The notes beneath the pieces were generated by a model. That model had not been told where the DNA came from. It did no database searches and worked only from the letters and a program-made list of their open reading frames with translations. DNA of 64,000 nt from Gilvimarinus sp. 2_MG-2023 (GTDB lineage: Bacteria > Pseudomonadota > Gammaproteobacteria > Pseudomonadales > Cellvibrionaceae), in contig NZ_JAUOQM010000048.1 of NCBI RefSeq assembly GCF_030547685.1, positions 124,001 to 188,000 on the forward strand, read 5' to 3'. The position numbers and the translations under genes are program-made. The stretch's first letter is position 1; the number at the start of each line of letters is the position of its first letter. This document shows positions 1-64,000 of the stretch, in pieces.

Positions 1-1
1 G

Positions 2-1501
2 AAAAATCGCAGCAAAGTTCGCCACGATTTGGAACGCGCCGAAAAGGTTCTGGAGAAGGATCACTACGGTCTGGAGGAAGTGAAAGAGCGTATTTTGGAA
101 TACCTCGCTGTACAAAAACGCGTGAAAAAAATTAAAGGTCCGATTTTGTGTCTGGTCGGGCCTCCAGGGGTTGGTAAAACCTCTTTGGGCGAATCCATAG
201 CGCGAGCCACTAACCGCAAATTTATCCGTATGGCTCTCGGTGGGGTGCGCGATGAGGCCGAAATTCGTGGCCACCGCCGCACTTATATCGGCTCTTTGCC
301 GGGTAAATTGGTGCAAAAAATGGCTAAGGTCGGAGTCAGGAACCCACTGTTTCTACTCGACGAAGTCGATAAAATGGGTATGGATAATCGTGGTGATCCA
401 GCAAGTGCGCTGTTGGAGGTGCTCGACCCAGAGCAAAATAACCACTTCAACGATCACTACCTTGAGGTTGATTACGATCTGTCCGATGTCATGTTTGTCT
501 GTACGTCGAACTCCATGAACATTCCAGGCCCACTGCTGGATCGTATGGAAGTGATTCGGATTCCGGGCTATACCGAGGCGGAAAAGGTCAATATTGCACG
601 CAAGTACCTTATTCCCAAGCAAATTAAGGCCAATGGACTAAAGCCCTCCGAGCTCAGTGTGGCCGATGAGGCCATTCAGGATATTATCCGTTATTACAGC
701 AAAGAGGCGGGTGTGCGAGGGTTGGACCGCGAGATCGCCAAGTTAGCCCGCAAAATTGTAACCAAGCATACACGTAATAAAACCACGGCTGCGGATCATA
801 TCGGCCCTGAAAATCTAGAAGAGTTGCTTGGTGTACGCAAGTTCGATTTTGGTCGCGCCGAGGCCGACGATCAGGTGGGGCAGGTGACAGGCTTGGCTTG
901 GACTCAGGTTGGTGGAGAGCTGTTAACCATCGAGGCTACGGCGGTGCAAGGTAAGGGGCGGATCGTTAAAACGGGCTCTTTAGGCGATGTTATGCAAGAA
1001 TCCATACAAGCCGCTCTTACCGTTGTTCGCTCACGGGCTCAGGTGTTGGGGATAGCGCCCGATTACCATGAGAAGGTCGATCTGCATATTCATGTGCCAG
1101 AGGGGGCGACCCCTAAAGATGGCCCCAGTGCCGGTGTTGCTATGTGCACGACATTGGTATCGGTGTTGACCGGTATTCCAGTTAAAGCTGAGGTGGCAAT
1201 GACGGGTGAAATCACCTTGCGCGGGGAAGTGTTGAAAATTGGCGGTCTAAAAGAGAAGCTGTTAGCTGCTCATCGCGGCGGCATTAAAACGGTCTTAATT
1301 CCGCACGATAACGAGCGTGATCTCAAGGAAATCCCGGATAACATTAAAGCCGATCTGGACATACGTCCGGTCAGGTGGATTGATGATGTGTTGCAGGTAG
1401 CCTTACAGCATACTCCTAAGCCTCTGTCCGATGAAGAGTTTAAGGCTATGGAAAAGGCCGCTAAATCTGATTCGGCTGGGTCCAGGATTAATACCCACTA
1501 G
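2..1501 (+). CDS. lon: Lon ATP-dependent protease, C-terminal part (5' end outside window)
   Basis: Cytoplasmic ATP-dependent serine protease that degrades misfolded and regulatory proteins. The reading frame is open from base 2, so the N-terminal substrate-binding domain (roughly the first 300 of about 800 residues) lies upstream of the window. Visible parts: the AAA+ module with Walker A GPPGVGKT (about base 160) and the LLDEVDKM Walker B region, then the protease domain. The catalytic Ser is in PKDGPSAG (about base 1127) and the catalytic Lys is in GGLKEK, 43 residues further on, the spacing of the E. coli Ser-Lys dyad. A TTG at base 29 is an internal Leu codon, not the start. hupB follows, the usual gammaproteobacterial order. 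Identity is near certain. Confidence 0.97.
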
Positions 1502-1932
1502 TCATCATGGCTATTTTTGCGTTGGGTGGGCAGGCTTGCAGCATCGCTTGTTTAGCCCACCCAGCTCGATGTTGACGTAAAGGTGTTCTTTGCTGGGGCG
1601 CTACTGGACGATGGGTCCAGCATAAAAAGGTTGACATTCGGTTTATTTGGCTATTTATTTCCGGCGAAAATGTTACCCAATGTGTTACTTTATTGCGGTC
1701 AATTGTTGCGGTCTTGGCTTGAGTTGTATAAAACCTATCCAAAATACAAACCAATTCAGTATTTACCTACGCCAGCCTTGACCCGCATCCACCCACTTGG
1801 TATAAATCGCAGTTCAATAGTGAGTGGTGGTGCTGGACCTCACCGTGTTACTCGTTGATAGCACCGAGTCAATAAAAAACACTGCACAAATATAAAACGT
1901 GTTCTGGAAAATCTATTTTTAAGGGGTTAAAC
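1502..1932. other. lon-hupB intergenic region
   Basis: No convincing gene in these 431 bases. Just after the lon stop is a perfect 9-bp inverted repeat, TGGGTGGGC at 1523-1531 and GCCCACCCA at 1555-1563, with a 23-base loop. It lacks a T-run afterwards, so it is at best a weak terminator or an RNA stability hairpin. A second promoter-like pair (TTGACA at 1631-1636, poor -10) lies upstream of the strong hupB promoter. Short open frames on both strands here show no family resemblance. Confidence 0.5.
1778..1806 (+). promoter_or_regulatory. sigma-70 promoter for hupB
   Basis: TTGACC at 1778-1783, a 17-base spacer, and TATAAA at 1801-1806 form a near-consensus sigma-70 promoter. Transcription would start near 1813 and leave a leader of about 120 nt before the hupB GTG codon. 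Confidence 0.7.
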
Positions 1933-2205
1933 GTGAACAAAACTGAGCTGATCGAAGCCATTGCCGCATCTGCGGATATTTCTAAAGCTGCTGCTGGCCG
2001 TGCACTGGATGCCGTTGTCGACGGCGTTACCGATTCTTTGAAAAAGGGAGACCAAGTGGTTTTGGTCGGTTTTGGTACTTTTTCTGTTAAAGAGCGTGCC
2101 GCCCGCACTGGTCGTAATCCACAAACAGGCGCTGAAATTCAAATTGCAGCGGCTAATGTACCAAGCTTCAAAGCTGGCAAGGCATTGAAAGACGCCGTAA
2201 ACTAA
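1933..2205 (+). CDS. hupB: DNA-binding protein HU-beta
   Basis: Small histone-like nucleoid protein that bends DNA as a homo- or heterodimer. The 90 residues cover the complete HU fold: an N-terminal helical dimerisation part starting [11 protein letters not shown], the GFGTFSV segment, and the arm sequence RTGRNPQTG that enters the minor groove. The start is GTG, with an AAGGGG ribosome-binding site about 8 bases upstream. It sits between lon and ppiD, exactly as in E. coli and Pseudomonas, has its own promoter, and is followed by a strong terminator. Length and motifs are fully typical. Confidence 0.97.
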
Positions 2206-2260
2206 GTCAGTCAAGCTTAGCAGTGAGTCATCGCTGGCTTACCCCATGCGATGAATATAA

Positions 2261-2286
2261 GGCGCATCCCAGATGCGCCTTTTTTA
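2261..2286 (+). terminator. rho-independent terminator after hupB
   Basis: GGCGCATC (2261-2268) and GATGCGCC (2272-2279) form a perfect 8-bp stem with a 3-base loop, followed by a run of six T. It separates hupB from ppiD. Confidence 0.92.
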
Positions 2287-2335
2287 TGATAATCAATTAG
2301 CAAAGCGATCCAATTTCTGGTTGCAGGAGCCAAAC

Positions 2336-4198
2336 ATGTTGCAATCCATGCGGGACAATTCCAAAGGACTTGTTGCCGGTATTTTAGTGGGCCTGTTGGT
2401 CATAGTTTTTGCGCTCTCCGGTGCTGAGGCGCTGTTTTCAAGTCGCAATCAAACGCAAGTGGCGGCGACCATCAATGGGGATGAAGTCTCTGAGACCGAT
2501 GTTGCTAGAGCCATTGAGCGGCAGCGTGCGCAGATGAGAAATCGTTTTGGTGATGCAGTGCCAGAAGACTTTCTCAGCGATGAAAACTTACGTGGCGAAG
2601 CAATGGATCGTCTGATCGAGCGCACGTTGTTGGCTCAGTTTGTCCGTGATAGTGATATGACCATCGCTCCTCAACAAATTGACAATAGATTGATTTCTGA
2701 TCCAACGTTTCAAGATGCATCTGGTCAATTTGACCCAGAAGCGTATCGAATGTTGCTCGCTCGCTCTGCTTATACCCCCACCAGTTATCGCGCAGAATTA
2801 ACCCGTGACCTATCCATTAGTCAGTTAGTTACGGGGCTTACACAATCTAATTTTGCCACCGAAGGGGAAGTGACTTATGTGGCGGAGCTAAACAATCAAC
2901 TGCGCAGTTTTGATTTCTTAACTCTGAGCGCTGAATCATTACTCGAAGAGATTGAGCTCGAAGAGCAAGCGATAAGCTCATACTATGAAAGCAACAGTCA
3001 AGATTACGCTGTGCCTGAAAAAGTGGCGGTAGAATATATTGAATTGAGTATTGCCAACTTAATGCAAGATATCGAAATCTCTGAGGAGTTGATTCGCAGT
3101 CAATACGAAGAAAACGTCGATAATTTCACGCCTACTATTGAGCGTCATGTTGCTCATATTTTAATCGAAGAGCCGACAGATGAGAAGATTCAGCAAGTTC
3201 AATCGGCGATTGATAGCGGCCGAGACTTCAGCGAAATAGCCACTGAGTTTTCTGATGATTTGGGCTCTAAAGATTTGGGTGGGGATCTCGGGATCACCAA
3301 TGCCGATGCATTCCCTGACACTTTTGAAGAAGCATTGGCTGAACTTTCTGAAGGCGAGGTGTCGGGGCCGGTAGAAACCGACAGCGGCACGCACTTTATA
3401 AAATTGATTTCCATCGATGGAGATAAAGCCGCCCCCTTTGCTGAGCAAAAAGATCAAATTGCCCAAGAGTTGCAGCGTGTTCGAGCCGAGGAGCAGTTTG
3501 TCGAACTATCAATTCGTTTGGAAGATTTATCGTACAATGCCCAAAGCTTGGAAGATGTAGGTCAAGAGCTGGAGCTGGATGTTGTTACTACAGAGCCTTT
3601 TAGTCGCGATGGCGGGGCGGGCATTGCCAGCTCTGGAGCTGTAGTGCGTGCTGCCTTCGATGAAGAAGTGCTTGAGTATGGAAATGCTAGTGAGTTGCTT
3701 GAGTTGGCTCCAGACAGAGTTGTGGTGATCAAAAAAGTCGATCACCAACCTAGTTTTGTGCAGCCGTTGGCAGAGGTTCGAGAGGAAATCGTCGCCCAGC
3801 TTAAACAAGAGCAAGCCATGGCTTTATTGTCTGAGCGTGGCAGCTCTATCGTTGAACAGCTGCGTTCAGGCTCTGATATAGAGTCTTTGGCCGAGCAAGA
3901 GGGGTTAGAGTTCCAGCAGGCAAGTTTGATACAGCGCAGTGATTTGGATCAGCCTCGTCGAGTGGTTGAATTTGCTTTCTCATTGCCACTGCCTGAGGAT
4001 GATGCGACTAAAGTGTCAGCCGGTAAAGGCTTGGCGGGCGAATATATTATTGTTCAACTTACTGACGTTGACACCCCAGAGGGTGAGTTAGACGCAGAGC
4101 AAAAAAGTGCTTTAGGGCAAGCGTTAAGCAGTATGTATGGTGCGGTTGATTTTGAGTCGATGAGCGGTTATTTACGTGAGTCGGCTGAAATCGAGTAA
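2336..4198 (+). CDS. ppiD: PpiD, membrane-anchored periplasmic folding chaperone with parvulin domain
   Basis: Inner-membrane protein near the Sec translocon that helps newly secreted proteins fold. The 620 residues begin MLQSMRDNSKG, typical of PpiD. A single transmembrane segment follows (about residues 12-30), then a SurA-like N-terminal chaperone region, a parvulin (PPIC) domain at about residues 270-360 (HVAHILIEEP through SGTHFIKLI), and a long C-terminal region. ATG 2336 is chosen because GGAG lies 6-7 bases upstream and the membrane anchor starts properly. An upstream in-frame ATG would sit inside the hupB terminator. The E. coli parvulin domain of PpiD has little isomerase activity, so a chaperone role is likelier. 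Confidence 0.93.
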   Translation: MLQSMRDNSKGLVAGILVGLLVIVFALSGAEALFSSRNQTQVAATINGDEVSETDVARAIERQRAQMRNRFGDAVPEDFLSDENLRGEAMDRLIERTLLAQFVRDSDMTIAPQQIDNRLISDPTFQDASGQFDPEAYRMLLARSAYTPTSYRAELTRDLSISQLVTGLTQSNFATEGEVTYVAELNNQLRSFDFLTLSAESLLEEIELEEQAISSYYESNSQDYAVPEKVAVEYIELSIANLMQDIEISEELIRSQYEENVDNFTPTIERHVAHILIEEPTDEKIQQVQSAIDSGRDFSEIATEFSDDLGSKDLGGDLGITNADAFPDTFEEALAELSEGEVSGPVETDSGTHFIKLISIDGDKAAPFAEQKDQIAQELQRVRAEEQFVELSIRLEDLSYNAQSLEDVGQELELDVVTTEPFSRDGGAGIASSGAVVRAAFDEEVLEYGNASELLELAPDRVVVIKKVDHQPSFVQPLAEVREEIVAQLKQEQAMALLSERGSSIVEQLRSGSDIESLAEQEGLEFQQASLIQRSDLDQPRRVVEFAFSLPLPEDDATKVSAGKGLAGEYIIVQLTDVDTPEGELDAEQKSALGQALSSMYGAVDFESMSGYLRESAEIE

Positions 4199-4218
4199 GC
4201 CATTGTAAGCATGCGATG

Positions 4219-4245
4219 AACAGCGCCGGAAGGCGCTGTTTTTTT
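4219..4245. terminator. bidirectional terminator between ppiD and the diguanylate cyclase
   Basis: AACAGCGCC (4219-4227) and GGCGCTGTT (4232-4240) form a 9-bp stem with loop GGAA, followed by T's to 4245. The minus-strand diguanylate cyclase stop codon (4244-4246) touches the T-run, so the convergent genes share this element. Confidence 0.88.
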
Positions 4246-5218
4246 ATGGGGTTTGGGGCAGTGAGTAGCTCTGGTTACGCCCATGTTCTTTACAGTAATA
4301 CAGCGCTTTGTCAGCACTTTCTAGCCATTGCTGATAACTATCGATAGTCTCGTTTAGCTCGCAGATCCCTAGGCTGACAGTTATCTTGATTTCTTGCTCA
4401 CCAAAAACTACCATTTGATTCTCTATTTGTTTGCGCAGCCTTTCAGTCAACTCCACTGCACCGGCAGTATCCGTGTTGGTCAATACAACCCCAAACTCTT
4501 CCCCTCCGTATCGTCCCGCAAGGTCTGTGTCTCGTAATTGGCTACGAAGAGTTGCACTTACCATGCGGATTACATCATCGCCCGCTATATGACCATAGGT
4601 ATCATTGACCGATTTAAAGTGATCAATATCAAACATGATTAATGACGCAGGGATTTGATAACGATCAAAGCGTTTAAACTCTTTCTCTAGGCACTGCTCC
4701 CAATAACCCCGATTATAAAGTTGGGTCAAATGATCAATTCGGCTAAGGCCCTCTAGCCGGTTATTGGCTTCAATTTGAGCCAGCTTATTCATGGCCGAAT
4801 CGGTCACATCATAGACAATCAAACAAATGTGAGACACCTGGCCATTCGTGTTCATGAGAGGAATAATTGTAGTGTTTTGATACATAAAGCGCGCGGTGCC
4901 GGTAATGGGCCGGTAATGGGGGAAGTGGAACAAATAAGGGCGCTGTTCCCAGGTTGTAAAAGTGGCGCTTTTCAATATAAAGGCAGGTTCGGCTTTGCGT
5001 CGAAACCAATCTTCGGAAAGCTCAGGGAAGACGCTAAACAGAGTTTGGTTGAGTACAATTTCGGGAGCTTTACCACTGTGGTTTTGCATAAATTGATTCC
5101 ACAGTGATATTTCATAGTTTTGATCTAACACTACTAAACCAACGTCAATATTCTGCAGTATGTCCATCAACCAATGGACATCTTTCAAGAAATGGCTTAA
5201 TTCAGTGTCTTGCGACAT
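4244..5218 (-). CDS. PAS-GGDEF diguanylate cyclase
   Basis: Predicted cytoplasmic enzyme that makes c-di-GMP from two GTP. An N-terminal PAS-like sensor (about residues 15-145, IDVGLVVLDQNYEISLWN) is followed by a GGDEF domain (about 155-320). The active-site motif is GGEEF at residues 238-242. The product-inhibition site RxxD is present as RDTD at 229-232, five residues before it, so feedback control by c-di-GMP is expected. There is no transmembrane segment or signal peptide. The gene lies 16 bases downstream of a cheC-like gene on the same strand, so the two are probably one operon. No clear ribosome-binding site precedes the ATG. The ligand of the PAS domain cannot be told. Confidence 0.9.
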   Translation of the reverse strand: MSQDTELSHFLKDVHWLMDILQNIDVGLVVLDQNYEISLWNQFMQNHSGKAPEIVLNQTLFSVFPELSEDWFRRKAEPAFILKSATFTTWEQRPYLFHFPHYRPITGTARFMYQNTTIIPLMNTNGQVSHICLIVYDVTDSAMNKLAQIEANNRLEGLSRIDHLTQLYNRGYWEQCLEKEFKRFDRYQIPASLIMFDIDHFKSVNDTYGHIAGDDVIRMVSATLRSQLRDTDLAGRYGGEEFGVVLTNTDTAGAVELTERLRKQIENQMVVFGEQEIKITVSLGICELNETIDSYQQWLESADKALYYCKEHGRNQSYSLPQTP

Positions 5219-5234
5219 AAGTGGGCGCTTAGAG

Positions 5235-5849
5235 TCAGTCCAAAAGGTAGTTTAATTTTTCCAATAAACCATCAATACAATTTTCACTGATCACCAGTAA
5301 CAGATCGCAGTTTACCCGGTGGTCTTCAATAGTGTAGTTGATTTCAACGACAAGTGCGTTCTTCCAGGTAACCTCGCGTTTGTTGAGCAGATCTGGTATG
5401 TCGTAATGTTCGCCCAGTAGCGTCGGAGAGCCCAAGCTAAAGTGGGTGTCCAGTTGTTGGGCCAAGCTGTGCAGACAGGCACCACCGAGTACATTGGTGG
5501 TATCCATTAGGATTTCGCTGCGATTCTCCGCGTTGTTGTCGTATTTAAGCAGCTGAGCCAGGTCCCGGTAATCGGTTCCGTTAAAAATCAACAGGGCCTC
5601 GCCGGCAATGCCGTCCCCGATAAAGCCTTGGCAAACCCCGGTTAATTGCTGCTCATGGCCGTCTAAAGCCTGCAGTGAGTTGAGCGTCATGGCGACATCG
5701 TTAGGGGTTAGAACGCTTACGTTTGGTATAGAAAGCACGACAAAGACATCGAGCAGGCGCGCGAGGCGGTCGGCGGATTGTCCCATTGCCACATTGGCTA
5801 TTTCTTGTAGGCAATCTCGCTGGTCTTCATTGAGAAGGGAGGCCGTCAT
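5235..5849 (-). CDS. cheC: CheC-family response-regulator phosphatase
   Basis: Predicted phosphatase for a CheY-type receiver domain. CheC enzymes carry the signature (S/D)-x3-E-x2-N-x22-P twice. The first copy is exact here: D12, E16, N19 and P42, within QEIANVAMG. In the second copy (EILMDTTN, then Pro 23 residues after the Asn) the spacing is kept but the catalytic Glu is Asp, so the second site may be weak. The length of 204 residues fits CheC rather than the one-site CheX. It lies directly upstream of the diguanylate cyclase. No receiver-domain gene, CheD or other chemotaxis gene is in the window, so the target is unknown. Confidence 0.85.
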   Translation of the reverse strand: MTASLLNEDQRDCLQEIANVAMGQSADRLARLLDVFVVLSIPNVSVLTPNDVAMTLNSLQALDGHEQQLTGVCQGFIGDGIAGEALLIFNGTDYRDLAQLLKYDNNAENRSEILMDTTNVLGGACLHSLAQQLDTHFSLGSPTLLGEHYDIPDLLNKREVTWKNALVVEINYTIEDHRVNCDLLLVISENCIDGLLEKLNYLLD

Positions 5850-5894
5850 TACGTTTAATCTGTGCTCTTAGTTAGTGCTGGATGGTTAATTATT

Positions 5895-5907
5895 GTTCAG
5901 TCTGAAC
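5895..5907. promoter_or_regulatory. perfect palindrome in the cheC/yejA divergent region
   Basis: GTTCAG-T-CTGAAC is a perfect 6-1-6 palindrome about 45 bases upstream of cheC, in the 258-base divergent region. It could be an operator for a dimeric regulator. The regulator is not identified and chance cannot be excluded. Confidence 0.3.
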
Positions 5908-6107
5908 TCAATTATATGTCTTTATAGTAGCACCGACTGCCACTATTGTCTGGGATCGTCATAAAAATTACCCAGGAAAGGGGTATAGGGCTTGTTTCTG
6001 AATAAAATAGTCTGATAATTGGTTGTCAGATAGGTATCGCGTGCACACATTGATGAATCTTTCCGTACAATCAAGGTCTTATTTTGGAGAGAGTGAGAGA
6101 GTTGACT

Positions 6108-7967
6108 ATGCAGATATTTAAGGCTTGGGGTTTGGGGATGCTACTAATCCCATTGATCGGTATCACAGGCTCCATGAGTCACGCAGAATCCAAGGCTGTT
6201 ACTTCTTCAAGTGAGTCTAAGTCTGTGAGCATTATTCGTTCTCACGCATTTGCTAAGCGCGGTGAGCCCAAATACGGTGAAGGATTTAAGAGCTTTGACT
6301 ATGTAAACCCTGAAGCGCCAAAGGGGGGGCAGTTGGTATTATCCACAACGGGTACCTACGATAGCTTCAATCGTTATGCATCGCGCGGTGACAGCGAAAT
6401 CAATAGCGAGGCATTTTATGACTCATTGATGGTCGCAAGCGAGGACGAAATCGGTGTTTATTATTCACTGATAGCTCAGAGCCTTGAATACCCAGATGAC
6501 TACAGTTGGGTTATCTTTCATATCAATCATAAGGCCAAGCATCAAGACGGCGAACCGATAACATCGGAAGATGTCACATTCACCTTCCAAAAATTTATGG
6601 ATGAGGGGGTCGCTTTCGTACGGCAAAAATACGCTGAGGTGGAAGAGGTTGTTGCTATTGACGAGCATACAGTTAAATTCAGTTTTAGCGGCCCGAACAA
6701 AGACTTGATTAGCAGCGTAGCTTCCCTCCCCATTTTACCCAAACAGTATTGGGCAGAGCGTGATTTTTCTGAGCCTCTAAAAGAGCCGCCACTCGGCAGT
6801 GGAGCTTATCGAGTGGTTGATTTTAAAATGGGTCAATCTGCTACTTATGAGCGAATTACCGATTATTGGGCACAAGATATACCTTCTCGCCGCGGTTTAA
6901 TGAACTTTGATCGCATTCGTTATGACTACTATCGAGATGGAACGGTAGCCCTGGAGGCATTTAAAGCGGGGGAATTTGATTTCCGTCAGGAAAACGTAGC
7001 TAAACAGTGGGCCGAAGGGTATAAAGTGCCCGCGGTAAAAGACGGACGTATAATCAAAGAAGAGCTCTCGCATTCTATACCGCAATCTATGCAGGCGTTT
7101 GTATTTAATACCCAGTTTGAACTGTTCCAAGATCGCCGTGTTCGTCAAGCGATAAATCTTATGCTGGATTTTGAATGGCTCAATAAAACTCTTTTTTACT
7201 CATCATACAGTCGTAACGAAAGCTACTTTGAAAATACTCCCTACAAGGCCACTGGCAAACCTACAGACGCTGAGTTGGCGATATTAGAACCCTTTCGTGA
7301 TCAGTTGCCTGAAGAAGTATTTGGCCCAGTATGGCGCCCTAATAAATCAGATGGGTCTGGCCGTATTCGTGGCGCAATGCGTGAGGCACTGTCGCTACTA
7401 AAACAGGCGGGCTGGGAGCTCAAAAATGGGATTTTACGCAATACTGAGAATGGCACCCCATTCGAGTTTGAAATTTTAATGTATTCACCCAGTACGGAGC
7501 GAATCACACTGCCATTCACTCGTAATCTGGAGCGTATTGGTATTAAGGCAGAGTTGCGTATGGTGGACTCTACTCAGTTTCTTAACCGAATGCGCTCCCG
7601 CGATTTCGAGATGTTGCCTCAAGGTTATGGAGCGATGCCATACCCGATGACAGACATGAAGATTATTTGGCATTCAGAATACATCGAGTCCACCTATAAC
7701 CAAGCAGGTGTGCAAGATCCTGTTATTGATGCATTGGTTGAGCAAATAGAAGCCAATCAGGAAAACGATGAAATGCTGCTTGCTTTGGGGCGTGCCTTCG
7801 ATCGTGTGGCGCTTTGGAATTTTTATGTGGTTCCTCAGTGGCACTCGGACTCTTTTCGGATTGCCTACTGGAATAAATTCTCCCGTCCCGATAAGCGGCC
7901 GAAATATTCAATCGGTACTGATAGCTGGTGGTATGACAACACTAAAGCCAAAAGTCTGAAGAAATAA
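6108..7967 (+). CDS. yejA: YejA, periplasmic peptide-binding protein of the Yej ABC transporter
   Basis: Extracellular solute-binding protein of family 5 (DppA/OppA type) that captures peptides in the periplasm for the YejBEF transporter. Start ATG 6108 gives a normal signal peptide ([18 protein letters not shown], cleavage near SHA). An in-frame TTG 24 bases upstream is possible but would lengthen the n-region. The mature part holds the family core, such as [19 protein letters not shown] near the N-terminus, and runs to a normal length of about 619 residues. It is the first of four tightly packed genes in the order yejA-B-E-F. In enterobacteria this transporter also imports microcin C; the natural peptides here are unknown. 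Confidence 0.92.
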
Positions 7968-7980
7968 GCGGAGAAGTCGA

Positions 7981-9066
7981 TTGGCGTCCTATCTTCTACG
8001 CAGGCTGTTGTTGGTAGTGCCAACGTTGCTTGCGATTATTACCCTCAACTTTTTTATTGTTCAGGCCACCCCTGGTGGCCCGGTTGATCAGGCCGTTGCA
8101 AAAATGTTGGGCATAGGTGAGGGCGCCATGGAGCGTATGACCGGTGCCGAGTCTGACCAAGCTGCCGGGGGTATTGCTGAATCGGACAATCAAAGTCGTG
8201 GCGGGCGTGGTCTCGACCCCGAAATTATCGCTGAAATTGAAAAACAATTTGGCTTTGACCGCCCCTTACACGAACGCTATTTCAGTATGTTGTGGGATTA
8301 CTTGCAATTTGATTTTGGTGATAGCTTATTTCGGGCCGATAGTGTTATGGATCTCGTGGTTGATCGATTGCCCGTGTCAATTTCGTTGGGGCTATGGAGT
8401 ACGCTGATCATCTACTTTGTTTCAATACCACTGGGAATCCGCAAGGCGGTTCGCCATCATAGTCCGTTCGACGTGTGGACGAGTTGGGTGATTGTCATTG
8501 GCAATGCTATTCCTGGGTTTTTGTTTGCTATTTTATTGATCATCGTTTTTGCTGGCGGCTCGTATTTTGATTGGTTCCCGCTTCGAGGCTTAGTGTCTGA
8601 CAATTTCGATGAGCTTAGTTGGCACCAAAAAATCATCGATTATTTCTGGCATTTAACTTTGCCTATACTGGCCATGGTGATTGGTGGTTTTGCAACGTTA
8701 ACTATGTTGACCAAAAACTCTTTTCTCGATGAAATTAACAAGCAGTATGTAATGACTGCTCGAGCTAAGGGGGGCAGTGAGAGGCGTGTTCTCTATAAAC
8801 ATGTTTTTCGCAATGCAATGTTGATTATCATTGCCGGTTTTCCGGCGACGTTTATCAGTATGTTTTTCACCGGAGCACTTCTGATTGAGGTAATTTTTTC
8901 TCTCGAGGGGCTCGGCCTTTTGGGGTTTGAGTCTACCTTACAGCGTGATTACCCGGTGATGTTCGGCACACTGTATATTTTTGGGCTGTTAGGGCTCCTT
9001 ATCGGTATTGTCAGTGATCTTGCCTATACTTGGGTAGACCCGAGGATCGATTTTGAAGGCCGTTAA
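7981..9066 (+). CDS. yejB: YejB, peptide ABC transporter permease
   Basis: Inner-membrane permease subunit, partner of YejE. The N-terminus [20 protein letters not shown] closely matches the E. coli YejB start, which fixes the TTG start at 7981; GGAGA lies 6 bases upstream. About six transmembrane segments are visible, with the binding-protein-dependent permease motif (EAA loop) around [19 protein letters not shown]. An insertion rich in Gly, Glu and Asp after the first membrane span (about residues 43-75) corresponds to the periplasmic region of the family. It overlaps yejE by 14 bases, which suggests translational coupling. Confidence 0.93.
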
Positions 9067-10084
9067 GTTAAGTCCACTTAATCAAGAGCGCTGGCGACGG
9101 TTTTGTCATAATCGCCGCGGCTATTTTAGTATGTGGCTCTTTCTCCTGCTCTTTGTTGTCACCCTGGGAGCTGAGCTTATCGCCAACGACAAGCCAATTG
9201 TGGTCAAACATGACGGGGATTGGTTTTTCCCAGTGGTGCAGAATTACACTGAGTTGGATTTTGGCGGTGATTTTGATATGGCAGCCGATTACCGCGATCC
9301 CTATATCGCTGATATGATTAATGAGGCGGGTTGGATGCTTTGGCCGCCTATTCGGTTTGATTATCGTACAATAAATTATGATCTTCCCACTCCGGCACCA
9401 AGCCCCCCGAGTTCGAAAAATTGGCTCGGAACCGATGATCAGGGACGAGATGTGCTGGCGCGTTTGATATACGGTTTTCGTATCTCAGTTTTATTTGGAT
9501 TGATGTTAACCATTGCCACTTCCATTATCGGTATTGCGGCGGGGGCTGTTCAGGGGTTTTACGGCGGTAAAGTTGACCTTATTGGTCAGCGAATAATGGA
9601 GGTCTGGTCGAGCGTGCCAACGCTATTTGTACTGATTATTATCGCCAGCCTGGTGCCGCCTAATTTTTGGATTCTGCTGGCCATTTTGTTACTGTTTGGT
9701 TGGATGGCATTGGTTGGGGTGGTGCGTGCGGAATTTTTGCGTGCCCGTAATCTAGATTATGTCTTGGCGGCAAGAGCCATGGGGGTTGGTGATGGAAAAA
9801 TTATATTTCGCCATTTGTTACCCAATGCCATGGTCGCTACGATTACTTTTGTGCCTTTTTTATTGGTCAGTGGTATTACCAGCCTTACCGCTCTCGATTT
9901 TCTCGGTTTTGGCCTGCCACCGGGCTCAGCCTCACTGGGCGAAATGGTTGGGCAGGGGAAAAACAATCTACATGCCCCGTGGATAGGGATTTCTGTCTTT
10001 ATTGTTCTGGCTTTGCTTTTGACGCTGTTGGTCTTTGTCGGTGAAGCGGTGCGAGATGCGGTTGACCCCAACAGAACACGGTAG
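9053..10084 (+). CDS. yejE: YejE, peptide ABC transporter permease
   Basis: Second inner-membrane permease of the Yej transporter. It shares the family N-terminus ([20 protein letters not shown]), the first membrane span ending in ELIANDKP, the [12 protein letters not shown] motif and the permease EAA-type loop [17 protein letters not shown]. It starts with TTG inside the end of yejB and stops six bases before the yejF ATG. The length of 343 residues is normal. Operon position and sequence leave little doubt. Confidence 0.94.
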
Positions 10085-10090
10085 GTGATA

Positions 10091-11698
10091 ATGACTAAAG
10101 CGCTTTTATCTATTGAAGATTTAACCATTGGTTTTCGCCACGCAGACGATGTTCGGACCGTTGTGCACGGGTTGAATCTTGATCTGTACCCCGGTGAAAC
10201 ATTAGCCCTGGTGGGGGAGAGTGGCTCTGGCAAGTCGGTCAGCGCTCAATCTATTTTGCGGTTATTACCCGAGCACTCTGCTGTTTATCAACAGGGGCGC
10301 ATCGTGTTTTCAGGCGTTGACCTGCTGTCTATTCGCGAACGTAAAATACAACAGGTGCGGGGTAATCGAGTCTCCATGATTTTCCAAGAGCCGATGACTT
10401 CACTCAATCCACTGCACTCAATTGAAAAGCAACTGTATGAGTCATTAACTTTACACGGTTGGCTTGGAACAAAACGTTCAGCTCAAGAAAAAATTGTTCA
10501 GTGGTTGGAACGCGTGGGTATCCGCAATCCCGAGCAACGTTTGTCATCATTGCCCCACGAGCTTAGTGGTGGTGAGCGCCAGCGGGTTATGATCGCCATG
10601 GCCTTGATCAATGAGCCGGAATTGTTGATTGCGGATGAGCCAACCACCGCGTTAGATGTAACAGTGCAGGCGCAGATACTGAAATTGCTAAAACAACTGC
10701 AAAAAGATCTGGGAATGGCGGTATTATTTATCACCCACGACCTTAAAGTGGTTAAGAGTTTAGCCGATCGCGTTGCTATTATGCAAAAAGGGCAGTTGTT
10801 AGAGGTGGGTAAAACAGCTGAGGTTTTTGCTAAGCCTAAACACAGCTACACCAAAGTTCTGTTGGACGCGGAACCCGGTGCCGAGCCGCAAGCTATCGCC
10901 GATGACGCTTCCCTTATATTAAAGGTGGATCAACTTAACACCTGGTTTCCGATTAAAAAAGGTTTGTTTAAAAAAGTCGTAGATCACGTTAAAGCTACCA
11001 ACAATGTTAATTTTGAACTGCGTAGTGGAGAAACGCTGGGAGTAGTGGGTGAAAGTGGTTCCGGTAAAACAACGTTGGGGCGCTCTATCCTGCGTTTAAT
11101 CGACTCTCGTGGTGTAGTCGAATACGGTCAATCAAAAATCGATTTGTTGAGTGTCGACCGTAAAACGATGCGCGATCTCAGGCAGGATATTCAGATTATC
11201 TTTCAGGACCCTTTTGCCAGTCTGAGCCCCAGAATGTCAATTGCAGATATTATTGCCGAGGGCTTGTCGGTTTTTCAGTCGCTGTCAAAAGAAGAATTAG
11301 ACGGTCGTGTTGTGACGGTGTTGGAGAGGGTGCGCCTCGATCCGGCCATTCGTTATCGCTACCCCAATGAATTGTCCGGCGGGCAGCGCCAGCGTGTTGC
11401 CATTGCCCGGGCGTTGATTTTAAAGCCGAAGTTATTGGTGCTTGATGAGCCTACATCAGCGCTGGACCGCTCGGTGCAAAAAGATGTTATTACACTGTTA
11501 AAAGAGCTTCAGCTCGAATATGGTTTGTCTTATATCTTTATCAGCCACGATCTTGAGGTGGTGCGAGCCATGAGCCATAAAGTGCTAGTGATGAACCGGG
11601 GCGAGATCGTTGAGGCCGGAGTTGCCAGCGAGGTGTTAACCCGGCCCACGCATGCATACACACAAACCTTGTTGGCATCGGTTAACGACCCTTTGTAA
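10091..11698 (+). CDS. yejF: YejF, double ATPase of the Yej peptide transporter
   Basis: Cytoplasmic ATP-binding subunit with two fused ABC domains that powers peptide uptake. Domain 1 has Walker A GESGSGKS (about residue 40), signature LSGGERQR and Walker B LLIADEPT. Domain 2 has GESGSGKT, LSGGQRQR and LLVLDEPT. Each is followed by the oligopeptide-transporter C-terminal motif. ATG 10091 (MTKALLSIEDL) is preferred over the in-frame GTG at 10085 because it matches the E. coli start. The last 17 bases overlap the end of mltD on the other strand, so the two genes converge without a spacer or a terminator. Confidence 0.94.
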   Translation: MTKALLSIEDLTIGFRHADDVRTVVHGLNLDLYPGETLALVGESGSGKSVSAQSILRLLPEHSAVYQQGRIVFSGVDLLSIRERKIQQVRGNRVSMIFQEPMTSLNPLHSIEKQLYESLTLHGWLGTKRSAQEKIVQWLERVGIRNPEQRLSSLPHELSGGERQRVMIAMALINEPELLIADEPTTALDVTVQAQILKLLKQLQKDLGMAVLFITHDLKVVKSLADRVAIMQKGQLLEVGKTAEVFAKPKHSYTKVLLDAEPGAEPQAIADDASLILKVDQLNTWFPIKKGLFKKVVDHVKATNNVNFELRSGETLGVVGESGSGKTTLGRSILRLIDSRGVVEYGQSKIDLLSVDRKTMRDLRQDIQIIFQDPFASLSPRMSIADIIAEGLSVFQSLSKEELDGRVVTVLERVRLDPAIRYRYPNELSGGQRQRVAIARALILKPKLLVLDEPTSALDRSVQKDVITLLKELQLEYGLSYIFISHDLEVVRAMSHKVLVMNRGEIVEAGVASEVLTRPTHAYTQTLLASVNDPL

Positions 11699-13274
11699 CA
11701 TCCACAAAGACGGTGAGTGATTGTCCGGGGTGGATGTAGCGCCCGGTGGTAACCGAGTTCCAGCGTGAAATATCGGCAACCGAGACATTAAATTTATTGG
11801 CAATACGAGCTAATGAGTCGCCTTTGCGAACCTTATAAGAAAGCTTGCGGGTGACTTGACGGTCAGTTTCTTCGCTTTTCGTTGTTTGACTCCATATTAC
11901 TAATCTTTGGCCCGGCTTTAATGTATCTCGCGGGGCCATGCCATTCCAGCGGACAAGCGAGCTGACACTCACCTGATGTTGGTTTGCGATACGCCAAAAG
12001 CTATCACCCTTGCGTACCGTGTAGTGAATTTTTTCACTGCCACTTTTTCCTTTGGAGCGCTCCTGAGTTTGCTCTCTTCTTTGAGGGGCGCTAAACGCAT
12101 AGTGCTCGTTGCCTGCAATCGCCTTGGGGATCATTAAGGTATCGCCGGCGCGGATACGGCTGCTGCGTAAATTATTGGCAGTTTTCAGGGCCTCGGCACT
12201 GGTGTTGTGTTGACGGGCAATTTTAATCAGTGAATCTCCAGACTTGATCGTATAGCGTTGCCAGCTGATACGTTGCTCAGTTGGTATGGCGGCCAGCCCG
12301 CTACTAAAACTGCCTTGCTTTGCGGCGGGTATATTGAGTCGGTGTGGGCCTTCGGGGTCAGTGGCCCAACGATTAAAACCGGAGTTAAGTAAATAAAGCT
12401 CATCCATGCTGATTTCGGCTAATTCGGCGGCTTGTGCCAAGTCTAGCTGAGAGTCAATATTGACGGAAACAAAATAGGGCGCATTAGGTATCTCTGGTAG
12501 GGCGATATTAAAGTCCGCTGGATTGTTAATGATTTTGGACAGCGCCAGTAATTGCGGTACATAGGCCCGAGTTTCTCGCGGTAGGCTTAATGACCAAAAG
12601 TCGGTAGCTTTACCGGCTTTTTGATTGCTTTTAATAGAGCGCATTAGGCGACCCTGCCCTGTATTATAAGCCGCTAGGGCATGCAACCAATCGCCATCAA
12701 ACAGTTTGTGGAGGCGTTTTAGGTAGACAATGGCGGCATCGGTGGAGTCGACAACGTCGCGCCGGCCGTCGTACCACCAATTTTGCTTTAGGCCATAATC
12801 AGAGCCAGTCCCAGCCATAAATTGCCACATGCCCGAGGCTGTGGCGTGAGAGTATGCAAAAGGGTCAAATGCACTTTCCACAACCGGCATTAACGCGATC
12901 TCTAGCGGTAACCCCTGTTCTTCTAATCGCTCTACAATATGAAATAGATAACGCTGGCCGCGCTCAAAAACTCGGTCTATATACTCAGGGTGAGACTTGT
13001 ACCAGCGGACATATTGCTCCATCTTAGGGTGTGAGTGCTCTTGCAGGGCAAATCCCGCTCGTATACGTTGCCACAGGTCTTCGGTCGCTGGTGGAACGTC
13101 GACTGTTGCTTGAGGCTGCGGTTTGGGCTCAATGGTAGACCGTGATTCAGGGTCTTGACGCTGGTGGGGCTCGCTGGACGCACTCTGAGCGTTATCGGCA
13201 GGGGGGGAAAGGGTAGAGCACCCTGCCAAAAGTAACAATACGAGGCTGGCAGAGAGGAGTAACACTTTATTCAT
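11682..13274 (-). CDS. mltD: MltD-like membrane-bound lytic murein transglycosylase with LysM repeats
   Basis: Outer-membrane-anchored lipoprotein that cleaves peptidoglycan glycan strands. The signal peptide ends in the lipobox LLAGC, followed by a Ser/Pro/Gln-rich linker. The transglycosylase domain (about residues 100-260) contains the catalytic Glu in PVVESAFDP and the family segment ASGMWQFM, with AAYNTGQGR further on. At least three LysM peptidoglycan-binding repeats follow (YTIKSGDSLIKIARQH, YTVRKGDSFWRIANQH, YKVRKGDSLARIANKF). The length of 530 residues is normal. In E. coli and Pseudomonas mltD lies beside gloB and the methyltransferase-rnhA-dnaQ set; here gloB is absent. Confidence 0.93.
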   Translation of the reverse strand: MNKVLLLSASLVLLLLAGCSTLSPPADNAQSASSEPHQRQDPESRSTIEPKPQPQATVDVPPATEDLWQRIRAGFALQEHSHPKMEQYVRWYKSHPEYIDRVFERGQRYLFHIVERLEEQGLPLEIALMPVVESAFDPFAYSHATASGMWQFMAGTGSDYGLKQNWWYDGRRDVVDSTDAAIVYLKRLHKLFDGDWLHALAAYNTGQGRLMRSIKSNQKAGKATDFWSLSLPRETRAYVPQLLALSKIINNPADFNIALPEIPNAPYFVSVNIDSQLDLAQAAELAEISMDELYLLNSGFNRWATDPEGPHRLNIPAAKQGSFSSGLAAIPTEQRISWQRYTIKSGDSLIKIARQHNTSAEALKTANNLRSSRIRAGDTLMIPKAIAGNEHYAFSAPQRREQTQERSKGKSGSEKIHYTVRKGDSFWRIANQHQVSVSSLVRWNGMAPRDTLKPGQRLVIWSQTTKSEETDRQVTRKLSYKVRKGDSLARIANKFNVSVADISRWNSVTTGRYIHPGQSLTVFVDVTKGR

Positions 13275-13453
13275 GGAAGCGACAACTTTGCGGATAGTGA
13301 CAAACTGTGGTGGATTCTATGGGTTTGCTTGCAGGGGGTCAATGCAGGCTAGTGTGCAGCAGATTGCAGAAATCACAGGTCTATGGTCACAATCTATCGA
13401 GTAGATAACGTAATCTTACCTTTCAATTCACTTTTCGACATTATGGTTGACAA

Positions 13454-14284
13454 ATGGTGGCTAAACGGCGAAGCCCGAACGGGGTTGGTTTAGAAGAGCA
13501 AGCGCAAGAGGTCAGTAGGTGGTTTGCGCAACCTCGTGGCCAAGCATTGTTGCAGCGAGAGCGCGGCGATATCGATGAGGCTCTGGGCTGCCTGTTTGGC
13601 TACCATCTATGTCAAATTAGTGCCTGCCAAGAGCTCACGCTGACTGATAATAGCCGTATCACTCATACCTTTGCCCTCCAAGGTGGGGCGGGGCGATCTT
13701 CCAGTACTACTAATGCTGGCGCCTATAGTGAGTACCACCGTTTGCCATTAGCGCCGGAATCGGTTGATGTCATCTTGTTGCACCATGTATTGGATTTTAG
13801 TCAGTCTCCACATCAGGTGTTGGCTGAGACAAGCCGTGCACTTATTCCCAGAGGGCATATTATTATTGTGGGTTTTAACCCGTGGAGTTTGGGGGGGGCA
13901 TGGCGTCTATTTAAACGTACTACCAGTCGTAAGTTGTTATGGCGTCAGCAAGCTTTACGTGTCGGCCGCCTGTACGATTGGTTTGCATTGCTTGATCTAG
14001 AGGTCATTAATATTAAAAGAGGGCATTTTTGGCCATTTTCTCAAGACCCATCGGCCAGTACAATGGTCAATAAGCTCGAAAAGCTGTTGCGCCTCGGTAA
14101 GGCGCCTTGGGGAGATTATTATTTGATCACTGTGCGCAAAGACGTCAGCGGTGTTATCCCTTTAAAGCCCGAGTGGCAGGCCCCCAAGCTCGTTGATTTA
14201 GCGGGAGTTTCCGGTAAATTAGGTGGCAGGCAAGTCAGTAGAGATCACAACGATTCATCTATAAGGAATAACAAAACACTTTGA
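13454..14284 (+). CDS. YafS-like SAM-dependent methyltransferase
   Basis: Predicted class I methyltransferase of unknown substrate. In enterobacteria and pseudomonads the homologue sits immediately upstream of rnhA, as here. Visible family features are the [19 protein letters not shown] segment (motif for the acidic loop region) and [19 protein letters not shown]. The N-terminal SAM-binding glycine loop is poorly conserved. No good ribosome-binding site precedes ATG 13454. The stop overlaps the rnhA TTG start by four bases, implying translational coupling. The assignment rests on sequence style and gene order; the acceptor molecule is not known. Confidence 0.8.
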
Positions 14285-14718
14285 AAACCATAGAAATATT
14301 TACCGATGGCGCTTGTCGTGGCAATCCAGGCCCTGGAGGCTGGGGCGCACTGCTGCGCTACAATGATCAAGAGAAAGAACTGTGCGGTGGTGAGTCTATG
14401 ACAACCAATAACCGTATGGAATTAATGGCTGCTATTGAAGGCTTAAAAGCGTTGAAAGAACCTTGTGTTGTAACGCTCACAACTGATTCACAATATGTCA
14501 GGCAGGGAATCACTAGTTGGTTGGCTGGCTGGAAACGCAATGGCTGGAAGACGTCGGCCAAAAAGCCGGTGAAAAACGATGATTTATGGCGCCAGCTGGA
14601 TGAACAAAACGCTAGGCACAAAGTGAGCTGGCAGTGGGTGAAGGGGCACAGTGGCCACAGTGAAAACGAACGTGCCGATCAGTTAGCCAATTTAGGCATA
14701 GACTCTTTGAATAAGTGA
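14281..14718 (+). CDS. rnhA: Ribonuclease HI
   Basis: Cytoplasmic endonuclease that removes RNA from RNA-DNA hybrids (R-loops, primers). The 145 residues contain the acidic active site at D9 ([16 protein letters not shown]), E47 (NNRMELMA) and D69 (TDSQYV), plus the catalytic His in WVKGHSGH and D133 in ERADQLAN. The start is TTG at 14281, overlapping the preceding methyltransferase stop. dnaQ follows after 8 bases on the same strand, whereas in E. coli rnhA and dnaQ diverge. Identity is clear. Confidence 0.97.
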
Positions 14719-14726
14719 AAAAGTAG

Positions 14727-15461
14727 ATGCAAGATAATTCAGTCGGTCACCGACAAATAGTGCTTGATACCGAAACAACCGGTCTTGACCCAAAGCAGGG
14801 GCATAAGATTATTGAGATTGGCTGTGTGGAGATGATCAATCGCAAATTAACCGGCAAGCACTATCATCAATATATTAACCCTCAACGTGAAGTAGATGCT
14901 GGGGCAATTGAAGTTCACGGCATTACTAACGAGATGCTGGAAGATAAGCCCATTTATGCGCAAATTAGCGGCGAGTTCATGGCCTTTATTGCCGGTGCTG
15001 AGCTGGTGATCCACAATGCGCCATTCGATGTGGGGTTTATCGATCACGAATTGCGCCTGCTAGATCCCAGCCACCAAACCATTGCACTAAACAATAATAT
15101 TGTTGATTCGTTGCTGTTGGCGCGGGGTAAACACCCGGGCCAGAGAAACAGTCTGGATGCCTTGTGCAAGCGCTACGGGGTGGATAACTCTCAGCGCGAA
15201 CTGCACGGCGCTCTGCTTGATGCTGAAATTTTGGCCGATGTTTACTTGCTGATGACCGGTGGCCAAACGGCACTTTCCTTGGGTAGCAGTGGCAATAGTG
15301 GAGAGTCGGAATCCAATCAAGCGGGCGAAATTCACAGGCTTGATGCGTCTCGGCCCGCTCTGCCTGTTATTGCCGCAACAGAGCAAGAGTTGGCTCGTCA
15401 TCAGGATAAGTTGGCGCAAATCGATAAAGCCTGCGGTGGTAGCAGTCTGTGGTCGCAATGA
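14727..15461 (+). CDS. dnaQ: DNA polymerase III epsilon subunit (proofreading exonuclease)
   Basis: 3'-5' exonuclease of the replicative polymerase. The Exo I motif LDTETTGLDP (D14, E16) is followed by IIEIGCVEM, the Exo II region HNAPFDVGF, and Exo III with H and D in HGALLDAEILADVYLLM. A linker then leads to the short C-terminal polymerase-binding segment. The length of 244 residues is typical. It follows rnhA by 8 bases and is probably co-transcribed with it. Confidence 0.97.
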   Translation: MQDNSVGHRQIVLDTETTGLDPKQGHKIIEIGCVEMINRKLTGKHYHQYINPQREVDAGAIEVHGITNEMLEDKPIYAQISGEFMAFIAGAELVIHNAPFDVGFIDHELRLLDPSHQTIALNNNIVDSLLLARGKHPGQRNSLDALCKRYGVDNSQRELHGALLDAEILADVYLLMTGGQTALSLGSSGNSGESESNQAGEIHRLDASRPALPVIAATEQELARHQDKLAQIDKACGGSSLWSQ

Positions 15462-15605
15462 GAGCCAGTTCCTGTCCACAAGCTTGCCAACAAGGCGCTT
15501 AAAGCGGTTTAATGTAGATTCTAAGATTGACCATTAACTTATTGCCATTAAAGCCAAAACTTAATTTTAAAAGGCTTGTGGGCACTTCAAAAGTAGGATG
15601 CAACT

Positions 15606-17321
15606 GTGACAACTGAAATGGCTGAGCGCTTCAATCCCTCCTCTCTAAAGTTGGTGCATAATGAACTAGTCGCCACTATTGAAAGTGCCGCCGGGCGGCT
15701 GGAGCAATTTGCTTCAGATTTAAACAATGGCGAGTTGTTGCAACATTGTATTGACGATATCACTCAGATTCGGGGAACCCTCAGCCTATTGCAGCTGCGC
15801 GGTGTTGATTTACTGGCCGATGAGTTAGTCGAACACATCACCGATATACCACTGGGAGAGGCCTCTAGCTGTCTACCTAAGCTGGAAAAGATCACCTCGG
15901 TTTTCTTTATTCTGCCGCGTTATCTTGAATATTGCAGCCAAACTGGCCGGAGTATGGCCGTTCTATTGATTCCGCATATTAATGAACTGCGTTTGGCTCG
16001 CAAGGTGAAGCCCATTGGTATGGGGTATTACTACCCAGTTGATGTCAGTGACTGCCAGCGCGGCGAGGTAGAGCAAGTCGAAATCCCTGAAGATTTGCGC
16101 CAAGTGGTCAAACGATTACGCCATATGTTCCAGGTGGCGATGCTTAACGTCTTACAAGGCAAGCAGGTCAAGCCGTCATTGGGCATGATGGAGCGTTCAT
16201 TTCAGCGGTTGGATAAACTATCGGGCAATAACCCGATGGGCCAGTTGTGGTGGGTGGCTGCGGAAATGATGTCGGCTCTACAGGCGGAAGATCTACAGTT
16301 AAACAAAGCTCGCAAAATGCTTTTTAGTGCCCTCGATCGCGATTTAAAGCGCTTTTTATTTGAAGGAGAAGATGCATTAAAAAAGCAGCCTAATCCCGAC
16401 ATGCTCAAAGAGTTGGTTTATCAGGTGGCGCTGGCGCGCAATGAAAGTGAACGCTCGTTAGCCATTATTGAGGCTTATTCGGCGCCCAAACTCGGTTATA
16501 ACGAGCAAGAGCTTTTTCGCGAGCAGGAGTATCTCAAGGGCCCGAGTGCAACTACCGTCACATCCATGACCAGTGTCTTGCAGGATGAGCTGCGCAGCAC
16601 CAAAAATATTTTAGAGCGGGCCGCCCAGGGTGGGGTGGAGCTGTTAACTGACAGCCCAGAATTGATAGACACACTGAAAAAAGTGGCTGAGATATTAGCG
16701 GTGGTGGGACTAGTGGCTCCGAGTAAGTCACTAAAAGAAGAAATCACCAAAATTGTTAGCTGGCAAACCGGTGAGGTCGAAGCTCATACAGACGACTTGT
16801 TAGGCGTAGCGGATACCTTACTCTATATTGAGAGCACCGTGTCTGGTTTGTCCAAAATGAACCTTTCGGAAGAAAAGTTAGCCCAGCTCAATGCCCTGTC
16901 ACGCGAAGAGGCACTGTCATCCAGCCAGTTGATGGAGGCCGAGGCCCTCGTCATCGAGGAAGCAGAGTCCGGTCTGGCGTTGATTAAACGCGCGCTTAAC
17001 TCTTACTCTGAGTCTAATTACGATGTCGGCCATATTAAGAATGTAGCCTCAACTTTATCATCGGTTCGCGGTGGGATGTTGGTACTTAATCTGCCACGGG
17101 CAGCGGCCGTGGTTGCGGCAAGCGAAAAATTTGTCAATGAAGCATTGCTCGGCCCCGAGCCACTTGCAGCTGTGCAACATTTATTGGAAACTTTTGCCGA
17201 TTCTGTGATTAGCCTGGAGTATTATCTGGACGCCATTAAGTCTGGTAAAGATGCCGATACCAGTGTACTGCAAGTAGCCGAAGAAAGTCTGCAGGCTTTG
17301 GGTTTTCCCGTTGCTTCTTAA
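15606..17321 (+). CDS. fimL: FimL-like Hpt-related protein (type IV pilus/twitching and cAMP control)
   Basis: Cytoplasmic 571-residue protein resembling Pseudomonas FimL, itself similar to the N-terminal part of the ChpA/PilL chemosensory kinase. Helical Hpt-like modules are visible (CIDDITQIRGTLSLLQLRGV near residue 50 and HIKNVASTLSSVRGGMLVL near the C-terminus), without an obvious phosphoacceptor His in the usual motif. In Pseudomonas fimL is also followed by a NudC-type gene, as here, which supports the name. The start is taken as GTG 15606, with AGGATG 6 bases upstream; ATG 15618 is the alternative. No kinase or receiver domain is present. Confidence 0.75.
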   Translation: MTTEMAERFNPSSLKLVHNELVATIESAAGRLEQFASDLNNGELLQHCIDDITQIRGTLSLLQLRGVDLLADELVEHITDIPLGEASSCLPKLEKITSVFFILPRYLEYCSQTGRSMAVLLIPHINELRLARKVKPIGMGYYYPVDVSDCQRGEVEQVEIPEDLRQVVKRLRHMFQVAMLNVLQGKQVKPSLGMMERSFQRLDKLSGNNPMGQLWWVAAEMMSALQAEDLQLNKARKMLFSALDRDLKRFLFEGEDALKKQPNPDMLKELVYQVALARNESERSLAIIEAYSAPKLGYNEQELFREQEYLKGPSATTVTSMTSVLQDELRSTKNILERAAQGGVELLTDSPELIDTLKKVAEILAVVGLVAPSKSLKEEITKIVSWQTGEVEAHTDDLLGVADTLLYIESTVSGLSKMNLSEEKLAQLNALSREEALSSSQLMEAEALVIEEAESGLALIKRALNSYSESNYDVGHIKNVASTLSSVRGGMLVLNLPRAAAVVAASEKFVNEALLGPEPLAAVQHLLETFADSVISLEYYLDAIKSGKDADTSVLQVAEESLQALGFPVAS

Positions 17322-17339
17322 TAATTACCGCTCGAACTT

Positions 17340-18119
17340 ATGACTCATACTGCTATTTGTTGGCAGGTTCATGGCAGTAAGTTGGCCGTTGATAAAGCTA
17401 CCGGTTACCCTTGTTCTGTTTCGGTGGCGCCCCTAATGCCGGGCAGTGTTAGCATTCCATTGCCCGGCACTACGGGCGATAGTGTATTGATAAACCAAGA
17501 CAGCCAATTGTCTGGTGCTCTGGAATGGGTTGAGCTGCGTGATTGCCTATCACTATACTCATCGGACATGTTTGAGCGGGCAGGGGTGGCGGTACAGTTG
17601 GCCCATTGGTGGCAATCGCAACGCTTTTGTAACCAGTGCGGCTCATTACTGCCTGACCCTGATACTCATTTACTAGAGCGCAATGAGTATGTAAAAGCCT
17701 GCAAGACATGCGACACACACCACTACCCTCGGTTAAACCCTTGTATTATTGTACTGGTCACTCGTGCTCAAGAATGTTTGTTGGCACTGCACCACCGCTC
17801 GAAAAGCGGTGTTTACACCACCTTGGCAGGGTATGTGGAACCGGGTGAGTCGATAGAACAAGCGGTGTGTCGGGAAGTGCAAGAAGAGGTGGGGGTTAAA
17901 GTCTCACAGCTACGCTATCAGTACAGTCAAAGTTGGCCATTTCCCGGTCAGCTTATGTTAGGGTTTTGGGCGCAATACGATTCAGGCGAGCTATTATTAC
18001 AAGACGATGAAATAAAGGATGCTGCCTGGTACCGGTTCGATCAATTACCAAGCGTACCTCCTAAAGGCACGATAGCTCGACGATTAATTGATGATTTTGT
18101 GGCGAGTCTCGCCAATTAA
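17340..18119 (+). CDS. nudC: NudC-type NADH pyrophosphatase / RNA deNADding enzyme
   Basis: Nudix hydrolase that cleaves NAD(H) and can remove NAD caps from RNA 5' ends. The Zn site is C97-x2-C100 and C121-x2-C124. The Nudix box runs from G164 to about V186 with REVQEEVG at 178-185. After it comes the motif that marks NADH pyrophosphatases, here SQSWPFPGQ instead of the canonical SQPWPFPxS. The length of 259 residues is typical. It starts 19 bases after fimL. The altered signature is unusual but the overall family is certain. Confidence 0.93.
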   Translation: MTHTAICWQVHGSKLAVDKATGYPCSVSVAPLMPGSVSIPLPGTTGDSVLINQDSQLSGALEWVELRDCLSLYSSDMFERAGVAVQLAHWWQSQRFCNQCGSLLPDPDTHLLERNEYVKACKTCDTHHYPRLNPCIIVLVTRAQECLLALHHRSKSGVYTTLAGYVEPGESIEQAVCREVQEEVGVKVSQLRYQYSQSWPFPGQLMLGFWAQYDSGELLLQDDEIKDAAWYRFDQLPSVPPKGTIARRLIDDFVASLAN

Positions 18120-18155
18120 AAGACGTAAACTGGTTATCAGTGGAGACCGTTCGAC

Positions 18156-18809
18156 ATGTTTTACAGCGCTCTGGCAGTAATTGCTGCCATATTATGCTTA
18201 ATCATCGCTTATTCTGGGGCTAAGCTCCTGTTTCGCAATAGTTGGATTTTGGGTTGGTTGCGCGGCATGTTTGGCTTGTCACTGTTGGCAATGGCGCTAA
18301 TTTTTGCTTTTGTCGCGTTTGATATTTTCACTTATCGACAAATTGTTAAAGAACAAGTAATCGCCACTATTAGCTTTGAAAAGTTAGCCGAGCAAGAATT
18401 CAAAGTTATGTTGGCAAATTCTGATGGTTTAGAGAAAACCTACACCTTGCGTGGCGATCAGTGGCAGCTGGATGCCCGCATTATTAAATGGAAGGGTGAG
18501 GTGGCAAAGCTGGGCATTCAGCCGGGCTATCGTCTCGATCGAATCTCCGGCCGTTATTTTTCCCTTGAAGATGAGCGAAACGCCGAACGTACACTCTATT
18601 CGTTTAATGAAAGTCATCTCGGTGTCGATGTGTGGCAATGGCTAAGGCAAATTAAGAATACACTGCCAGTAGTCGACGCTGTTTATGGCTCGGCCACTTA
18701 CTTGCCAATGGCCGATGGCGCACTGTTTGAAGTTAGCTTATCCGGTACGGGTTTGGTTACCCGGCCTTTGAATGAAATTGCTCAAGATGCAGTTGGGCTT
18801 TGGCAATAA
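18156..18809 (+). CDS. Conserved two-span membrane protein upstream of sohB (function unknown)
   Basis: Unassigned 217-residue protein. Two hydrophobic segments, about residues 4-24 and 36-58, are followed by a soluble domain of about 155 residues (from about 62), rich in short beta-like stretches such as YTLRGDQWQLDARIIKWKG. Such proteins are often labelled multidrug-efflux-like without experimental support. TGGAGA precedes the ATG by about 9 bases. Its stop (18807-18809) lies 21 bases before the sohB start. Constant association with sohB would suggest a role in the envelope, but that is inference. Confidence 0.75.
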   Translation: MFYSALAVIAAILCLIIAYSGAKLLFRNSWILGWLRGMFGLSLLAMALIFAFVAFDIFTYRQIVKEQVIATISFEKLAEQEFKVMLANSDGLEKTYTLRGDQWQLDARIIKWKGEVAKLGIQPGYRLDRISGRYFSLEDERNAERTLYSFNESHLGVDVWQWLRQIKNTLPVVDAVYGSATYLPMADGALFEVSLSGTGLVTRPLNEIAQDAVGLWQ

Positions 18810-18829
18810 TTGATAAAACAGGAGTACCC

Positions 18830-19876
18830 TTGGAATTTCTTATAGATTACGGTCTTTTTTTCGCCAAGTCAGTCACTGTCTTGGTGGTGATAGCCTTGGT
18901 GTTGGCGTTAATAGCCAGTAATAAACAAAAAATAAGTGGTCAAAATAAAGGTCATATAGAGGTAAAAAACCTAAACGAAACTTTTGCCGATTACACCGAT
19001 GCAATCAAATCTGTGGTGTTGGACGAGGCTCAGTTAAAAAAAGAACACAAAGATAAACAAAAACAGGAAAAACAAGATCGTAAGGCACAAAAGAAATCTA
19101 CAGAGCAAGTGCCTGAACGCCGCAAACGGGTGTATGTGATCGACTTTGATGGCGATATTAAAGCTTCCGCCAATAGCAGTTTACGTGAAGAAATTACCGC
19201 CGTTTTGGGGCTGGCGGAATCACAGGATGAAGTCGTTATCAAACTTGAAAGTGGCGGCGGTATGGTACACAGCTATGGCTTGGCTGCCAGTCAGTTGACT
19301 CGTATTACCGAAAAATCTATTCCACTAACGGTTTGTGTCGACAAAGTCGCCGCCAGCGGTGGTTATATGATGGCTTGTGTGGCTGATAAAATTGTTGCTG
19401 CGCCTTTTGCGATTTTAGGCTCAATCGGTGTTGTTGCGCAGTTGCCGAACTTTCATCGGTTACTCAAGAAAAATGATATTGACTATGAAATGTACACCGC
19501 CGGTGAGTTCAAAAGAACCGTCACTATGTTTGGTGAAAATACCGAGAAAGGCCGCACTAAATTTCTAGAAGATCTGGAAAAAACACACGTACTGTTTAAA
19601 GACTATGTGCAAGAGCATCGCTCAGTGGTTGATGTCGATAAAGTCGCTACCGGTGAGGTGTGGTACGGACGTCGCGCACTGGACGAGAGATTAATCGATG
19701 AATTGAAAACCAGTGATGGGTATTTATTAGATCAGGCACAAAAAGCTGACATATTTAGGGTGGAGTTTACCCAGAAAAAATCACTGCCAGAAAAATTAGG
19801 TTTTGCGGCCGAGTCGACACTTGATCGCTTATTAGTACGCTGGTTGAGTCGAGTGCAATCTAAACGCTGGTTCTAA
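18830..19876 (+). CDS. sohB: SohB, inner-membrane signal-peptide-peptidase-like serine protease
   Basis: S49-family Ser-Lys protease anchored in the inner membrane and facing the periplasm. TTG 18830 is chosen because GGAG lies at 18821-18824 and the product then begins MEFLIDYGLFFAKSVTV, like E. coli SohB. An in-frame TTG at 18800 lies inside the previous gene. The N-terminal membrane span is followed by a highly charged Lys-rich stretch (about residues 70-100). Catalytic Ser176 is in AASGGYM and Lys228 is in GEFKRT, 52 residues apart as in E. coli (S178/K230). Length is 348 residues. Confidence 0.93.
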   Translation: MEFLIDYGLFFAKSVTVLVVIALVLALIASNKQKISGQNKGHIEVKNLNETFADYTDAIKSVVLDEAQLKKEHKDKQKQEKQDRKAQKKSTEQVPERRKRVYVIDFDGDIKASANSSLREEITAVLGLAESQDEVVIKLESGGGMVHSYGLAASQLTRITEKSIPLTVCVDKVAASGGYMMACVADKIVAAPFAILGSIGVVAQLPNFHRLLKKNDIDYEMYTAGEFKRTVTMFGENTEKGRTKFLEDLEKTHVLFKDYVQEHRSVVDVDKVATGEVWYGRRALDERLIDELKTSDGYLLDQAQKADIFRVEFTQKKSLPEKLGFAAESTLDRLLVRWLSRVQSKRWF

Positions 19877-19896
19877 GTTAAACAGGGTTGGCAATT

Positions 19897-20898
19897 ATGA
19901 AAGAATTTTCCGCTGTCAGAGTTGAAGCCCAAGATGGTTTATATCAGTGTCAATTACAGTCGGTAAATGTTGATCAATTGGCATCGGCTGGCGTGTTAAT
20001 TAAAATCGTTTGTTCGGCGTTAAATTATAAAGATGCTTTAAGTGCTTCCGGGCACCCAGGTGTCACCCGCAATTTTCCCCACACGCCCGGTATAGACGCC
20101 GCCGGTATTGTGGTAGAGGACAGCTCTGACCAGTTTAAAGCCGGGGCAAGGGTGATTGTCAGCGGATTTGATTTTGGGATGAACAGCGATGGAGGCTTGG
20201 CCGAGTATTGTCGTGTGCCGGCCGAGTGGGTTTGTCCGTGCCCAGATAAATTGTCGTTTTTCAATGCAATGGCACTGGGGACTGCCGGTATTACGGTGGC
20301 AACGGCACTGAACAAACTAGAAAGACAAGTTCCCACGGCCAAGGCCGGCGATGATTTTGTTATATCCGGTGCTTCTGGCGGTGTGGGCAGTGTGGCGATT
20401 AAACTCGCCGCAGCCCGAGGCTATTGTGTTACTGCTATGAGCTCAAGGCCCGACGAGTTTCATCGGCTGAAAGCCTTGGGGGCTCGACATTGCATCGATA
20501 GCGGGTCTTGGCGAGAGCGCTCGCCTAAACCTCTGTTAAAGCCTGAGTTTTCTCTGGGGCTGGATACCTTGGGCGGTCCCATGCTGGAAAATTTACTCAA
20601 AGTTATTCGACCTGAAGGCGCCTTGGCCACCTGCGGTATGGCCCTGTCTGAGCAGTGCCAGACAACCGTTTACCCATTTATATTGCGCGGGGTTTCTTTG
20701 CTCGGTGTGGACTCAGCAGAAATCCCTCTGCAGCTTAAAGCCCAATTGTGGGAGATGTTATCCAGCTTGGCACTGGATTATCATGACTTGGCCACCGAGG
20801 TGACCCTGGAGCAGGCGCCTAAAATATTACAGCAAATGCTGGCTGGTAAAGCGCAAGGCCGAACAGTTGTTAGAGTGGCTGAGGAGTCGTCATCATGA
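19897..20898 (+). CDS. acuI: YhdH/AcuI-type NADPH-dependent acrylyl-CoA reductase (MDR superfamily)
   Basis: Zinc-independent medium-chain dehydrogenase/reductase. The family signature [17 protein letters not shown] and [10 protein letters not shown] is present, as is the cofactor loop [19 protein letters not shown]. Characterised AcuI/YhdH members reduce acryloyl-CoA to propionyl-CoA with NADPH, detoxifying acrylate made during DMSP or 3-hydroxypropionate metabolism. That is plausible for a marine bacterium but not shown here. ATG 19897 ([10 protein letters not shown]) is preferred over a TTG nine bases upstream. Its stop overlaps the msrA ATG, so the two are coupled. Confidence 0.85.
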
Positions 20899-21533
20899 AT
20901 ACCCTTAACCAAAAACTCCACCTGCCGACACCCGAGCAAGCACTGCCCGGCCGGGAGCAATCACTGGCTGTGGACTCCACACACTTTGTTACCGGCGAAT
21001 CAATTAAGCCACCCTTTCAGCCGAACAGTAGCTGGTTTTTGCTCGGCATGGGGTGTTTTTGGGGGGCGGAGCGCTTGTTCTGGCAGACCCCTGGGGTCAT
21101 TAGCACAGTGGTTGGCTACTCGGCAGGTTTTACTCCGAACCCTACCTATGAAGAAGTGTGCAGTGGTCTTACGGGCCACAATGAAGTGGTGTTGGTGGTA
21201 TACGAGCCGGCCAGCATTTGTTTTGAAGATTTATTGGCGTTGTTCTGGCAATCTCACGATCCCACTCAGGGCATGAGGCAAGGCAACGACAGGGGCACCC
21301 AGTACCGCTCGGGTTTATATCTGAGTACCGCTGAGCAAATGGACCAAGCGCTTAACAGTAAACAGAGTTATCAGCAGGCGTTATCGGCGGTAGGTTTTGG
21401 CGAGATAACCACCGAAATACTGAGAGCGGGGCAGTTCTATTACGCTGAAACTTACCATCAGCAGTATTTAGCTAAGAACCCGTCGGGTTACTGCGGCATT
21501 GGCGGGACAGGAGTTGTTTGCCCGGGGGCCTGA
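20895..21533 (+). CDS. msrA: Peptide methionine sulfoxide reductase MsrA
   Basis: Reduces methionine-S-sulfoxide in proteins and free methionine. The active-site motif GCFWG (C54) is near the N-terminus and the resolving cysteines lie in the C-terminal tail [15 protein letters not shown], the arrangement of the long E. coli-type MsrA. Other family blocks are [16 protein letters not shown] and RGTQYRS. The 212-residue length fits. ATG 20895 overlaps the stop of the preceding reductase (ATGA). Confidence 0.96.
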
Positions 21534-21542
21534 AGGCATAGG

Positions 21543-21815
21543 CTAGGCGTCTAAAACTTCCATTTGAAATTTCAAATACACGGTGTACACCTCAGTAGAG
21601 CCGTCGTCTTGTTCCACTAAAAAAAACGGTGCCCGGTCCACCTCGTATTGTTTTGCTAACTGCATACCGCGGCTGTCAGGATCGGTTTCGATAGCCTCCA
21701 CGATCTGATCAATTTGAGCAAGGTAACCACCTTGCTCAAGCTTATGCAGAACATCGGCACATTTACGGCAGGGTGAGCCATCGGCGAGTATTTTCTTAAC
21801 CAGTGTAATGTTCAC
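21543..21815 (-). CDS. Small thioredoxin-like CxxC protein downstream of cysH
   Basis: Protein of 90 residues with the motif SPCRKCADV (CxxC) near the N-terminus and a cis-Pro-like segment VDRAPFFLV later, the arrangement of a mini-thioredoxin fold. GTG 21815 is chosen: GAGGA lies four bases upstream and the start falls 14 bases after the cysH stop. The longer open frame would overlap cysH and lacks a ribosome-binding site. A small CxxC-containing gene also adjoins cysH in Pseudomonas. A role as electron donor to the reductase is an attractive guess but unproven. Confidence 0.8.
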   Translation of the reverse strand: MNITLVKKILADGSPCRKCADVLHKLEQGGYLAQIDQIVEAIETDPDSRGMQLAKQYEVDRAPFFLVEQDDGSTEVYTVYLKFQMEVLDA

Positions 21816-21828
21816 GCTGTCCTCAATC

Positions 21829-22554
21829 TTACGGGTTGATATTGCTAGCGTGAAGACCGCATTCCTTTTTGGTGTCTTCTTCCCACCACCAACGTCCTTC
21901 ACGTTCGTGTTGGCCAGGCCCTACGGGGCGAGTGCATGGCTCACAGCCGATAGAAATAAAGCCCCGGTCGTGCAGAGGGTTGTAAGGCACTTCATAGGCA
22001 CGAATATAGGCCCATACCTCCTCCGAACTCCAGTTGGCCAAAGGGTTGTATTTGGTCAGGGTTTCTCCGGCTCGGGCGAAACCCTGATCATCTTGTATGA
22101 CCGGTATGTCGGAGCGGGTGCCCGGGCTTTGATCTTTACGCTGACCCGTAATCCAGGCGTCAACCTCTAAGAGCTTATTGCGCAGTGGAGTGATCTTACG
22201 AATGCCGCAGCACTCTTTGTGTGTGTCTTGATAAAAGCTGTACAGCCCTTTCTCGCGTACCAGTTGACGTACGGCGTCACCGTCCGGCGAAATAATATCA
22301 ATATTGATCTTGTAGTGGTTTCTCACTGTCTCAATAAATTGATAGGTTTCTGGGTGCAGTCGACCGGTATCGAGAGAGAATACCTCTACATCAGGTCGAA
22401 TTCGGCTGGCCATATCAACTAAGGCGACATCTTCGGCGCCACTGAATGAGATGGCAATACGATCATGGCTCTCCAGAGCGTGCTTCATAATACGGAACGG
22501 GCTCTGGTTGGCCAATTGTTGTTCGATATCCACCAGAGGAATTTGGTCATTCAT
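21829..22554 (-). CDS. cysH: CysH, assimilatory adenylyl-sulfate (APS) reductase
   Basis: Reduces activated sulfate to sulfite in cysteine synthesis. The catalytic Cys is in the C-terminal ECGLH motif. The CC pair in KECCGIRK and CEPCTRP supply the four cysteines of a [4Fe-4S] cluster, which marks the APS-reducing (Pseudomonas/plant) type rather than the E. coli PAPS type. The P-loop-like [10 protein letters not shown] is present. ATG 22554 ([12 protein letters not shown]) has AAGGA 7 bases upstream and is preferred over TTG 22578. It is followed by the CxxC mini-protein. It diverges from thrH, as in Pseudomonas. Confidence 0.94.
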
Positions 22555-22960
22555 TGCTAGATCCTTAATCACGGTCAATCTAAGGCTTATCTGCTCTATT
22601 TGGGCGGAAGGATACCAGAGCTTTTAAAGGGTTCCCAATAACACGCGAGTCTTAACTTATAACTGAGAGTACTTTTTCGTGAAACCATGATTTAAAAATA
22701 ATCGAATAGTACTGTAAATGTACACATGCTGTGCTTAAATATTAAACAGTTACTATATCTGGTGTTATTAAGGCCCATATTGCTGGGCTTCATAGGCTTG
22801 GCGCCTTTAACCATATATTCCAAAAAGTTATTATATTCTCAAGTTAATTACGGTATTTGGGATATGTTCCACGTGAAAAAGTAGCTGAGTCCGTTGCGTT
22901 TTTACGCTAAGCAGGTTAGATTCGCCAGCTTTTCTATCTAAATAATTTTTGGAGGCTGAC
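22555..22960. other. cysH/thrH divergent intergenic region
   Basis: About 400 bases without a credible gene. The AT-rich middle (about 22680-22870) should hold the two divergent promoters, though no clear -35/-10 pair could be picked. An imperfect inverted repeat, AAGGCCCA near 22770 and TGGGCTT about 6 bases on, has no T-run. A parS-like sequence at 22865-22880 is listed separately. Confidence 0.4.
22865..22880. promoter_or_regulatory. parS-like ParB site (degenerate)
   Basis: The 16-mer TGTTCCACGTGAAAAA matches the widespread bacterial parS consensus TGTTTCACGTGAAACA at 14 of 16 positions and keeps the CACGTG core. Functional parS clusters near the origin; this site may instead be a weak outlying ParB site or a chance match. 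Confidence 0.35.
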
Positions 22961-23578
22961 GTGGAGCTGGCATGTTTGGACCTGGAAGGGGTTCTGGTAC
23001 CGGAAATCTGGATAAAATTTGCGGAAAAGACCGGTATTGAAGAACTGAAAGCAACAACGCGAGATATTCCGGATTATGACGTGCTTATGCGTCAGCGTTT
23101 GCGAATCCTTGAAGAGAATAACTTAGGCTTACATGAAATTCAGGAAGTGATTGCGACCCTTGAGCCTTTAGAGGGAGCGGTCGAGTTTGTAAACTGGCTG
23201 CGTGAGCGTTTTCAGGTCATTATTTTGTCAGACACTTTCTATGAGTTTTCCCAGCCTTTGATGCGTCAGCTCGGTTTCCCCACGCTCTTATGTCATCGTT
23301 TAGAGACAGACGACAAGGGCAAGGTGATCAACTATCATCTGCGCCAGCGAGATCCAAAGCGCCAGTCGGTACTCGCCCTAAAAACCTTGTATTACCGTAT
23401 TATTGCTGCTGGCGACTCCTACAACGACACGACTATGCTGGGTGAGGCCGATGCCGGTATTTTATTTCATGCCCCGCAAAATGTGATCGATGAGTTTCCT
23501 CAGTTCCCGGCTGCTCACACCTATGAGGCTCTAAAACAAGAGTTCATCAAAGCCAGTAACCGAGACTTGTCTTTATAA
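22961..23578 (+). CDS. thrH: ThrH, bifunctional phosphoserine phosphatase / homoserine phosphotransferase
   Basis: HAD-superfamily enzyme that dephosphorylates phosphoserine and, in Pseudomonas, can transfer the phosphate to homoserine. The N-terminus MELACLDLEGVLVPEIW carries the nucleophile Asp motif; AAGDSYNDTTML is the C-terminal metal-binding motif. Sequence and length (205 residues) match the Pseudomonas protein nearly throughout. GTG 22961 is chosen because GGAGG at 22951-22955 is ideally placed; an in-frame TTG at 22949 lies next to that site. It diverges from cysH. It is followed by a strong terminator. Confidence 0.94.
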   Translation: MELACLDLEGVLVPEIWIKFAEKTGIEELKATTRDIPDYDVLMRQRLRILEENNLGLHEIQEVIATLEPLEGAVEFVNWLRERFQVIILSDTFYEFSQPLMRQLGFPTLLCHRLETDDKGKVINYHLRQRDPKRQSVLALKTLYYRIIAAGDSYNDTTMLGEADAGILFHAPQNVIDEFPQFPAAHTYEALKQEFIKASNRDLSL

Positions 23579-23597
23579 GTTGCCTCTGGCCACTAAT

Positions 23598-23631
23598 AAA
23601 CCCTTAATCTTGGTCGAGATTAGGGGTTTTT
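23598..23631 (+). terminator. rho-independent terminator after thrH
   Basis: AAACCCTTAATCT (23598-23610) and AGATTAGGGGTTT (23617-23629) form a 13-bp stem with one mismatch and loop TGGTCG, ending in a run of T. Confidence 0.9.
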
Positions 23632-23917
23632 AGCGCACTAGAATGTAGATTCATCGAGCTGCTATGAGTTTCAGTTTGTTGGTTCTATTGTTGTTGGTGT
23701 TTGACGTGTGGCCGTTAAATTATTGGTCAAGACTCGTAAGTCAGTTATATTGGAAATTGTATAGACCCACCTTTACAGCTAAAGCGAGAGTTACAATTGA
23801 CCAGATTCTCGCGGCGCCATTTTTACAGAGCAAAGATATGTGCCCCTGTTAGCTCCTAAGGAGCAGCTGGTCTTTCACGCGTTATGAAGCCTCTGGCTGA
23901 CATAATATGAGGCTTAA
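23632..23917. other. Spacer upstream of the DMT transporter
   Basis: No supported gene. An open frame of 62 codons at 23664-23852 (plus) starts with a hydrophobic stretch (MSFSLLVLLLLVFDV) but has only a weak ribosome-binding site and no recognisable family. Confidence 0.35.
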
Positions 23918-24769
23918 ATGAACACGTTCTTATTAACTTTTTGCGCTATGCTGGCATTTGCTGGCAACTCAATATTCTGTCGATACGCGTTAGGCTTCAG
24001 TGCAATTGATCCGTTATCGTTTACGCTTGTTCGGTTGGTCAGTGGCGCAGCTGTACTAGCTGCTTTGGTGGTATTTACCGACTCCGGGCGGTGGCGCGAA
24101 AAAGTGAGTCAGGGTAGCTGGTCGGGTGGCCTGGCTCTTTTTGTTTATGCGCTAAGCTTTTCATTGGCCTATGTTAAGTTGGGCACTGCGGAAGGGGCCT
24201 TGGTGCTTTTTGCTACTGTGCAGCTTGTCACTATTGTTGCGAGCTTTATTGCAAAACAAAAACCTAGCGTGCTAGAAGTATGGGGCTTGATGATTGCCTT
24301 GCTAGGTGTGGCTATTTTACTCTTACCCAACGCGGCCCGGCCCGATATGCTCGGTGCTATTTTAATGATTGTTTCCGGGGGCGCTTGGGCTGGCTATACG
24401 CTGCTAGGACGCAATGGTGCCAAGCCGTTAATCAACACAACGGGCAATTTCTTTCGGGCTAGCGCTTTGGCTCTACTGCTTTTGGTGCCGTTGCTGGCAC
24501 TTTGGTCGCCCCCCATACTGACTGGCGCCGGTTTGCTTTTAGCTGTGGCATCTGGGGCTTTGGCTTCGGCGATAGGTTACGCAATTTGGTATAAATGTTT
24601 GGCAAGGTTGACCATAACTCAGGCGGGCGTCGTGCAGCTGAGTGTGCCTATGTTGGCTGCGATCGGTGGTGTGCTGTTCGTCGGAGAAGCGTTAAGCGTA
24701 ATTTTAATGATTGCTATGATCACGGTGCTGGCTGGGATCGCGCTCACACTGAAACCTAAAAAAGCCTAA
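23918..24769 (+). CDS. EamA/DMT-family transporter
   Basis: Inner-membrane protein of the drug/metabolite transporter superfamily, 283 residues with about ten predicted transmembrane helices arranged as two EamA repeats. Typical patterns are visible: SFTLVRLVSGAAVLAALV in the first repeat, YVKLGTAEGALVLFATVQL, and AGVVQLSVPMLAAIGGVLFVGE in the second. Members export amino acids, metabolites or drugs; the substrate cannot be read from sequence. It stands alone, with no obvious operon partner. Confidence 0.88.
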   Translation: MNTFLLTFCAMLAFAGNSIFCRYALGFSAIDPLSFTLVRLVSGAAVLAALVVFTDSGRWREKVSQGSWSGGLALFVYALSFSLAYVKLGTAEGALVLFATVQLVTIVASFIAKQKPSVLEVWGLMIALLGVAILLLPNAARPDMLGAILMIVSGGAWAGYTLLGRNGAKPLINTTGNFFRASALALLLLVPLLALWSPPILTGAGLLLAVASGALASAIGYAIWYKCLARLTITQAGVVQLSVPMLAAIGGVLFVGEALSVILMIAMITVLAGIALTLKPKKA

Positions 24770-24815
24770 ATTAAAGCGGGTAAAGCGCCACACAAGGTCG
24801 TAGGTTTTCAGGCTG

Positions 24816-24843
24816 TTGACTTGATTTGTGAGCTCGTTATACT
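24816..24843 (+). promoter_or_regulatory. sigma-70 promoter and long leader of the cold-shock gene
   Basis: TTGACT (24816-24821), a 16-base spacer and TATACT (24838-24843) make a strong promoter. Transcription would begin near 24850, giving a leader of about 155 nt before the cold-shock ATG. That is close to the length of the E. coli cspA leader, which folds into a temperature-responsive structure. The leader ends in a GAGG ribosome-binding site just before ATG 25005. Confidence 0.65.
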
Positions 24844-25004
24844 CAAATTTGCTTGAAAGTTAGTCCTGTTTGATGACTTGCCAAGACCATCGTTGTTGCC
24901 GGTTCCATCAATCAAAAGACATAGTAATATTTTAAGCAATTAGAATTAAGAGTATTAAGTAAAAAGCGCTCCGAAAGGGGGCGTGAATGATTGAGGAATG
25001 ATTT

Positions 25005-25211
25005 ATGTCTACCGTAACGGGTACCGTAAAGTGGTTTAACGAAGCTAAAGGTTTTGGTTTTATTGAGCAAGAGTCTGGCCCTGATGTATTTGCTCATTTT
25101 AGCGCTATTCAAGGTTCAGGTTTTCGCACTCTGGCTGAAGGTCAAAAAGTTGAGTTCACGATTACTCAGGGTCAAAAAGGGCCACAGGCCGAAAACATTG
25201 TCGCTGTGTAA
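25005..25211 (+). CDS. Cold-shock protein (CspA family)
   Basis: RNA chaperone of a single cold-shock domain, 68 residues. RNP1 is KGFGFIEQ and RNP2 is VFAHFSAI, preceded by [11 protein letters not shown]. It binds single-stranded RNA and DNA and melts RNA structure. Length and motifs are textbook. Whether it is cold-induced, growth-phase-controlled or constitutive is not visible, but the long leader favours post-transcriptional control. It ends at a strong terminator and is probably monocistronic. Confidence 0.96.
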
Positions 25212-25234
25212 GTTCAGCTTACGCACCGATCGAA

Positions 25235-25264
25235 AAGGGTGGGCAAAAGCTCACCCTTTTTTTT
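25235..25264 (+). terminator. rho-independent terminator after the cold-shock gene
   Basis: AAGGGTGGGC (25235-25244) pairs with GCTCACCCTT (25249-25258), with loop AAAA and a following T-run to 25264. Confidence 0.93.
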
Positions 25265-25333
25265 GCTTTACTTTTTAGCTTATGTTTTGGGGTGCTACCC
25301 CGTGCCCGGTTTTGGAAAATTATGTGAGGATCA

Positions 25334-25876
25334 ATGGATAAGCGACAAGAATTACTCCGCCAGGCGATTACCACAATTCCAAATTACCCTAAGCCCGGCG
25401 TGCAATTTAGAGACATTACCAGTTTGTTGGAGCAGCCAGAGGCATTAGCCGAGGCGGCGGCGGGCTTGGTTGAGGCTTTTGCCGGTGCGAATGTCAATAA
25501 GATTGTCGCGATCGAAGCGAGAGGGTTTATCTTTGGTTCGATCTTGGCCCACCAGCTGGGGCTGGGGCTGGTGCTGGCGCGCAAGCCGGGTAAGTTGCCG
25601 CGCGCGACTCACAGTCAAGCCTATTGTTTGGAATACGGCGAAGACACGCTGCATATTCATAGTGGCGCCTTAAGCTGCGGGGATCGGGTATTGTTGATTG
25701 ACGATCTGATTGCTACCGGAGGTACCGCGCAGGCCGTTGTTCGGCTTGTTAAGACAATGGGGGCTGTGGTTACCCATGCGGGCTTTGTGGTGGCTCTGCC
25801 GGAACTTGGTGGAGTTGAGCAACTTAAGCAAGCGGGGGTTAAAACCGTCTATTTGTTGGAATATAAGGGGCTGTAA
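25334..25876 (+). CDS. apt: Adenine phosphoribosyltransferase
   Basis: Purine-salvage enzyme converting adenine and PRPP to AMP. The PRPP-binding motif is VLLIDDLIATGGTA, the flexible-loop region KPGKLPRATHS precedes it, and the N-terminal IPNYPKPGVQFRDIT block is characteristic of Apt. Length is 180 residues. GAGG lies about 6 bases before the ATG. Its TAA shares a base with the ATG of the following small lipoprotein gene. Confidence 0.97.
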   Translation: MDKRQELLRQAITTIPNYPKPGVQFRDITSLLEQPEALAEAAAGLVEAFAGANVNKIVAIEARGFIFGSILAHQLGLGLVLARKPGKLPRATHSQAYCLEYGEDTLHIHSGALSCGDRVLLIDDLIATGGTAQAVVRLVKTMGAVVTHAGFVVALPELGGVEQLKQAGVKTVYLLEYKGL

Positions 25877-26070
25877 TGAAATTATTGATCGGGTTGATGT
25901 CGGTATTGTTAGTTGCGGCGTGCAGTAATAGGGCGGTTTATGAGAATGTGCAGCACAATCAACACCAGTTATGTGATCGCGAGCCTCCCGGCGCGCAGCG
26001 CGAGTGCCGCGAGCAGTCTTCGCAAAGCTACAGTGACTATGAGCGTGAGCGGCAGCAGCTACTGCAATAG
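25876..26070 (+). CDS. Small lipoprotein of unknown function
   Basis: A 64-residue product with a clear lipoprotein signal: hydrophobic core LLIGLMSVLLV and lipobox VAAC, predicted lipid-modified Cys16. The mature part is short, hydrophilic and rich in Gln, Glu and Arg (CDREPPGAQRECREQ and YSDYERERQQLLQ) with two further Cys. Its start overlaps the apt stop, so it should be translationally coupled. No family was recognised. Ser follows the lipidated Cys, so outer-membrane sorting is expected. Confidence 0.75.
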   Translation: MKLLIGLMSVLLVAACSNRAVYENVQHNQHQLCDREPPGAQRECREQSSQSYSDYERERQQLLQ

Positions 26071-26135
26071 CGCTTGGTTGGGGCCATACAATTGAGTATG
26101 ATACGCGCCGCAATTGAATTTAGAGGGTAGAAGTC

Positions 26136-27041
26136 ATGGGCTTCATTATCGGCTGTATTGTCATTTATGTGGCTTGTATCGTTTTTGTACGCACGCGCAA
26201 TAGAGTGACATTTCCGCTCAGTCGCCAGCTGACAGATTTCTCCACTTTTATGGTGCCCTTTAACCTACCGGCCTATGGCTTATCCAAGGTGGAGACTACA
26301 CCCAGAATATCTAAAGATCACTTTCCGGAGTTGCAGCTTATCGAAGACAATTGGCAGGTAATTCGCGATGAAGCTCTGGCCCTCTACACCGAAGGGAAAA
26401 TTACCGCTAAGGATGATCTGCCCGCCAGCAGTTTCTATAAAGATAATCGCTGGACCAGCTTTTATTTAAAACTCTACGATAACCGTATCCCCTCAGCTTA
26501 CGAGCTGGCACCTAAAACCATGGCCTTGTTAGAGCAGGTACCCTATCTCAACCTGGCTTTGTTTGCCGTGCTGATGCCGGGCAAAAAACTCAGCCAGCAC
26601 CACGACCCTTTCGCCTATACATTGCGTTATTCTTTGGGGCTAAGCACGCCCAATAGTGAAAAGTGCGGCTTGCAGATTGATGATTTTCACTACCCCTGGC
26701 GAGATGGTGACAGCATTATTTTCGATGAAACCTACCTGCATTCTGCGTATAACGACACCGAAACCCCGCGTATTATTCTAATGACGGATATCGACCGGCC
26801 GTTAAAGCTCGGCTTTGTGCAGAAAGGGTATTGGTATTTTGGCCGCTTTTTCAATCGCCTGTTTATGATTGATAACGTCGACAGCAGTCACTCCGGAATT
26901 GGCAACAAGCTCGGCAAAGGCTTGCTGAGCTACCAGCGCCTTTTAAAGAGCTTTAAAAAGAAAAACCGCAAGGCATACTACATCAGTAAGTGGGTCGTTA
27001 TCGGCGGTTTGTTGCTGCTTATCGCTTCCGCCATTATTTAG
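26136..27041 (+). CDS. lpxO: LpxO-like lipid A hydroxylase (aspartyl/asparaginyl beta-hydroxylase family)
   Basis: Fe(II)/2-oxoglutarate-dependent dioxygenase that hydroxylates a secondary acyl chain of lipid A. The N-terminal transmembrane anchor is MGFIIGCIVIYVACIVFV. The iron ligands are visible as the HHDPF motif (His-x-Asp) and the distal His in DETYLHSAYN; the catalytic domain covers about residues 60-230. A C-terminal membrane segment (WVVIGGLLLLIASAII) matches the two-anchor LpxO layout. A good GAGGG site precedes the ATG. It converges with pabB, leaving only six bases between stop codons. Confidence 0.9.
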   Translation: MGFIIGCIVIYVACIVFVRTRNRVTFPLSRQLTDFSTFMVPFNLPAYGLSKVETTPRISKDHFPELQLIEDNWQVIRDEALALYTEGKITAKDDLPASSFYKDNRWTSFYLKLYDNRIPSAYELAPKTMALLEQVPYLNLALFAVLMPGKKLSQHHDPFAYTLRYSLGLSTPNSEKCGLQIDDFHYPWRDGDSIIFDETYLHSAYNDTETPRIILMTDIDRPLKLGFVQKGYWYFGRFFNRLFMIDNVDSSHSGIGNKLGKGLLSYQRLLKSFKKKNRKAYYISKWVVIGGLLLLIASAII

Positions 27042-27047
27042 TGTTGC

Positions 27048-28481
27048 CTATTGCTGTGGGGCGGGGAATTCACCTTCCAGCGCCCTGAGTAAAATATCGA
27101 CCTTGGCCAGAGTCTCGTTGTACTCCGACTCTGCCTCCGAGTCGGCGACAATGCCGCCGCCGCCCCAGCAACTAATCTCATGGTCTTCGGCCACCAAGGT
27201 GCGAATGGCAATATTGGTGTCCATATTGCCGCAGTAGCTGATATAGCCAATGCTGCCGCAGTAAGGGCCGCGCCTGTGGCTCTCAAGAGACTCTATCACC
27301 TCCATAGCTCGAATCTTCGGCGCCCCGGTAATAGATCCGCCGGGAAAGGCGGAGCGCAGCACGTCGACGCAAGACTGCCCTGGTTTTAATTGCGCCTCAA
27401 TGGTACTGACCAAGTGATGAACATTGGTGAAGGACTGTAACTCGAACAGCTGAGGTACCTTTACGTGCCGGCATGTCTGGCTCAAATCGTTGCGCAGCAA
27501 GTCCACAATCATGAGGTTCTCCGCCTGGTCCTTGGGGCTGTCCAATAGCTGCTGACCGGCTAACTGGTCGGCTTTGAGGTTGTCTTTGCGGGCGGCGGTT
27601 CCCTTGATGGGGCTGGTCGTTACCTTATCTTGTTGGGCGGCAATAAAACGCTCCGGCGACAAGCTTAGAATGGCGCCGTCTTCGAGCGGGATAAACGCTG
27701 CGAATGGGGCGGGGTTAATTGCTCTTAGGTGCAAATAAGCCGTCAGTGGATCGCCTTTATACTGGCTGGAAAAGCGCTGGGCAAAGTTAACTTGATAACA
27801 GTCACCTTCGCGAATGTGATTCTGGATAATATCGAATTTTTCGAAGTAATGTTTAGCATTAAGATTGCTTTCGAACTTATTGATTATAAAGGGATTTGAT
27901 CCATTTTCTAGAATTGACTTTAAGTTGTTTTGGCTCGATAAATATCCGGTTATAGCCTCGGTAGAAGCCTTATTGACGGCACTGATATAGGCTTTTTCAG
28001 CGGTGTGATCTAGCACTAGGGTCCAGGGATAGAGGCCAACCGCCATATCCGGCAATTGGCTGGTTTGCTCTATCTGCTCTTTTACAGGCACTAAGTACCG
28101 GGCTAAATCGTAGCCCCAAAAGCCCAAAGCCCCCCCGTATATAGGCAATTTGCACTCGTGTTCAGTGCGCTTTGTGTTAAGTGTGGGTAAATGGCGAGCG
28201 AGCACCTCGAACGGGTCCTGGCGGTAGAGACACTGGTGACTGGCCTTGGTATTGCTCTTGGTTAGGCCTGAGGCACAGCTATAGGTATCCACCTGGGTGC
28301 TGTCGGCAAAGGTCTGCAAGTAGTGGCTAGGGCAGGCAGCAAAGATGTCATAGCGGCCGGATTGCGTCGCCGGGTGGCAGCTGTCCAGCCAAATTGGATG
28401 TTTTAACGGGTGTAGTTGAGCAAAGTAGGCACTGGCGTCAGGGGTGTATTCAATTTCTGTTACAAAGGGTTCAAAGCTCAT
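27048..28481 (-). CDS. pabB: Aminodeoxychorismate synthase component I
   Basis: Makes 4-amino-4-deoxychorismate from chorismate for folate synthesis, normally with a PabA glutaminase. The chorismate-binding domain shows SPERFIAAQ, PIKGTAARKD (the PIKGT motif with the Lys typical of PabB), FPGGSITGAPKIRAMEVIE, and GPYCGSIGYI near the C-terminus. The N-terminal third is the usual divergent lobe. Length is 477 residues. In Pseudomonas pabB lies beside thrH; here about 3.5 kb of other genes separate them. No fused glutaminase domain. Confidence 0.94.
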   Translation of the reverse strand: MSFEPFVTEIEYTPDASAYFAQLHPLKHPIWLDSCHPATQSGRYDIFAACPSHYLQTFADSTQVDTYSCASGLTKSNTKASHQCLYRQDPFEVLARHLPTLNTKRTEHECKLPIYGGALGFWGYDLARYLVPVKEQIEQTSQLPDMAVGLYPWTLVLDHTAEKAYISAVNKASTEAITGYLSSQNNLKSILENGSNPFIINKFESNLNAKHYFEKFDIIQNHIREGDCYQVNFAQRFSSQYKGDPLTAYLHLRAINPAPFAAFIPLEDGAILSLSPERFIAAQQDKVTTSPIKGTAARKDNLKADQLAGQQLLDSPKDQAENLMIVDLLRNDLSQTCRHVKVPQLFELQSFTNVHHLVSTIEAQLKPGQSCVDVLRSAFPGGSITGAPKIRAMEVIESLESHRRGPYCGSIGYISYCGNMDTNIAIRTLVAEDHEISCWGGGGIVADSEAESEYNETLAKVDILLRALEGEFPAPQQ

Positions 28482-28584
28482 TGCTATCTGTCGCGTCCGT
28501 AAAGCTATAAAAGGCGCCGTGACAGCGCGTTTGTGAGTATACGGATTTGCCAGATAAAGCCCAAATTTAATAATGGGTTAATTG

Positions 28585-28626
28585 GCTCGGTACCGACAAG
28601 AAGAAGCTTGCCTGTGGGCACCGAGC
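28585..28626 (-). terminator. hairpin downstream of the yceI-family gene
   Basis: GCTCGGTACC (28585-28594) and GGCACCGAGC (28617-28626) form a 10-bp stem with one mismatch. The loop itself can form CAAG/CTTG. The minus-strand tail is T-poor, so termination would be weak. Confidence 0.45.
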
Positions 28627-28637
28627 GTCAGGGTAGG

Positions 28638-29225
28638 TTAATGCTCGAGTTTAAATGTCCAGTTACCCGTGATGGGGACGATGGGCGAAATACTGTTTAG
28701 ACCGGCCAGTTCTTGCAATTTAGTAAGCCCTGCGGTCAAAGAAAACTGCTGAGCATTGAGCAGTATGGGGCTGCGAGTGGCTACCAACAATGTGTGGGCG
28801 TCGAGTTTTGTGACAGTCAGCTTGGCCGGTAGTGTTTGGCTTTCCCCGTGCAATGTTAACTGAATGGATAAATCGAGATTCTCGGGCGTGCTTTGCGCTA
28901 AATCATCGATATAGTCCTTGTCTAGCTGGGCGGCGAGCGTTGCTTTAGGGTATTTCTTAGTATTGAATAAAATGTCGCGCAAACGTTGGTTGCGTAAATC
29001 AATTAAGGTATCAACGCTGCTCAAGTCGACCTGAACATTAATTTGACCATCGTCGTTAATATTGGCAGCAAAGCGATTAAACGAATTCGTTTCGGCAATG
29101 GTGTCATTTTTTACTGTGACAAAATGCAGGCTGGATTGTTCTTGCTGCAGTGCCCAGTGGGCCAAGACAGGTGAGCTGGCAAATGCCATCAGGGCAACTG
29201 CAGAGTATTTTTGTACGATATTCAT
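28638..29225 (-). CDS. YceI-family periplasmic protein
   Basis: Predicted secreted lipocalin-like beta-barrel of 195 residues. The signal peptide (KYSAVALMAFASSPVLA) is followed by the YceI pattern: WALQQEQSSLHFVTVKNDTI at the mature N-terminus, then RNQRLRDILFNTKKYPKATL, a near-canonical YceI motif. YceI proteins bind isoprenoid or amphiphilic molecules and respond to stress or alkaline pH in some species; the ligand here is unknown. GGAG precedes the ATG. It lies downstream of the fumC pair on the same strand. Confidence 0.85.
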   Translation of the reverse strand: MNIVQKYSAVALMAFASSPVLAHWALQQEQSSLHFVTVKNDTIAETNSFNRFAANINDDGQINVQVDLSSVDTLIDLRNQRLRDILFNTKKYPKATLAAQLDKDYIDDLAQSTPENLDLSIQLTLHGESQTLPAKLTVTKLDAHTLLVATRSPILLNAQQFSLTAGLTKLQELAGLNSISPIVPITGNWTFKLEH

Positions 29226-29381
29226 GTCGGATCTCCGTCCATAATAGTGTCGATGGACAATACCCTAAATTTATTATGGTTTATGTCAAGTATAAACTCG
29301 ACCGTTTCGGTTCGGTGGCTGCTTTCGTGCTTGTTTATGGATAATCCTCTCGATTCTGATGGGTTGGCGGGCGGCTAAACG

Positions 29382-29831
29382 TTAGTGGGGCAGCGTCTGA
29401 CCTGATAGTTCGTAGTTAAATAACATTTGAATCCAGTCATCCACATCATCAATGGGGGAGAAGGCGACATCAATGAGCGGGGCGATAACAACCTCCGCCG
29501 GCACCGGAGCCAGTAGTGGCTGCAGCCTTTGTTTTACGGTTTCAATTAATTCACCTAAATCTGTGTTGGGCTTATATTTACGCATGGCATAAATCAGTTC
29601 TAAAGCCGTGCGCAAATAGCGCTCAATGGCAAACTTTTGAGTGTGAGGGGCTTGCAGCATGGTGTCGGCCACCTCCAGCGCCGTTGCATAATCCTTAACC
29701 GCCAGGCCCCACTGCTGGGCCTGAAGGTGCTTGCGCGCTTTTGTTTGCAGGCGACAGCCGAGCATTCCATTGCCGATGGATTGTTGCCAGTAAGCTTGTG
29801 TTGAATCATGTGTTGCCGATGATTTGTGCAC
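29382..29831 (-). CDS. OrfX-like small protein of the fumC operon
   Basis: Hypothetical helical protein of 149 residues that starts 13 bases after the fumC stop, so it is almost certainly co-transcribed. In Pseudomonas the iron-regulated operon fagA-fumC-orfX-sodA has a similar small gene in the same place. The sequence suggests TPR-like helices (HLQAQQWGLAVKDYATALEV). It starts with GTG at 29831 with AGGT upstream. The function of OrfX is not established; sodA does not follow here. Confidence 0.75.
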   Translation of the reverse strand: MHKSSATHDSTQAYWQQSIGNGMLGCRLQTKARKHLQAQQWGLAVKDYATALEVADTMLQAPHTQKFAIERYLRTALELIYAMRKYKPNTDLGELIETVKQRLQPLLAPVPAEVVIAPLIDVAFSPIDDVDDWIQMLFNYELSGQTLPH

Positions 29832-29844
29832 CGTTAGTTACCTG

Positions 29845-31212
29845 CTAAGTCAGTTTTTTAGGGTCGAGCAGTTGCTCTAATTCAGATCGGTCGATATCTG
29901 TCATATCGGCGGCCACGTCAATAATGGGGCGACCGCTGGCGTAGGCCGCTTTGGCGATTTCAGCGGCTTTTAAATAACCCACAATGGGGTTGAGTGCAGT
30001 TACCAGAATTGGATTGCGGGCGACCGAGGCGTTTAGATGTTCCTCATTTACTTTAAAGGTCTTTATGGCTTTATCGGCTAGCAGTACAGAGCTATTGCTG
30101 AGCAGCGTAATGCTGCTGATTAAGTTGTGAGCGATCAGGGGCAGGCAGACATTGAGCTCAAAATTGCCCGACTGGCCGCCGAGCGTAATAGCCGTGTCAT
30201 TGCCAATCACTTGATAGCCAGCCATAACGGTGGATTCAGGGATGACCGGATTAACCTTGCCCGGCATTATGGATGAGCCAGGCTGCAGGGCTTCCAATTC
30301 AATTTCGCTGAGGCCGGTGAGGGGGCCAGAATTCATCCAGCGCAAATCATTGGCAATTTTAATCAGGCTCACCGCGCAAGCTTTTAATTGCCCCGATAGG
30401 GCCACGGCCGTGTCTTGGCTGCTGATGTGCGTAAATGGATCGGCTGCCGGGGTAAATTCAAGGCCCGTTGCGCAGTTAAGTTTCTGGCAAAAAACGCCGG
30501 CAAATTCTGCCGGAGCATTTACCCCGGTTCCCACTGCAGTGCCGCCTTGAGCCAGACTTTGTAATTGTGGTTGTAGCGCCTTGATATTATTGAGGTGCAT
30601 CTCAATAAGACCCGCCCAGGCGTTAATGGGTTGGCTCAGGCGCACCGGCATGGCATCCATCAAGTGAGTTCGGCCGGTTTTAATGTAGTGCTCAGTTGTG
30701 GCCGCTTTTTCTTGGCAGACTTGTATCAGATGCGTTAAGGCCGGGAGCAGTTTCTCTGCCACCAGAATTGAGGCGCTCACGTGGATGGCCGTGGGAATGA
30801 CATCATTACTGCTCTGGCTGGCATTTACATCATCATTGGGGCTCACCGACTCGCCAAGCGTGCGGCTGGCAAGGGTGGCAAGCACCTCGTTCATATTCAT
30901 GTTGGTACTGGTGCCTGAGCCGGTTTGAAACACATCTACCGGGAAGTGATTCAGTCGGTCGGGGTCTTGCTCCACTTGCAGGGCGGCATCGCAAATGGCC
31001 TGTGCCGTTGGTGAGGGTAGAGTACCTAACTCTGAATTGGCTTGCGCCGCGGCCGATTTGACCTGTAGCAGGGCTCGAATAAAAGACTCGGGCAATCTCT
31101 GCCCGCTGACTGGGAAATTGTTTATAGCGCGCTGGGTTTGCGCCCCGTAAAGAGCATCCTCGGGGACGGCCAGCTCGCCCATGCTGTCTTTTTCTGTGCG
31201 TGTTTCATTCAT
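29845..31212 (-). CDS. fumC: Class II fumarate hydratase
   Basis: Iron-independent fumarase converting fumarate to malate in the TCA cycle. The superfamily signature GSSIMPGKVNP is exact, together with the TGSGTSTNMNMNEV and SSNDVIPTA blocks. The start is placed at ATG 31212 (MNETRTEKDSMGEL), the conserved N-terminus, with AAGG upstream; the open frame extends further but without family similarity. Class II fumarase replaces iron-sulfur fumarases when iron is scarce or superoxide is high. A Fur-like palindrome lies about 90 bases upstream. Confidence 0.96.
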   Translation of the reverse strand: MNETRTEKDSMGELAVPEDALYGAQTQRAINNFPVSGQRLPESFIRALLQVKSAAAQANSELGTLPSPTAQAICDAALQVEQDPDRLNHFPVDVFQTGSGTSTNMNMNEVLATLASRTLGESVSPNDDVNASQSSNDVIPTAIHVSASILVAEKLLPALTHLIQVCQEKAATTEHYIKTGRTHLMDAMPVRLSQPINAWAGLIEMHLNNIKALQPQLQSLAQGGTAVGTGVNAPAEFAGVFCQKLNCATGLEFTPAADPFTHISSQDTAVALSGQLKACAVSLIKIANDLRWMNSGPLTGLSEIELEALQPGSSIMPGKVNPVIPESTVMAGYQVIGNDTAITLGGQSGNFELNVCLPLIAHNLISSITLLSNSSVLLADKAIKTFKVNEEHLNASVARNPILVTALNPIVGYLKAAEIAKAAYASGRPIIDVAADMTDIDRSELEQLLDPKKLT

Positions 31213-31299
31213 AAAATTGCACCTTAGCGCTAGAGAGTGTGTAGCGATATTGGGTATCTGCTTGCCTATCTTAGGCCTATAATTCAATCCTTGCACAAA

Positions 31300-31314
31300 C
31301 GATAACGGTTATCA
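31300..31314. promoter_or_regulatory. Fur-box-like site upstream of fumC
   Basis: CGATAAC-G-GTTATCA is a 7-1-7 element matching the Fur consensus TGATAAT-N-ATTATCA at 11 of 14 arm positions, with a perfect GATAAC/GTTATC core. It is placed about 90 bases upstream of the fumC ATG. Confidence 0.55.
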
Positions 31315-31392
31315 ATAACATTTAATCGGTATTGCTAATTTTTGCTAACAGGGCCTTAAAAAGATTGCGGAAAGAGGTTGCACACAATACAA

Positions 31393-31407
31393 TGAGAATC
31401 ATTATCG
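31393..31407. promoter_or_regulatory. Fur-box-like site upstream of the PepSY operon
   Basis: TGAGAAT-C-ATTATCG matches the 7-1-7 Fur consensus at 12 of 14 arm positions. It overlaps the likely -10 region of a promoter with -35 TTGCAC at 31378-31383, the classic position for iron repression of the downstream four-gene operon. Confidence 0.7.
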
Positions 31408-31470
31408 AGGGATGCCTAGCTGCACCTCCAGTGAAAATAATGGGTTAATACTTTAGTGTTGGGGGTTAGT

Positions 31471-32064
31471 GTGCGGTTTGGAAGCCTAAGACAATGGCAT
31501 TGGGTGAGTTCGGCCATATGTCTTATAGGGTTGCTTTTATTTGCCATCACGGGCATTACCCTTAATCACGCGCATCAAATACCCGCGCAAAAATCCACCT
31601 TGAGTCTTGAGGCTAGGCTCGATCCCCAACTGCTTACCCGTCTTGAGCTGGAAAACATCGACAGTGGTCCGCTGCCGAAACCTCTACGATTGGAAATTCG
31701 TCGAGCACTCGGTGTTTATATCAACAGCGCTATAGATGCCGAATGGTATGGGGATGAAATCTATGTGCCCTTGCCAAGGCCGGGCGGGGATGCCTGGATG
31801 AGTATCGACATAAACAGTGGTGAGGCGATTTACGAAAAAACCACACGCGGTGTTGTGGCTTATCTCAACGACTTGCATAAGGGGCGCAATACCGGCGTTG
31901 CCTGGAGCTGGTTTATCGATGTATTTGCCATTGCTTGCTTAGTTTTTTCATTTACGGGGCTGTGGTTATTAATACGCTTACAAAAAAGTCGCCCCGGTAC
32001 ATGGCCTATGGTGGCTTTTGGTCTCGTGGCGCCGCTGATTATTATTATTTTATTTGTTCATTAA
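31471..32064 (+). CDS. PepSY-associated transmembrane protein (iron-reductase-type operon, gene 1)
   Basis: Inner-membrane protein of about 197 residues with one transmembrane segment near the N-terminus (SSAICLIGLLLFAITGITL), a periplasmic region and two C-terminal segments. RQWHWVSSAICLIGLLLF and the GITLNHAH motif are characteristic of the PepSY-TM family linked to ferric-siderophore reduction. GTG 31471 is favoured, with a GGGGG ribosome-binding sequence five bases upstream; an in-frame GTG at 31456 lacks one. The Fur-like site is 64-78 bases upstream. Probably part of an electron-transfer unit with the flavoreductase at the end of the operon (inference). Confidence 0.82.
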   Translation: MRFGSLRQWHWVSSAICLIGLLLFAITGITLNHAHQIPAQKSTLSLEARLDPQLLTRLELENIDSGPLPKPLRLEIRRALGVYINSAIDAEWYGDEIYVPLPRPGGDAWMSIDINSGEAIYEKTTRGVVAYLNDLHKGRNTGVAWSWFIDVFAIACLVFSFTGLWLLIRLQKSRPGTWPMVAFGLVAPLIIIILFVH

Positions 32065-32087
32065 ATAACGAAGGATCTGAAAAATCT

Positions 32088-32594
32088 ATGAGCGTATGCA
32101 AACAAATGATGCCGTTGCTGTTGGCCGGCATTGGAGCGCCGCTGGCCGCTGCGCAATTAACTGTAGATGTTGCCATTCCTGAGATGGATGTGGCTGAGTA
32201 CCATCGGCCCTATGTTGCCATTTGGGTGCAAAATATAGACAGCAAAGCGGTTACCAATGGCGCTGTCTGGTACCAGATTGACGCCGACGGTGAGGGAGAA
32301 AAATGGCTTAAAGATATGCGCTTATGGTGGCGTCGCAGTGGCCGCTCTCTCGATATGCCGATCGATGGTGTCACAGGTCCAACTCGCAAGCCAGGGTCTT
32401 ATAACGTTAATCTCGATCATGTTACTGAGAACCTTGAGCCGGGCCAATACCAACTTTATGTTGAAGCCTCGCGGGAAGTCGGTGGGCGGGAGCTGTTGCA
32501 TATCGACTTTGACTGGCCCTTAACAAAAGCACAAACATTAACTGCACAAGGCAAGACCGAGCTAGGCAAACTTTCGGTTACCTTTAACCCTTAA
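32088..32594 (+). CDS. DUF2271 periplasmic protein (operon gene 2)
   Basis: Secreted protein of 168 residues. The signal peptide is MSVCKQMMPLLLAGIGAPLAAA, and the mature domain fits DUF2271, with patterns such as RPYVAIWVQN, WLKDMRLWWRRSGR and DGVTGPTRKPG. ATG 32088 is chosen for AAGGA upstream and the clean signal peptide; the frame stays open further upstream inside the preceding gene. DUF2271, DUF4198 and PepSY genes commonly occur together near iron-acquisition loci; their biochemical role is not known. Confidence 0.82.
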   Translation: MSVCKQMMPLLLAGIGAPLAAAQLTVDVAIPEMDVAEYHRPYVAIWVQNIDSKAVTNGAVWYQIDADGEGEKWLKDMRLWWRRSGRSLDMPIDGVTGPTRKPGSYNVNLDHVTENLEPGQYQLYVEASREVGGRELLHIDFDWPLTKAQTLTAQGKTELGKLSVTFNP

Positions 32595-32612
32595 CAACCA
32601 CAGGAGTGGGTT

Positions 32613-33434
32613 ATGAAATTTAAACAATTTTTAGCACTAGGTTTGGTTTTGGCATTACCGATGGCCGCTGAAGCGCATCGCTTTTGGGTTCTGCCGGCAG
32701 CGACGGTACTGTCTGGTGACGACCCCTGGGTCACCGTTGACGCCGCCGTGTCCAACGATATATTTTACTTCAACCACTATCCTCTGAAAGCGCATTACCT
32801 CAGTGTGGTTAAGCCCGATGGCAGTGAGGGTGAAATGCTGAACTTAGCTGAAGGCAAGCACCGCACGACCTTTGATTTAAATTTAACCGAGCAGGGCACC
32901 TACAAAGTACTAATGAGCTCAAGCGGTTTACAGGCCAGCTGGGAAGACGAGAATGGCGAGCGCAAACGCTGGCCTGGCCGTGGCGAAAAGCCAGCGCCCG
33001 GTGACTTTGAAAAACAAGTGCCGAAAAAAGCCAAAAACTTAAAAGTTGGTTATTCATCTACCAAGCTCGAATCCTTTATTACCGCCGGTAACCCTACCGA
33101 CACCGTATTGGCACTGAGTAATAAAGGGTTGGAAATGCAAGCGTCTGCCCACCCCAATGATTTATTCACCGGTGAACCTGTGAACTTAACCTTCTTAATG
33201 GATGGTAAGGCTGTGCCGGGTGTGGAAGTCGTGATAATTCCGGATGGCGTGCGTTATCGCAATTCTCAGCAAGAAATTAAACTGACCACCGACAAAAATG
33301 GCAAGGTGAGCGTTGAATGGCCACAAGCTGGACGTTATTGGTTAGAAGCTGAATACGAAGACGATCAAGCCCAAGCGCCGGCGACAACCCGCAGCGGTAA
33401 GTATATCGCAACGCTGGAAGTGCTACCGCTGTAA
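32613..33434 (+). CDS. DUF4198 periplasmic protein (operon gene 3)
   Basis: Secreted 273-residue protein. The signal peptide MKFKQFLALGLVLALPMAAEA is followed by AHRFWVLPAATVLSGDDPWVTVD, the hallmark N-terminus of DUF4198 with an N-terminal His after cleavage, which could bind metal. The C-terminal half resembles an Ig-like/carboxypeptidase-regulatory fold (DKNGKVSVEWPQAGRYWLEAEY). Related proteins are annotated as nickel or iron uptake accessory proteins without firm proof. It follows gene 2 by 18 bases and precedes the flavoreductase by 6. Confidence 0.83.
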   Translation: MKFKQFLALGLVLALPMAAEAHRFWVLPAATVLSGDDPWVTVDAAVSNDIFYFNHYPLKAHYLSVVKPDGSEGEMLNLAEGKHRTTFDLNLTEQGTYKVLMSSSGLQASWEDENGERKRWPGRGEKPAPGDFEKQVPKKAKNLKVGYSSTKLESFITAGNPTDTVLALSNKGLEMQASAHPNDLFTGEPVNLTFLMDGKAVPGVEVVIIPDGVRYRNSQQEIKLTTDKNGKVSVEWPQAGRYWLEAEYEDDQAQAPATTRSGKYIATLEVLPL

Positions 33435-33440
33435 TCATTA

Positions 33441-34955
33441 ATGAGTGAACTTGAACGCATAGCGCTGGCACTTGTGCTGGCGCTTGTTTATCTTGCTTTT
33501 AGTGGGTGGTGTTATCGTCGCACGCCGCGCTCTGACCAAAACGTTGCAGCGCAAGCTGATGTGGTCATTGCCTATGCCAGTCAAAGCGGTAGGGCACACC
33601 AGTTGGCTGAAAAAACGCGCGACGCTTTTTCTGTGCCGGTCATGCTTTGTGCGCTCAATCAACTAACGGTAAATGATCTGGGCAAAGCCAAAACCCTATT
33701 AGTTGTGGCGAGCACTTACGGTGAGGGCGAAGCGCCGGACAACGCTATTGCTTTTGCCAGGCGCATTAAATCTTTACCCTCTAACGCGCTGAGCCACCTA
33801 AATTTTGTGGTGTTGGGATTGGGCGATAGCCACTACCAGCAGTACTGCGCGTTTGCCTATCAGCTGCAGCAGTTACTTGTTGATGCTGGGGCTAACCCTA
33901 TCGCTGAAATTCTCACCCTTGATGCGGCGCAGCCGGAGCGAGAGCACGAGGTTATCGCCCAGTGGCAAATCTTTATTGCCACACTAGGTGGCCAGTTTAA
34001 TAGCGCTGAAGCAGAGCAATCTGTACTACCGGCCATACAAACTTTACAGCTTACTCGACAACAGCAACTCAATAGTGGCAGCCCCGGTGCCCCTTTGTAT
34101 TGGTTGCGATTAGAGTCGAGAGATCCGCTGGATTATCAAGCGGGTGATATTGCAGAGGTTTACCCCAGGCAAAGTCCAGACAGGTGTGAACAGGCACGAC
34201 GTCAACTCGCGTTGCCGACGCAAACCATCATTGAACCAGACGAAGCTCCTGTGGATACCATTGCTTGGTTGGCAGAGCGCGAGTGGCGTGATCTTGAGTT
34301 GCCTATAGGTGCTGATCAGGATACCAAGCTTGCCTGGCTACGGGGCCTTAAAACACCTGCGCCGCGCCAGTACACCATTGCGTGTGCGCGAGATTCACAC
34401 GCTTTAGAACTGGTCGTACGGCAGCAGCAAGCGGGAGACAATCTTGGTCTTGCATCTGGCTGGCTTACCCGATATACGACACCGGGCGAAAAAATTCAAT
34501 TGTCTATACGTAACAACAGTGAGTTTCACACGCCGCCCAAGAACTCTCGGTTAATTCTCATTGGTAACGGTTCAGGCATTGCCGGGTTGCGCGCTCATCT
34601 ACAAGAACGAACCGCAACGGGCGGAGAGCCATGCTGGTTGATTTTCGGTGAGAGAGATCCCGTCGCAGACGCGTTGTTTTACGATGAGTTTGAAGCGTTA
34701 CACCGCAAAGGAGTATTACAACGCATCGATCGCGCTTATTCAAAATGCCCCAGTCAGCCGAGGTACGTACAGGATTGCCTACAGCAAAACGTTAATGTTT
34801 TATGCCAATGGATAGAGCAGGGCGCCTACTTGTATGTGTGTGGAAGTCGGCTTGGAATGGCGCAGGCGGTACACGATGAATTGAATCGGTATCTGGGGGA
34901 GAGTTTGTTGCAAACACTTCAGGCTGATGGACGTTATTGTCGCGACGTGTACTAA
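33441..34955 (+). CDS. Membrane-anchored flavodoxin/FAD/NADPH reductase (CysJ-like)
   Basis: Diflavin reductase of 504 residues. An N-terminal transmembrane anchor (LALVLALVYLAFSGW) is followed by a flavodoxin domain (VIAYASQSGRAHQLAEKT, ASTYGEGEAPDNA, VLGLGDSHYQQYC), an FAD-binding domain (PRQYTIACA), and an NADPH domain (LYVCGSRLGMAQAVHDEL) ending in YCRDVY, as in CysJ. The membrane anchor and the Fur-linked operon argue against assimilatory sulfite reduction and for feeding electrons to the PepSY membrane protein to reduce ferric siderophores. This role is inference. It ends the operon. Confidence 0.87.
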   Translation: MSELERIALALVLALVYLAFSGWCYRRTPRSDQNVAAQADVVIAYASQSGRAHQLAEKTRDAFSVPVMLCALNQLTVNDLGKAKTLLVVASTYGEGEAPDNAIAFARRIKSLPSNALSHLNFVVLGLGDSHYQQYCAFAYQLQQLLVDAGANPIAEILTLDAAQPEREHEVIAQWQIFIATLGGQFNSAEAEQSVLPAIQTLQLTRQQQLNSGSPGAPLYWLRLESRDPLDYQAGDIAEVYPRQSPDRCEQARRQLALPTQTIIEPDEAPVDTIAWLAEREWRDLELPIGADQDTKLAWLRGLKTPAPRQYTIACARDSHALELVVRQQQAGDNLGLASGWLTRYTTPGEKIQLSIRNNSEFHTPPKNSRLILIGNGSGIAGLRAHLQERTATGGEPCWLIFGERDPVADALFYDEFEALHRKGVLQRIDRAYSKCPSQPRYVQDCLQQNVNVLCQWIEQGAYLYVCGSRLGMAQAVHDELNRYLGESLLQTLQADGRYCRDVY

Positions 34956-35009
34956 ACCACCGGTCCGTTGTGTTTATTTATCTTTTCATTATCATTGTCG
35001 GGCTCTGAT

Positions 35010-37013
35010 TTAGGGCGACGTATTTTGAATGCGTCCGGCGGTTAAATCTAACATTACGCGATTATCTGGTTCGGCATCCATAAAACCCATCAGAAGCTGC
35101 AGCACACCGGAGATAAACTGTTGAGTCACCGGCAAGGTAACTGGCTTGTCTTCGTTTTGCACTTGATAAGCACTAACGCCTTGATATAACTGTGCAAGAG
35201 CCTTGTAAGCACTTAATCGGTTCGAGCCAATATCCTCCTGCGCCAAATCCCCACCGTTGCGCAGCATATAGAGGTCAACAAGTAGATCAAAGCCTGTAAC
35301 ATCGTTGGATAAACCATCCATTTCGGTTTTTGTTAATTCCGTAAGATATTGGTCAGTTGCCTGCCTCCAGCTGTCTTTATTTTTAAGAGTCGCTAGGTCG
35401 GTGACTATATCTTGCGTTTTTTCGGTTGTATCTAATTGTGCCAGTATGGCTAAATCATGCAGTGTGCTTTGCGTTAAAATATCAACCAGAGTCGAAGGCC
35501 ATTCGTTCGGAATAAAGCGTTCTCTAACCAGTTCTCGCAGATGTTTTTTTGTGAAATCATTGTAATTTTCGGCATTGAGTACGTCGATATTCCAAGCATT
35601 TTCCGGGCTGTTGTTAAGCAAATATTGATGTTCCCGCTGATAGTGGGGGAATAATTCGTTGAATCTGGGTACCTGTTGTAATCGGATTGTATCAACTTGC
35701 ACTCGGTTCTTAGGCAGAAGAGACACTACTTTATAAGCCGGCGGGTAAGCGGCAAGGCTGGGCGCTTGAATGTTAAACAGCGTTTTTCCATCCTGACTGC
35801 GATATACCCCAGTATCGTTCATATGCATATGGCCAGAAATATGGAAATGTAAACCAGTTTTGAGTATTCGCTCACTAGTGGCCAGTTTGGGCAGGCGCTT
35901 TAGCTGAAAGGCATCACGGCCCAATATGGATTTTATGCTGTCACCTTGCTCGTCATAAAAATCCACCATCGGAAAATGACTAAACGAAATCAGTCTTTTA
36001 CCTTGTAATTGTGCTTGTATCACTACCTGCTCAATCCATTGCAGCAGGTATTCTTTATTTTGAGCAATAGCGTTGTAACCGGCATTGCCGGAGCCGGAGA
36101 ATCCGGTCTTTAGTCCGTTTTGATTTGTTTTTGGCAGGTAGACATTGGCGTCTATGGCCAGCAACCAGAGCCCTTCGGTGGGTTCGACCAGATAGCTTGT
36201 ATCAGGCATGTCGATGCACAAATCGGGTTGTGACGCTGATGTTTTGGCACAAACACTTGAGTGGCGTTTGGCTAAGGAACCCGCTACGACGGCGGCCTCG
36301 AATTGATAGTTATCCGGTGTGTAGGCGGTAAAAGGCGTTGCCCAGTAAAGATAGCTTTTTTGTGGAAAGAAGCCATTATTTCTCATCGTATGAGTGACAC
36401 CCTGATAGCCTAAATGACGGATCTTTTCGCTGCAGATCAGTGAGTCAGTTTGTCGTCCGCTTTTATCTTGACAGCTTTTGGTGCCAGGGCTTTGAATGGA
36501 TATCTCGCTTCCATCTGTGTTGAGAAAATCGGATTTTCCGCCCGGCGTGTCATCAGGTCGAACCGGATCATGATTGCCGGGAGTGGCAAAGAACATAACG
36601 TTATGACGATCGCGGTATTCATCGAGTATGGTTGCAAGTTTATTCAAATGCACGGGCTGGCCATCATCACTAAAGTCGCCAGGTAGGCCAATATAGCGAA
36701 TGCCCGATTTGACAGCGTGATCCAATGCGGCCAAAAGGGCGAAGTAATTTTCATTAAAAAGTCGGGTGGAGTGTAGTTGTGCAGCCATGGAGCGAATGCT
36801 CGCATGTTTATGGCCGTCGTCGTTACTGATGCCTGCGAAACCCTCGTCTCTGAAATCAGCGTAAATATCATGAAAATGAATATCTGGCATAAACGCTACT
36901 TGCACGGGTCTCTGCTGGTCTGTGTTGGCCATTGCAGTTGTTTCTGCTGTTGCAGTTATTGTGAAGAGTGCAATTAATAAGCCAGCAACTAAAGTCGGAA
37001 GAGAGTTTTTCAT
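35010..37013 (-). CDS. Secreted calcineurin-like metallophosphoesterase
   Basis: Exported phosphoesterase of about 667 residues. The signal peptide is MKNSLPTLVAGLLIALFTIT with cleavage near TAETTA. All metallophosphatase motifs are present: PDIHFHD, GLPGDFSDDG, GNHDP, SHFPMVD and SGHMHMND, within about residues 45-410. A long C-terminal region has no recognised domain. The start is uncertain: an in-frame GTG at 37040 is possible and neither has a well-spaced ribosome-binding site. It lies 52 bases downstream of the FecIR-linked TonB receptor on the same strand, suggesting that it acts on the ligand that this receptor imports. Confidence 0.85.
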   Translation of the reverse strand: MKNSLPTLVAGLLIALFTITATAETTAMANTDQQRPVQVAFMPDIHFHDIYADFRDEGFAGISNDDGHKHASIRSMAAQLHSTRLFNENYFALLAALDHAVKSGIRYIGLPGDFSDDGQPVHLNKLATILDEYRDRHNVMFFATPGNHDPVRPDDTPGGKSDFLNTDGSEISIQSPGTKSCQDKSGRQTDSLICSEKIRHLGYQGVTHTMRNNGFFPQKSYLYWATPFTAYTPDNYQFEAAVVAGSLAKRHSSVCAKTSASQPDLCIDMPDTSYLVEPTEGLWLLAIDANVYLPKTNQNGLKTGFSGSGNAGYNAIAQNKEYLLQWIEQVVIQAQLQGKRLISFSHFPMVDFYDEQGDSIKSILGRDAFQLKRLPKLATSERILKTGLHFHISGHMHMNDTGVYRSQDGKTLFNIQAPSLAAYPPAYKVVSLLPKNRVQVDTIRLQQVPRFNELFPHYQREHQYLLNNSPENAWNIDVLNAENYNDFTKKHLRELVRERFIPNEWPSTLVDILTQSTLHDLAILAQLDTTEKTQDIVTDLATLKNKDSWRQATDQYLTELTKTEMDGLSNDVTGFDLLVDLYMLRNGGDLAQEDIGSNRLSAYKALAQLYQGVSAYQVQNEDKPVTLPVTQQFISGVLQLLMGFMDAEPDNRVMLDLTAGRIQNTSP

Positions 37014-37065
37014 AAGGTAGGTCTTGGAAGAAAAAAGCACGTCCTTGTGCCAAGAGATGCCATGC

Positions 37066-40000
37066 TTAAAAGTTAGCGCGTACGCCTAATGTGTAACGGC
37101 TGCCGGAGACTTCATACATAGTGGGGAAGCGTGGATCCATGGTGTAACCTTGGGTCGCTTCTTCGGTAATGTTAATGCCTTCTAAAGAGAGCTTAATATT
37201 TTCTGTGATATAGAAACCGAGAGAGAGGTCTAGCTGGCCGTAGCTGTCGCGATACACGGGATACATATCGCGCTCAATACGCTCTACATATTTGTCCTTG
37301 TAGTTATAGAGAATACGCGCATTGAAACGATCGTTTTCATAATAAGCTACTAGATTATAAGTGTTTTCGGCGAGCCCTTCCGGTGCTGTGGGAATGTTAA
37401 GGTCTGATTCGCCCGTTAGTGAATTATCTAAAATGGTGTAGTTGGCATTAATACCAAAACCTTCTAAAGATTCACTAATTATTGTTAATGGAAATTGAGC
37501 AACTAATTCAACCCCTGATACGTCATAGGAGCCCTCAGCGTTAATCTTTTGATAGACTTCAAAGTCGTAGACGCCATCCAGAGTGCCGTTATCGTTGTAC
37601 TTGGTAACATTAGGGACTATTCCTGTCAGCGATTCGCGCACTACGCCTTCGATTTCTTTTTCAAAATATGAGGCCGAGAGAATACCGCCGCTTTCCAGGT
37701 AATATTCAACCCCTAGCTCCCACTGATCTGCGTAGGTAGGCTGTAAGTCCGGGTTGCCATCGTAGTATTTAAACTCACTCAAGCTAACTGAGCGTTTGTA
37801 GGCGATATCGGTTAGCGCTGGGCGCATTAAAGTCTGTGACGCGGCAGCACGAAACATTAAGCTTTCGCTTAACTCTACTTTCATATTAAAGCTGGGCAGT
37901 AGGTCATCATAGCTGCCGTCTTTAGAGACAGGCTCAGACGTGTAAACGGTAGAGCCGTCGGCAGTCTGCACTTGGTGAAAACCGGAAGATAAAACGGAGG
38001 TGTCTACATATCGAAAACCGGCGTTGATTAAAGCAGGCCGCGATAGAATATCAAACTCAAAATCCGCCATGGCGTAGAGGCTAAATACTTCCTCATCCAC
38101 TTGGTAGTATTGGTCGGGGGCATAATCCACGTGGAAGCCATCGTAGCGGAATAAGTCCCGTGCATACTCATTGGATACTTGAGCCCAGCTTGGGCTATAG
38201 GATAAGTCCGGTAAATACTCGCCGCCAGGCACCAGTTCTTCTATAGGTGTTAGCTCGCTATCTTGCAGTGTGCGAACACCGCTCCAGCTAGAGTCGTCTG
38301 CCGATGGCCCTTTAACTTCTTTGTCGCCTTGATTGCGCTTTTTGCTTTTATCTGTATAGCGAACACCAAAGTGAATATCCGCCAAAGCGGGCAGGAAGTC
38401 GATGTGCATTTCACGGCTAACATCGAACTGCGCTGCGTACTTATCATCCTGTATCTCTTCCAAAGTAACATCGTAGAAGTCGAAGAGGTAACTGGAAGGG
38501 GCGTTATACATATCGATGGAGTCTGGATCGTCGCTCATGAGGGTCTGGCCCCCTTGATCGGTATAACGCGTGCGCGAAGGTGCATAAGAGGTATGTTTAA
38601 GGTTGGTTCGGTCCGAGAACTTCTCCGCTCCCGAATAGCCCAACAATCCGTCGATGGACCATAAGCCTACAGACCACTCGGAAGCAAGGCTGAATTGTTG
38701 ATAGTCGGTTTCGTTCACGTCCTCTTTGCTCAAAAATTCGTGTTGAGTCAGAGCGTAAGACGTATCAGTGAGAACGGTAATGCCGTAATCAGAGAGTGTG
38801 GTGCTGTCGTAATCGTGAATTTCAGCGAGAGAGCTTGGGCTTGAGGCGGAGTATGCGGCGGCATCATACTCATCTTCGGTTGCATCATACTTGCCGACCA
38901 GTGCATCAAAGGTCAGGGAGAAATTATTGCTTGGTTTAAATTGAATGGAGGCTGTAGCTCCCCACTTCTCCTGCTCATTTAAGTAAGCCCGGTCTCCGGC
39001 TTTGTTTAGAAATACAACACGGCCGGTTTCGTCGTCATTGAATCGGTCATTGATGACAATGCCTGTGTCGCGTTCAAGAACCGCTGCGGCTTGGTCTGAC
39101 TGGTGCTGAGAAGAGCCTGATTTTTCGAGCCAACGGGAAAGAGGGCGAAAGTCCACACCAGAGTTAGCGTCTGTTCGATTCGTTCTCTGTGAGCTAGAAA
39201 ATGACACTAAGGCACCCCAGTTGCCAACTGTATTGCTCGCTAGCAGTGAAAAATTTGGGTCAACTTCTTCTGAAATGGTGTTGTAGGCACCCTCGGCAGA
39301 AACAATAACTTTACGGCCACTGTAATCGAATGGGCGCGCAGTCTGGATTTCTACGGTTCCCGCGATTCCGCCTTCTTCATCCGCAGCGGTAGGAGATTTT
39401 TTCACTTTTACCTGCTGAATAATATCAGAGGCAAACATGTCGAATTCAACATCGCGCCCGCCACTGCCAGATGCTGTCGCCAGGTTGTTTATCGATACAT
39501 GGGTGAACTCACTGGGTAAGCTGCGAACATTAACTTTGTTGCCAAGGCCTTTGTTGCGCTCAATAGTAACGCCCGGAATGCGTTGTAGGGCCTCTGCCAG
39601 GTTTTGCTCGGGGAAGTCGGCGATGTCTGAGGCAACCACAGAGTCGGAAAAACCAATGCTGTTTCGTTTAATGTCGACGGCTTTTTCCAAGCTTTTCTGG
39701 TAGCTGCCGGTAACGATCATTTGCTCGATATGGTCGCCCGCTTCAATCTCTTGGGCTTGGGTGGCTGAATTGCTTACCATGGCGGTAAGAAATGCAATGA
39801 TGCCTGAAAGTTGCTTCTTCTTAAAATCCACTTGTCTTTCCTCGTTTGACGGTCTGCTGTTGTCGGCAGTTATGGTCAATATCCGGCTGTCGGTAATCTT
39901 AGGCTGCAACCCTGTTCCAGACAGAACCTGTGCAATAGCTTCCGGTATTGAGTAAAAACCCGATATCGAATTTGCTTTTAAACCTTTCACAAGCTCTGCC

Positions 40001-40323
40001 GAAAAAAGAACCTGAAGATTTGCTTGTTTAGCAAAAATCTGCAGTGCTTTATTGGCCGGTAATTGTTGTATGTCAAATTCAATGCGTTGCAGTTCAATGC
40101 TTTCTGGCACCCCTGATGCAGACGTTGGGGCGGAAAAGCTTTGAGCTGCGTTCGCGCTCAAAATAACGACGAGACAATACCGGCTTATTCGAATTGCGGG
40201 GTAAGCCGTCAAGTCTCGTAGTAAAGGACAAGGTAGAAGTGAAAATCTACCAGTGGATTTTTTAAAAAAGTTCGATGTTTTTTTATTTGATTGAAATTTA
40301 ATACAAAGCACGTTGATCGTCAT
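37066..40323 (-). CDS. STN-domain TonB-dependent receptor/transducer (FecA-like), with a second internal start
   Basis: Outer-membrane receptor of 1085 residues. A signal peptide (core about residues 48-65) precedes an STN signalling domain (about 80-153). Then come an odd second signal-peptide-like segment (166-190, KKKQLSGIIAFLTAMV ending ATQA), a TonB box (EQMIVTGS), the plug (EALQRIPGVTIER) and the barrel, ending in aromatic YTLGVRANF as in folded barrels. It overlaps fecR by 26 bases and is followed by the phosphoesterase. STN receptors pass ligand binding through FecR to a FecI sigma factor. The ligand is unknown. The plug and barrel style is that of Cellvibrio/Alteromonas carbohydrate or organic-ligand receptors. 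Confidence 0.92.
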   Translation of the reverse strand: MTINVLCIKFQSNKKTSNFFKKSTGRFSLLPCPLLRDLTAYPAIRISRYCLVVILSANAAQSFSAPTSASGVPESIELQRIEFDIQQLPANKALQIFAKQANLQVLFSAELVKGLKANSISGFYSIPEAIAQVLSGTGLQPKITDSRILTITADNSRPSNEERQVDFKKKQLSGIIAFLTAMVSNSATQAQEIEAGDHIEQMIVTGSYQKSLEKAVDIKRNSIGFSDSVVASDIADFPEQNLAEALQRIPGVTIERNKGLGNKVNVRSLPSEFTHVSINNLATASGSGGRDVEFDMFASDIIQQVKVKKSPTAADEEGGIAGTVEIQTARPFDYSGRKVIVSAEGAYNTISEEVDPNFSLLASNTVGNWGALVSFSSSQRTNRTDANSGVDFRPLSRWLEKSGSSQHQSDQAAAVLERDTGIVINDRFNDDETGRVVFLNKAGDRAYLNEQEKWGATASIQFKPSNNFSLTFDALVGKYDATEDEYDAAAYSASSPSSLAEIHDYDSTTLSDYGITVLTDTSYALTQHEFLSKEDVNETDYQQFSLASEWSVGLWSIDGLLGYSGAEKFSDRTNLKHTSYAPSRTRYTDQGGQTLMSDDPDSIDMYNAPSSYLFDFYDVTLEEIQDDKYAAQFDVSREMHIDFLPALADIHFGVRYTDKSKKRNQGDKEVKGPSADDSSWSGVRTLQDSELTPIEELVPGGEYLPDLSYSPSWAQVSNEYARDLFRYDGFHVDYAPDQYYQVDEEVFSLYAMADFEFDILSRPALINAGFRYVDTSVLSSGFHQVQTADGSTVYTSEPVSKDGSYDDLLPSFNMKVELSESLMFRAAASQTLMRPALTDIAYKRSVSLSEFKYYDGNPDLQPTYADQWELGVEYYLESGGILSASYFEKEIEGVVRESLTGIVPNVTKYNDNGTLDGVYDFEVYQKINAEGSYDVSGVELVAQFPLTIISESLEGFGINANYTILDNSLTGESDLNIPTAPEGLAENTYNLVAYYENDRFNARILYNYKDKYVERIERDMYPVYRDSYGQLDLSLGFYITENIKLSLEGINITEEATQGYTMDPRFPTMYEVSGSRYTLGVRANF
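39829..39843 (-). promoter_or_regulatory. Internal ribosome-binding site and GTG start inside the TonB receptor
   Basis: On the minus strand GAGGA (39839-39843) lies seven bases before GTG (39829-39831), codon 165 of the receptor. Translation from here would give a 921-residue receptor that begins with KKK, a hydrophobic core and an ATQA cleavage site. That is a complete signal peptide without the STN domain. Confidence 0.55.
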
Positions 40324-41341
40324 TTTTCTTTAACAAAACAACGTTATCCTTACTTGTTTGCGCTTCTATATTAAAGCTGAGCTGCAATGCTTGAAGCATT
40401 GAATCCGTTTCTCCTGCTTTAAAATAACCTCCGATTTTAAGCGACTTTAATGACTCGTCTGCCAATACAATTTTGACATCGGTGTAGCGTGATATTTCTT
40501 CAATGGCCTCAAGCAAGGGAGTGTCTTCAAACGAAAGCATTCCGCTGGTCCACGAAAGATTTCTTTCTATTTCTTTGCTGGTGGATGGTGATGCCTGAGG
40601 TTTTTCAAATTTCTTGAAGATCACTTCTTCGCCGGCATTCACCATAATATTATCCGCTGTATTATGGTTGTTTTTCCCGGTGGAGATTGTAGTATGGTCC
40701 GCTATGCTAACAATGCCCTCGGTAACGGTTAGCTTGGCCGTTGGTCCGGTTTTTCTAATATTAAAAGCGGTACCAACTGCGGTTACTACATTGTCTCCAA
40801 CCTGTACGGAAAAGGGGCGTTGTTTGTCTTTGGTTACGGTGAATAGGGCCTCGCCACTATGTAAAATTACCCGCCGAGCCGTTTCTGAGTAAATAACTTC
40901 AATATTTGAGTTTGTATTGAGAGATACTGTGGAGGCATCACTGAGAGAGATTTCACTAATTTCACCCACAGCCGTTTGAAATGTTTTAGGTTCTAGTTCG
41001 TCGGCTTTCTGTAGGCCCGGCCAAAGCAGCGCGGTAAATAGTACAAAAACTGCAAAAACACTTGCCGCAATCGCTTGGGGAGTTTGCCAGCCGCCTCTTT
41101 TACCTGAAGAAGGCTCACTTTCGTCGGTCTCGATGGCAACCCAATCTTTTAACTGATCGGCAAGGCCCCATATTTCAGCGAGCTCAAAAAATTCAGTTTC
41201 GTTTCTTTTGCTCTGCTTAAGCCAGTCGCTTAATTCGCGTTGTTGGGCTTGATTAAGATCGCCTTTATCTAGCTCAATCACCCAGTGAGCAGCCTCTTCC
41301 TGGACCGATATTTTGTTTTTAAATGCTTTTACTTTGCTCAT
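40298..41341 (-). CDS. fecR: FecR-type anti-sigma factor
   Basis: Inner-membrane regulator of 347 residues that holds or activates the partner ECF sigma factor according to the receptor STN domain. The N-terminal cytoplasmic DUF4880-like domain (AAHWVIELDKGDLNQAQQRELSDWL) is followed by one transmembrane segment (about residues 89-107), the periplasmic FecR domain (SLNTNSNIEVIYSETARRVI, EALFTV) and a C-terminal DUF4974-like/STN-like lobe (LEAIEEISRYTDVKI). It sits between fecI and the receptor, the usual order. Confidence 0.92.
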   Translation of the reverse strand: MSKVKAFKNKISVQEEAAHWVIELDKGDLNQAQQRELSDWLKQSKRNETEFFELAEIWGLADQLKDWVAIETDESEPSSGKRGGWQTPQAIAASVFAVFVLFTALLWPGLQKADELEPKTFQTAVGEISEISLSDASTVSLNTNSNIEVIYSETARRVILHSGEALFTVTKDKQRPFSVQVGDNVVTAVGTAFNIRKTGPTAKLTVTEGIVSIADHTTISTGKNNHNTADNIMVNAGEEVIFKKFEKPQASPSTSKEIERNLSWTSGMLSFEDTPLLEAIEEISRYTDVKIVLADESLKSLKIGGYFKAGETDSMLQALQLSFNIEAQTSKDNVVLLKKNDDQRALY

Positions 41342-41350
41342 GGGATTAAT

Positions 41351-41965
41351 CTAGCGAATGTTGTTATTTATGGTTTTAAGGGCAGGGGGGATTTTTTCTT
41401 TGAGTGCCGGCTCGAAATGCCCTAGCTGCTTCAGTGACTCTTTGCACTCAATCATCCCCTTGGCCAGGTGCTTGTCGACCGTACCAACCGAGATGTTCAG
41501 TTGTCGGGCGATATCGCTATTGGATATTCCCTCGATTTTCTTCATTATAAATATTCTTCGGCATTGCGCCGGAAGGCGGTTTATAGCATCACAAAAATGA
41601 ATGAAGCGCTGATGTTGCTCTGCTTGCTCGTCGAGTTCAATGGTGGTGGGTGTATTATGGTCGTTTATAGCAGACTCTATAGAGTCGTTTAAGCGAACAC
41701 CAGAGCGGTTTTTTTCATTAATGGCGAGGTTTCTCGCGACCTTGCATAAAAATGCTTTAGGGGCACGCACATCGCTTAGTCCGCCGCGCTCAATAACTTT
41801 CACATAGACCTCCTGAACCAGGTCGTCCACATCCTGACTATTCTTAAAAAAAGTAGAAGCATGCTGACGAATAGCTTTTACGTGGTTAAGAAACGTCTTG
41901 CTGGTGGTTTCCTGCTCCGGGTGGTGCACCTGCAGTATCGACTGGTTTCTTTCCAAATACGACAT
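41351..41965 (-). CDS. fecI: FecI-type ECF sigma factor
   Basis: RNA polymerase sigma factor of 204 residues that would transcribe the receptor operon when the STN-FecR relay is triggered. Sigma-2 is seen in FFKNSQDVDDLVQEVYVKVI and sigma-4 in LPAQCRRIFIMKKIEGISNS followed by the helix-turn-helix DIARQLNISVGTVDKHLAKG. It is the first gene of the fecI-fecR-receptor-phosphoesterase set, with 9 bases before fecR. Confidence 0.93.
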   Translation of the reverse strand: MSYLERNQSILQVHHPEQETTSKTFLNHVKAIRQHASTFFKNSQDVDDLVQEVYVKVIERGGLSDVRAPKAFLCKVARNLAINEKNRSGVRLNDSIESAINDHNTPTTIELDEQAEQHQRFIHFCDAINRLPAQCRRIFIMKKIEGISNSDIARQLNISVGTVDKHLAKGMIECKESLKQLGHFEPALKEKIPPALKTINNNIR

Positions 41966-42151
41966 AACTAAGGAAGCCCCAAGTGCGTTGTCAGCCGAGT
42001 AAACGTTAAGCGGTGGTGTTAGAGTCGCAGACCACAGCGGGAAGGGCGAACCATACTGGGTTAGTATTGCAATTATATGACGGGCGGGGCGGTGGGTGGC
42101 TTTTCAGCTAGAATGTATGTGAAAAATCAAGGGCTTAAGATTGTCGAGAGG

Positions 42152-42181
42152 AAAGGGCGCTTGCATGGACAAGCGCTCTTT
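42152..42181. terminator. Hairpin between purK and the fecI operon
   Basis: AAAGGGCGCTTG (42152-42163) and CAAGCGCTCTTT (42170-42181) form a 12-bp stem with one G-T wobble and loop CATGGA. It lies just after the purK stop and has only short T-runs, so it may be a weak terminator for purEK. No clear promoter for fecI was found in 41966-42201. Confidence 0.55.
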
Positions 42182-42201
42182 AAAAGCTGAGGTTTGTGGC
42201 T

Positions 42202-43323
42202 TTAGTCTCGGTAGATTTTTTGTTTTAGTCGATTGAGCCGTTCAATGGCACCATCTGTACTCTGGTCGTTAATGACCAAGTGACCTAGTTTGCGGCCCGG
42301 GCGAACAGACTTGTTGTACCAATCTAAGGTGGCATCGTCCTCAAGTTGGTTGTCTTGGTCCAATTCTATGCCGAGCAAATTCAACATGGCGGCCACACTT
42401 GTCAGCTGGGTGTTTCCCAGCGGCCACCCTGCGATGGCGCGCATATGGTTTTGAAATTGGCTGGCCACCGCGCAGTGCATGGTCCAGTGACCACTGTTGT
42501 GTACACGCGGGGCGAGCTCATTGACCCAAAGCTGGCTTGAAGTCACAAAACACTCCATAGCCATTACGCCCACATAGTCCAAATGTTCCAGAATCGCTTT
42601 TAGGCCAGCTTGCCCCGTCGCGATTAACTCATCGGATAAATGCGGGGCAGGGGCAAGAGAGTGTAAAAGCACTCCGTTTTTGTGCACGTTTTCCGTAGCG
42701 GGATAAAACCTAACTTCGCCATTGACGCCGCGTACGCCAATAAAGGACACCTCGCGCTCGAAATCCATAAAAGGCTCGGCAACATAAGGCGATGCATTGT
42801 CTGACTGGCGTTCAAAATGAGCGCTCGCTATAAAGTTTTGCACATCGTTCTGATCGTAAAGGCGCCATTGTGCTTTGCCGTCGTAGCCCTGCTCGGTGTG
42901 TTTGATAACAAGCGGAAAACCCAGGGTTTCTACGGCCGACTGCAACTCATCGGCAGAGGCAACGCTGACGAACGGCGTGTGAGGTACCTGGCAGTTGATC
43001 AGTAGCTGTTTTTCACGTTCGCGGTTTTGGCATTGATAAATAGCCTGGGGGTTAGGGTGCACAGCGCAGTGTTCGGCCAGCCGCTGCAAAGGTACTAAAG
43101 AGCACTGCTCGCGCTCTACGGTCACCACATCGGGCTTGCCTAAGGCTTCATAAAGCTCGTGACTTGATAAGTCCTCAGCCATAGCCGTTATCGGACCCAA
43201 TCCGGCAACGGGGGCCGTATCTTCGTTGTTTTCCGATAAAAAGCTAAAGCTCATACCCATAGGTATGCCTGCTAGGGCCATCATACGGGCCAATTGGCCA
43301 CAGCCGAGAACTGCAACGCGCAT
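42202..43323 (-). CDS. purK: 5-(carboxyamino)imidazole ribonucleotide synthase
   Basis: ATP-grasp enzyme of purine synthesis that carboxylates AIR to N5-CAIR. The N-terminus [19 protein letters not shown] is the family start, which fixes ATG 43323. ATP-grasp blocks are visible, including FPLVIKHTEQGYDGKAQW and VNELAPRVHNSGHWT, the PurK signature. Its start overlaps the purE stop by one base, giving translational coupling. Length 373 residues, normal. Confidence 0.96.
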   Translation of the reverse strand: MRVAVLGCGQLARMMALAGIPMGMSFSFLSENNEDTAPVAGLGPITAMAEDLSSHELYEALGKPDVVTVEREQCSLVPLQRLAEHCAVHPNPQAIYQCQNREREKQLLINCQVPHTPFVSVASADELQSAVETLGFPLVIKHTEQGYDGKAQWRLYDQNDVQNFIASAHFERQSDNASPYVAEPFMDFEREVSFIGVRGVNGEVRFYPATENVHKNGVLLHSLAPAPHLSDELIATGQAGLKAILEHLDYVGVMAMECFVTSSQLWVNELAPRVHNSGHWTMHCAVASQFQNHMRAIAGWPLGNTQLTSVAAMLNLLGIELDQDNQLEDDATLDWYNKSVRPGRKLGHLVINDQSTDGAIERLNRLKQKIYRD

Positions 43324-43805
43324 TATTCGACCTCCACCGGTACCGAGTCGGTTTGATTCTTGCGCCACTCAATAAAGCGCTGACTCAATTCAGGGTCGTT
43401 TAAACCCAATATTTGGGCGGCCAAAACCCCGGCATTAGCCGCGCCGGCCTCGCCAATGGCTTGGGTGGCAACAGCAACGCCCTTGGGCATTTGCACGATT
43501 GAAAGCAAACTGTCGAGGCCTTTTAGTTGGCGGCTGGATACCGGCACCGCAACCACAGGAATATGAGTCATGGCCGCTGCCATACCTGGCAGGTGCGCTG
43601 CACCGCCGGCTCCGGCGATAATGACTTTAATGCCGCGATCTGGGGCTTGCTCCGCGAAGTCATACAGGCGTTTTGGGGTTCGGTGAGCCGATACCACCTG
43701 AGTCTCGTAAGGCACACCGAGCTCATCCAAAACATCCGCCGCCAAACGCATGGTTGGCCAATCAGAGCGGGAACCCATAATGATACTGACAACGGGATCT
43801 TGCAT
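43323..43805 (-). CDS. purE: N5-carboxyaminoimidazole ribonucleotide mutase
   Basis: Class I PurE, converting N5-CAIR to CAIR after Pur[10 protein letters not shown] and SAHRTPKRL form the CAIR-binding motifs, and the family segment [15 protein letters not shown] follows. ATG 43805 gives a 160-residue protein with GAGG six bases upstream; the frame is open for 15 more codons without support. First gene of a purEK operon. Confidence 0.96.
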
Positions 43806-44339
43806 AAAAAACCTCGAAAGAGAGCTACTCAAAATTTGTGAGGGCGGCATTTTACCGGATTATTACGGTTTAATCCTAATTTTCGGTTCCCGATTAACCT
43901 AGGTTAGGCAAAGTAGCAATTTTAACAGCTGATCAAGGGCCAAGCGGGGCGAAAAGTAATCGAAAACGGCTGGACGCACTGAATGATGACGCTTGCTGCA
44001 GACTAAGTCTGAGTGGCGTGCATAGGTACAGGCAAAGTGGATATTTTTTAGCTAATGGCAGTGCAAGGCCCAGTGAGAGCCAAGTAAGGTGCTAAGAGGG
44101 ATTAAGGTTGGATTTGAGCTTATATTCTATTTAACATAATATACATTATGCGCATTTATAGATTGATAAGTCGTGGATGAGTAGTTTGTTGATTTGGCCT
44201 GTATTCGTAGTATTGCGGATTCGTAACTGGTATTCAGTTGTGCTCTCTGCCTGCCGTCGGACTATGGCTTATGGGCATTTTGAGCTTAATGGGCATTTAT
44301 TAAGGCTAAATAAATACCCATTTAGGTCTAAAAAATCAC
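43806..44339. other. Gene-poor region between purE and the esterase lipoprotein
   Basis: No convincing gene in about 530 bases. It includes a perfect 6-1-6 palindrome, CAGACT-A-AGTCTG (43999-44011), and an AT-rich stretch near 44120-44160 that could contain the purE promoter region or another regulatory site. Neither can be assigned. Confidence 0.4.
44289..44321 (-). terminator. Inverted repeat after the esterase lipoprotein gene
   Basis: ATGGGCATTTATT (44289-44301) and AATAAATACCCAT (44309-44321) can form a 13-bp stem with one G-T wobble in the minus-strand transcript and a 7-base loop. It starts 18 bases beyond the stop codon. No strong T-run follows, so termination is plausible but not certain. 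Confidence 0.5.
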
Positions 44340-45260
44340 TTAAGGATTAAAAAACAACGACACGGCTTCTCTAAATGATGGTTCGGTAATCGCGCCGTGT
44401 GTTGTGTTGTATTCACGTTTTACGATTTGTAGGCCTGAAAATGCGCGCTCATTTAGGCTGCTTTCAAAGTCTGTAACGTACTGATCGTTGCCCTCAGGCA
44501 CGGCGCTGGATAGAAATAAGCGGCCATTTAGCTCATTGCTGGCAAGATAGCGCTCAAGTTCTAGCGCTTCGGTTTCAGCTTGATGTTGATAAAAACTGGC
44601 ATCAAAAGCTAAAAAGTTATGGAAGTATGGATCGCTAACGTCGTCCATCAGCATGGTTAACCCTGCCATTACACCACCAAATGAGGTGCCAACAATGCTT
44701 CTTTGCGCGGGTTCGATACGCAGTCCGGGCTCAACTAGGGGGATTAATTCGGTGGTGATAAAGTGGAAAAAATCGGTTGCGCCGGGCAGTAGATAGTCGG
44801 TACGGCGACGATCATCGGGGCCTTCTGATATTGCGACAAGTATGGCGTTTACCCCCTCTTGCTCCAGTAAGTATGGCAGTCCTGGGTATAGAACCTGTCC
44901 GTCTAGCGCATAAATAATGGGGTAATTCTGGCTGGATTCGTGATAACCCACAGGTAAATAGACGTTTACTGGGTAATCAATACCGGTAATGACTGAGCTG
45001 ATGACTTGCTCTGGTTGTGGGTGACCTTTCAAAAAAGTGTAATTTACATCGTTATCAGTACTTTCTTGGCTTTCGCCACTAGTATCGTCTTCGGGAGATG
45101 CGCTTTGTACGGGGGGAGCTTCAGGGGTTTGCAGTTCATCTTTACTGTTTGAACTAACGGGGGTACTGCTTGTAGCCGAAGAAGTAGAGCCACCTCCTCC
45201 GCCGCATGCGGTTAGTTGAAGAATGAAGATAAAACTTAACGCACTTACTAATGTTCTCAT
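44340..45260 (-). CDS. Esterase-like lipoprotein (alpha/beta hydrolase)
   Basis: Surface or periplasmic lipoprotein of 306 residues. The signal peptide ends in LTAC, followed by GGGGGS and a Ser/Glu/Pro linker to about residue 70. The hydrolase domain resembles the esterase D/Fes group: NVYLPVGYHESSQNYPIIYALDG, then the nucleophile elbow GTSFGG, and a C-terminal His in NTTHGAI. A role in hydrolysing siderophore or other esters is possible, but the substrate is unknown. It is the only gene between two gene-poor stretches. Confidence 0.82.
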   Translation of the reverse strand: MRTLVSALSFIFILQLTACGGGGGSTSSATSSTPVSSNSKDELQTPEAPPVQSASPEDDTSGESQESTDNDVNYTFLKGHPQPEQVISSVITGIDYPVNVYLPVGYHESSQNYPIIYALDGQVLYPGLPYLLEQEGVNAILVAISEGPDDRRRTDYLLPGATDFFHFITTELIPLVEPGLRIEPAQRSIVGTSFGGVMAGLTMLMDDVSDPYFHNFLAFDASFYQHQAETEALELERYLASNELNGRLFLSSAVPEGNDQYVTDFESSLNERAFSGLQIVKREYNTTHGAITEPSFREAVSLFFNP

Positions 45261-45572
45261 ATGAAGCCCTTACCGATAACGTTGTTGTTTGTGCGGTAAT
45301 AAGCGCCATACTTTTTTGAGGCCGAACGGAACCCCGGTGCGCTAACACCGCTTTAAAAACCGATAGTCCATTCGGATAGTGATCAGATTTGACCGGTATG
45401 TGCGGGACTCAATTCCCGAACTCCATTAACTACGGCTCAACTGTCGCCGTAGTTCATTTCTTCACGTAATAAATATTGAAAAAAGCGCCAAAAGCTGAAT
45501 ATGTGTAAAATGCGCCAAATTAGATCGTGAAAAATTCTCCCAAAATGTTTCAGGGAAGAGTCCATCCTAAAT

Positions 45573-45669
45573 TGAGACTGGTGTCGCGAGGTTCTTGCGA
45601 GCGGGGAGCCCTATTCACTGTATAGGCTCGGTGACATTCCGTTTCAACCCAAGGGTATCGACAGTCTTA
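45573..45669 (+). ncRNA. Candidate structured RNA (three-way-junction-like fold)
   Basis: An 8-bp outer stem, TGAGACTG (45573-45580) with CAGTCTTA (45662-45669), encloses a hairpin TCGCGA/TTGCGA (45584-45600, loop GGTTC) and a hairpin GAGCCCTAT/ATAGGCTC (45606-45629, one bulge). Both G-T wobbles work only in the plus-strand RNA, the opposite strand to the flanking genes. No known family was recognised; no promoter was identified. Chance folding is quite possible. Confidence 0.3.
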
Positions 45670-45891
45670 TTATTCCTTAGTCGCATAATACACGACTGGT
45701 TTGAATACTAAATTAACTATTTGAGGCTGTAAAATAACCAATTGGAATAGATGTGTCGCTTTATCCGCCAACTGTTACTGTAAGGGGAATTACTGAGTGT
45801 TTGAGCTATTTGTCGTTGTTATTGACGTGTTGCTTTTAGGTGGGGGGATACACTACCGAAACAGTATTGTTTCAAATTGTAAAAGGAGCAT

Positions 45892-45915
45892 AAAAAAGCC
45901 CCTACAAGTAGGGGC
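45892..45915 (-). terminator. rho-independent terminator after the thrombospondin-repeat gene
   Basis: GCCCCTAC (45898-45905) and GTAGGGGC (45908-45915) form a perfect stem; on the minus strand it runs into six T (the A-run at 45892-45897). Confidence 0.85.
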
Positions 45916-45985
45916 AACAGGGTGGAGATATCGATGAAGGTGTTCTTTTAGAGCCCGGAAGTATCCCCGGGCTCAGTTCAGTGGG

Positions 45986-48900
45986 TTATTGACTGGGAGG
46001 TGCAACGCACATGGCATGAACTCGTAGCTCTTCGAGCGCACCGAGTACAGCATTTTGGCGTATTTCTACGGAGTCAAAATCATTGTCCGTTTCGATTACC
46101 AATATTTGCTGGCCGGGGTTGTTTAACAGCCCCAATAATTGCAGACCTAACAGCCCCCCTGCTCCCCCAGATTGCTGTGCCTCACCATCTTTATAGGTAG
46201 TTATAGAGATTTGCTCTAATAGAGATAAGTCTAGCAAGTTGTCGGGTTTAGTCAGTACTACACCAACACGTCGGGGGCCTTCGTAAGTATTCGCGCCGTC
46301 TGTTACACGAATATACACTTGGCTTGCCACACCGACGAGGGTATACATACGAGCGTAGCTGTTAAGGTCTTCGTCGATGACCAGTGAATTGCTGTCAACT
46401 CCACAGCCGACACAAAGTACGCCCTCCACACCGGACACTACACTGGAAGAGTCACCGTGTATTGGTTTAAAAAGTTTGTCTGAGCCGCAGTCTATATCTT
46501 CCACGCTATCGCATACATCGCCGATGCCGTCACCGTCAGTGTCGGCTTGATCGGAGTTTGCGTTTAATGGACAGTTATCGCTTGCGTTGATCACGCCATC
46601 GTTATCGCGATCGTCGTCACAGGCATCACCAATTCCGTCGTTGTCTGTGTCAGTTTGATCTGAATTGGCAACCACCGGACAATTATCTGAATCATCGTCC
46701 ACGTTATCACCATCTTGATCGCTGTCACAAGCGTCACCGATACCGTCATTGTCAAAATCGTTCTGCCCTGGGTTGAGCACGAGCGGACAGTTATCGGTTT
46801 CGTTTTCAATGCCGTCGTTGTCCCGATCAGAGTCGCACACATCGCCCAGACCATCGCCGTCGGTATCAGCTTGTTCGGAGTTGGCGACTAACGGGCAGTT
46901 GTCTGCTTCATCCTCAACACCATCGCTATCAGTATCGATAAAGTTATCACAGGCATCACCAATACCATCACCATCAGCATCGGTTTGATTGCTATTGGCC
47001 GTTAACGGACAGTTGTCGGGCGTATTGTTAATACCGTCACCGTCGATATCGTCATCACAAACATCGCCCAGGTTATCATTGTCGCTGTCTTGCTGATCCG
47101 CATTAGCGGTAGCTGGGCAGTTGTCTGAGCCATCGTCGATGCCGTCGTTGTCTGTGTCGGTATTGCTGTCACAAACATCACCAATGCCGTCACTGTCTGT
47201 GTCTTGCTGATCGCTATTAGCATTCACTGGGCAGTTGTCGGCATCATCTGAAATGCTGTCACCATCGACATCATTGTCACACGCGTTACCGACACCGTCA
47301 TTGTCCAAATCATCTTGGTTGGTGTTGGCGGTCATGGGGCAGTTATCTTGCTCGTTATCGACATTGTCACCGTCGGTGTCATCATCGCAAGCATCCCCTA
47401 CTGCGTCATTGTCCAGATCATTCTGGTTGGTGTTGGCATTGATAGGGCAATTATCATCGCCGTTGTTTACACCGTCTCCGTCCATATCGTTATCGCAAAC
47501 ATCACCGATGTCGTCACCATCGATATCGGCCTGATCGCTGTTGGCTATTAACGGGCAATTGTCGATATCATTAACGATGCCGTCGTCATCGGTATCGTTA
47601 CTTACGGTTGAGTCGCAAGCATCGCCAATACCATCTCCGTCTGTATCCGCTTGATCAGCATTTGCAGTAACAGGGCAGTTGTCATCTGTATTGATAACAT
47701 TGTCTCCGTCTACATCGTTATCGCAGGCATCACCTATACCGTCATTGTCCAAATCTTCTTGGTTAGGATTTGAGGTAAGCGGGCAATTATCCAGATCGTC
47801 AATAATACCGTCGTTGTCGGTGTCGGTTGTATCGTCATTATCGCAAACATCACCTATACCGTCTCCGTCAGAGTCAAGCTGATCTTCATTGGCAATGTTA
47901 GGGCAGTTGTCGCCAGGATTATTAACCGTGTCGTCATCGCGGTCATCATCACAGACGTCTCCTATTCCATCATTATCAATGTCGGATTGATTGGCATTGG
48001 GGGTCAGTGGACAATTATCTTGCTCATTGATAATGCCGTCACCATCTAGATCGTCGTCGGGCGTAGTGCTGGTATCGCAAGCATCACCAATGCCGTCATT
48101 GTCGCTATCAACTTGATCGGGGTTGGCAACATTGGGGCAATTATCCCCGGGGTTCAGAACGTCATCACCATCGCGATCATCGTCACAGGAGTTGCCAATA
48201 CCGTCTTCATCATCGTCAAGTTGATTAGCATTAGCAGCCGCTGGGCAATTGTCGGTAAAATCAGGTATGCCATCACCGTCTTGATCCAGATCACACGCAT
48301 CCCCAATACCATCACTATCCAAATCGCTTTGTTCTGGGTTTGGGGTGTAGGGGCAGTTATCTAGCTCGTCGCTAATGTTGTCGCCATCGGTATCACTGTC
48401 ACAGCTGTTACCTAGACCATCTAGATCGTTATCCAGCTGGCTAGTGTTAGGCACTAATGGGCAGTTGTCGCCGCTGTCGGCAACCCCGTCGTTATCGGAG
48501 TCAATATCACAGGCATCGCCAATTGCATCAAAGTCTTGATCGAGTTGGTCAGTATTGGGATCGAGTGGGCAGTTATCAATACCATCATCGAAACCATCAC
48601 CGTCGACATCGCTATTTAGGTCGCAGGCATCGCCAATACCGTCAGCATCTGTATCTAACTGATCTTCATTGCTGTCGGCAGGACAATTGTCCTCGGCGTT
48701 TTCAATGTTGTCACCATCTTTGTCTGAGTCACATAGATCGCCAACGCCATCATCATCCAAATCAGATTGCGCAGTGTTCGCCAAAATAGGACAATTGTCG
48801 TTGTCATTTTGAACACCATCGCCGTCGGAATCACCATCACAAGCGTCGCCGATACGATCGCCATCTGTATCTGTTTGGTTGGAGTTGATGAGTGTTGGAC

Positions 48901-49306
48901 AGTTGTCTTCCGCATCGGTTATTCCGTCCCCGTCATCGTCTTGATCACAAGCATCGCCAACATTATCGTTGTCGATATCTTGTTGGTTGGGGTTTGCGAT
49001 GGCTGGACAGTTATCCACCACATTGGGGATTGTATCGCCATCATCATCGGGCCCACCGGAAAAATCACAGGCATCACCAATACCATCTTCATCGGTATCA
49101 ATCTGATTTTCATTGGCGGTGACCGAACAGTTATCGTCTGCGTCGGCAATGCCGTCGTTATCAGAATCAGTTGGAATGTCAATTGGATCGGGTTCTTCGA
49201 ACCCCGGGCTGCTGGAAGAGGAAAATGTAGATCCGCCTGACGAAGAGGAGCCGCCACACGAACAAAGAAAGAGTAATGAAATAATGAGAATTAAAATCTT
49301 GTTCAT
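45986..49306 (-). CDS. Calcium-binding thrombospondin type 3 repeat lipoprotein
   Basis: Large acidic surface lipoprotein of 1106 residues. A lipobox (LFLCSC) is followed by a Gly/Ser linker. Then come 24 tandem thrombospondin type 3 repeats averaging about 37 residues, each built on DNCP...N..Q.D.D.DGIGDACD. Such repeats wrap many Ca2+ ions through their Asp carboxylates and stiffen secreted or outer-membrane proteins. The final 150 or so residues form a separate domain with the CVGCGVDSNS motif, which was not recognised. ATG 49306 is chosen with GAGG six bases upstream. Likely role: adhesion or surface matrix, inferred. Confidence 0.88.
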   Translation of the reverse strand: MNKILILIISLLFLCSCGGSSSSGGSTFSSSSSPGFEEPDPIDIPTDSDNDGIADADDNCSVTANENQIDTDEDGIGDACDFSGGPDDDGDTIPNVVDNCPAIANPNQQDIDNDNVGDACDQDDDGDGITDAEDNCPTLINSNQTDTDGDRIGDACDGDSDGDGVQNDNDNCPILANTAQSDLDDDGVGDLCDSDKDGDNIENAEDNCPADSNEDQLDTDADGIGDACDLNSDVDGDGFDDGIDNCPLDPNTDQLDQDFDAIGDACDIDSDNDGVADSGDNCPLVPNTSQLDNDLDGLGNSCDSDTDGDNISDELDNCPYTPNPEQSDLDSDGIGDACDLDQDGDGIPDFTDNCPAAANANQLDDDEDGIGNSCDDDRDGDDVLNPGDNCPNVANPDQVDSDNDGIGDACDTSTTPDDDLDGDGIINEQDNCPLTPNANQSDIDNDGIGDVCDDDRDDDTVNNPGDNCPNIANEDQLDSDGDGIGDVCDNDDTTDTDNDGIIDDLDNCPLTSNPNQEDLDNDGIGDACDNDVDGDNVINTDDNCPVTANADQADTDGDGIGDACDSTVSNDTDDDGIVNDIDNCPLIANSDQADIDGDDIGDVCDNDMDGDGVNNGDDNCPINANTNQNDLDNDAVGDACDDDTDGDNVDNEQDNCPMTANTNQDDLDNDGVGNACDNDVDGDSISDDADNCPVNANSDQQDTDSDGIGDVCDSNTDTDNDGIDDGSDNCPATANADQQDSDNDNLGDVCDDDIDGDGINNTPDNCPLTANSNQTDADGDGIGDACDNFIDTDSDGVEDEADNCPLVANSEQADTDGDGLGDVCDSDRDNDGIENETDNCPLVLNPGQNDFDNDGIGDACDSDQDGDNVDDDSDNCPVVANSDQTDTDNDGIGDACDDDRDNDGVINASDNCPLNANSDQADTDGDGIGDVCDSVEDIDCGSDKLFKPIHGDSSSVVSGVEGVLCVGCGVDSNSLVIDEDLNSYARMYTLVGVASQVYIRVTDGANTYEGPRRVGVVLTKPDNLLDLSLLEQISITTYKDGEAQQSGGAGGLLGLQLLGLLNNPGQQILVIETDNDFDSVEIRQNAVLGALEELRVHAMCVAPPSQ
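46503..49168. repeat. DNA tandem repeats encoding 24 thrombospondin type 3 units
   Basis: About 2.7 kb of degenerate repeats of about 111 bases, each encoding one DNCP unit. The units vary in sequence, which argues for old duplication followed by divergence rather than recent expansion. Long open frames on the opposite strand here are by-products of the biased repeat composition. Confidence 0.9.
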
Positions 49307-50126
49307 ACTGTACCTCACCCTGGTGTATAACTAATTATTCCCCAAAGAAAATAAATTCTATTTTCAAATATTTTTAAAAATAAAAATAAAAATAAAAATA
49401 AAAATACAAAATATTGTGATCTCCATGTGTTTTAAATTTCAAATATGTTTATTCAAGCATTGCTTCTTTTATTTTTTTTTCCGTAATTTAATAAATAGTA
49501 GAAATGGCTGTGGTTTTCTATCAACCAAAAATTCTATAACTTGCTATTAAAAGCATTGTTTATATTATGTTTTTAATATTTGGCGCATTAATTCATATTT
49601 ATATCAGGGTTTAGAATATAAAAAAATGTAAGGTTTGAAATCGAATATTAAAATCATTTATTTCTGATAATAAATTAATCTTTTTATTAAAAAAAAGTAT
49701 TAAAAATTAATCAATCCGAAAATCTATACTCTCTTGCCTTGTGGGTTTGTGACCGCTAATGGTGCGCCGACATTGGTGATGATTATTTTTTGGGGGATTT
49801 GTCAATGTCGAGTCCCGTAAAACTTTTAATGGCGTATTTATTTGTTTGTGATTTGATCCATGATGGTGCGTTTTTGTTTGAAATAAAGGCGGCTAAAATC
49901 CGAACAAGGAGTCAGGCCCACAGCTTAACTTTTTTATACGGAGTCGTAGCGGTGGCTCTAGAGAGTCATACCTCTATAAAAAAGCGGCCTAAAGCTAGGT
50001 ATGTCGCAACTATTAATGTACGACCAACGTCACTGTTTCAACTTGTTCGTAAATGTCGATATTGGTCATTTAACGTAGTGTGCTAAGTTGTCTAGAAGGC
50101 TAATCTAGCGATTTATGAGGTGCATC
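49307..50126. other. AT-rich region upstream of the thrombospondin-repeat gene
   Basis: About 820 bases without a supported gene; the left half (to about 49720) is visibly very AT-rich, unlike its surroundings. It should contain the promoters of the flanking divergent genes. A 98-codon open frame at 49790-50086 (plus) lacks a family and coding character. The composition shift may mean acquired DNA or an H-NS-like silenced promoter region (inference). Confidence 0.45.
49376..49405. repeat. Simple sequence repeat, five copies of AAAAAT
   Basis: Five uninterrupted copies of the hexamer AAAAAT lie 70-100 bases upstream of the thrombospondin-repeat gene start, where changes in copy number could alter promoter spacing in 6-base steps. 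Confidence 0.85.
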
Positions 50127-50984
50127 ATGCAACAAGTGGGGGTTGTAAAAGAGATTTGGCGCTATCCAGTGAAAGGGATGGCTGGCGAGCAACTAGAGTG
50201 TTGCTCTATCGGTGAGATCGGTGTGTTCGGTGACCGAATTTGGGCGCTGCGAGACACTCAACGTCAGGAAGTACAAAGCTGTAAGTTTCGTCCCGAGCTG
50301 CTGCAGTGCACCGCAATACTGATGAAGGATGGCTCAGTTAGCATCACAATGCCCCATGGTGATGCACTTAGCTCCGACGATACCTCTCTAAATGATCGGT
50401 TGTCATCTCTTGTTGGCCACGACTCAACACTAGAAAGATTAAAACCTTTATATGACGACGGCGAAAACCTAGCGTTTTACCGACGCTATAAAGTCAAGGG
50501 GGAGACTTGGCTGGATGAGTTAAAAGCAACCTTTACTCGTGAGCCGGGAGAGCCCCTCCCCGACTTTAGCCAAATGCCACAACAGGTGCAGGATTTTGTC
50601 ACTATTCCGGGCACTTTCTTTTTAGTCTCGCCCCTGCACTTTATCACTACCGCCAGTATTCAGAGCATGCAACAAAAACTGCCAGAGGCAGATTGGGATG
50701 TGCGCCGGTTTCGGCCCAATATCGTTATTGAAACCCATAAGGGGTACCAGGGTTTGGTTGAGCAAGCCTGGATTGGTCGACAGCTGACCATTGCAGGATT
50801 AAATATACCCTGTACAGCGGCAGCACCGCGTTGCGGCGCTATTACTCGTGCACAAAACGCCCTGGCGTTCGACGCGTCAATGCTGCGGACAGTTGTTCGC
50901 GATGCCGATCAGAACCTAGGAATTTACGGCTCCACTCAAGAAGAAGGCGAGTTGAGAGTGGGCGATGCGGTTTATCTGCAATAA
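50127..50984 (+). CDS. MOSC-domain protein
   Basis: Cytoplasmic protein of 285 residues. The N-terminal beta-barrel (VKEIWRYPVKGMAGEQL) and the MOSC domain (about 130-280) with RRFRPNIVIET and the Cys motif AAPRCGAITRAQN are clear. MOSC proteins bind molybdenum cofactor or act in N-hydroxylated compound reduction; some are truncated relatives of YcbX/MOCS. No ferredoxin domain is attached here. ATG 50127 is used because GAGG lies 6 bases upstream; an in-frame ATG at 50115 lacks a site. Substrate unknown. Confidence 0.85.
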   Translation: MQQVGVVKEIWRYPVKGMAGEQLECCSIGEIGVFGDRIWALRDTQRQEVQSCKFRPELLQCTAILMKDGSVSITMPHGDALSSDDTSLNDRLSSLVGHDSTLERLKPLYDDGENLAFYRRYKVKGETWLDELKATFTREPGEPLPDFSQMPQQVQDFVTIPGTFFLVSPLHFITTASIQSMQQKLPEADWDVRRFRPNIVIETHKGYQGLVEQAWIGRQLTIAGLNIPCTAAAPRCGAITRAQNALAFDASMLRTVVRDADQNLGIYGSTQEEGELRVGDAVYLQ

Positions 50985-51505
50985 CAAGGGCTCCGCATAG
51001 GAGACGCTCCATCCCAGTATGCACCCTACTGCTAAATCGCCCATTTTAGGTCAATAGCCCTTCGGAGCATGTATTGGGACTCTCCTAGAGCGATTTTCAC
51101 ATATAACAAGAAACTAAAGTCGTTAGCCGTATGGGCCTTCTGCACTAGTTCGAAAGGAGCTGTTTCGATCTCAGGCGATTACAGCAAGACTGCGTTCTTT
51201 ACGCCCACCTAGCGATATCAGTATGGCGAGAGGCTCTACTGTACCTGGCTGGTTAATTAATAAACTATTGGGAAAGCCGAATGGCGTACCCGCCGGGTGG
51301 GAAAGGAAACTTTACAACTATTTACTAAACAAGGGTTTTGACCGTCCAGTAGCACTGTATATAGGCCCGCAGCCGGGTTATCGGTTAGGCCAATAATGTT
51401 ATAGTTTTGTCGGCTGTGCTTTGTCATCTACAATATCCAGCGGCTTCAGTTAGAATGAACTTTGATCATAATATAGCCATAATAATCTTATAAAAGAAGG
51501 ATACT
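50985..51505. other. Intergenic region with a possible small gene or gene remnant
   Basis: No recognised gene. The frame is open from 51127 to the stop at 51394-51396. From ATG 51223 it would encode 57 residues (MARGSTVPGWLINKLLGKPN, ending PGYRLGQ) with protein-like composition. No ribosome-binding site is seen and no family was recognised. It may be the tail of a decayed gene or a small unknown protein. No clear promoter for the PL6 gene was identified. Confidence 0.3.
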
Positions 51506-53803
51506 ATGAAACTACTATTTAGCATGCTGGGCACACTGGCCCTAGTGTCGGCCTATAGCTCCTCGTTTGCAGCGGACTTTCGGGCTGAAAATGCCGAGAG
51601 TTTACAAAAAGCCATTGCAAAAGCCCAAGCGGGCGATAACATCATTTTAGAGAATGGCACCTACACAGATCTTGAGATCGTTTTTTCTGGCGAGGGCACA
51701 AAAGACGAGCCGATTACTCTCAAGGCCGAAACCAACGGCAAGGTATTTATTGAGGGCGAGTCTAACCTTAGGCTGGGCGGAAGCTATCTTAATGTAGAAG
51801 GCTTGCACTTTAGAAACGGTTACAGTGCCGATGGCCCGGTTGTTTCATTTAGAATTGACAGTCAGCGTGCGGCCTTCCACTCTAAGTTTACTAATAGCGT
51901 TATCGAAGAGTTCACCCATAAAGACCGCGAAGTTAAAGATACCTGGGTCGAGTTTTGGGGCCAGCACAACGAGCTCAGCAATAACTACATCGCCGGAAAA
52001 TCAAACTTCGGCCCCACCGTGATGGTTCAGCTTAAAGGCAATCAGCACGTCAACAATCACCACCAGATTATCAACAACCACTTTGGCCCACGACCACGCA
52101 AAGGCGGCCCTCACGGCGAGACCATGCAAATTGGTGACAGCAGCACCTCTATGACGCCCTCGTACACGAATGTTGAAGGCAACTTGTTTGATCGCTGCAA
52201 TGGTGAAGTGGAAATTATTTCCAGCAAGTCAAACTTTAACCAGTTTAAAAACAACGTATTCTATAAAAGCGAAGGCTCGCTAGTGTTGCGCCACGGAAAT
52301 TACGCCACTATTGACGGCAATGTGTTTATCGGCGGCGACTCCGAGTTTTATGGCGGTATTCGCGTTATTAATACCGGCCACTGGATCACCAACAACTATT
52401 TTTACAAGCTCTCGGGTGAAAAGTTCCGCGCGCCTATCGCGGTAATGAATGGCATTCCTAAATCGCCACTTAACCGATACAACCAGGTAACCGATGTTGT
52501 TTTGGCCTATAACTCGTTTGTGGAAACGCCCACCCCTTGGTACTTCAGCGTTGGCACCAATATTGATCAAAGCGATGTTCTGCCTAAATCGGAAATTCGA
52601 TCAGCGCGCCCTACCCGCACTATCTTTGCTAACAACTTGATCTACAATTCTGATAAAGCGGAATACCCCATCTACAGCTACGATAAAGTGGACGGTGTTG
52701 AGTTTAAAAATAATATCTCCAATCACGCCAATAAATCAGAGGTTCAAGATCGGGGTGTTGCAAAAAAACGCATAGAAATGACCAACATTGCAGACTATTT
52801 GATGGTGCCCACGTCTAACCACAGTGACACCTATCATGGATTTGACTTCGACAAAATTAGTACCGACCTGTTTGGCAACTCAAGAGCCGACAGCAACAGT
52901 GTAGGCGCCGTCGTCTCCCCTGTGGGCCAAGACGTTACCCTGATTGATAAATCGTTATACGGTACCTCTTGGTTTAATCCAGAGCCGGAGCAAGCACAGG
53001 CTAAAACTATTCCGGTGACGAATAGTGAAGATCTTGTGGTGAGTATCCAGAGCGCAAACGCTGGCGATATTATTGAGCTAAGTGCAGGCACTTATAAGCT
53101 AACGGAGGCCGTCGATGTCACTAAAGCGTTAACACTTCGCTCTGCGAATAGTGACAACCGTGCAACTATTAACGTAACGGCTGAGGGCACTGCCTTTACG
53201 CTACACCCCAGCTCTCACTTGCACATCGACGGTGTTCAACTGCTCGGCAATCAAAAACAAAATGCTTTTACTACTCTAAAAAAGCACATGTCTAAAGCTT
53301 ATGACCTGACTATCAGTAACTCTGATGTCAGTAATTTCGCTAATGTGCTGGATGTATCAAGAGGTTCTTTTGCTGATGATATTCTGGTTACCGACTCAAG
53401 CTTTACCAACAATCAGAACGGCTTTTTGCTCAATAAAGAAACCCGCAACAAGGGTAACTACAACGTAGAGTTCTTGACCATCACCGGCTCGACCTTCGAT
53501 AGCATTGCTCAATCAGTGCTGGACTTTCATCGTGGCGGTTACGATGAATCAACCATTGGTGGCAATCTGGTGTTTGAAAATAACACCGTGACCAACTCGG
53601 GAAAAATGCAACAAGAAAGCATGCTGATCAAAAATCGGGGGATTGTGAACGTAAGCCTCGCGAACAACACCTTTAAAGACAATCCGGTTAAGGTTATCGC
53701 CGTTCTTTGGGGGGAGAAAGGCCAAAAACCCGAAAATAACGAGATTAAAAATTCCGGCGAAATTAAGGTTGTTCAAAACCTTAAGCTGGAACTGATGTAC
53801 TAA
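51506..53803 (+). CDS. Polysaccharide lyase family 6 (alginate lyase-type) with two beta-helix domains
   Basis: Exported enzyme of 765 residues with signal peptide MKLLFSMLGTLALVSAYSSS. The PL6 catalytic beta-helix fills about residues 25-490. The catalytic Lys241 (SSKSN) and Arg262 (LVLRHGN) are 21 residues apart, as in characterised alginate lyase AlyGC and chondroitinase B, and E234 and E236 match the Ca2+ ligands. A second beta-helix lacking those residues (about 500-765) matches the two-domain layout of AlyGC. Alginate is the likeliest substrate, by beta-elimination. No other alginate genes are nearby. Confidence 0.9.
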   Translation: MKLLFSMLGTLALVSAYSSSFAADFRAENAESLQKAIAKAQAGDNIILENGTYTDLEIVFSGEGTKDEPITLKAETNGKVFIEGESNLRLGGSYLNVEGLHFRNGYSADGPVVSFRIDSQRAAFHSKFTNSVIEEFTHKDREVKDTWVEFWGQHNELSNNYIAGKSNFGPTVMVQLKGNQHVNNHHQIINNHFGPRPRKGGPHGETMQIGDSSTSMTPSYTNVEGNLFDRCNGEVEIISSKSNFNQFKNNVFYKSEGSLVLRHGNYATIDGNVFIGGDSEFYGGIRVINTGHWITNNYFYKLSGEKFRAPIAVMNGIPKSPLNRYNQVTDVVLAYNSFVETPTPWYFSVGTNIDQSDVLPKSEIRSARPTRTIFANNLIYNSDKAEYPIYSYDKVDGVEFKNNISNHANKSEVQDRGVAKKRIEMTNIADYLMVPTSNHSDTYHGFDFDKISTDLFGNSRADSNSVGAVVSPVGQDVTLIDKSLYGTSWFNPEPEQAQAKTIPVTNSEDLVVSIQSANAGDIIELSAGTYKLTEAVDVTKALTLRSANSDNRATINVTAEGTAFTLHPSSHLHIDGVQLLGNQKQNAFTTLKKHMSKAYDLTISNSDVSNFANVLDVSRGSFADDILVTDSSFTNNQNGFLLNKETRNKGNYNVEFLTITGSTFDSIAQSVLDFHRGGYDESTIGGNLVFENNTVTNSGKMQQESMLIKNRGIVNVSLANNTFKDNPVKVIAVLWGEKGQKPENNEIKNSGEIKVVQNLKLELMY

Positions 53804-53842
53804 TTCTTTATGGGTTAAACATTACCTGAAATATTCACCAAA

Positions 53843-53905
53843 AAAGAGAGTTGCCCGTTTTAAATAGGTACTAAACCGAGCATTTAAACGAAGGCATCTC
53901 TCTTT
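53843..53905. terminator. Long imperfect hairpin after the PL6 gene
   Basis: AAAGAGAGTTGCC (53843-53855) pairs with GGCATCTCTCTTT (53893-53905) with one mismatch. An inner CGTTTTAAAT/ATTTAAACG pair extends the stem. A C/T-rich run follows, so it may terminate transcription between the PL6 and UvrA genes, which converge here. Confidence 0.5.
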
Positions 53906-54015
53906 CTCTCTCTTGCCATCAAGACCAATCTCCAAAGATAAACTGAACAGGTCTACTGAACAGGTCTGAAGTCGGACGGCTGGCTAATGTCTAACACCAT
54001 AGGCAAAGCGCACGT

Positions 54016-57000
54016 TTAGGCTCCTTGTAAAACCGCTCCTAAATATTTCCCGGTCAACGACCTTTTACGCTTGGCGACCGTCGTCGGTGTGCCTTGCGCC
54101 ACAACCTTACCTCCGCCTGAACCCCCTTCGGGGCCCATATCAATCACCCAGTCTGCTTCGGCGATGACATCGAGATTGTGCTCAATAACGAGCACCGAGT
54201 TGCCGGCATCCACTAAGCGGTGCAGTACATGCAGAAGCTTGTCCACATCCGCCATATGCAGGCCTACGGTGGGCTCGTCCAGCACGTATAGATTGTGTTG
54301 ATTAACCCGGCCTTTGGCATCTTCCGGTGTCATTTTAGCTTTGGCCAATTCGGCCACCAACTTAATGCGTTGTGCTTCGCCACCGCTTAGGGTTGGACTT
54401 TGCTGGCCAAGCGTTAAATAACCCAAACCCACATCTTGCATTAAACGTAAGGCATGATAAACCTTGCTAATGGGTTTAAAAAACTCACAGGCATCGTCAA
54501 TATTCATGGCGAGCACGTCGCCAATATGTTTGCCTTTGTAACGCACACTTAAGGTTTCATCGTTGAAGCGCCAACCGTGGCATACGTCGCAAGGGACGCG
54601 TACATCGGGCAGAAAATTCATTTCTATTTTCTGCATGCCCTGACCGCCGCAACCTTCGCAGCGGCCATCGCCGGCGTTAAACGAAAAACGTGCGGGGGTG
54701 TAACCGCGAAGGCGAGCATCTACGGTGCCGGCGAATAGTTTGCGAATCGCATCCCAAATACCAATATAAGTGGCTGGGCACGAGCGCGGCGTTTTACCAA
54801 TAGGGGTTTGGTCCACCTCCAGGATACGGTCTATGCCTTGCCAGCCTGCGATGCTTTTAGCCCCTTGCCACAGCTGTTTAGGTTTGCGTTTTTGGGCGAT
54901 GGCGGTTTTTACATTGGGGTAAAGGACGCCGCGCACCAGCGTGCTTTTACCGCTGCCACTAACGCCGCTGATGGCAACCAGTTGATGCAGTGGTACAGAC
55001 ACGTCGACGTTTTGTAGATTGTTTTGGTTGGCGCCTTCTATGATGATGGACTCTTTCTCCCATAAAGTGCGCATCTCACGGTTGCGCAATTCGGGCATGG
55101 GGTGACGTAAAGGTTGCGCAAGCATTTGCCCTGTTAGCGACTGCTTGTTTTTCATAAGCTTGGCAACACTGCCCTCGCCCACCACATTACCGCCGTTAAC
55201 ACCGGCGCGGGGGCCGATATCAATAATATGATCGGCTTCGCGCATGGTGTCTTCATCGTGCTCTACCACCAATACGGTATTACCCTGCTGTTGTAGCTCG
55301 CGCAAGGTGTCGAGCAGTTTGCGGTTGTCGCGGGTGTGCAAGCCAATGGTGGGTTCATCCAACACATAGCACACACCTTGCAAACTCGAACCAAGCTGGG
55401 CAGCCAAGCGAATACGCTGCGCCTCGCCCCCGCTTAAGGTGGGCGCGGCGCGATCCAGGGTTAGATAATTCAGCCCGACTTTTTGCAAAAAGTGTAATCG
55501 ATTTTGCATTTCGCTGAGTAGATCGCGGGCTATGGCTTGCTCATCGGTTTTGAGTGTTAGCTTGCTTAACCACTGCTCGGCCTCAAGCACCGGCAGTGCG
55601 GCTAATTCGGCAATGCTTTTATGGCGAAATCGCACAGACAACGCTGTCGGGTTAAGGCGCTGACCTTGGCACTGAGAGCAGGTGGTGTCGCAGCCGTCCT
55701 CTTCGGGTTGCCAGCTGCTCTCTTCGCCAGATTGTTCTTCGTCAAAGCCTTTAAGTTTTACCCCGGTACCAAAGCAACCTTCGCACCAGCCGTGTTTTGA
55801 ATTGTAAGAAAACAAGCGTGGGTCCAGCTCGGGAAAACCACAACCACAACTTGGGCAGGCCCGCTGGGTAGAAAACAATCGCTCTTTACTCTTACTTTTA
55901 GACTTAACTTTAGCATTGTCCTTGGCAGCATTAGCGGGGGCAACAATCACCACGCCATTGCCTAAGCTCAGTGCTTGCTGCAGGGCAGCCAAAAGGGTTT
56001 GTTGCTGTTTGGGCTCTATGGTGAGAGTGCTAAAAGGCAACTCAATATTGTGCTCTTTATAGCGGTCGAGCTTAGGCCAATCGTCGGTGGCAAGGTAGTT
56101 GCCATCGACCCGCAACTGAGGGTAACCCTTTTCTTGCGCCCACTGAGCCAGTTCGCGGTAAATACCTTTGCGCGCCACCACCAGTGGAGCGAGCAAGGTA
56201 ACCGCTTGCCCGCGATAGTCTTTCTGCAAGCGGGCCAAAATGGCATCCACCGTTTGCGGCTCGATAGCCACATCACAGCTGGGGCAATGTTGCACGCCCA
56301 GCTTGACGTACATAAGGCGCAGATAGTGATAAATTTCGGTTAGCGTGGCAACGGTACTTTTGCGCCCGCCGCGACTGGTGCGCTGTTCAATGGCGACAGC
56401 AGGCGGTATGCCGTAAATGGCGTCTACATCCGGTTGCGATGCTGGTCGCACAAACTGGCGTGCGTAGGCGTTTAACGACTCTAAATAGCGGCGCTGGCCT
56501 TCGCCAAAAATCAAATCAAACGCCAGAGTACTTTTACCGCTGCCGCTCACACCCGAGATAACCGTAAGCTTATCGCGCGGAATTGTAACGTCGATATTTT
56601 TTAGGTTGTGCTCGCGGGCGTGGTGCACGCTAATCACGTTTTTTGCTTTGCTTTTCGGTTTGTTGCCATCAGCCACCGATAAGGCGCCGCCGGTGTTGAG
56701 TGTGTGACAATACTCGTTTAGTGCGCGAGCGGTATAGCCTTTGGCCTTTTGCATGATCGTTTGTGGTGTTCCCTTGGCGATAAGCTCGCCACCGGCGTCG
56801 CCGCCTTCGGGGCCAATATCAATGACCCAGTCGGCGGCGCGAATCACATCCAAATTATGCTCGATAATCAGCAGTGAATGCCCGGCCGCTTGCAGCTGGC
56901 GAAAGGCCTGCATCAAGGTGGCAATATCGGCAAAGTGTAAGCCGGTAGTGGGTTCGTCAAATAAAAACAGCGTATGATCGCGCTCGCGGCTTTTGCTGTT

Positions 57001-59616
57001 GGCCAAATGCCCGGCCAGTTTTAAGCGCTGCGCCTCACCACCACTTAAGGTTGGCACCGCCTGCCCCAACTGAACATATTCCAGCCCTACATCGGCCAGA
57101 GGTTGCAGACTTTTTAGTACATCGGGCTTATCGTTAAAAAAGCTCAGCGCTTCGCTAACCGTCATTTCTAGCGCATCGGCAATAGATACGGCGCGCTGGT
57201 CTTTAAGTAGTTTAATTTCCAGAATTTCATCACGAAAGCGTTTGCCGTTACACTCTGGGCAGCTTAAATACACATCGCTTAAAAACTGCATTTCGACGTG
57301 CTCAAAGCCATTTCCCTGACAGGTCGGGCAGCGGCCGTTGCCGGAGTTAAAACTAAAAGTACCCGGTTTATAGCCCCGCTCCTTGGCCTGCGGGGTGCTG
57401 ACAAAACACTTGCGAATGGCATCAAAGGCGCCCACATAGGTGGCTGGGGTGGAGCGTGTGGTTTTGCCAATGGGGCTCTGGTCCACCATGACGACCTGAT
57501 CGACTAGCTCCATACCGGTAATGGCACGGTGCTCGCCGGGCGTTTCGGTTTGCTCGCCCATATGCTTGCGCAGCGCCGGATAAAGCACTTGCCGCATTAA
57601 GGTGGATTTACCCGAACCACTCACACCGGTTAAGCACACCAGTTGCCCAAGCGGAATTCTGACATCAATATTTTTTAAGTTATGGGCGCAGGCGCCTTCA
57701 ATGTTAATACTTTGGCCGCTTTGTACTTTTAAGGTCGGCAAGTATTCGGCGGCGATTTCTGTCACACCATCGCTACTTGGCATTTCAATTTGTTCGCTGC
57801 CGTTTAAGTAGCGCGCAGTGGTGTTGGTTTTGCGCTTGAGCAAGGCTTTGGGGGTACCGAAAAATTCGATATTGCCGCCATTGCGGCCGGGTTTGGGGCC
57901 GATATCTAAAATTCGGTCGGCCGCTAAAATCACTTGCGGGTCGTGTTCAACCACTAACAGCGAGTTACCGGCATCACGCAGGCGGTGCAAGACTTTAACC
58001 AAACGATCAATATCGCGTGGGTGCAAGCCGGTACTGGGTTCATCCAGTACAAACAAAGTGTTTACCAGCGAGGTGCCGAGTGCGGTGGTCAGGTTAATAC
58101 GCTGTACCTCACCACCACTTAGGGTGCGCGACTGTCGGTCCAGTGTTAAATACTCCAACCCCACTTCACATAAATAGGTTAAGCGCGAGCGAACTTCACT
58201 GAGTAAGAGTTCGGTGGCTTCGTCGAGCGCGTTATTTATGCCTTTGCTTTGCGCCTCTAATTGGGTGAAGAAGGTTAATACGTTAACCAGTGGCAAGCCC
58301 ATGGTGTCGGCGATATTTAAACCGGGTAGCTGGGCAAAAGTTTTATCGGGCAGTGTCGCGCCCACGGGTTTAAATCGCGCGCGCCCGGCCAGCGCTTGCT
58401 CGGCTAAATTGAGCGAGCCAATACGCCACCACAGTGATGGCGCTTTTAAGCGGGCGCCATTGCAGTCAGTACATAGGCTGTAGGCACGATACTTAGAGAG
58501 CAGTACACGAATGTGCATTTTGTAGGCTTTAGATTCCAGCCAATCAAAAAACTCGCGCACGCCATACCAGACGCCCTTGCTCCAGCCGCCCTCACCTTCG
58601 AGTACCCAGTGGCGCTCTTCGTCCGACAGTTCGCGCCAGGGCTTGGTAATGGCAATACCGCGCTTTTTTGCAAACTTAATTAAATCGCGCTGAACTTCGG
58701 CGTAGCTAGGCGTTTGAATAGGTTTAATCGCGCCGTCTTTTAAGCTTTTGCTTTCATCGGGGATAACCAGCCCCCAGTCCACTCCAATGACGCGGCCAAA
58801 GCCTTTGCAGGTTTCACACGCACCCAGCGGTGAGTTAAACGAAAAATGACTTGGCGTAGTCTGGGCGTAGCTGATATCGCAACTGGGGCAATGGTGATGG
58901 CTGGAAAAATGCCTGGCCTCACCCGCCTCGCGGTTATCGTCTAAGGGGTAAACGCGAACATGCCCCTTGCCGTAATGCAGCGCCGCCTCCAAAGCCTCGG
59001 TTAACCGGCCGCGGTTTTGCGAGGTTAGTTTAAGGCGATCTTGCACTACCTCAACCTGGGTGCCATTGCGCTGGTGGATGCGAGCATAACCCTGCTGATT
59101 AAGCAGCTGCAGTACCTCATCGTCGCTAAGAGCTGCGGGGACGGTCACCGGCAGGCAAACCATTAAGCGCTGATCGGACGGCCATTGTTCAAACAAGGTT
59201 TGTACAATGCTCTGCGAGCTATCGGTCACCACCGGTTGCCCACAGCTCGAGCAGTAAAGATTGGCGAGCCGGGCAAACAGCAACTTTAAATAGTCGTTAA
59301 GCTCGGTCATGGTGCCCACGGTGGAGCGCGAGGTACGTACGGTGTTGCTCTGCTCTATGGCAATAGCCGGTGGAATACCGTCAATGCTATCGACAGCGGG
59401 TTTGTCCATGCGGTCGAGAAACTGGCGGGCATAAGCCGAGAAGGTTTCGACGTAACGGCGCTGGCCCTCGGCGTAGATGGTGTCGAACGCTAGAGTAGAC
59501 TTGCCTGAGCCACTAACCCCAGTCACCACCACCATTTCTCCGAGGGGAATATCAAGGTCGAGATTTTTCAGGTTATTTTGGCGCGCGCCGCGTACTTTAA
59601 TAGCGTCGAAACTCAT
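54016..59616 (-). CDS. uvrA: Double-length UvrA-like protein (two fused UvrA halves, four ATPase modules)
   Basis: Protein of 1866 residues made of two tandem UvrA-like halves (about 1-985 and 985-1866). Four ABC Walker A motifs GVSGSGKS occur near residues 33, 663, 1020 and 1550, with four LSGGE signatures. Zinc-finger pairs of CxxC are seen in both halves (for example CPSCDISY with ACETCKGFG, and ACPSCGCG with WCEGCFGTG). A normal UvrA is about 940 residues and acts as a dimer in nucleotide excision repair, so this is likely a covalent pseudo-dimer and a paralogue. It may act in DNA-damage recognition or resistance to DNA-binding drugs (inference). No strong ribosome-binding site precedes the ATG. 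Confidence 0.88.
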   Translation of the reverse strand: MSFDAIKVRGARQNNLKNLDLDIPLGEMVVVTGVSGSGKSTLAFDTIYAEGQRRYVETFSAYARQFLDRMDKPAVDSIDGIPPAIAIEQSNTVRTSRSTVGTMTELNDYLKLLFARLANLYCSSCGQPVVTDSSQSIVQTLFEQWPSDQRLMVCLPVTVPAALSDDEVLQLLNQQGYARIHQRNGTQVEVVQDRLKLTSQNRGRLTEALEAALHYGKGHVRVYPLDDNREAGEARHFSSHHHCPSCDISYAQTTPSHFSFNSPLGACETCKGFGRVIGVDWGLVIPDESKSLKDGAIKPIQTPSYAEVQRDLIKFAKKRGIAITKPWRELSDEERHWVLEGEGGWSKGVWYGVREFFDWLESKAYKMHIRVLLSKYRAYSLCTDCNGARLKAPSLWWRIGSLNLAEQALAGRARFKPVGATLPDKTFAQLPGLNIADTMGLPLVNVLTFFTQLEAQSKGINNALDEATELLLSEVRSRLTYLCEVGLEYLTLDRQSRTLSGGEVQRINLTTALGTSLVNTLFVLDEPSTGLHPRDIDRLVKVLHRLRDAGNSLLVVEHDPQVILAADRILDIGPKPGRNGGNIEFFGTPKALLKRKTNTTARYLNGSEQIEMPSSDGVTEIAAEYLPTLKVQSGQSINIEGACAHNLKNIDVRIPLGQLVCLTGVSGSGKSTLMRQVLYPALRKHMGEQTETPGEHRAITGMELVDQVVMVDQSPIGKTTRSTPATYVGAFDAIRKCFVSTPQAKERGYKPGTFSFNSGNGRCPTCQGNGFEHVEMQFLSDVYLSCPECNGKRFRDEILEIKLLKDQRAVSIADALEMTVSEALSFFNDKPDVLKSLQPLADVGLEYVQLGQAVPTLSGGEAQRLKLAGHLANSKSRERDHTLFLFDEPTTGLHFADIATLMQAFRQLQAAGHSLLIIEHNLDVIRAADWVIDIGPEGGDAGGELIAKGTPQTIMQKAKGYTARALNEYCHTLNTGGALSVADGNKPKSKAKNVISVHHAREHNLKNIDVTIPRDKLTVISGVSGSGKSTLAFDLIFGEGQRRYLESLNAYARQFVRPASQPDVDAIYGIPPAVAIEQRTSRGGRKSTVATLTEIYHYLRLMYVKLGVQHCPSCDVAIEPQTVDAILARLQKDYRGQAVTLLAPLVVARKGIYRELAQWAQEKGYPQLRVDGNYLATDDWPKLDRYKEHNIELPFSTLTIEPKQQQTLLAALQQALSLGNGVVIVAPANAAKDNAKVKSKSKSKERLFSTQRACPSCGCGFPELDPRLFSYNSKHGWCEGCFGTGVKLKGFDEEQSGEESSWQPEEDGCDTTCSQCQGQRLNPTALSVRFRHKSIAELAALPVLEAEQWLSKLTLKTDEQAIARDLLSEMQNRLHFLQKVGLNYLTLDRAAPTLSGGEAQRIRLAAQLGSSLQGVCYVLDEPTIGLHTRDNRKLLDTLRELQQQGNTVLVVEHDEDTMREADHIIDIGPRAGVNGGNVVGEGSVAKLMKNKQSLTGQMLAQPLRHPMPELRNREMRTLWEKESIIIEGANQNNLQNVDVSVPLHQLVAISGVSGSGKSTLVRGVLYPNVKTAIAQKRKPKQLWQGAKSIAGWQGIDRILEVDQTPIGKTPRSCPATYIGIWDAIRKLFAGTVDARLRGYTPARFSFNAGDGRCEGCGGQGMQKIEMNFLPDVRVPCDVCHGWRFNDETLSVRYKGKHIGDVLAMNIDDACEFFKPISKVYHALRLMQDVGLGYLTLGQQSPTLSGGEAQRIKLVAELAKAKMTPEDAKGRVNQHNLYVLDEPTVGLHMADVDKLLHVLHRLVDAGNSVLVIEHNLDVIAEADWVIDMGPEGGSGGGKVVAQGTPTTVAKRKRSLTGKYLGAVLQGA

Positions 59617-59908
59617 GGATAGTAATCTCACAACTGAGGAAAAAGACTGGGTAAATATACAGTAATCGACCTTGTTGACCAACCGATAAAAGTCAATTGT
59701 TCACAGTACGAACGTATGCCTAAATAAGATGCCTGTCCTTGACGTTAATCACAGGGGTCAGCTAATTGCTTATTGATCAATAACATCGCGATTGTGAAAT
59801 TACTGGCCCGAGTACGCTATCATATCAACCGCTCTGTACCCTAGGTGTGACTGAGCACTCGCCGCTTTGATTCACACACATTTTAGGCTACCAAATTAAG
59901 GACTGAGA

Positions 59909-61966
59909 ATGTATCGATATTGCCCCTTTACGTTGAGTTTATTAAGTGTCTGTGTGATAAGCGCCGGGGCTTGGGCACACCCTACCATGGAAGAAATCAA
60001 TGTGTCGGGGCAGCGCAGTAACTTAATTGGCCAGAGCGTATCCGCTTCGCAGGGGGTAGTCACCCAAGCGGATATAGAAACACGGGCACTGTTGCGAGTA
60101 GGTGAAATACTTGAGTTGGTGCCGGGCATGGTTGTGACCCAACACAGCGGCACCGGCAAGGCCAATCAGTATTTTTTACGCGGTTTTAACTTGGACCACG
60201 GCACTGACTTTGCGACGGTGTATGACGACATGCCGGTTAATATGCGCAGCCACGGCCACGGCCAAGGATACACCGACATCAACTTTGTGATTCCTGAAAC
60301 CGTGGGTTCACTGCGCTATCAAAAAGGCCCCTACTACGCCGCAGTGGGTGATTTTAGTGGTGCCGGTGCCACGCAAATAATCAGCCTGCGGGCCCTTGAT
60401 GAAGGCACACTAAAACTCACCCTGGGTGAGCATAACTACCAAAGGTTACTCGCCGCCGATAGCTTGCACCGCGGCAATAGCGATATATTGTGGGCGCTGG
60501 AGCACACAGGCTACCAAGGCCCCTGGAGTGATATCGATGAAGATTTAGACAAACTCAACGCGCAACTTAAGGGCACAACAGATCTAGCGGCAGGCACTTT
60601 GCGCTGGGGCGTAATGGCCTATCGCAACCAGTGGAACAGCGCGGATCAAATCCCCGCCCGCGCCGTCACCAACGGCACCATTAATGAGCTGGGCTCTATA
60701 GATCCCAGCGCCGGAGGCGAATCCAATCGTTACAGTGTCAACGTGGGTTTTGACAGCGCCCACTGGCATGCTTCCGCTTACGCCATCGATTACGATATGA
60801 ACCTGTGGTCTAACTTTACCTATTATTTGGATGACCCCGAGCACGGTGATCAATTCGAGCAGGTGGACCAGCGCCGACTTTTCGGCGGTCAAGTTACCTA
60901 TCAACGCGTCGATCAATTGGTCGGTAAGCCTATGCACAATGTATTTGGCCTGCAAACACGCTGGGACGATATTGCCGAGGTAGGTTTGTACACCACAGAA
61001 AACCGAGTGCGAGATGGCGTGGTACGCGCCGATTCGGTGGATGAACACAGCGTGGCATTGTACTGGGACAATACCATTCACTGGCGCAACGATTTTAAAA
61101 CCGTACTGGGTGTACGTTACGATCACTTTGATTTCGATGTGCAAGATAACGTTGGCGTAAACCGCTACGGTGTGGATTTAAGCCCAAACAGTGGCGAGGC
61201 CTCAGACGGTATTGCCTCAGTTAAAGCCAGCGGCATTTACACCCTAAACCCCCAATGGGAAACTTACCTGTCTGTCGGCAGCGGTTATCACTCAAACGAT
61301 GCGCGCGGCACCACCATTCGCGTAGACCCAAACACCGGCAGCACCGTAGACAGTGTAGACCCCTTGGTGCAATCGCTAGGCAGTGAATGGGGCTTGCGCG
61401 GTCGACCGTTGCAAAACCTCAATGTATCGGCGGCCCTCTGGTATTTACAGCTGGACAGCGAACTGCTGTTTGTCGGGGATGCGGGCAATACCGAACCCAG
61501 CGATAAAACGGAACGCACCGGTGTAGAGCTAACCGCCTATTATCGTCTTAATGACAATTGGACACTGGATGCCGAATACGCCTACACACATGCCCGCTTT
61601 GTTAATGAACAACCGGGCCGCTATGTACCGGGCGCGGTAGAAGATGTTCTGCAACTGGGCCTAAGCGCCGATTACGCCAGCGGTTTATTTGCCAGCCTGC
61701 GGGTAAGACACTTTGGCCCCCGACCATTAGTCGAAATCGGCGATATTAAATCAGAGGCCAGTACCTTGCTCAATGCAAAGCTGGGTTACCGTTATCAGGC
61801 TTTCACTATAAGCGTAGACGCACTAAACCTGCTAGACAGTGACGACCACGATATAGATTACTTTTATGAGTCACAGTTAGCAGGGGAAACAGCGCCAGTG
61901 GAAGATGTGCATTACCACCCGTTAGAGCCGAGAAATTTTCGGTTAACGGTAGAGGTGGCGTTTTAG
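59909..61966 (+). CDS. TonB-dependent outer-membrane receptor (no STN domain)
   Basis: Energised outer-membrane transporter of 685 residues. The signal peptide MYRYCPFTLSLLSVCVISAG is followed by a TonB box (MEEINVSGQ), plug (VGEILELVPGMVVTQHSG, KANQYFLRGFNL) and barrel. The plug carries a short His/Gly stretch RSHGHGQGYTDINF, which may contact a metal or metal complex. The C-terminus FRLTVEVAF ends in Phe as required for barrel insertion. There is no regulator or ABC partner beside it, so the ligand is unknown. It diverges from the UvrA-like gene; the 292-base spacer has no gene. Confidence 0.9.
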   Translation: MYRYCPFTLSLLSVCVISAGAWAHPTMEEINVSGQRSNLIGQSVSASQGVVTQADIETRALLRVGEILELVPGMVVTQHSGTGKANQYFLRGFNLDHGTDFATVYDDMPVNMRSHGHGQGYTDINFVIPETVGSLRYQKGPYYAAVGDFSGAGATQIISLRALDEGTLKLTLGEHNYQRLLAADSLHRGNSDILWALEHTGYQGPWSDIDEDLDKLNAQLKGTTDLAAGTLRWGVMAYRNQWNSADQIPARAVTNGTINELGSIDPSAGGESNRYSVNVGFDSAHWHASAYAIDYDMNLWSNFTYYLDDPEHGDQFEQVDQRRLFGGQVTYQRVDQLVGKPMHNVFGLQTRWDDIAEVGLYTTENRVRDGVVRADSVDEHSVALYWDNTIHWRNDFKTVLGVRYDHFDFDVQDNVGVNRYGVDLSPNSGEASDGIASVKASGIYTLNPQWETYLSVGSGYHSNDARGTTIRVDPNTGSTVDSVDPLVQSLGSEWGLRGRPLQNLNVSAALWYLQLDSELLFVGDAGNTEPSDKTERTGVELTAYYRLNDNWTLDAEYAYTHARFVNEQPGRYVPGAVEDVLQLGLSADYASGLFASLRVRHFGPRPLVEIGDIKSEASTLLNAKLGYRYQAFTISVDALNLLDSDDHDIDYFYESQLAGETAPVEDVHYHPLEPRNFRLTVEVAF

Positions 61967-61970
61967 TTGT

Positions 61971-62001
61971 TAAAAAGCCCGGACAATGTCTGGGCCTTTT
62001 G
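61971..62001 (+). terminator. Terminator after the second TonB receptor
   Basis: AAAAGCCCGGAC (about 61973-61984) pairs with GTCTGGGCCTTTT (61988-62000) across a 3-base loop, with one wobble and one mismatch, ending in T's. Confidence 0.72.
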
Positions 62002-62572
62002 GATGTTGGTGAACCACGTTCCTGTTTGGCTAGAGAAGTCATCAAAAGGCCGTTCTTGTGCATCCCTGCGTCCACGACATTATTTATTATGCGGCTCTTT
62101 GCAATGAAGTTTCCCGAGAAAAACGGACCTAATTATTTTGCGACATTTATTGCTTTTATTTGCCGGCGGTGTTTGATGTAGACTTGCCTCGAAAACCAAA
62201 ACAACCAGCCTGATCAATTGTTGTATGAACCATGCGATAATCGAATTTTGATGTGCTGGTCAGACCTCCCCAATAGAAATGACAAGTCTGGCGCCATAAA
62301 TAACCCATTGAACAGTACTCTGTACCCTTCTAAAGACTGGTTGAGTGCTATCTGCCACATTGAGCGAGGCTTTGGTCGTGTCATCAGTCTAGTTGTCAAA
62401 GACACTGATCTAGGTAAATTGTTAGCCCCAACTGAATATGGGTCATTGGCCACCGCTGACACATTCACAGTATATGGGGGACAACAGCCAATATGCTAAT
62501 GACCGAACGACTGTTCTGATATCGTTGATCGGCGGCATTTAATCGTTTTGTTTGTGGCAATAATACAATAAA
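62002..62572. other. Region without a confirmed gene, overlapping opposite open frames
   Basis: No identified gene. Two open frames occupy the same bases on opposite strands: 93 codons at 62218-62499 (plus) and 84 codons at 62214-62468 (minus). Neither has a recognised family or good ribosome-binding site, though both stay open. An IS or transposase-end remnant is possible but no terminal repeats were identified. Confidence 0.35.
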
Positions 62573-62591
62573 TACCGGCGCTAGGCCGGTA
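62573..62591 (-). terminator. Terminator after the DUF815 gene
   Basis: TACCGGC (62573-62579) and GCCGGTA (62585-62591) form a perfect 7-bp stem with loop GCTAG, followed on the minus strand by a T-rich stretch. Confidence 0.7.
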
Positions 62592-62599
62592 ACAAATAA

Positions 62600-63454
62600 C
62601 TACAAGCCCATCCCCCCGACCCTATCCCTGGCAAACTGCCAAGCCACTCGCCCACTACGCGAGCCACGGGTCATACTCCAACGCAAGGCCGCGGCTCTTA
62701 CCTCGTCATCCCACTCGCCGCCCAAATGCTCAACCCAGGCTTGTGCGGCCTGCATATACTCCTCTTGCCGGAATGGGTAAAAGCTTAACCACAGGCCAAA
62801 CCGCTCAGATAGTGAGGTTTTTTCTTCTATTGTATCGCCGGGGCGTATATCGCCATCGACCAACTCTGTTTCCAGATTTTCGCTCATTTTATGGGGCATA
62901 AGGTGGCGGCGGTTGCTGGTGGCGTAGAATAAGACGTTATCACCAGGGGCAATGATTGAGCCGTCTAGTGCTGATTTTAACGCTTTGTAGTTACTTTCAC
63001 CTTCTTCAAAAGAGAGATCGTCGCAAAAGATAATAAAACGATCTTGTTCTCGCTCGCTTAATAGCGAAAGCAATTGGCCTAGGTCTTTCAAGTCGGGTTT
63101 ATCGATCTCGATTAATTTCACCAAGTCTTTTTGCGCATACCAGCAACTTTTAATTAAGGTGGATTTACCGGTACCGCGGGCGCCGGTTAGAAGAATATTA
63201 TTGGCCGGTAAACCCTGGGCAAATTGAGCGGTGTTGCGAAAGATAGCCTGCTTTTGCTGCTCTACATTTTGCAGGGCATCTAGTGGTACATGGTGTGGTT
63301 CATAGACCGCTTGTAAGTGGCCACCATGGGTACCGCCGCGCCAATAAAAAGCCGGGGCTTGCCAATCGCAAGGCTGACTGGCGGGAGGTATCAAAGGCTC
63401 TAAACGGTCTAGCAATTGATTAAGACGGTTAAATAATAAGTCGATGTCACTCAC
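62600..63454 (-). CDS. DUF815-family AAA+ ATPase
   Basis: Cytoplasmic P-loop ATPase of 284 residues. Walker A is GARGTGKST (about residue 93) and Walker B is FIIFCDDLSF. The family segment SNRRHLMPHKMSEN follows, then LSERFGLWLSFYPF, the sensor region, and a C-terminal SMTRGSRSGRVAWQFARD with the arginine finger-like Arg cluster. The function of DUF815 proteins is not established. It starts with GTG at 63454 (GGAG upstream), 33 bases after the channel-like gene on the same strand, so the two may be one operon. Confidence 0.87.
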   Translation of the reverse strand: MSDIDLLFNRLNQLLDRLEPLIPPASQPCDWQAPAFYWRGGTHGGHLQAVYEPHHVPLDALQNVEQQKQAIFRNTAQFAQGLPANNILLTGARGTGKSTLIKSCWYAQKDLVKLIEIDKPDLKDLGQLLSLLSEREQDRFIIFCDDLSFEEGESNYKALKSALDGSIIAPGDNVLFYATSNRRHLMPHKMSENLETELVDGDIRPGDTIEEKTSLSERFGLWLSFYPFRQEEYMQAAQAWVEHLGGEWDDEVRAAALRWSMTRGSRSGRVAWQFARDRVGGMGL

Positions 63455-63487
63455 AAGTAGAGGCTCCGGTGAATAGTGAACGTTAGG

Positions 63488-64000
63488 TTACTGCTCGCGT
63501 TTGGAGCTTTCTTGATCGCGCCGCAGTAATTCGTTAACAGAGGCCTGCAGTTGCTGAATTTGAGATTCCAGGTCGGCGCGGTTAGGCTGCTCGCCCTCCT
63601 CTTCCAACTGGCGGGCACGATTTTCCGATTCAATGACATTAACCACAATGCCGATAATCATATTGAGGAAGGCAAAGGCCGTAAGGAAAATAAAGCTCAC
63701 ATAAAACAACCAGCTAAACGGGTACTGCTCCATGGTTTCGTACATAACGTCGGTCCAGTCTTCAAACGTCATTACCCGAAACAGAGTTAACATGCTAATG
63801 GCGATATCGCCCCACAGCACGTCATTGATGGAGGCAAAAAAGAAGCTGCCCACGGCGCCGTAGATATAAAAAATAATGAACATCAGTAGCGCCACGTAAC
63901 CGAGTTGTGGCATCGCCTTTAATAGTGAGCTAATCAAAATACGCAGCTCGGGGATAATGGAAACCATCCGCAGGACGCGGAACACCCGAATTAAACGGCC
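63488..64000 (-). CDS. Voltage-gated sodium-channel-like ion transport protein, C-terminal part (start outside window)
   Basis: The frame is open to the right edge of the window, so the N-terminal membrane spans are missing. Visible: an S4-like segment with Arg at every third position (GRLIRVFRVLRMV), S5 (YVALLMFIIFYIYGAVGSFFF), the pore helix and filter region FRVMTFEDWTDVMYE (NaChBac channels have TLESW here), S6 (FLTAFAFLNMIIGIVVNVI), and a C-terminal coiled coil (LESQIQQLQASVNELL) for tetramer assembly. A bacterial single-domain voltage-gated Na+ (or cation) channel is by far the best explanation; the altered filter leaves selectivity open. Confidence 0.87.
   Translation of the reverse strand, partial: GRLIRVFRVLRMVSIIPELRILISSLLKAMPQLGYVALLMFIIFYIYGAVGSFFFASINDVLWGDIAISMLTLFRVMTFEDWTDVMYETMEQYPFSWLFYVSFIFLTAFAFLNMIIGIVVNVIESENRARQLEEEGEQPNRADLESQIQQLQASVNELLRRDQESSKREQ

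Follow-up and report, generated by a model that had tools for sequence, protein, structure and literature searches.

A TonB-dependent receptor gene of Gilvimarinus sp. 2_MG-2023 raises the question of whether one gene may encode two receptors, a signalling transducer read from an upstream start and an importer read from a start nested in the same frame. The gene lies in the window, here the whole 64,000-nucleotide stretch that was analysed (contig NZ_JAUOQM010000048.1, 124,001–188,000), and all coordinates given below are window positions.

Architecture of the locus

The following features were assigned.

37066–40323, minus strand: full-length reading frame SP1-STN-SP2-plug-barrel, a predicted TonB-dependent transducer (start ATG 40323 or TTG 40212)
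37066–39831, minus strand: nested reading frame, an ordinary STN-less TonB-dependent receptor of 921 residues before processing (sequence; TIGR01782)
40129–40212, minus strand: SP1, the first signal peptide region, residues 38–65, if TTG 40212 is the start (alignment with the G001 orthologue; inspection)
39865–40017, minus strand: STN signalling domain, residues 103–153 (PF07660, E = 2.7e-10)
39839–39843, minus strand: internal Shine-Dalgarno (SD) sequence GAGGA (sequence; kept in 5/5 orthologues)
39829–39831, minus strand: putative internal GTG start of the nested receptor, codon 165, 7 nt after GAGGA
39754–39831, minus strand: SP2, the second signal peptide, residues 165–190, expected to be cleaved after ATQA (sequence; alignment with STN-less orthologues)
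39706–39729, minus strand: IEQMIVTG, residues 199–206, a region that we take to be the TonB box (inspection and alignment)
41351–41965, minus strand: ECF sigma factor gene of the FecI type (Sigma70_r2, r4_2; NCBIfam sigma70-ECF)
40298–41341, minus strand: fecR anti-sigma regulator gene, FecR and FecR_C (PF04773, E = 6.6e-21; PF16344, E = 9.5e-9)
35010–37040, minus strand: calcineurin-like phosphoesterase, a conserved neighbour of the receptor (PF00149)
40227–40252, minus strand: conserved DNA element TGGYAGATT-N13-TGTC, a putative sigma-dependent promoter for the receptor gene (conservation)

The STN domain stands N-terminal to plug and barrel, with PF07660, PF07715 and PF00593 all above cut-off; the plug occupies residues 226–322 of the long form, and the TIGR01782 (TonB-Xanth-Caul) match over residues 200–1085 scored 570.7 bits, against a curated cut-off of 310. 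Both fecI and fecR lie upstream of the receptor gene on the same strand, and a phosphoesterase homologue was found in the flanks fetched for 37 of 80 named loci. By its domains and its fecI/fecR context, the gene belongs to the FecA-type TonB-dependent transducers, with a predicted role in signalling, in which STN would bind the C-terminal domain of FecR and thereby control sigma activity. A single signal peptide before STN is usual, as in FecA, without being a formal criterion of the class; here SP2 is present in addition to SP1, and the gene was for this reason regarded as a variant. Where translation of the long form begins is uncertain: hardly any SD precedes ATG 40323 (0.3), and in the closest relative (G001) an ATG start is aligned with TTG 40212; SP1 was judged signal-like by inspection. 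The AlphaFold model of the protein was poor overall (mean pLDDT of 56.5), with a well-folded STN domain (blocks of 63–87) and a low-confidence helix over the SP2 stretch.

Candidate internal start and second signal peptide

The GTG at codon 165 (39831–39829) and GAGGA (39843–39839), with exactly 7 nt between them, were read directly from the sequence, as the initial annotation had described. Its second observation, a second complete signal peptide between STN and TonB box, was likewise borne out: a lysine-rich n-region, a hydrophobic core and an A-x-A-like c-region follow the GTG, with the expected cut falling between VDFKKKQLSGIIAFLTAMVSNSATQA and QE, after which comes IEQMIVTG. Both SP1 and SP2 were called by inspection. 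Among the 11 in-frame ATG, GTG and TTG codons from the frame start to the TonB box, GTG 165 has the strongest anti-SD pairing (−5.9; the next, −3.3), and it is unlikely, judging from the sequence, that GAGGA-N7-GTG and SP2 came together by chance.

Relation to STN-less receptors

The STN-less receptor is the common form, found by the STN profile in 78 of the 80 named loci. STN-less orthologues (TIGR01782; Cellvibrio, Marinimicrobium, Microbulbifer, Alteromonadales and others) share 57–75% identity with the window gene over the best segment (67–75% in a second comparison), often have the phosphoesterase neighbour and differ from it in lacking both STN and the fused fecI-fecR module. SP2 is located where these orthologues carry their own signal peptide, and some of them have the identical start signal. 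With starts assigned manually from SD and signal peptide, GAGGA-N7-GTG was found in 4 of 11 STN-less family orthologues, all of one genus (L110, L111, L112 and L115); L109 has GAGGT-N7-TTG, L006 has GAGGG-N7-TTG, and five of the 11 (L106, L107, L108, L113 and L114) start otherwise than the six N7 cases, L113 with GAGGA-N8-ATG. The internal start thus has the look of an older start, one native to the receptor. The same position of SP2 would also suit a fossil, in which SP2 and the start signal are leftovers of a fusion that now serve as linker in a single protein.

The initial annotation had derived the gene from the fusion of an STN-only protein with an ordinary receptor. The prevalence of the STN-less form supports this proposal in part; in none of the eleven regions with short STN frames (L230–L240) did an STN-only gene stand beside an intact receptor. 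Five of these frames (L231, L234, L238, L239 and L240) are small non-receptor proteins, TonB-like by eye; L232 runs to the contig end, L230 has receptors without SP2, L233 and L235 have an STN frame that no receptor frame follows, and L236 and L237 are STN and SP2 frames that stop early, after 230 and 295 residues, respectively. When a two-gene version was sought, no internal stop was found among the matches listed. L242 and L244 had shown stops within the receptor match; the former proved to be a receptor without STN and the latter a complete nested gene. The receptor tree requires two changes for the five STN genes and places a Teredinibacter gene lacking STN in their midst, and therefore does not demonstrate a single fusion.

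Conservation among orthologues

GAGGA-N7-GTG is kept in all five STN-bearing orthologues found, with anti-SD values of −5.9 to −7.3, and no other in-frame start before the TonB box is stronger in any of them; a cultivable marine strain, Gilvimarinus algae (L095), also carries the gene. In a comparison of four lineages, GTG is used throughout in only 2 of 35 invariant valine columns and GAG throughout in only 2 of 38 invariant glutamate columns; these include codon 165 and the glutamate codon within the SD. Windows of 8–16 codons over the internal start ranked first of 1012–1026 in same-codon conservation (0.83–0.94, against a mean of 0.44). That this synonymous peak falls on SD and start speaks against a fossil. 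SP2 keeps its basic residues, hydrophobic core and alanine at −1 in all five STN-forms, with divergence beyond the site, and whenever two distinct lineages were compared it proved better conserved than SP1, again not as a leftover would behave; between the window gene and G001, 22 of 26 residues are kept in SP2 and 8 of 26 in SP1, where the alignment is loose. The comparison with STN is more favourable to the fossil, as SP2 is no better conserved than STN outside the window–G001 pair (11–14 of 26 residues).

The conserved stretch already starts a few codons ahead of the SD (windows beginning at residues 152–161), as might be expected if some other element of the linker, a promoter or operator, were conserved and the SD-like match incidental. 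Elements inside coding sequence do occur, and the same open frame holds a promoter-like one upstream of SP1: TGGYAGATT-N13-TGTC stands at the same place in all five STN-bearing orthologues, and residues 14–35 form the next separate block with a high same-codon score (widths 13 and 16). The specificity of this element is weak, as it gave 14 matches in its own genome with at most one mismatch, versus 5 for a reversed control (2 exact). At the internal start, form and spacing match the starts of several STN-less orthologues and a signal peptide follows, and the enrichment described below concerns a start plus SD, so that an element of another kind was considered highly improbable.

The A-x-A type site, kept in five of five orthologues, would also allow a precursor to be cut, after SP2 by signal peptidase or in the linker by a periplasmic protease, yielding free STN and an STN-less receptor from one start. 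Such cleavage could operate alongside a nested start; in place of one it was judged unlikely, since it neither needs nor explains the conserved SD, start codon and synonymous constraint, and an internal segment reached from the periplasmic side would be wrongly oriented for signal peptidase. A cut between STN and receptor has been proposed for FoxA of Pseudomonas aeruginosa, and that report attributes it to CtpA, not to signal peptidase (PMC11637429).

Recurrence across STN-receptors

A second signal peptide at this place was found in 59 STN-receptors of 15 families and 23 genera, a set to which the window gene and its four orthologues belong, which came mostly from a search with an alignment containing SP2 and which is not phylogenetically independent. 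An in-frame start with an SD of −5 or lower within the 16 codons before SP2 was present in 55 of the 59, compared with 8.35% of 6033 control windows taken from these genes, and an ATG with SD in 42 of 59, compared with 1.9% of control windows; none of the 23 genera lacks a gene with start and SD before SP2. The joint occurrence of start, SD and SP2 in 55 of 59 genes and 15 families is more than a decaying remnant should show. The nested SDs exceed those of synonymous recodings (median of −7.3 versus −4.7, p = 3.6e-10), with only 36% of genes exceeding 90% of their own recodings, and they are stronger than the best upstream SD in 46 of 59 genes, weaker in 12 and tied in one. The genome of the window itself holds a second nested gene (L241), with an ATG after AAGAGGATTGACTCC.

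The four SP2 genes without a strong SD in the 16 codons were L123, L133 and L164, with ATG and a weak SD, and L138, whose strong ATG is found 30 codons upstream. Short frames account for four of the 59: L141 and L232 run to the end of the available DNA, and L236 and L237 stop early. In genus g308, two of three apparent orthologues (L151 and L153, versus L146) show joint decay of start, SD and SP2, which indicates that the nested form can be lost; these decayed versions are what a fossil would leave. With the synonymous peak, the recurrence and the comparison with SP1 set against them, a fossil in the window gene was considered decidedly unlikely.

A fecR gene precedes 54 of the 59 SP2 genes, and signalling is therefore probably retained in them. 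STN-receptors without SP2 amounted to 75 of 138 reading frames by rule, plus 4 removed by eye; 64 of these 79 also follow fecR, and a chance start with SD occurs in the linker in 27 of the 75. The nested design was found in 11 of 51 STN-receptors of a Pfam-based sample, a rough share only, because the sample was hand-picked among the matches listed (mostly frames of at least about 780 residues, for secretin avoidance, with a few shorter ones), 5 of the 51 being already known from another search. Ten class-sample loci were checked, with one receptor in the set, which lacked SP2. The view that a second signal peptide is not expected in FecA-type receptors hence describes the 75 receptors without SP2 and fails for a recurrent class.

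Two further observations concern composition. The E, K and G content of the linker alone yields SD-like DNA, the synonymous null averaging −4.7. SP2 as a membrane anchor was tried and set aside: the 19-residue summed hydrophobicity was negative in 0 of 58 SP2 and also in 0 of 58 SP1, so the measure separates nothing. On this scale, SP2 is slightly less hydrophobic than SP1 (medians of 4.1 and 3.2) and near the native signal peptides of STN-less orthologues (4.3, n = 34).

Proposed dual-start arrangement

The reading preferred here, to which a probability of roughly 0.7 was assigned, is that of one gene for two receptors, in which the upstream start would give a signalling transducer and the internal GTG an STN-less importer. 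The initial annotation had put this forward, and the older-looking start, the synonymous constraint and the recurrence argue for it strongly, if indirectly; an in-frame internal start with SD is conserved in 5/5 orthologues and 55/59 class members. In this reading, a fecI-fecR-SP1-STN module would have been fused in frame to the 5' side of an ordinary receptor gene, whose ribosome-binding site, start codon and signal peptide would have stayed in place. Translation from the upstream start would then produce SP1-STN-SP2-receptor, transducing to FecR through STN, and translation from the internal GTG would produce SP2-receptor, which SP2 would export and which would mature into an importer without STN. 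SP2 may have been kept because it would be a functional signal peptide when N-terminal and a tolerated linker when internal. We infer a plausible benefit, in that an induced cell could gain many importers without FecR being flooded by STN domains, whose overproduction blocks signalling in Pseudomonas; the ratio of the two proteins may tune signalling, as the initial annotation had suggested.

Extended to a class of Gammaproteobacterial signalling receptors, the proposal that such genes are nested, with two ribosome sites setting the transducer-to-importer ratio and allowing more import without STN shutting off the sigma factor, was held to be slightly better than an even bet. If correct, the nested start would supply an STN-less receptor form genetically, and a few silent codon changes could uncouple signalling from import, so that the role of this form would be directly testable; annotation limited to a single start for each gene would overlook one of the two proteins. 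To our knowledge, models of cell-surface signalling assume a single receptor form per gene, save the recent FoxA cleavage proposal. No description of a nested STN-receptor class was found in the literature searched, outside which lay most subscription journals and preprints.

Comparison with known systems

The window gene shares with the FecA, FoxA and FpvA transducers of FecI-FecR systems an ECF sigma factor, a FecR with FecR_C and an STN-bearing TonB-dependent receptor in an operon-like row, and it differs in that another complete signal peptide, equipped with an SD and start codon of its own, stands between STN and TonB box. For FecA, one signal peptide (residues 1–33) is described in PMC11658791. 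A further parallel is the cleavage proposed for FoxA of P. aeruginosa. According to Wettstadt et al. 2024 (PMC11637429), the freed STN is proposed to protect FoxR, a prc mutant shows two FoxA bands whose sizes agree with one form that has the signalling domain and one that lacks it, overproduced STN blocks signalling in Pseudomonas, and an STN-less receptor form is suggested. Both models have STN-bearing and STN-less receptor forms and share the idea of anti-sigma stability governed by the amount of STN; the STN-less form of FoxA is attributed there to proteolysis, whereas that of the window gene would come straight from an internal translation start (PMC11637429). Bacterial N-terminal proteoform pairs, as covered by the available part of PMC11005335, are likewise long and short proteins from two in-frame starts. 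The short forms of Salmonella PagC and OmpX given there have no signal peptide, whereas both predicted forms of the window gene carry one, and unlike in these pairs, the internal start of the window gene resembles the own start of an older gene (PMC11005335).

Receptor Gene and Candidate Nested Start

The receptor gene and its neighbours occupy the following positions:

41351–41965, minus strand: fecI
40298–41341, minus strand: fecR
37066–40323, minus strand: receptor ORF with STN, plug and barrel domains, a TIGR01782 member
39831–39829, minus strand: putative internal start GTG (codon 165), with GAGGA ending 7 nt before it
35010–37040, minus strand: metallophosphoesterase (calcineurin-like)

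The initial annotation had reported the GTG at codon 165 with GAGGA 7 nt upstream, followed by a second signal peptide (SP2, residues 165–190). The former was confirmed in the window sequence and the latter by sequence reading, SP2 ending in ATQA/QE immediately N-terminal of the TonB box. The fecR and receptor ORFs overlap by 26 nt, and the start of the long form, which carries the first signal peptide (SP1), STN, SP2, plug and barrel, is uncertain (40210–40323, minus strand). ATG 40323 lies inside the fecR overlap with an almost nil Shine-Dalgarno (SD) value of 0.3, TTG 40212 (1.5) aligns with an ATG in the closest orthologue (genome G001, same genus, 76%), and in genome G029 no ATG, GTG or TTG was found within 45 codons before the SP1 core. 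The motif TGGYAGATT-N13-TGTC, located between fecR and SP1 (40227–40252, minus strand) and present in 5/5 STN-bearing orthologues, may be a sigma-dependent promoter of the receptor gene, a candidate of weak specificity (14 matches versus 5 for the control in the own genome, one mismatch allowed).

Orthologues and Probable Origin of the Second Signal Peptide

The receptor was present in 16 of 144 genomes of the host's family (E ≤ 1e-150), with STN in five (own genome, G001, G156, G160 and G029) and without it in 11. Among 80 named loci, the STN profile found the domain in only two orthologues, from Gilvimarinus algae (L095) and Novosphingobium (L082), and no second signal peptide was found by eye in the linker of the latter. 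STN-less orthologues have their own N-terminal signal peptide at the same place as SP2. According to our start assignments for the 11 STN-less family members, GAGGA-N7-GTG is the start of four, all from one genus (L110, L111, L112 and L115); other SD-led starts were GAGGT-N7-TTG (L109), GAGGG-N7-TTG (L006) and GAGGA-N8-ATG (L113), and L106, L107, L108 and L114 displayed starts of other types. Since STN-less orthologues start at the SP2 place, several with the same start signal, the internal GTG and its SD correspond to the beginning of a normal receptor gene through which a longer frame now runs. The receptor tree required two changes for the five STN genes, with a Teredinibacter gene lacking STN falling among them; their sequences would still be compatible with a single origin. 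The separate two-gene version, for which a comparison of orthologues had been proposed, was not found in the regions fetched.

A phosphoesterase homologue was observed in the fetched receptor flanks of 37 of the 80 named loci (L024–L103), downstream in 35 and divergent in two (L039 and L092), a neighbourhood hinting at a phosphorylated substrate. STN-less orthologues often adjoin another fecI-fecR set, mostly with that set's own receptor, either divergent (L032–L038, L040, L041 and L049, Alteromonadales) or downstream and co-directional (L062–L065, L067, L070, L071, L073, L086, L093 and L099, Caulobacterales).

Conservation of the Nested Start

GAGGA-N7-GTG was kept in 5/5 STN-forms, in each of which the nested GTG had the strongest anti-SD pairing among in-frame starts up to the TonB box region (−5.9 to −7.3, more negative being stronger). 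Statistics were based on four lineages, as G029 and G160 are near-identical; across these, GTG was used throughout in only 2 of the 35 columns with invariant Val, and GAG in only 2 of the 38 with invariant Glu. In same-codon conservation, the stretch over SD and GTG ranked first of 1012 to 1026 sliding windows (widths 8, 10, 13 and 16), with values of 0.83–0.94 versus a gene mean of 0.44. Between the window receptor and that of G001, 22/26 residues of SP2 were conserved versus 8/26 of SP1, and other pairs of distinct lineages conserved 11–14 versus 1–6 residues, respectively; residues immediately past the SP2 site diverge among STN-forms. The main rival explanation, that an STN-less form arises by cleavage at SP2, draws on FoxA, which, according to an excerpt of PMC11637429, gives two bands when prc is mutated; their sizes fit one form that retains the signalling domain and one that lacks it, and cleavage is proposed there. 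This rival leaves the conserved SD and start codon unexplained, however.

Recurrence of the Nested Start

An STN + SP2 profile, with SD and start outside the query, was run against 390 genomes at order level and 369 at class level and gave many further STN-receptors among the matches listed; additional ones were picked among the matches listed when two sets of genomes (95 and 94) were searched with the Pfam STN model. The 138 deduplicated STN-receptor ORFs among these listed matches were divided by a simple rule into 63 with SP2 and 75 without. After four false calls were dropped by eye, the SP2 class comprised at least 59 genes (15 families, 23 genera, window gene included), which give no measure of class frequency because they are not mutually independent and the profile favoured SP2. 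Several receptor kinds were recognised by eye among their plug sequences. Of the 51 STN-receptors drawn from the listed matches of the Pfam-based sample at order level, 11 had SP2.

All 59 genes had a start codon in the 16 codons before the SP2 core (ATG in 45, GTG in 14). In 55/59, an ATG or GTG there had an anti-SD energy of −5 or lower, versus 8.35% of 6033 control windows from the same genes; for ATG alone, the count was 42/59, versus 1.9%. Four members lacked a strong SD there (L123, L133, L138 and L164), and the frames of L141, L232, L236 and L237 were short or cut. With the best of the starts in these 16 codons taken as the observed one, the median nested SD was −7.3, compared with a mean of about −4.7 for synonymous recodings of the six upstream codons (p = 3.6e-10); composition accounts for part of this signal, since just 36% of the genes, taken individually, have a stronger SD than 90% of their recodings. 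In 46/59, the nested SD surpassed the strongest SD upstream. fecR lay directly upstream in 54/59 receptors with SP2 and 64/79 without.

A second member lies in the own genome on another contig, C41 (L241:2631-5972), with AAGAGGATTGACTCC-ATG ahead of its second signal peptide and no fecR found directly upstream. Paralogous receptors with a nearly identical SP2 and start region before the plug (e.g., MNSKKKILAATVGFFMGAGG) were observed in one genome (L293, L294 and L295) and in another (L291, L296, L297 and L302), which suggests that the STN-SP2 head has spread among receptors. Among three apparent orthologues in genus g308, the nested start and SP2 were kept in L146 and lost in L151 and L153, which makes the nested form dispensable in that genus.

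Proposed Function and Comparison with Known Systems

Most likely, two starts in one frame would yield a transducer and an importer. Given the weak upstream SDs (0.3 and 1.5) and the stronger nested one, the importer would probably be the more abundant product, unless the long form is raised by coupling to fecR. A predominant importer would fit the block of signalling by overproduced STN domains, which, in the excerpt of PMC11637429, act by protecting the anti-sigma factor.

A full-text literature search, judged from its result listings, yielded no description of a recurring nested receptor inside a transducer gene. As far as the excerpts of reviews on signalling receptors extend, one signal peptide is named for FecA (PMC11658791) and a term search gave no 'start codon'. 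Both dual-start genes in bacteria and FecA-type transducers are already known; what we rate as new is the repeated occurrence, within transducer genes, of a nested receptor equipped with a signal peptide of its own.
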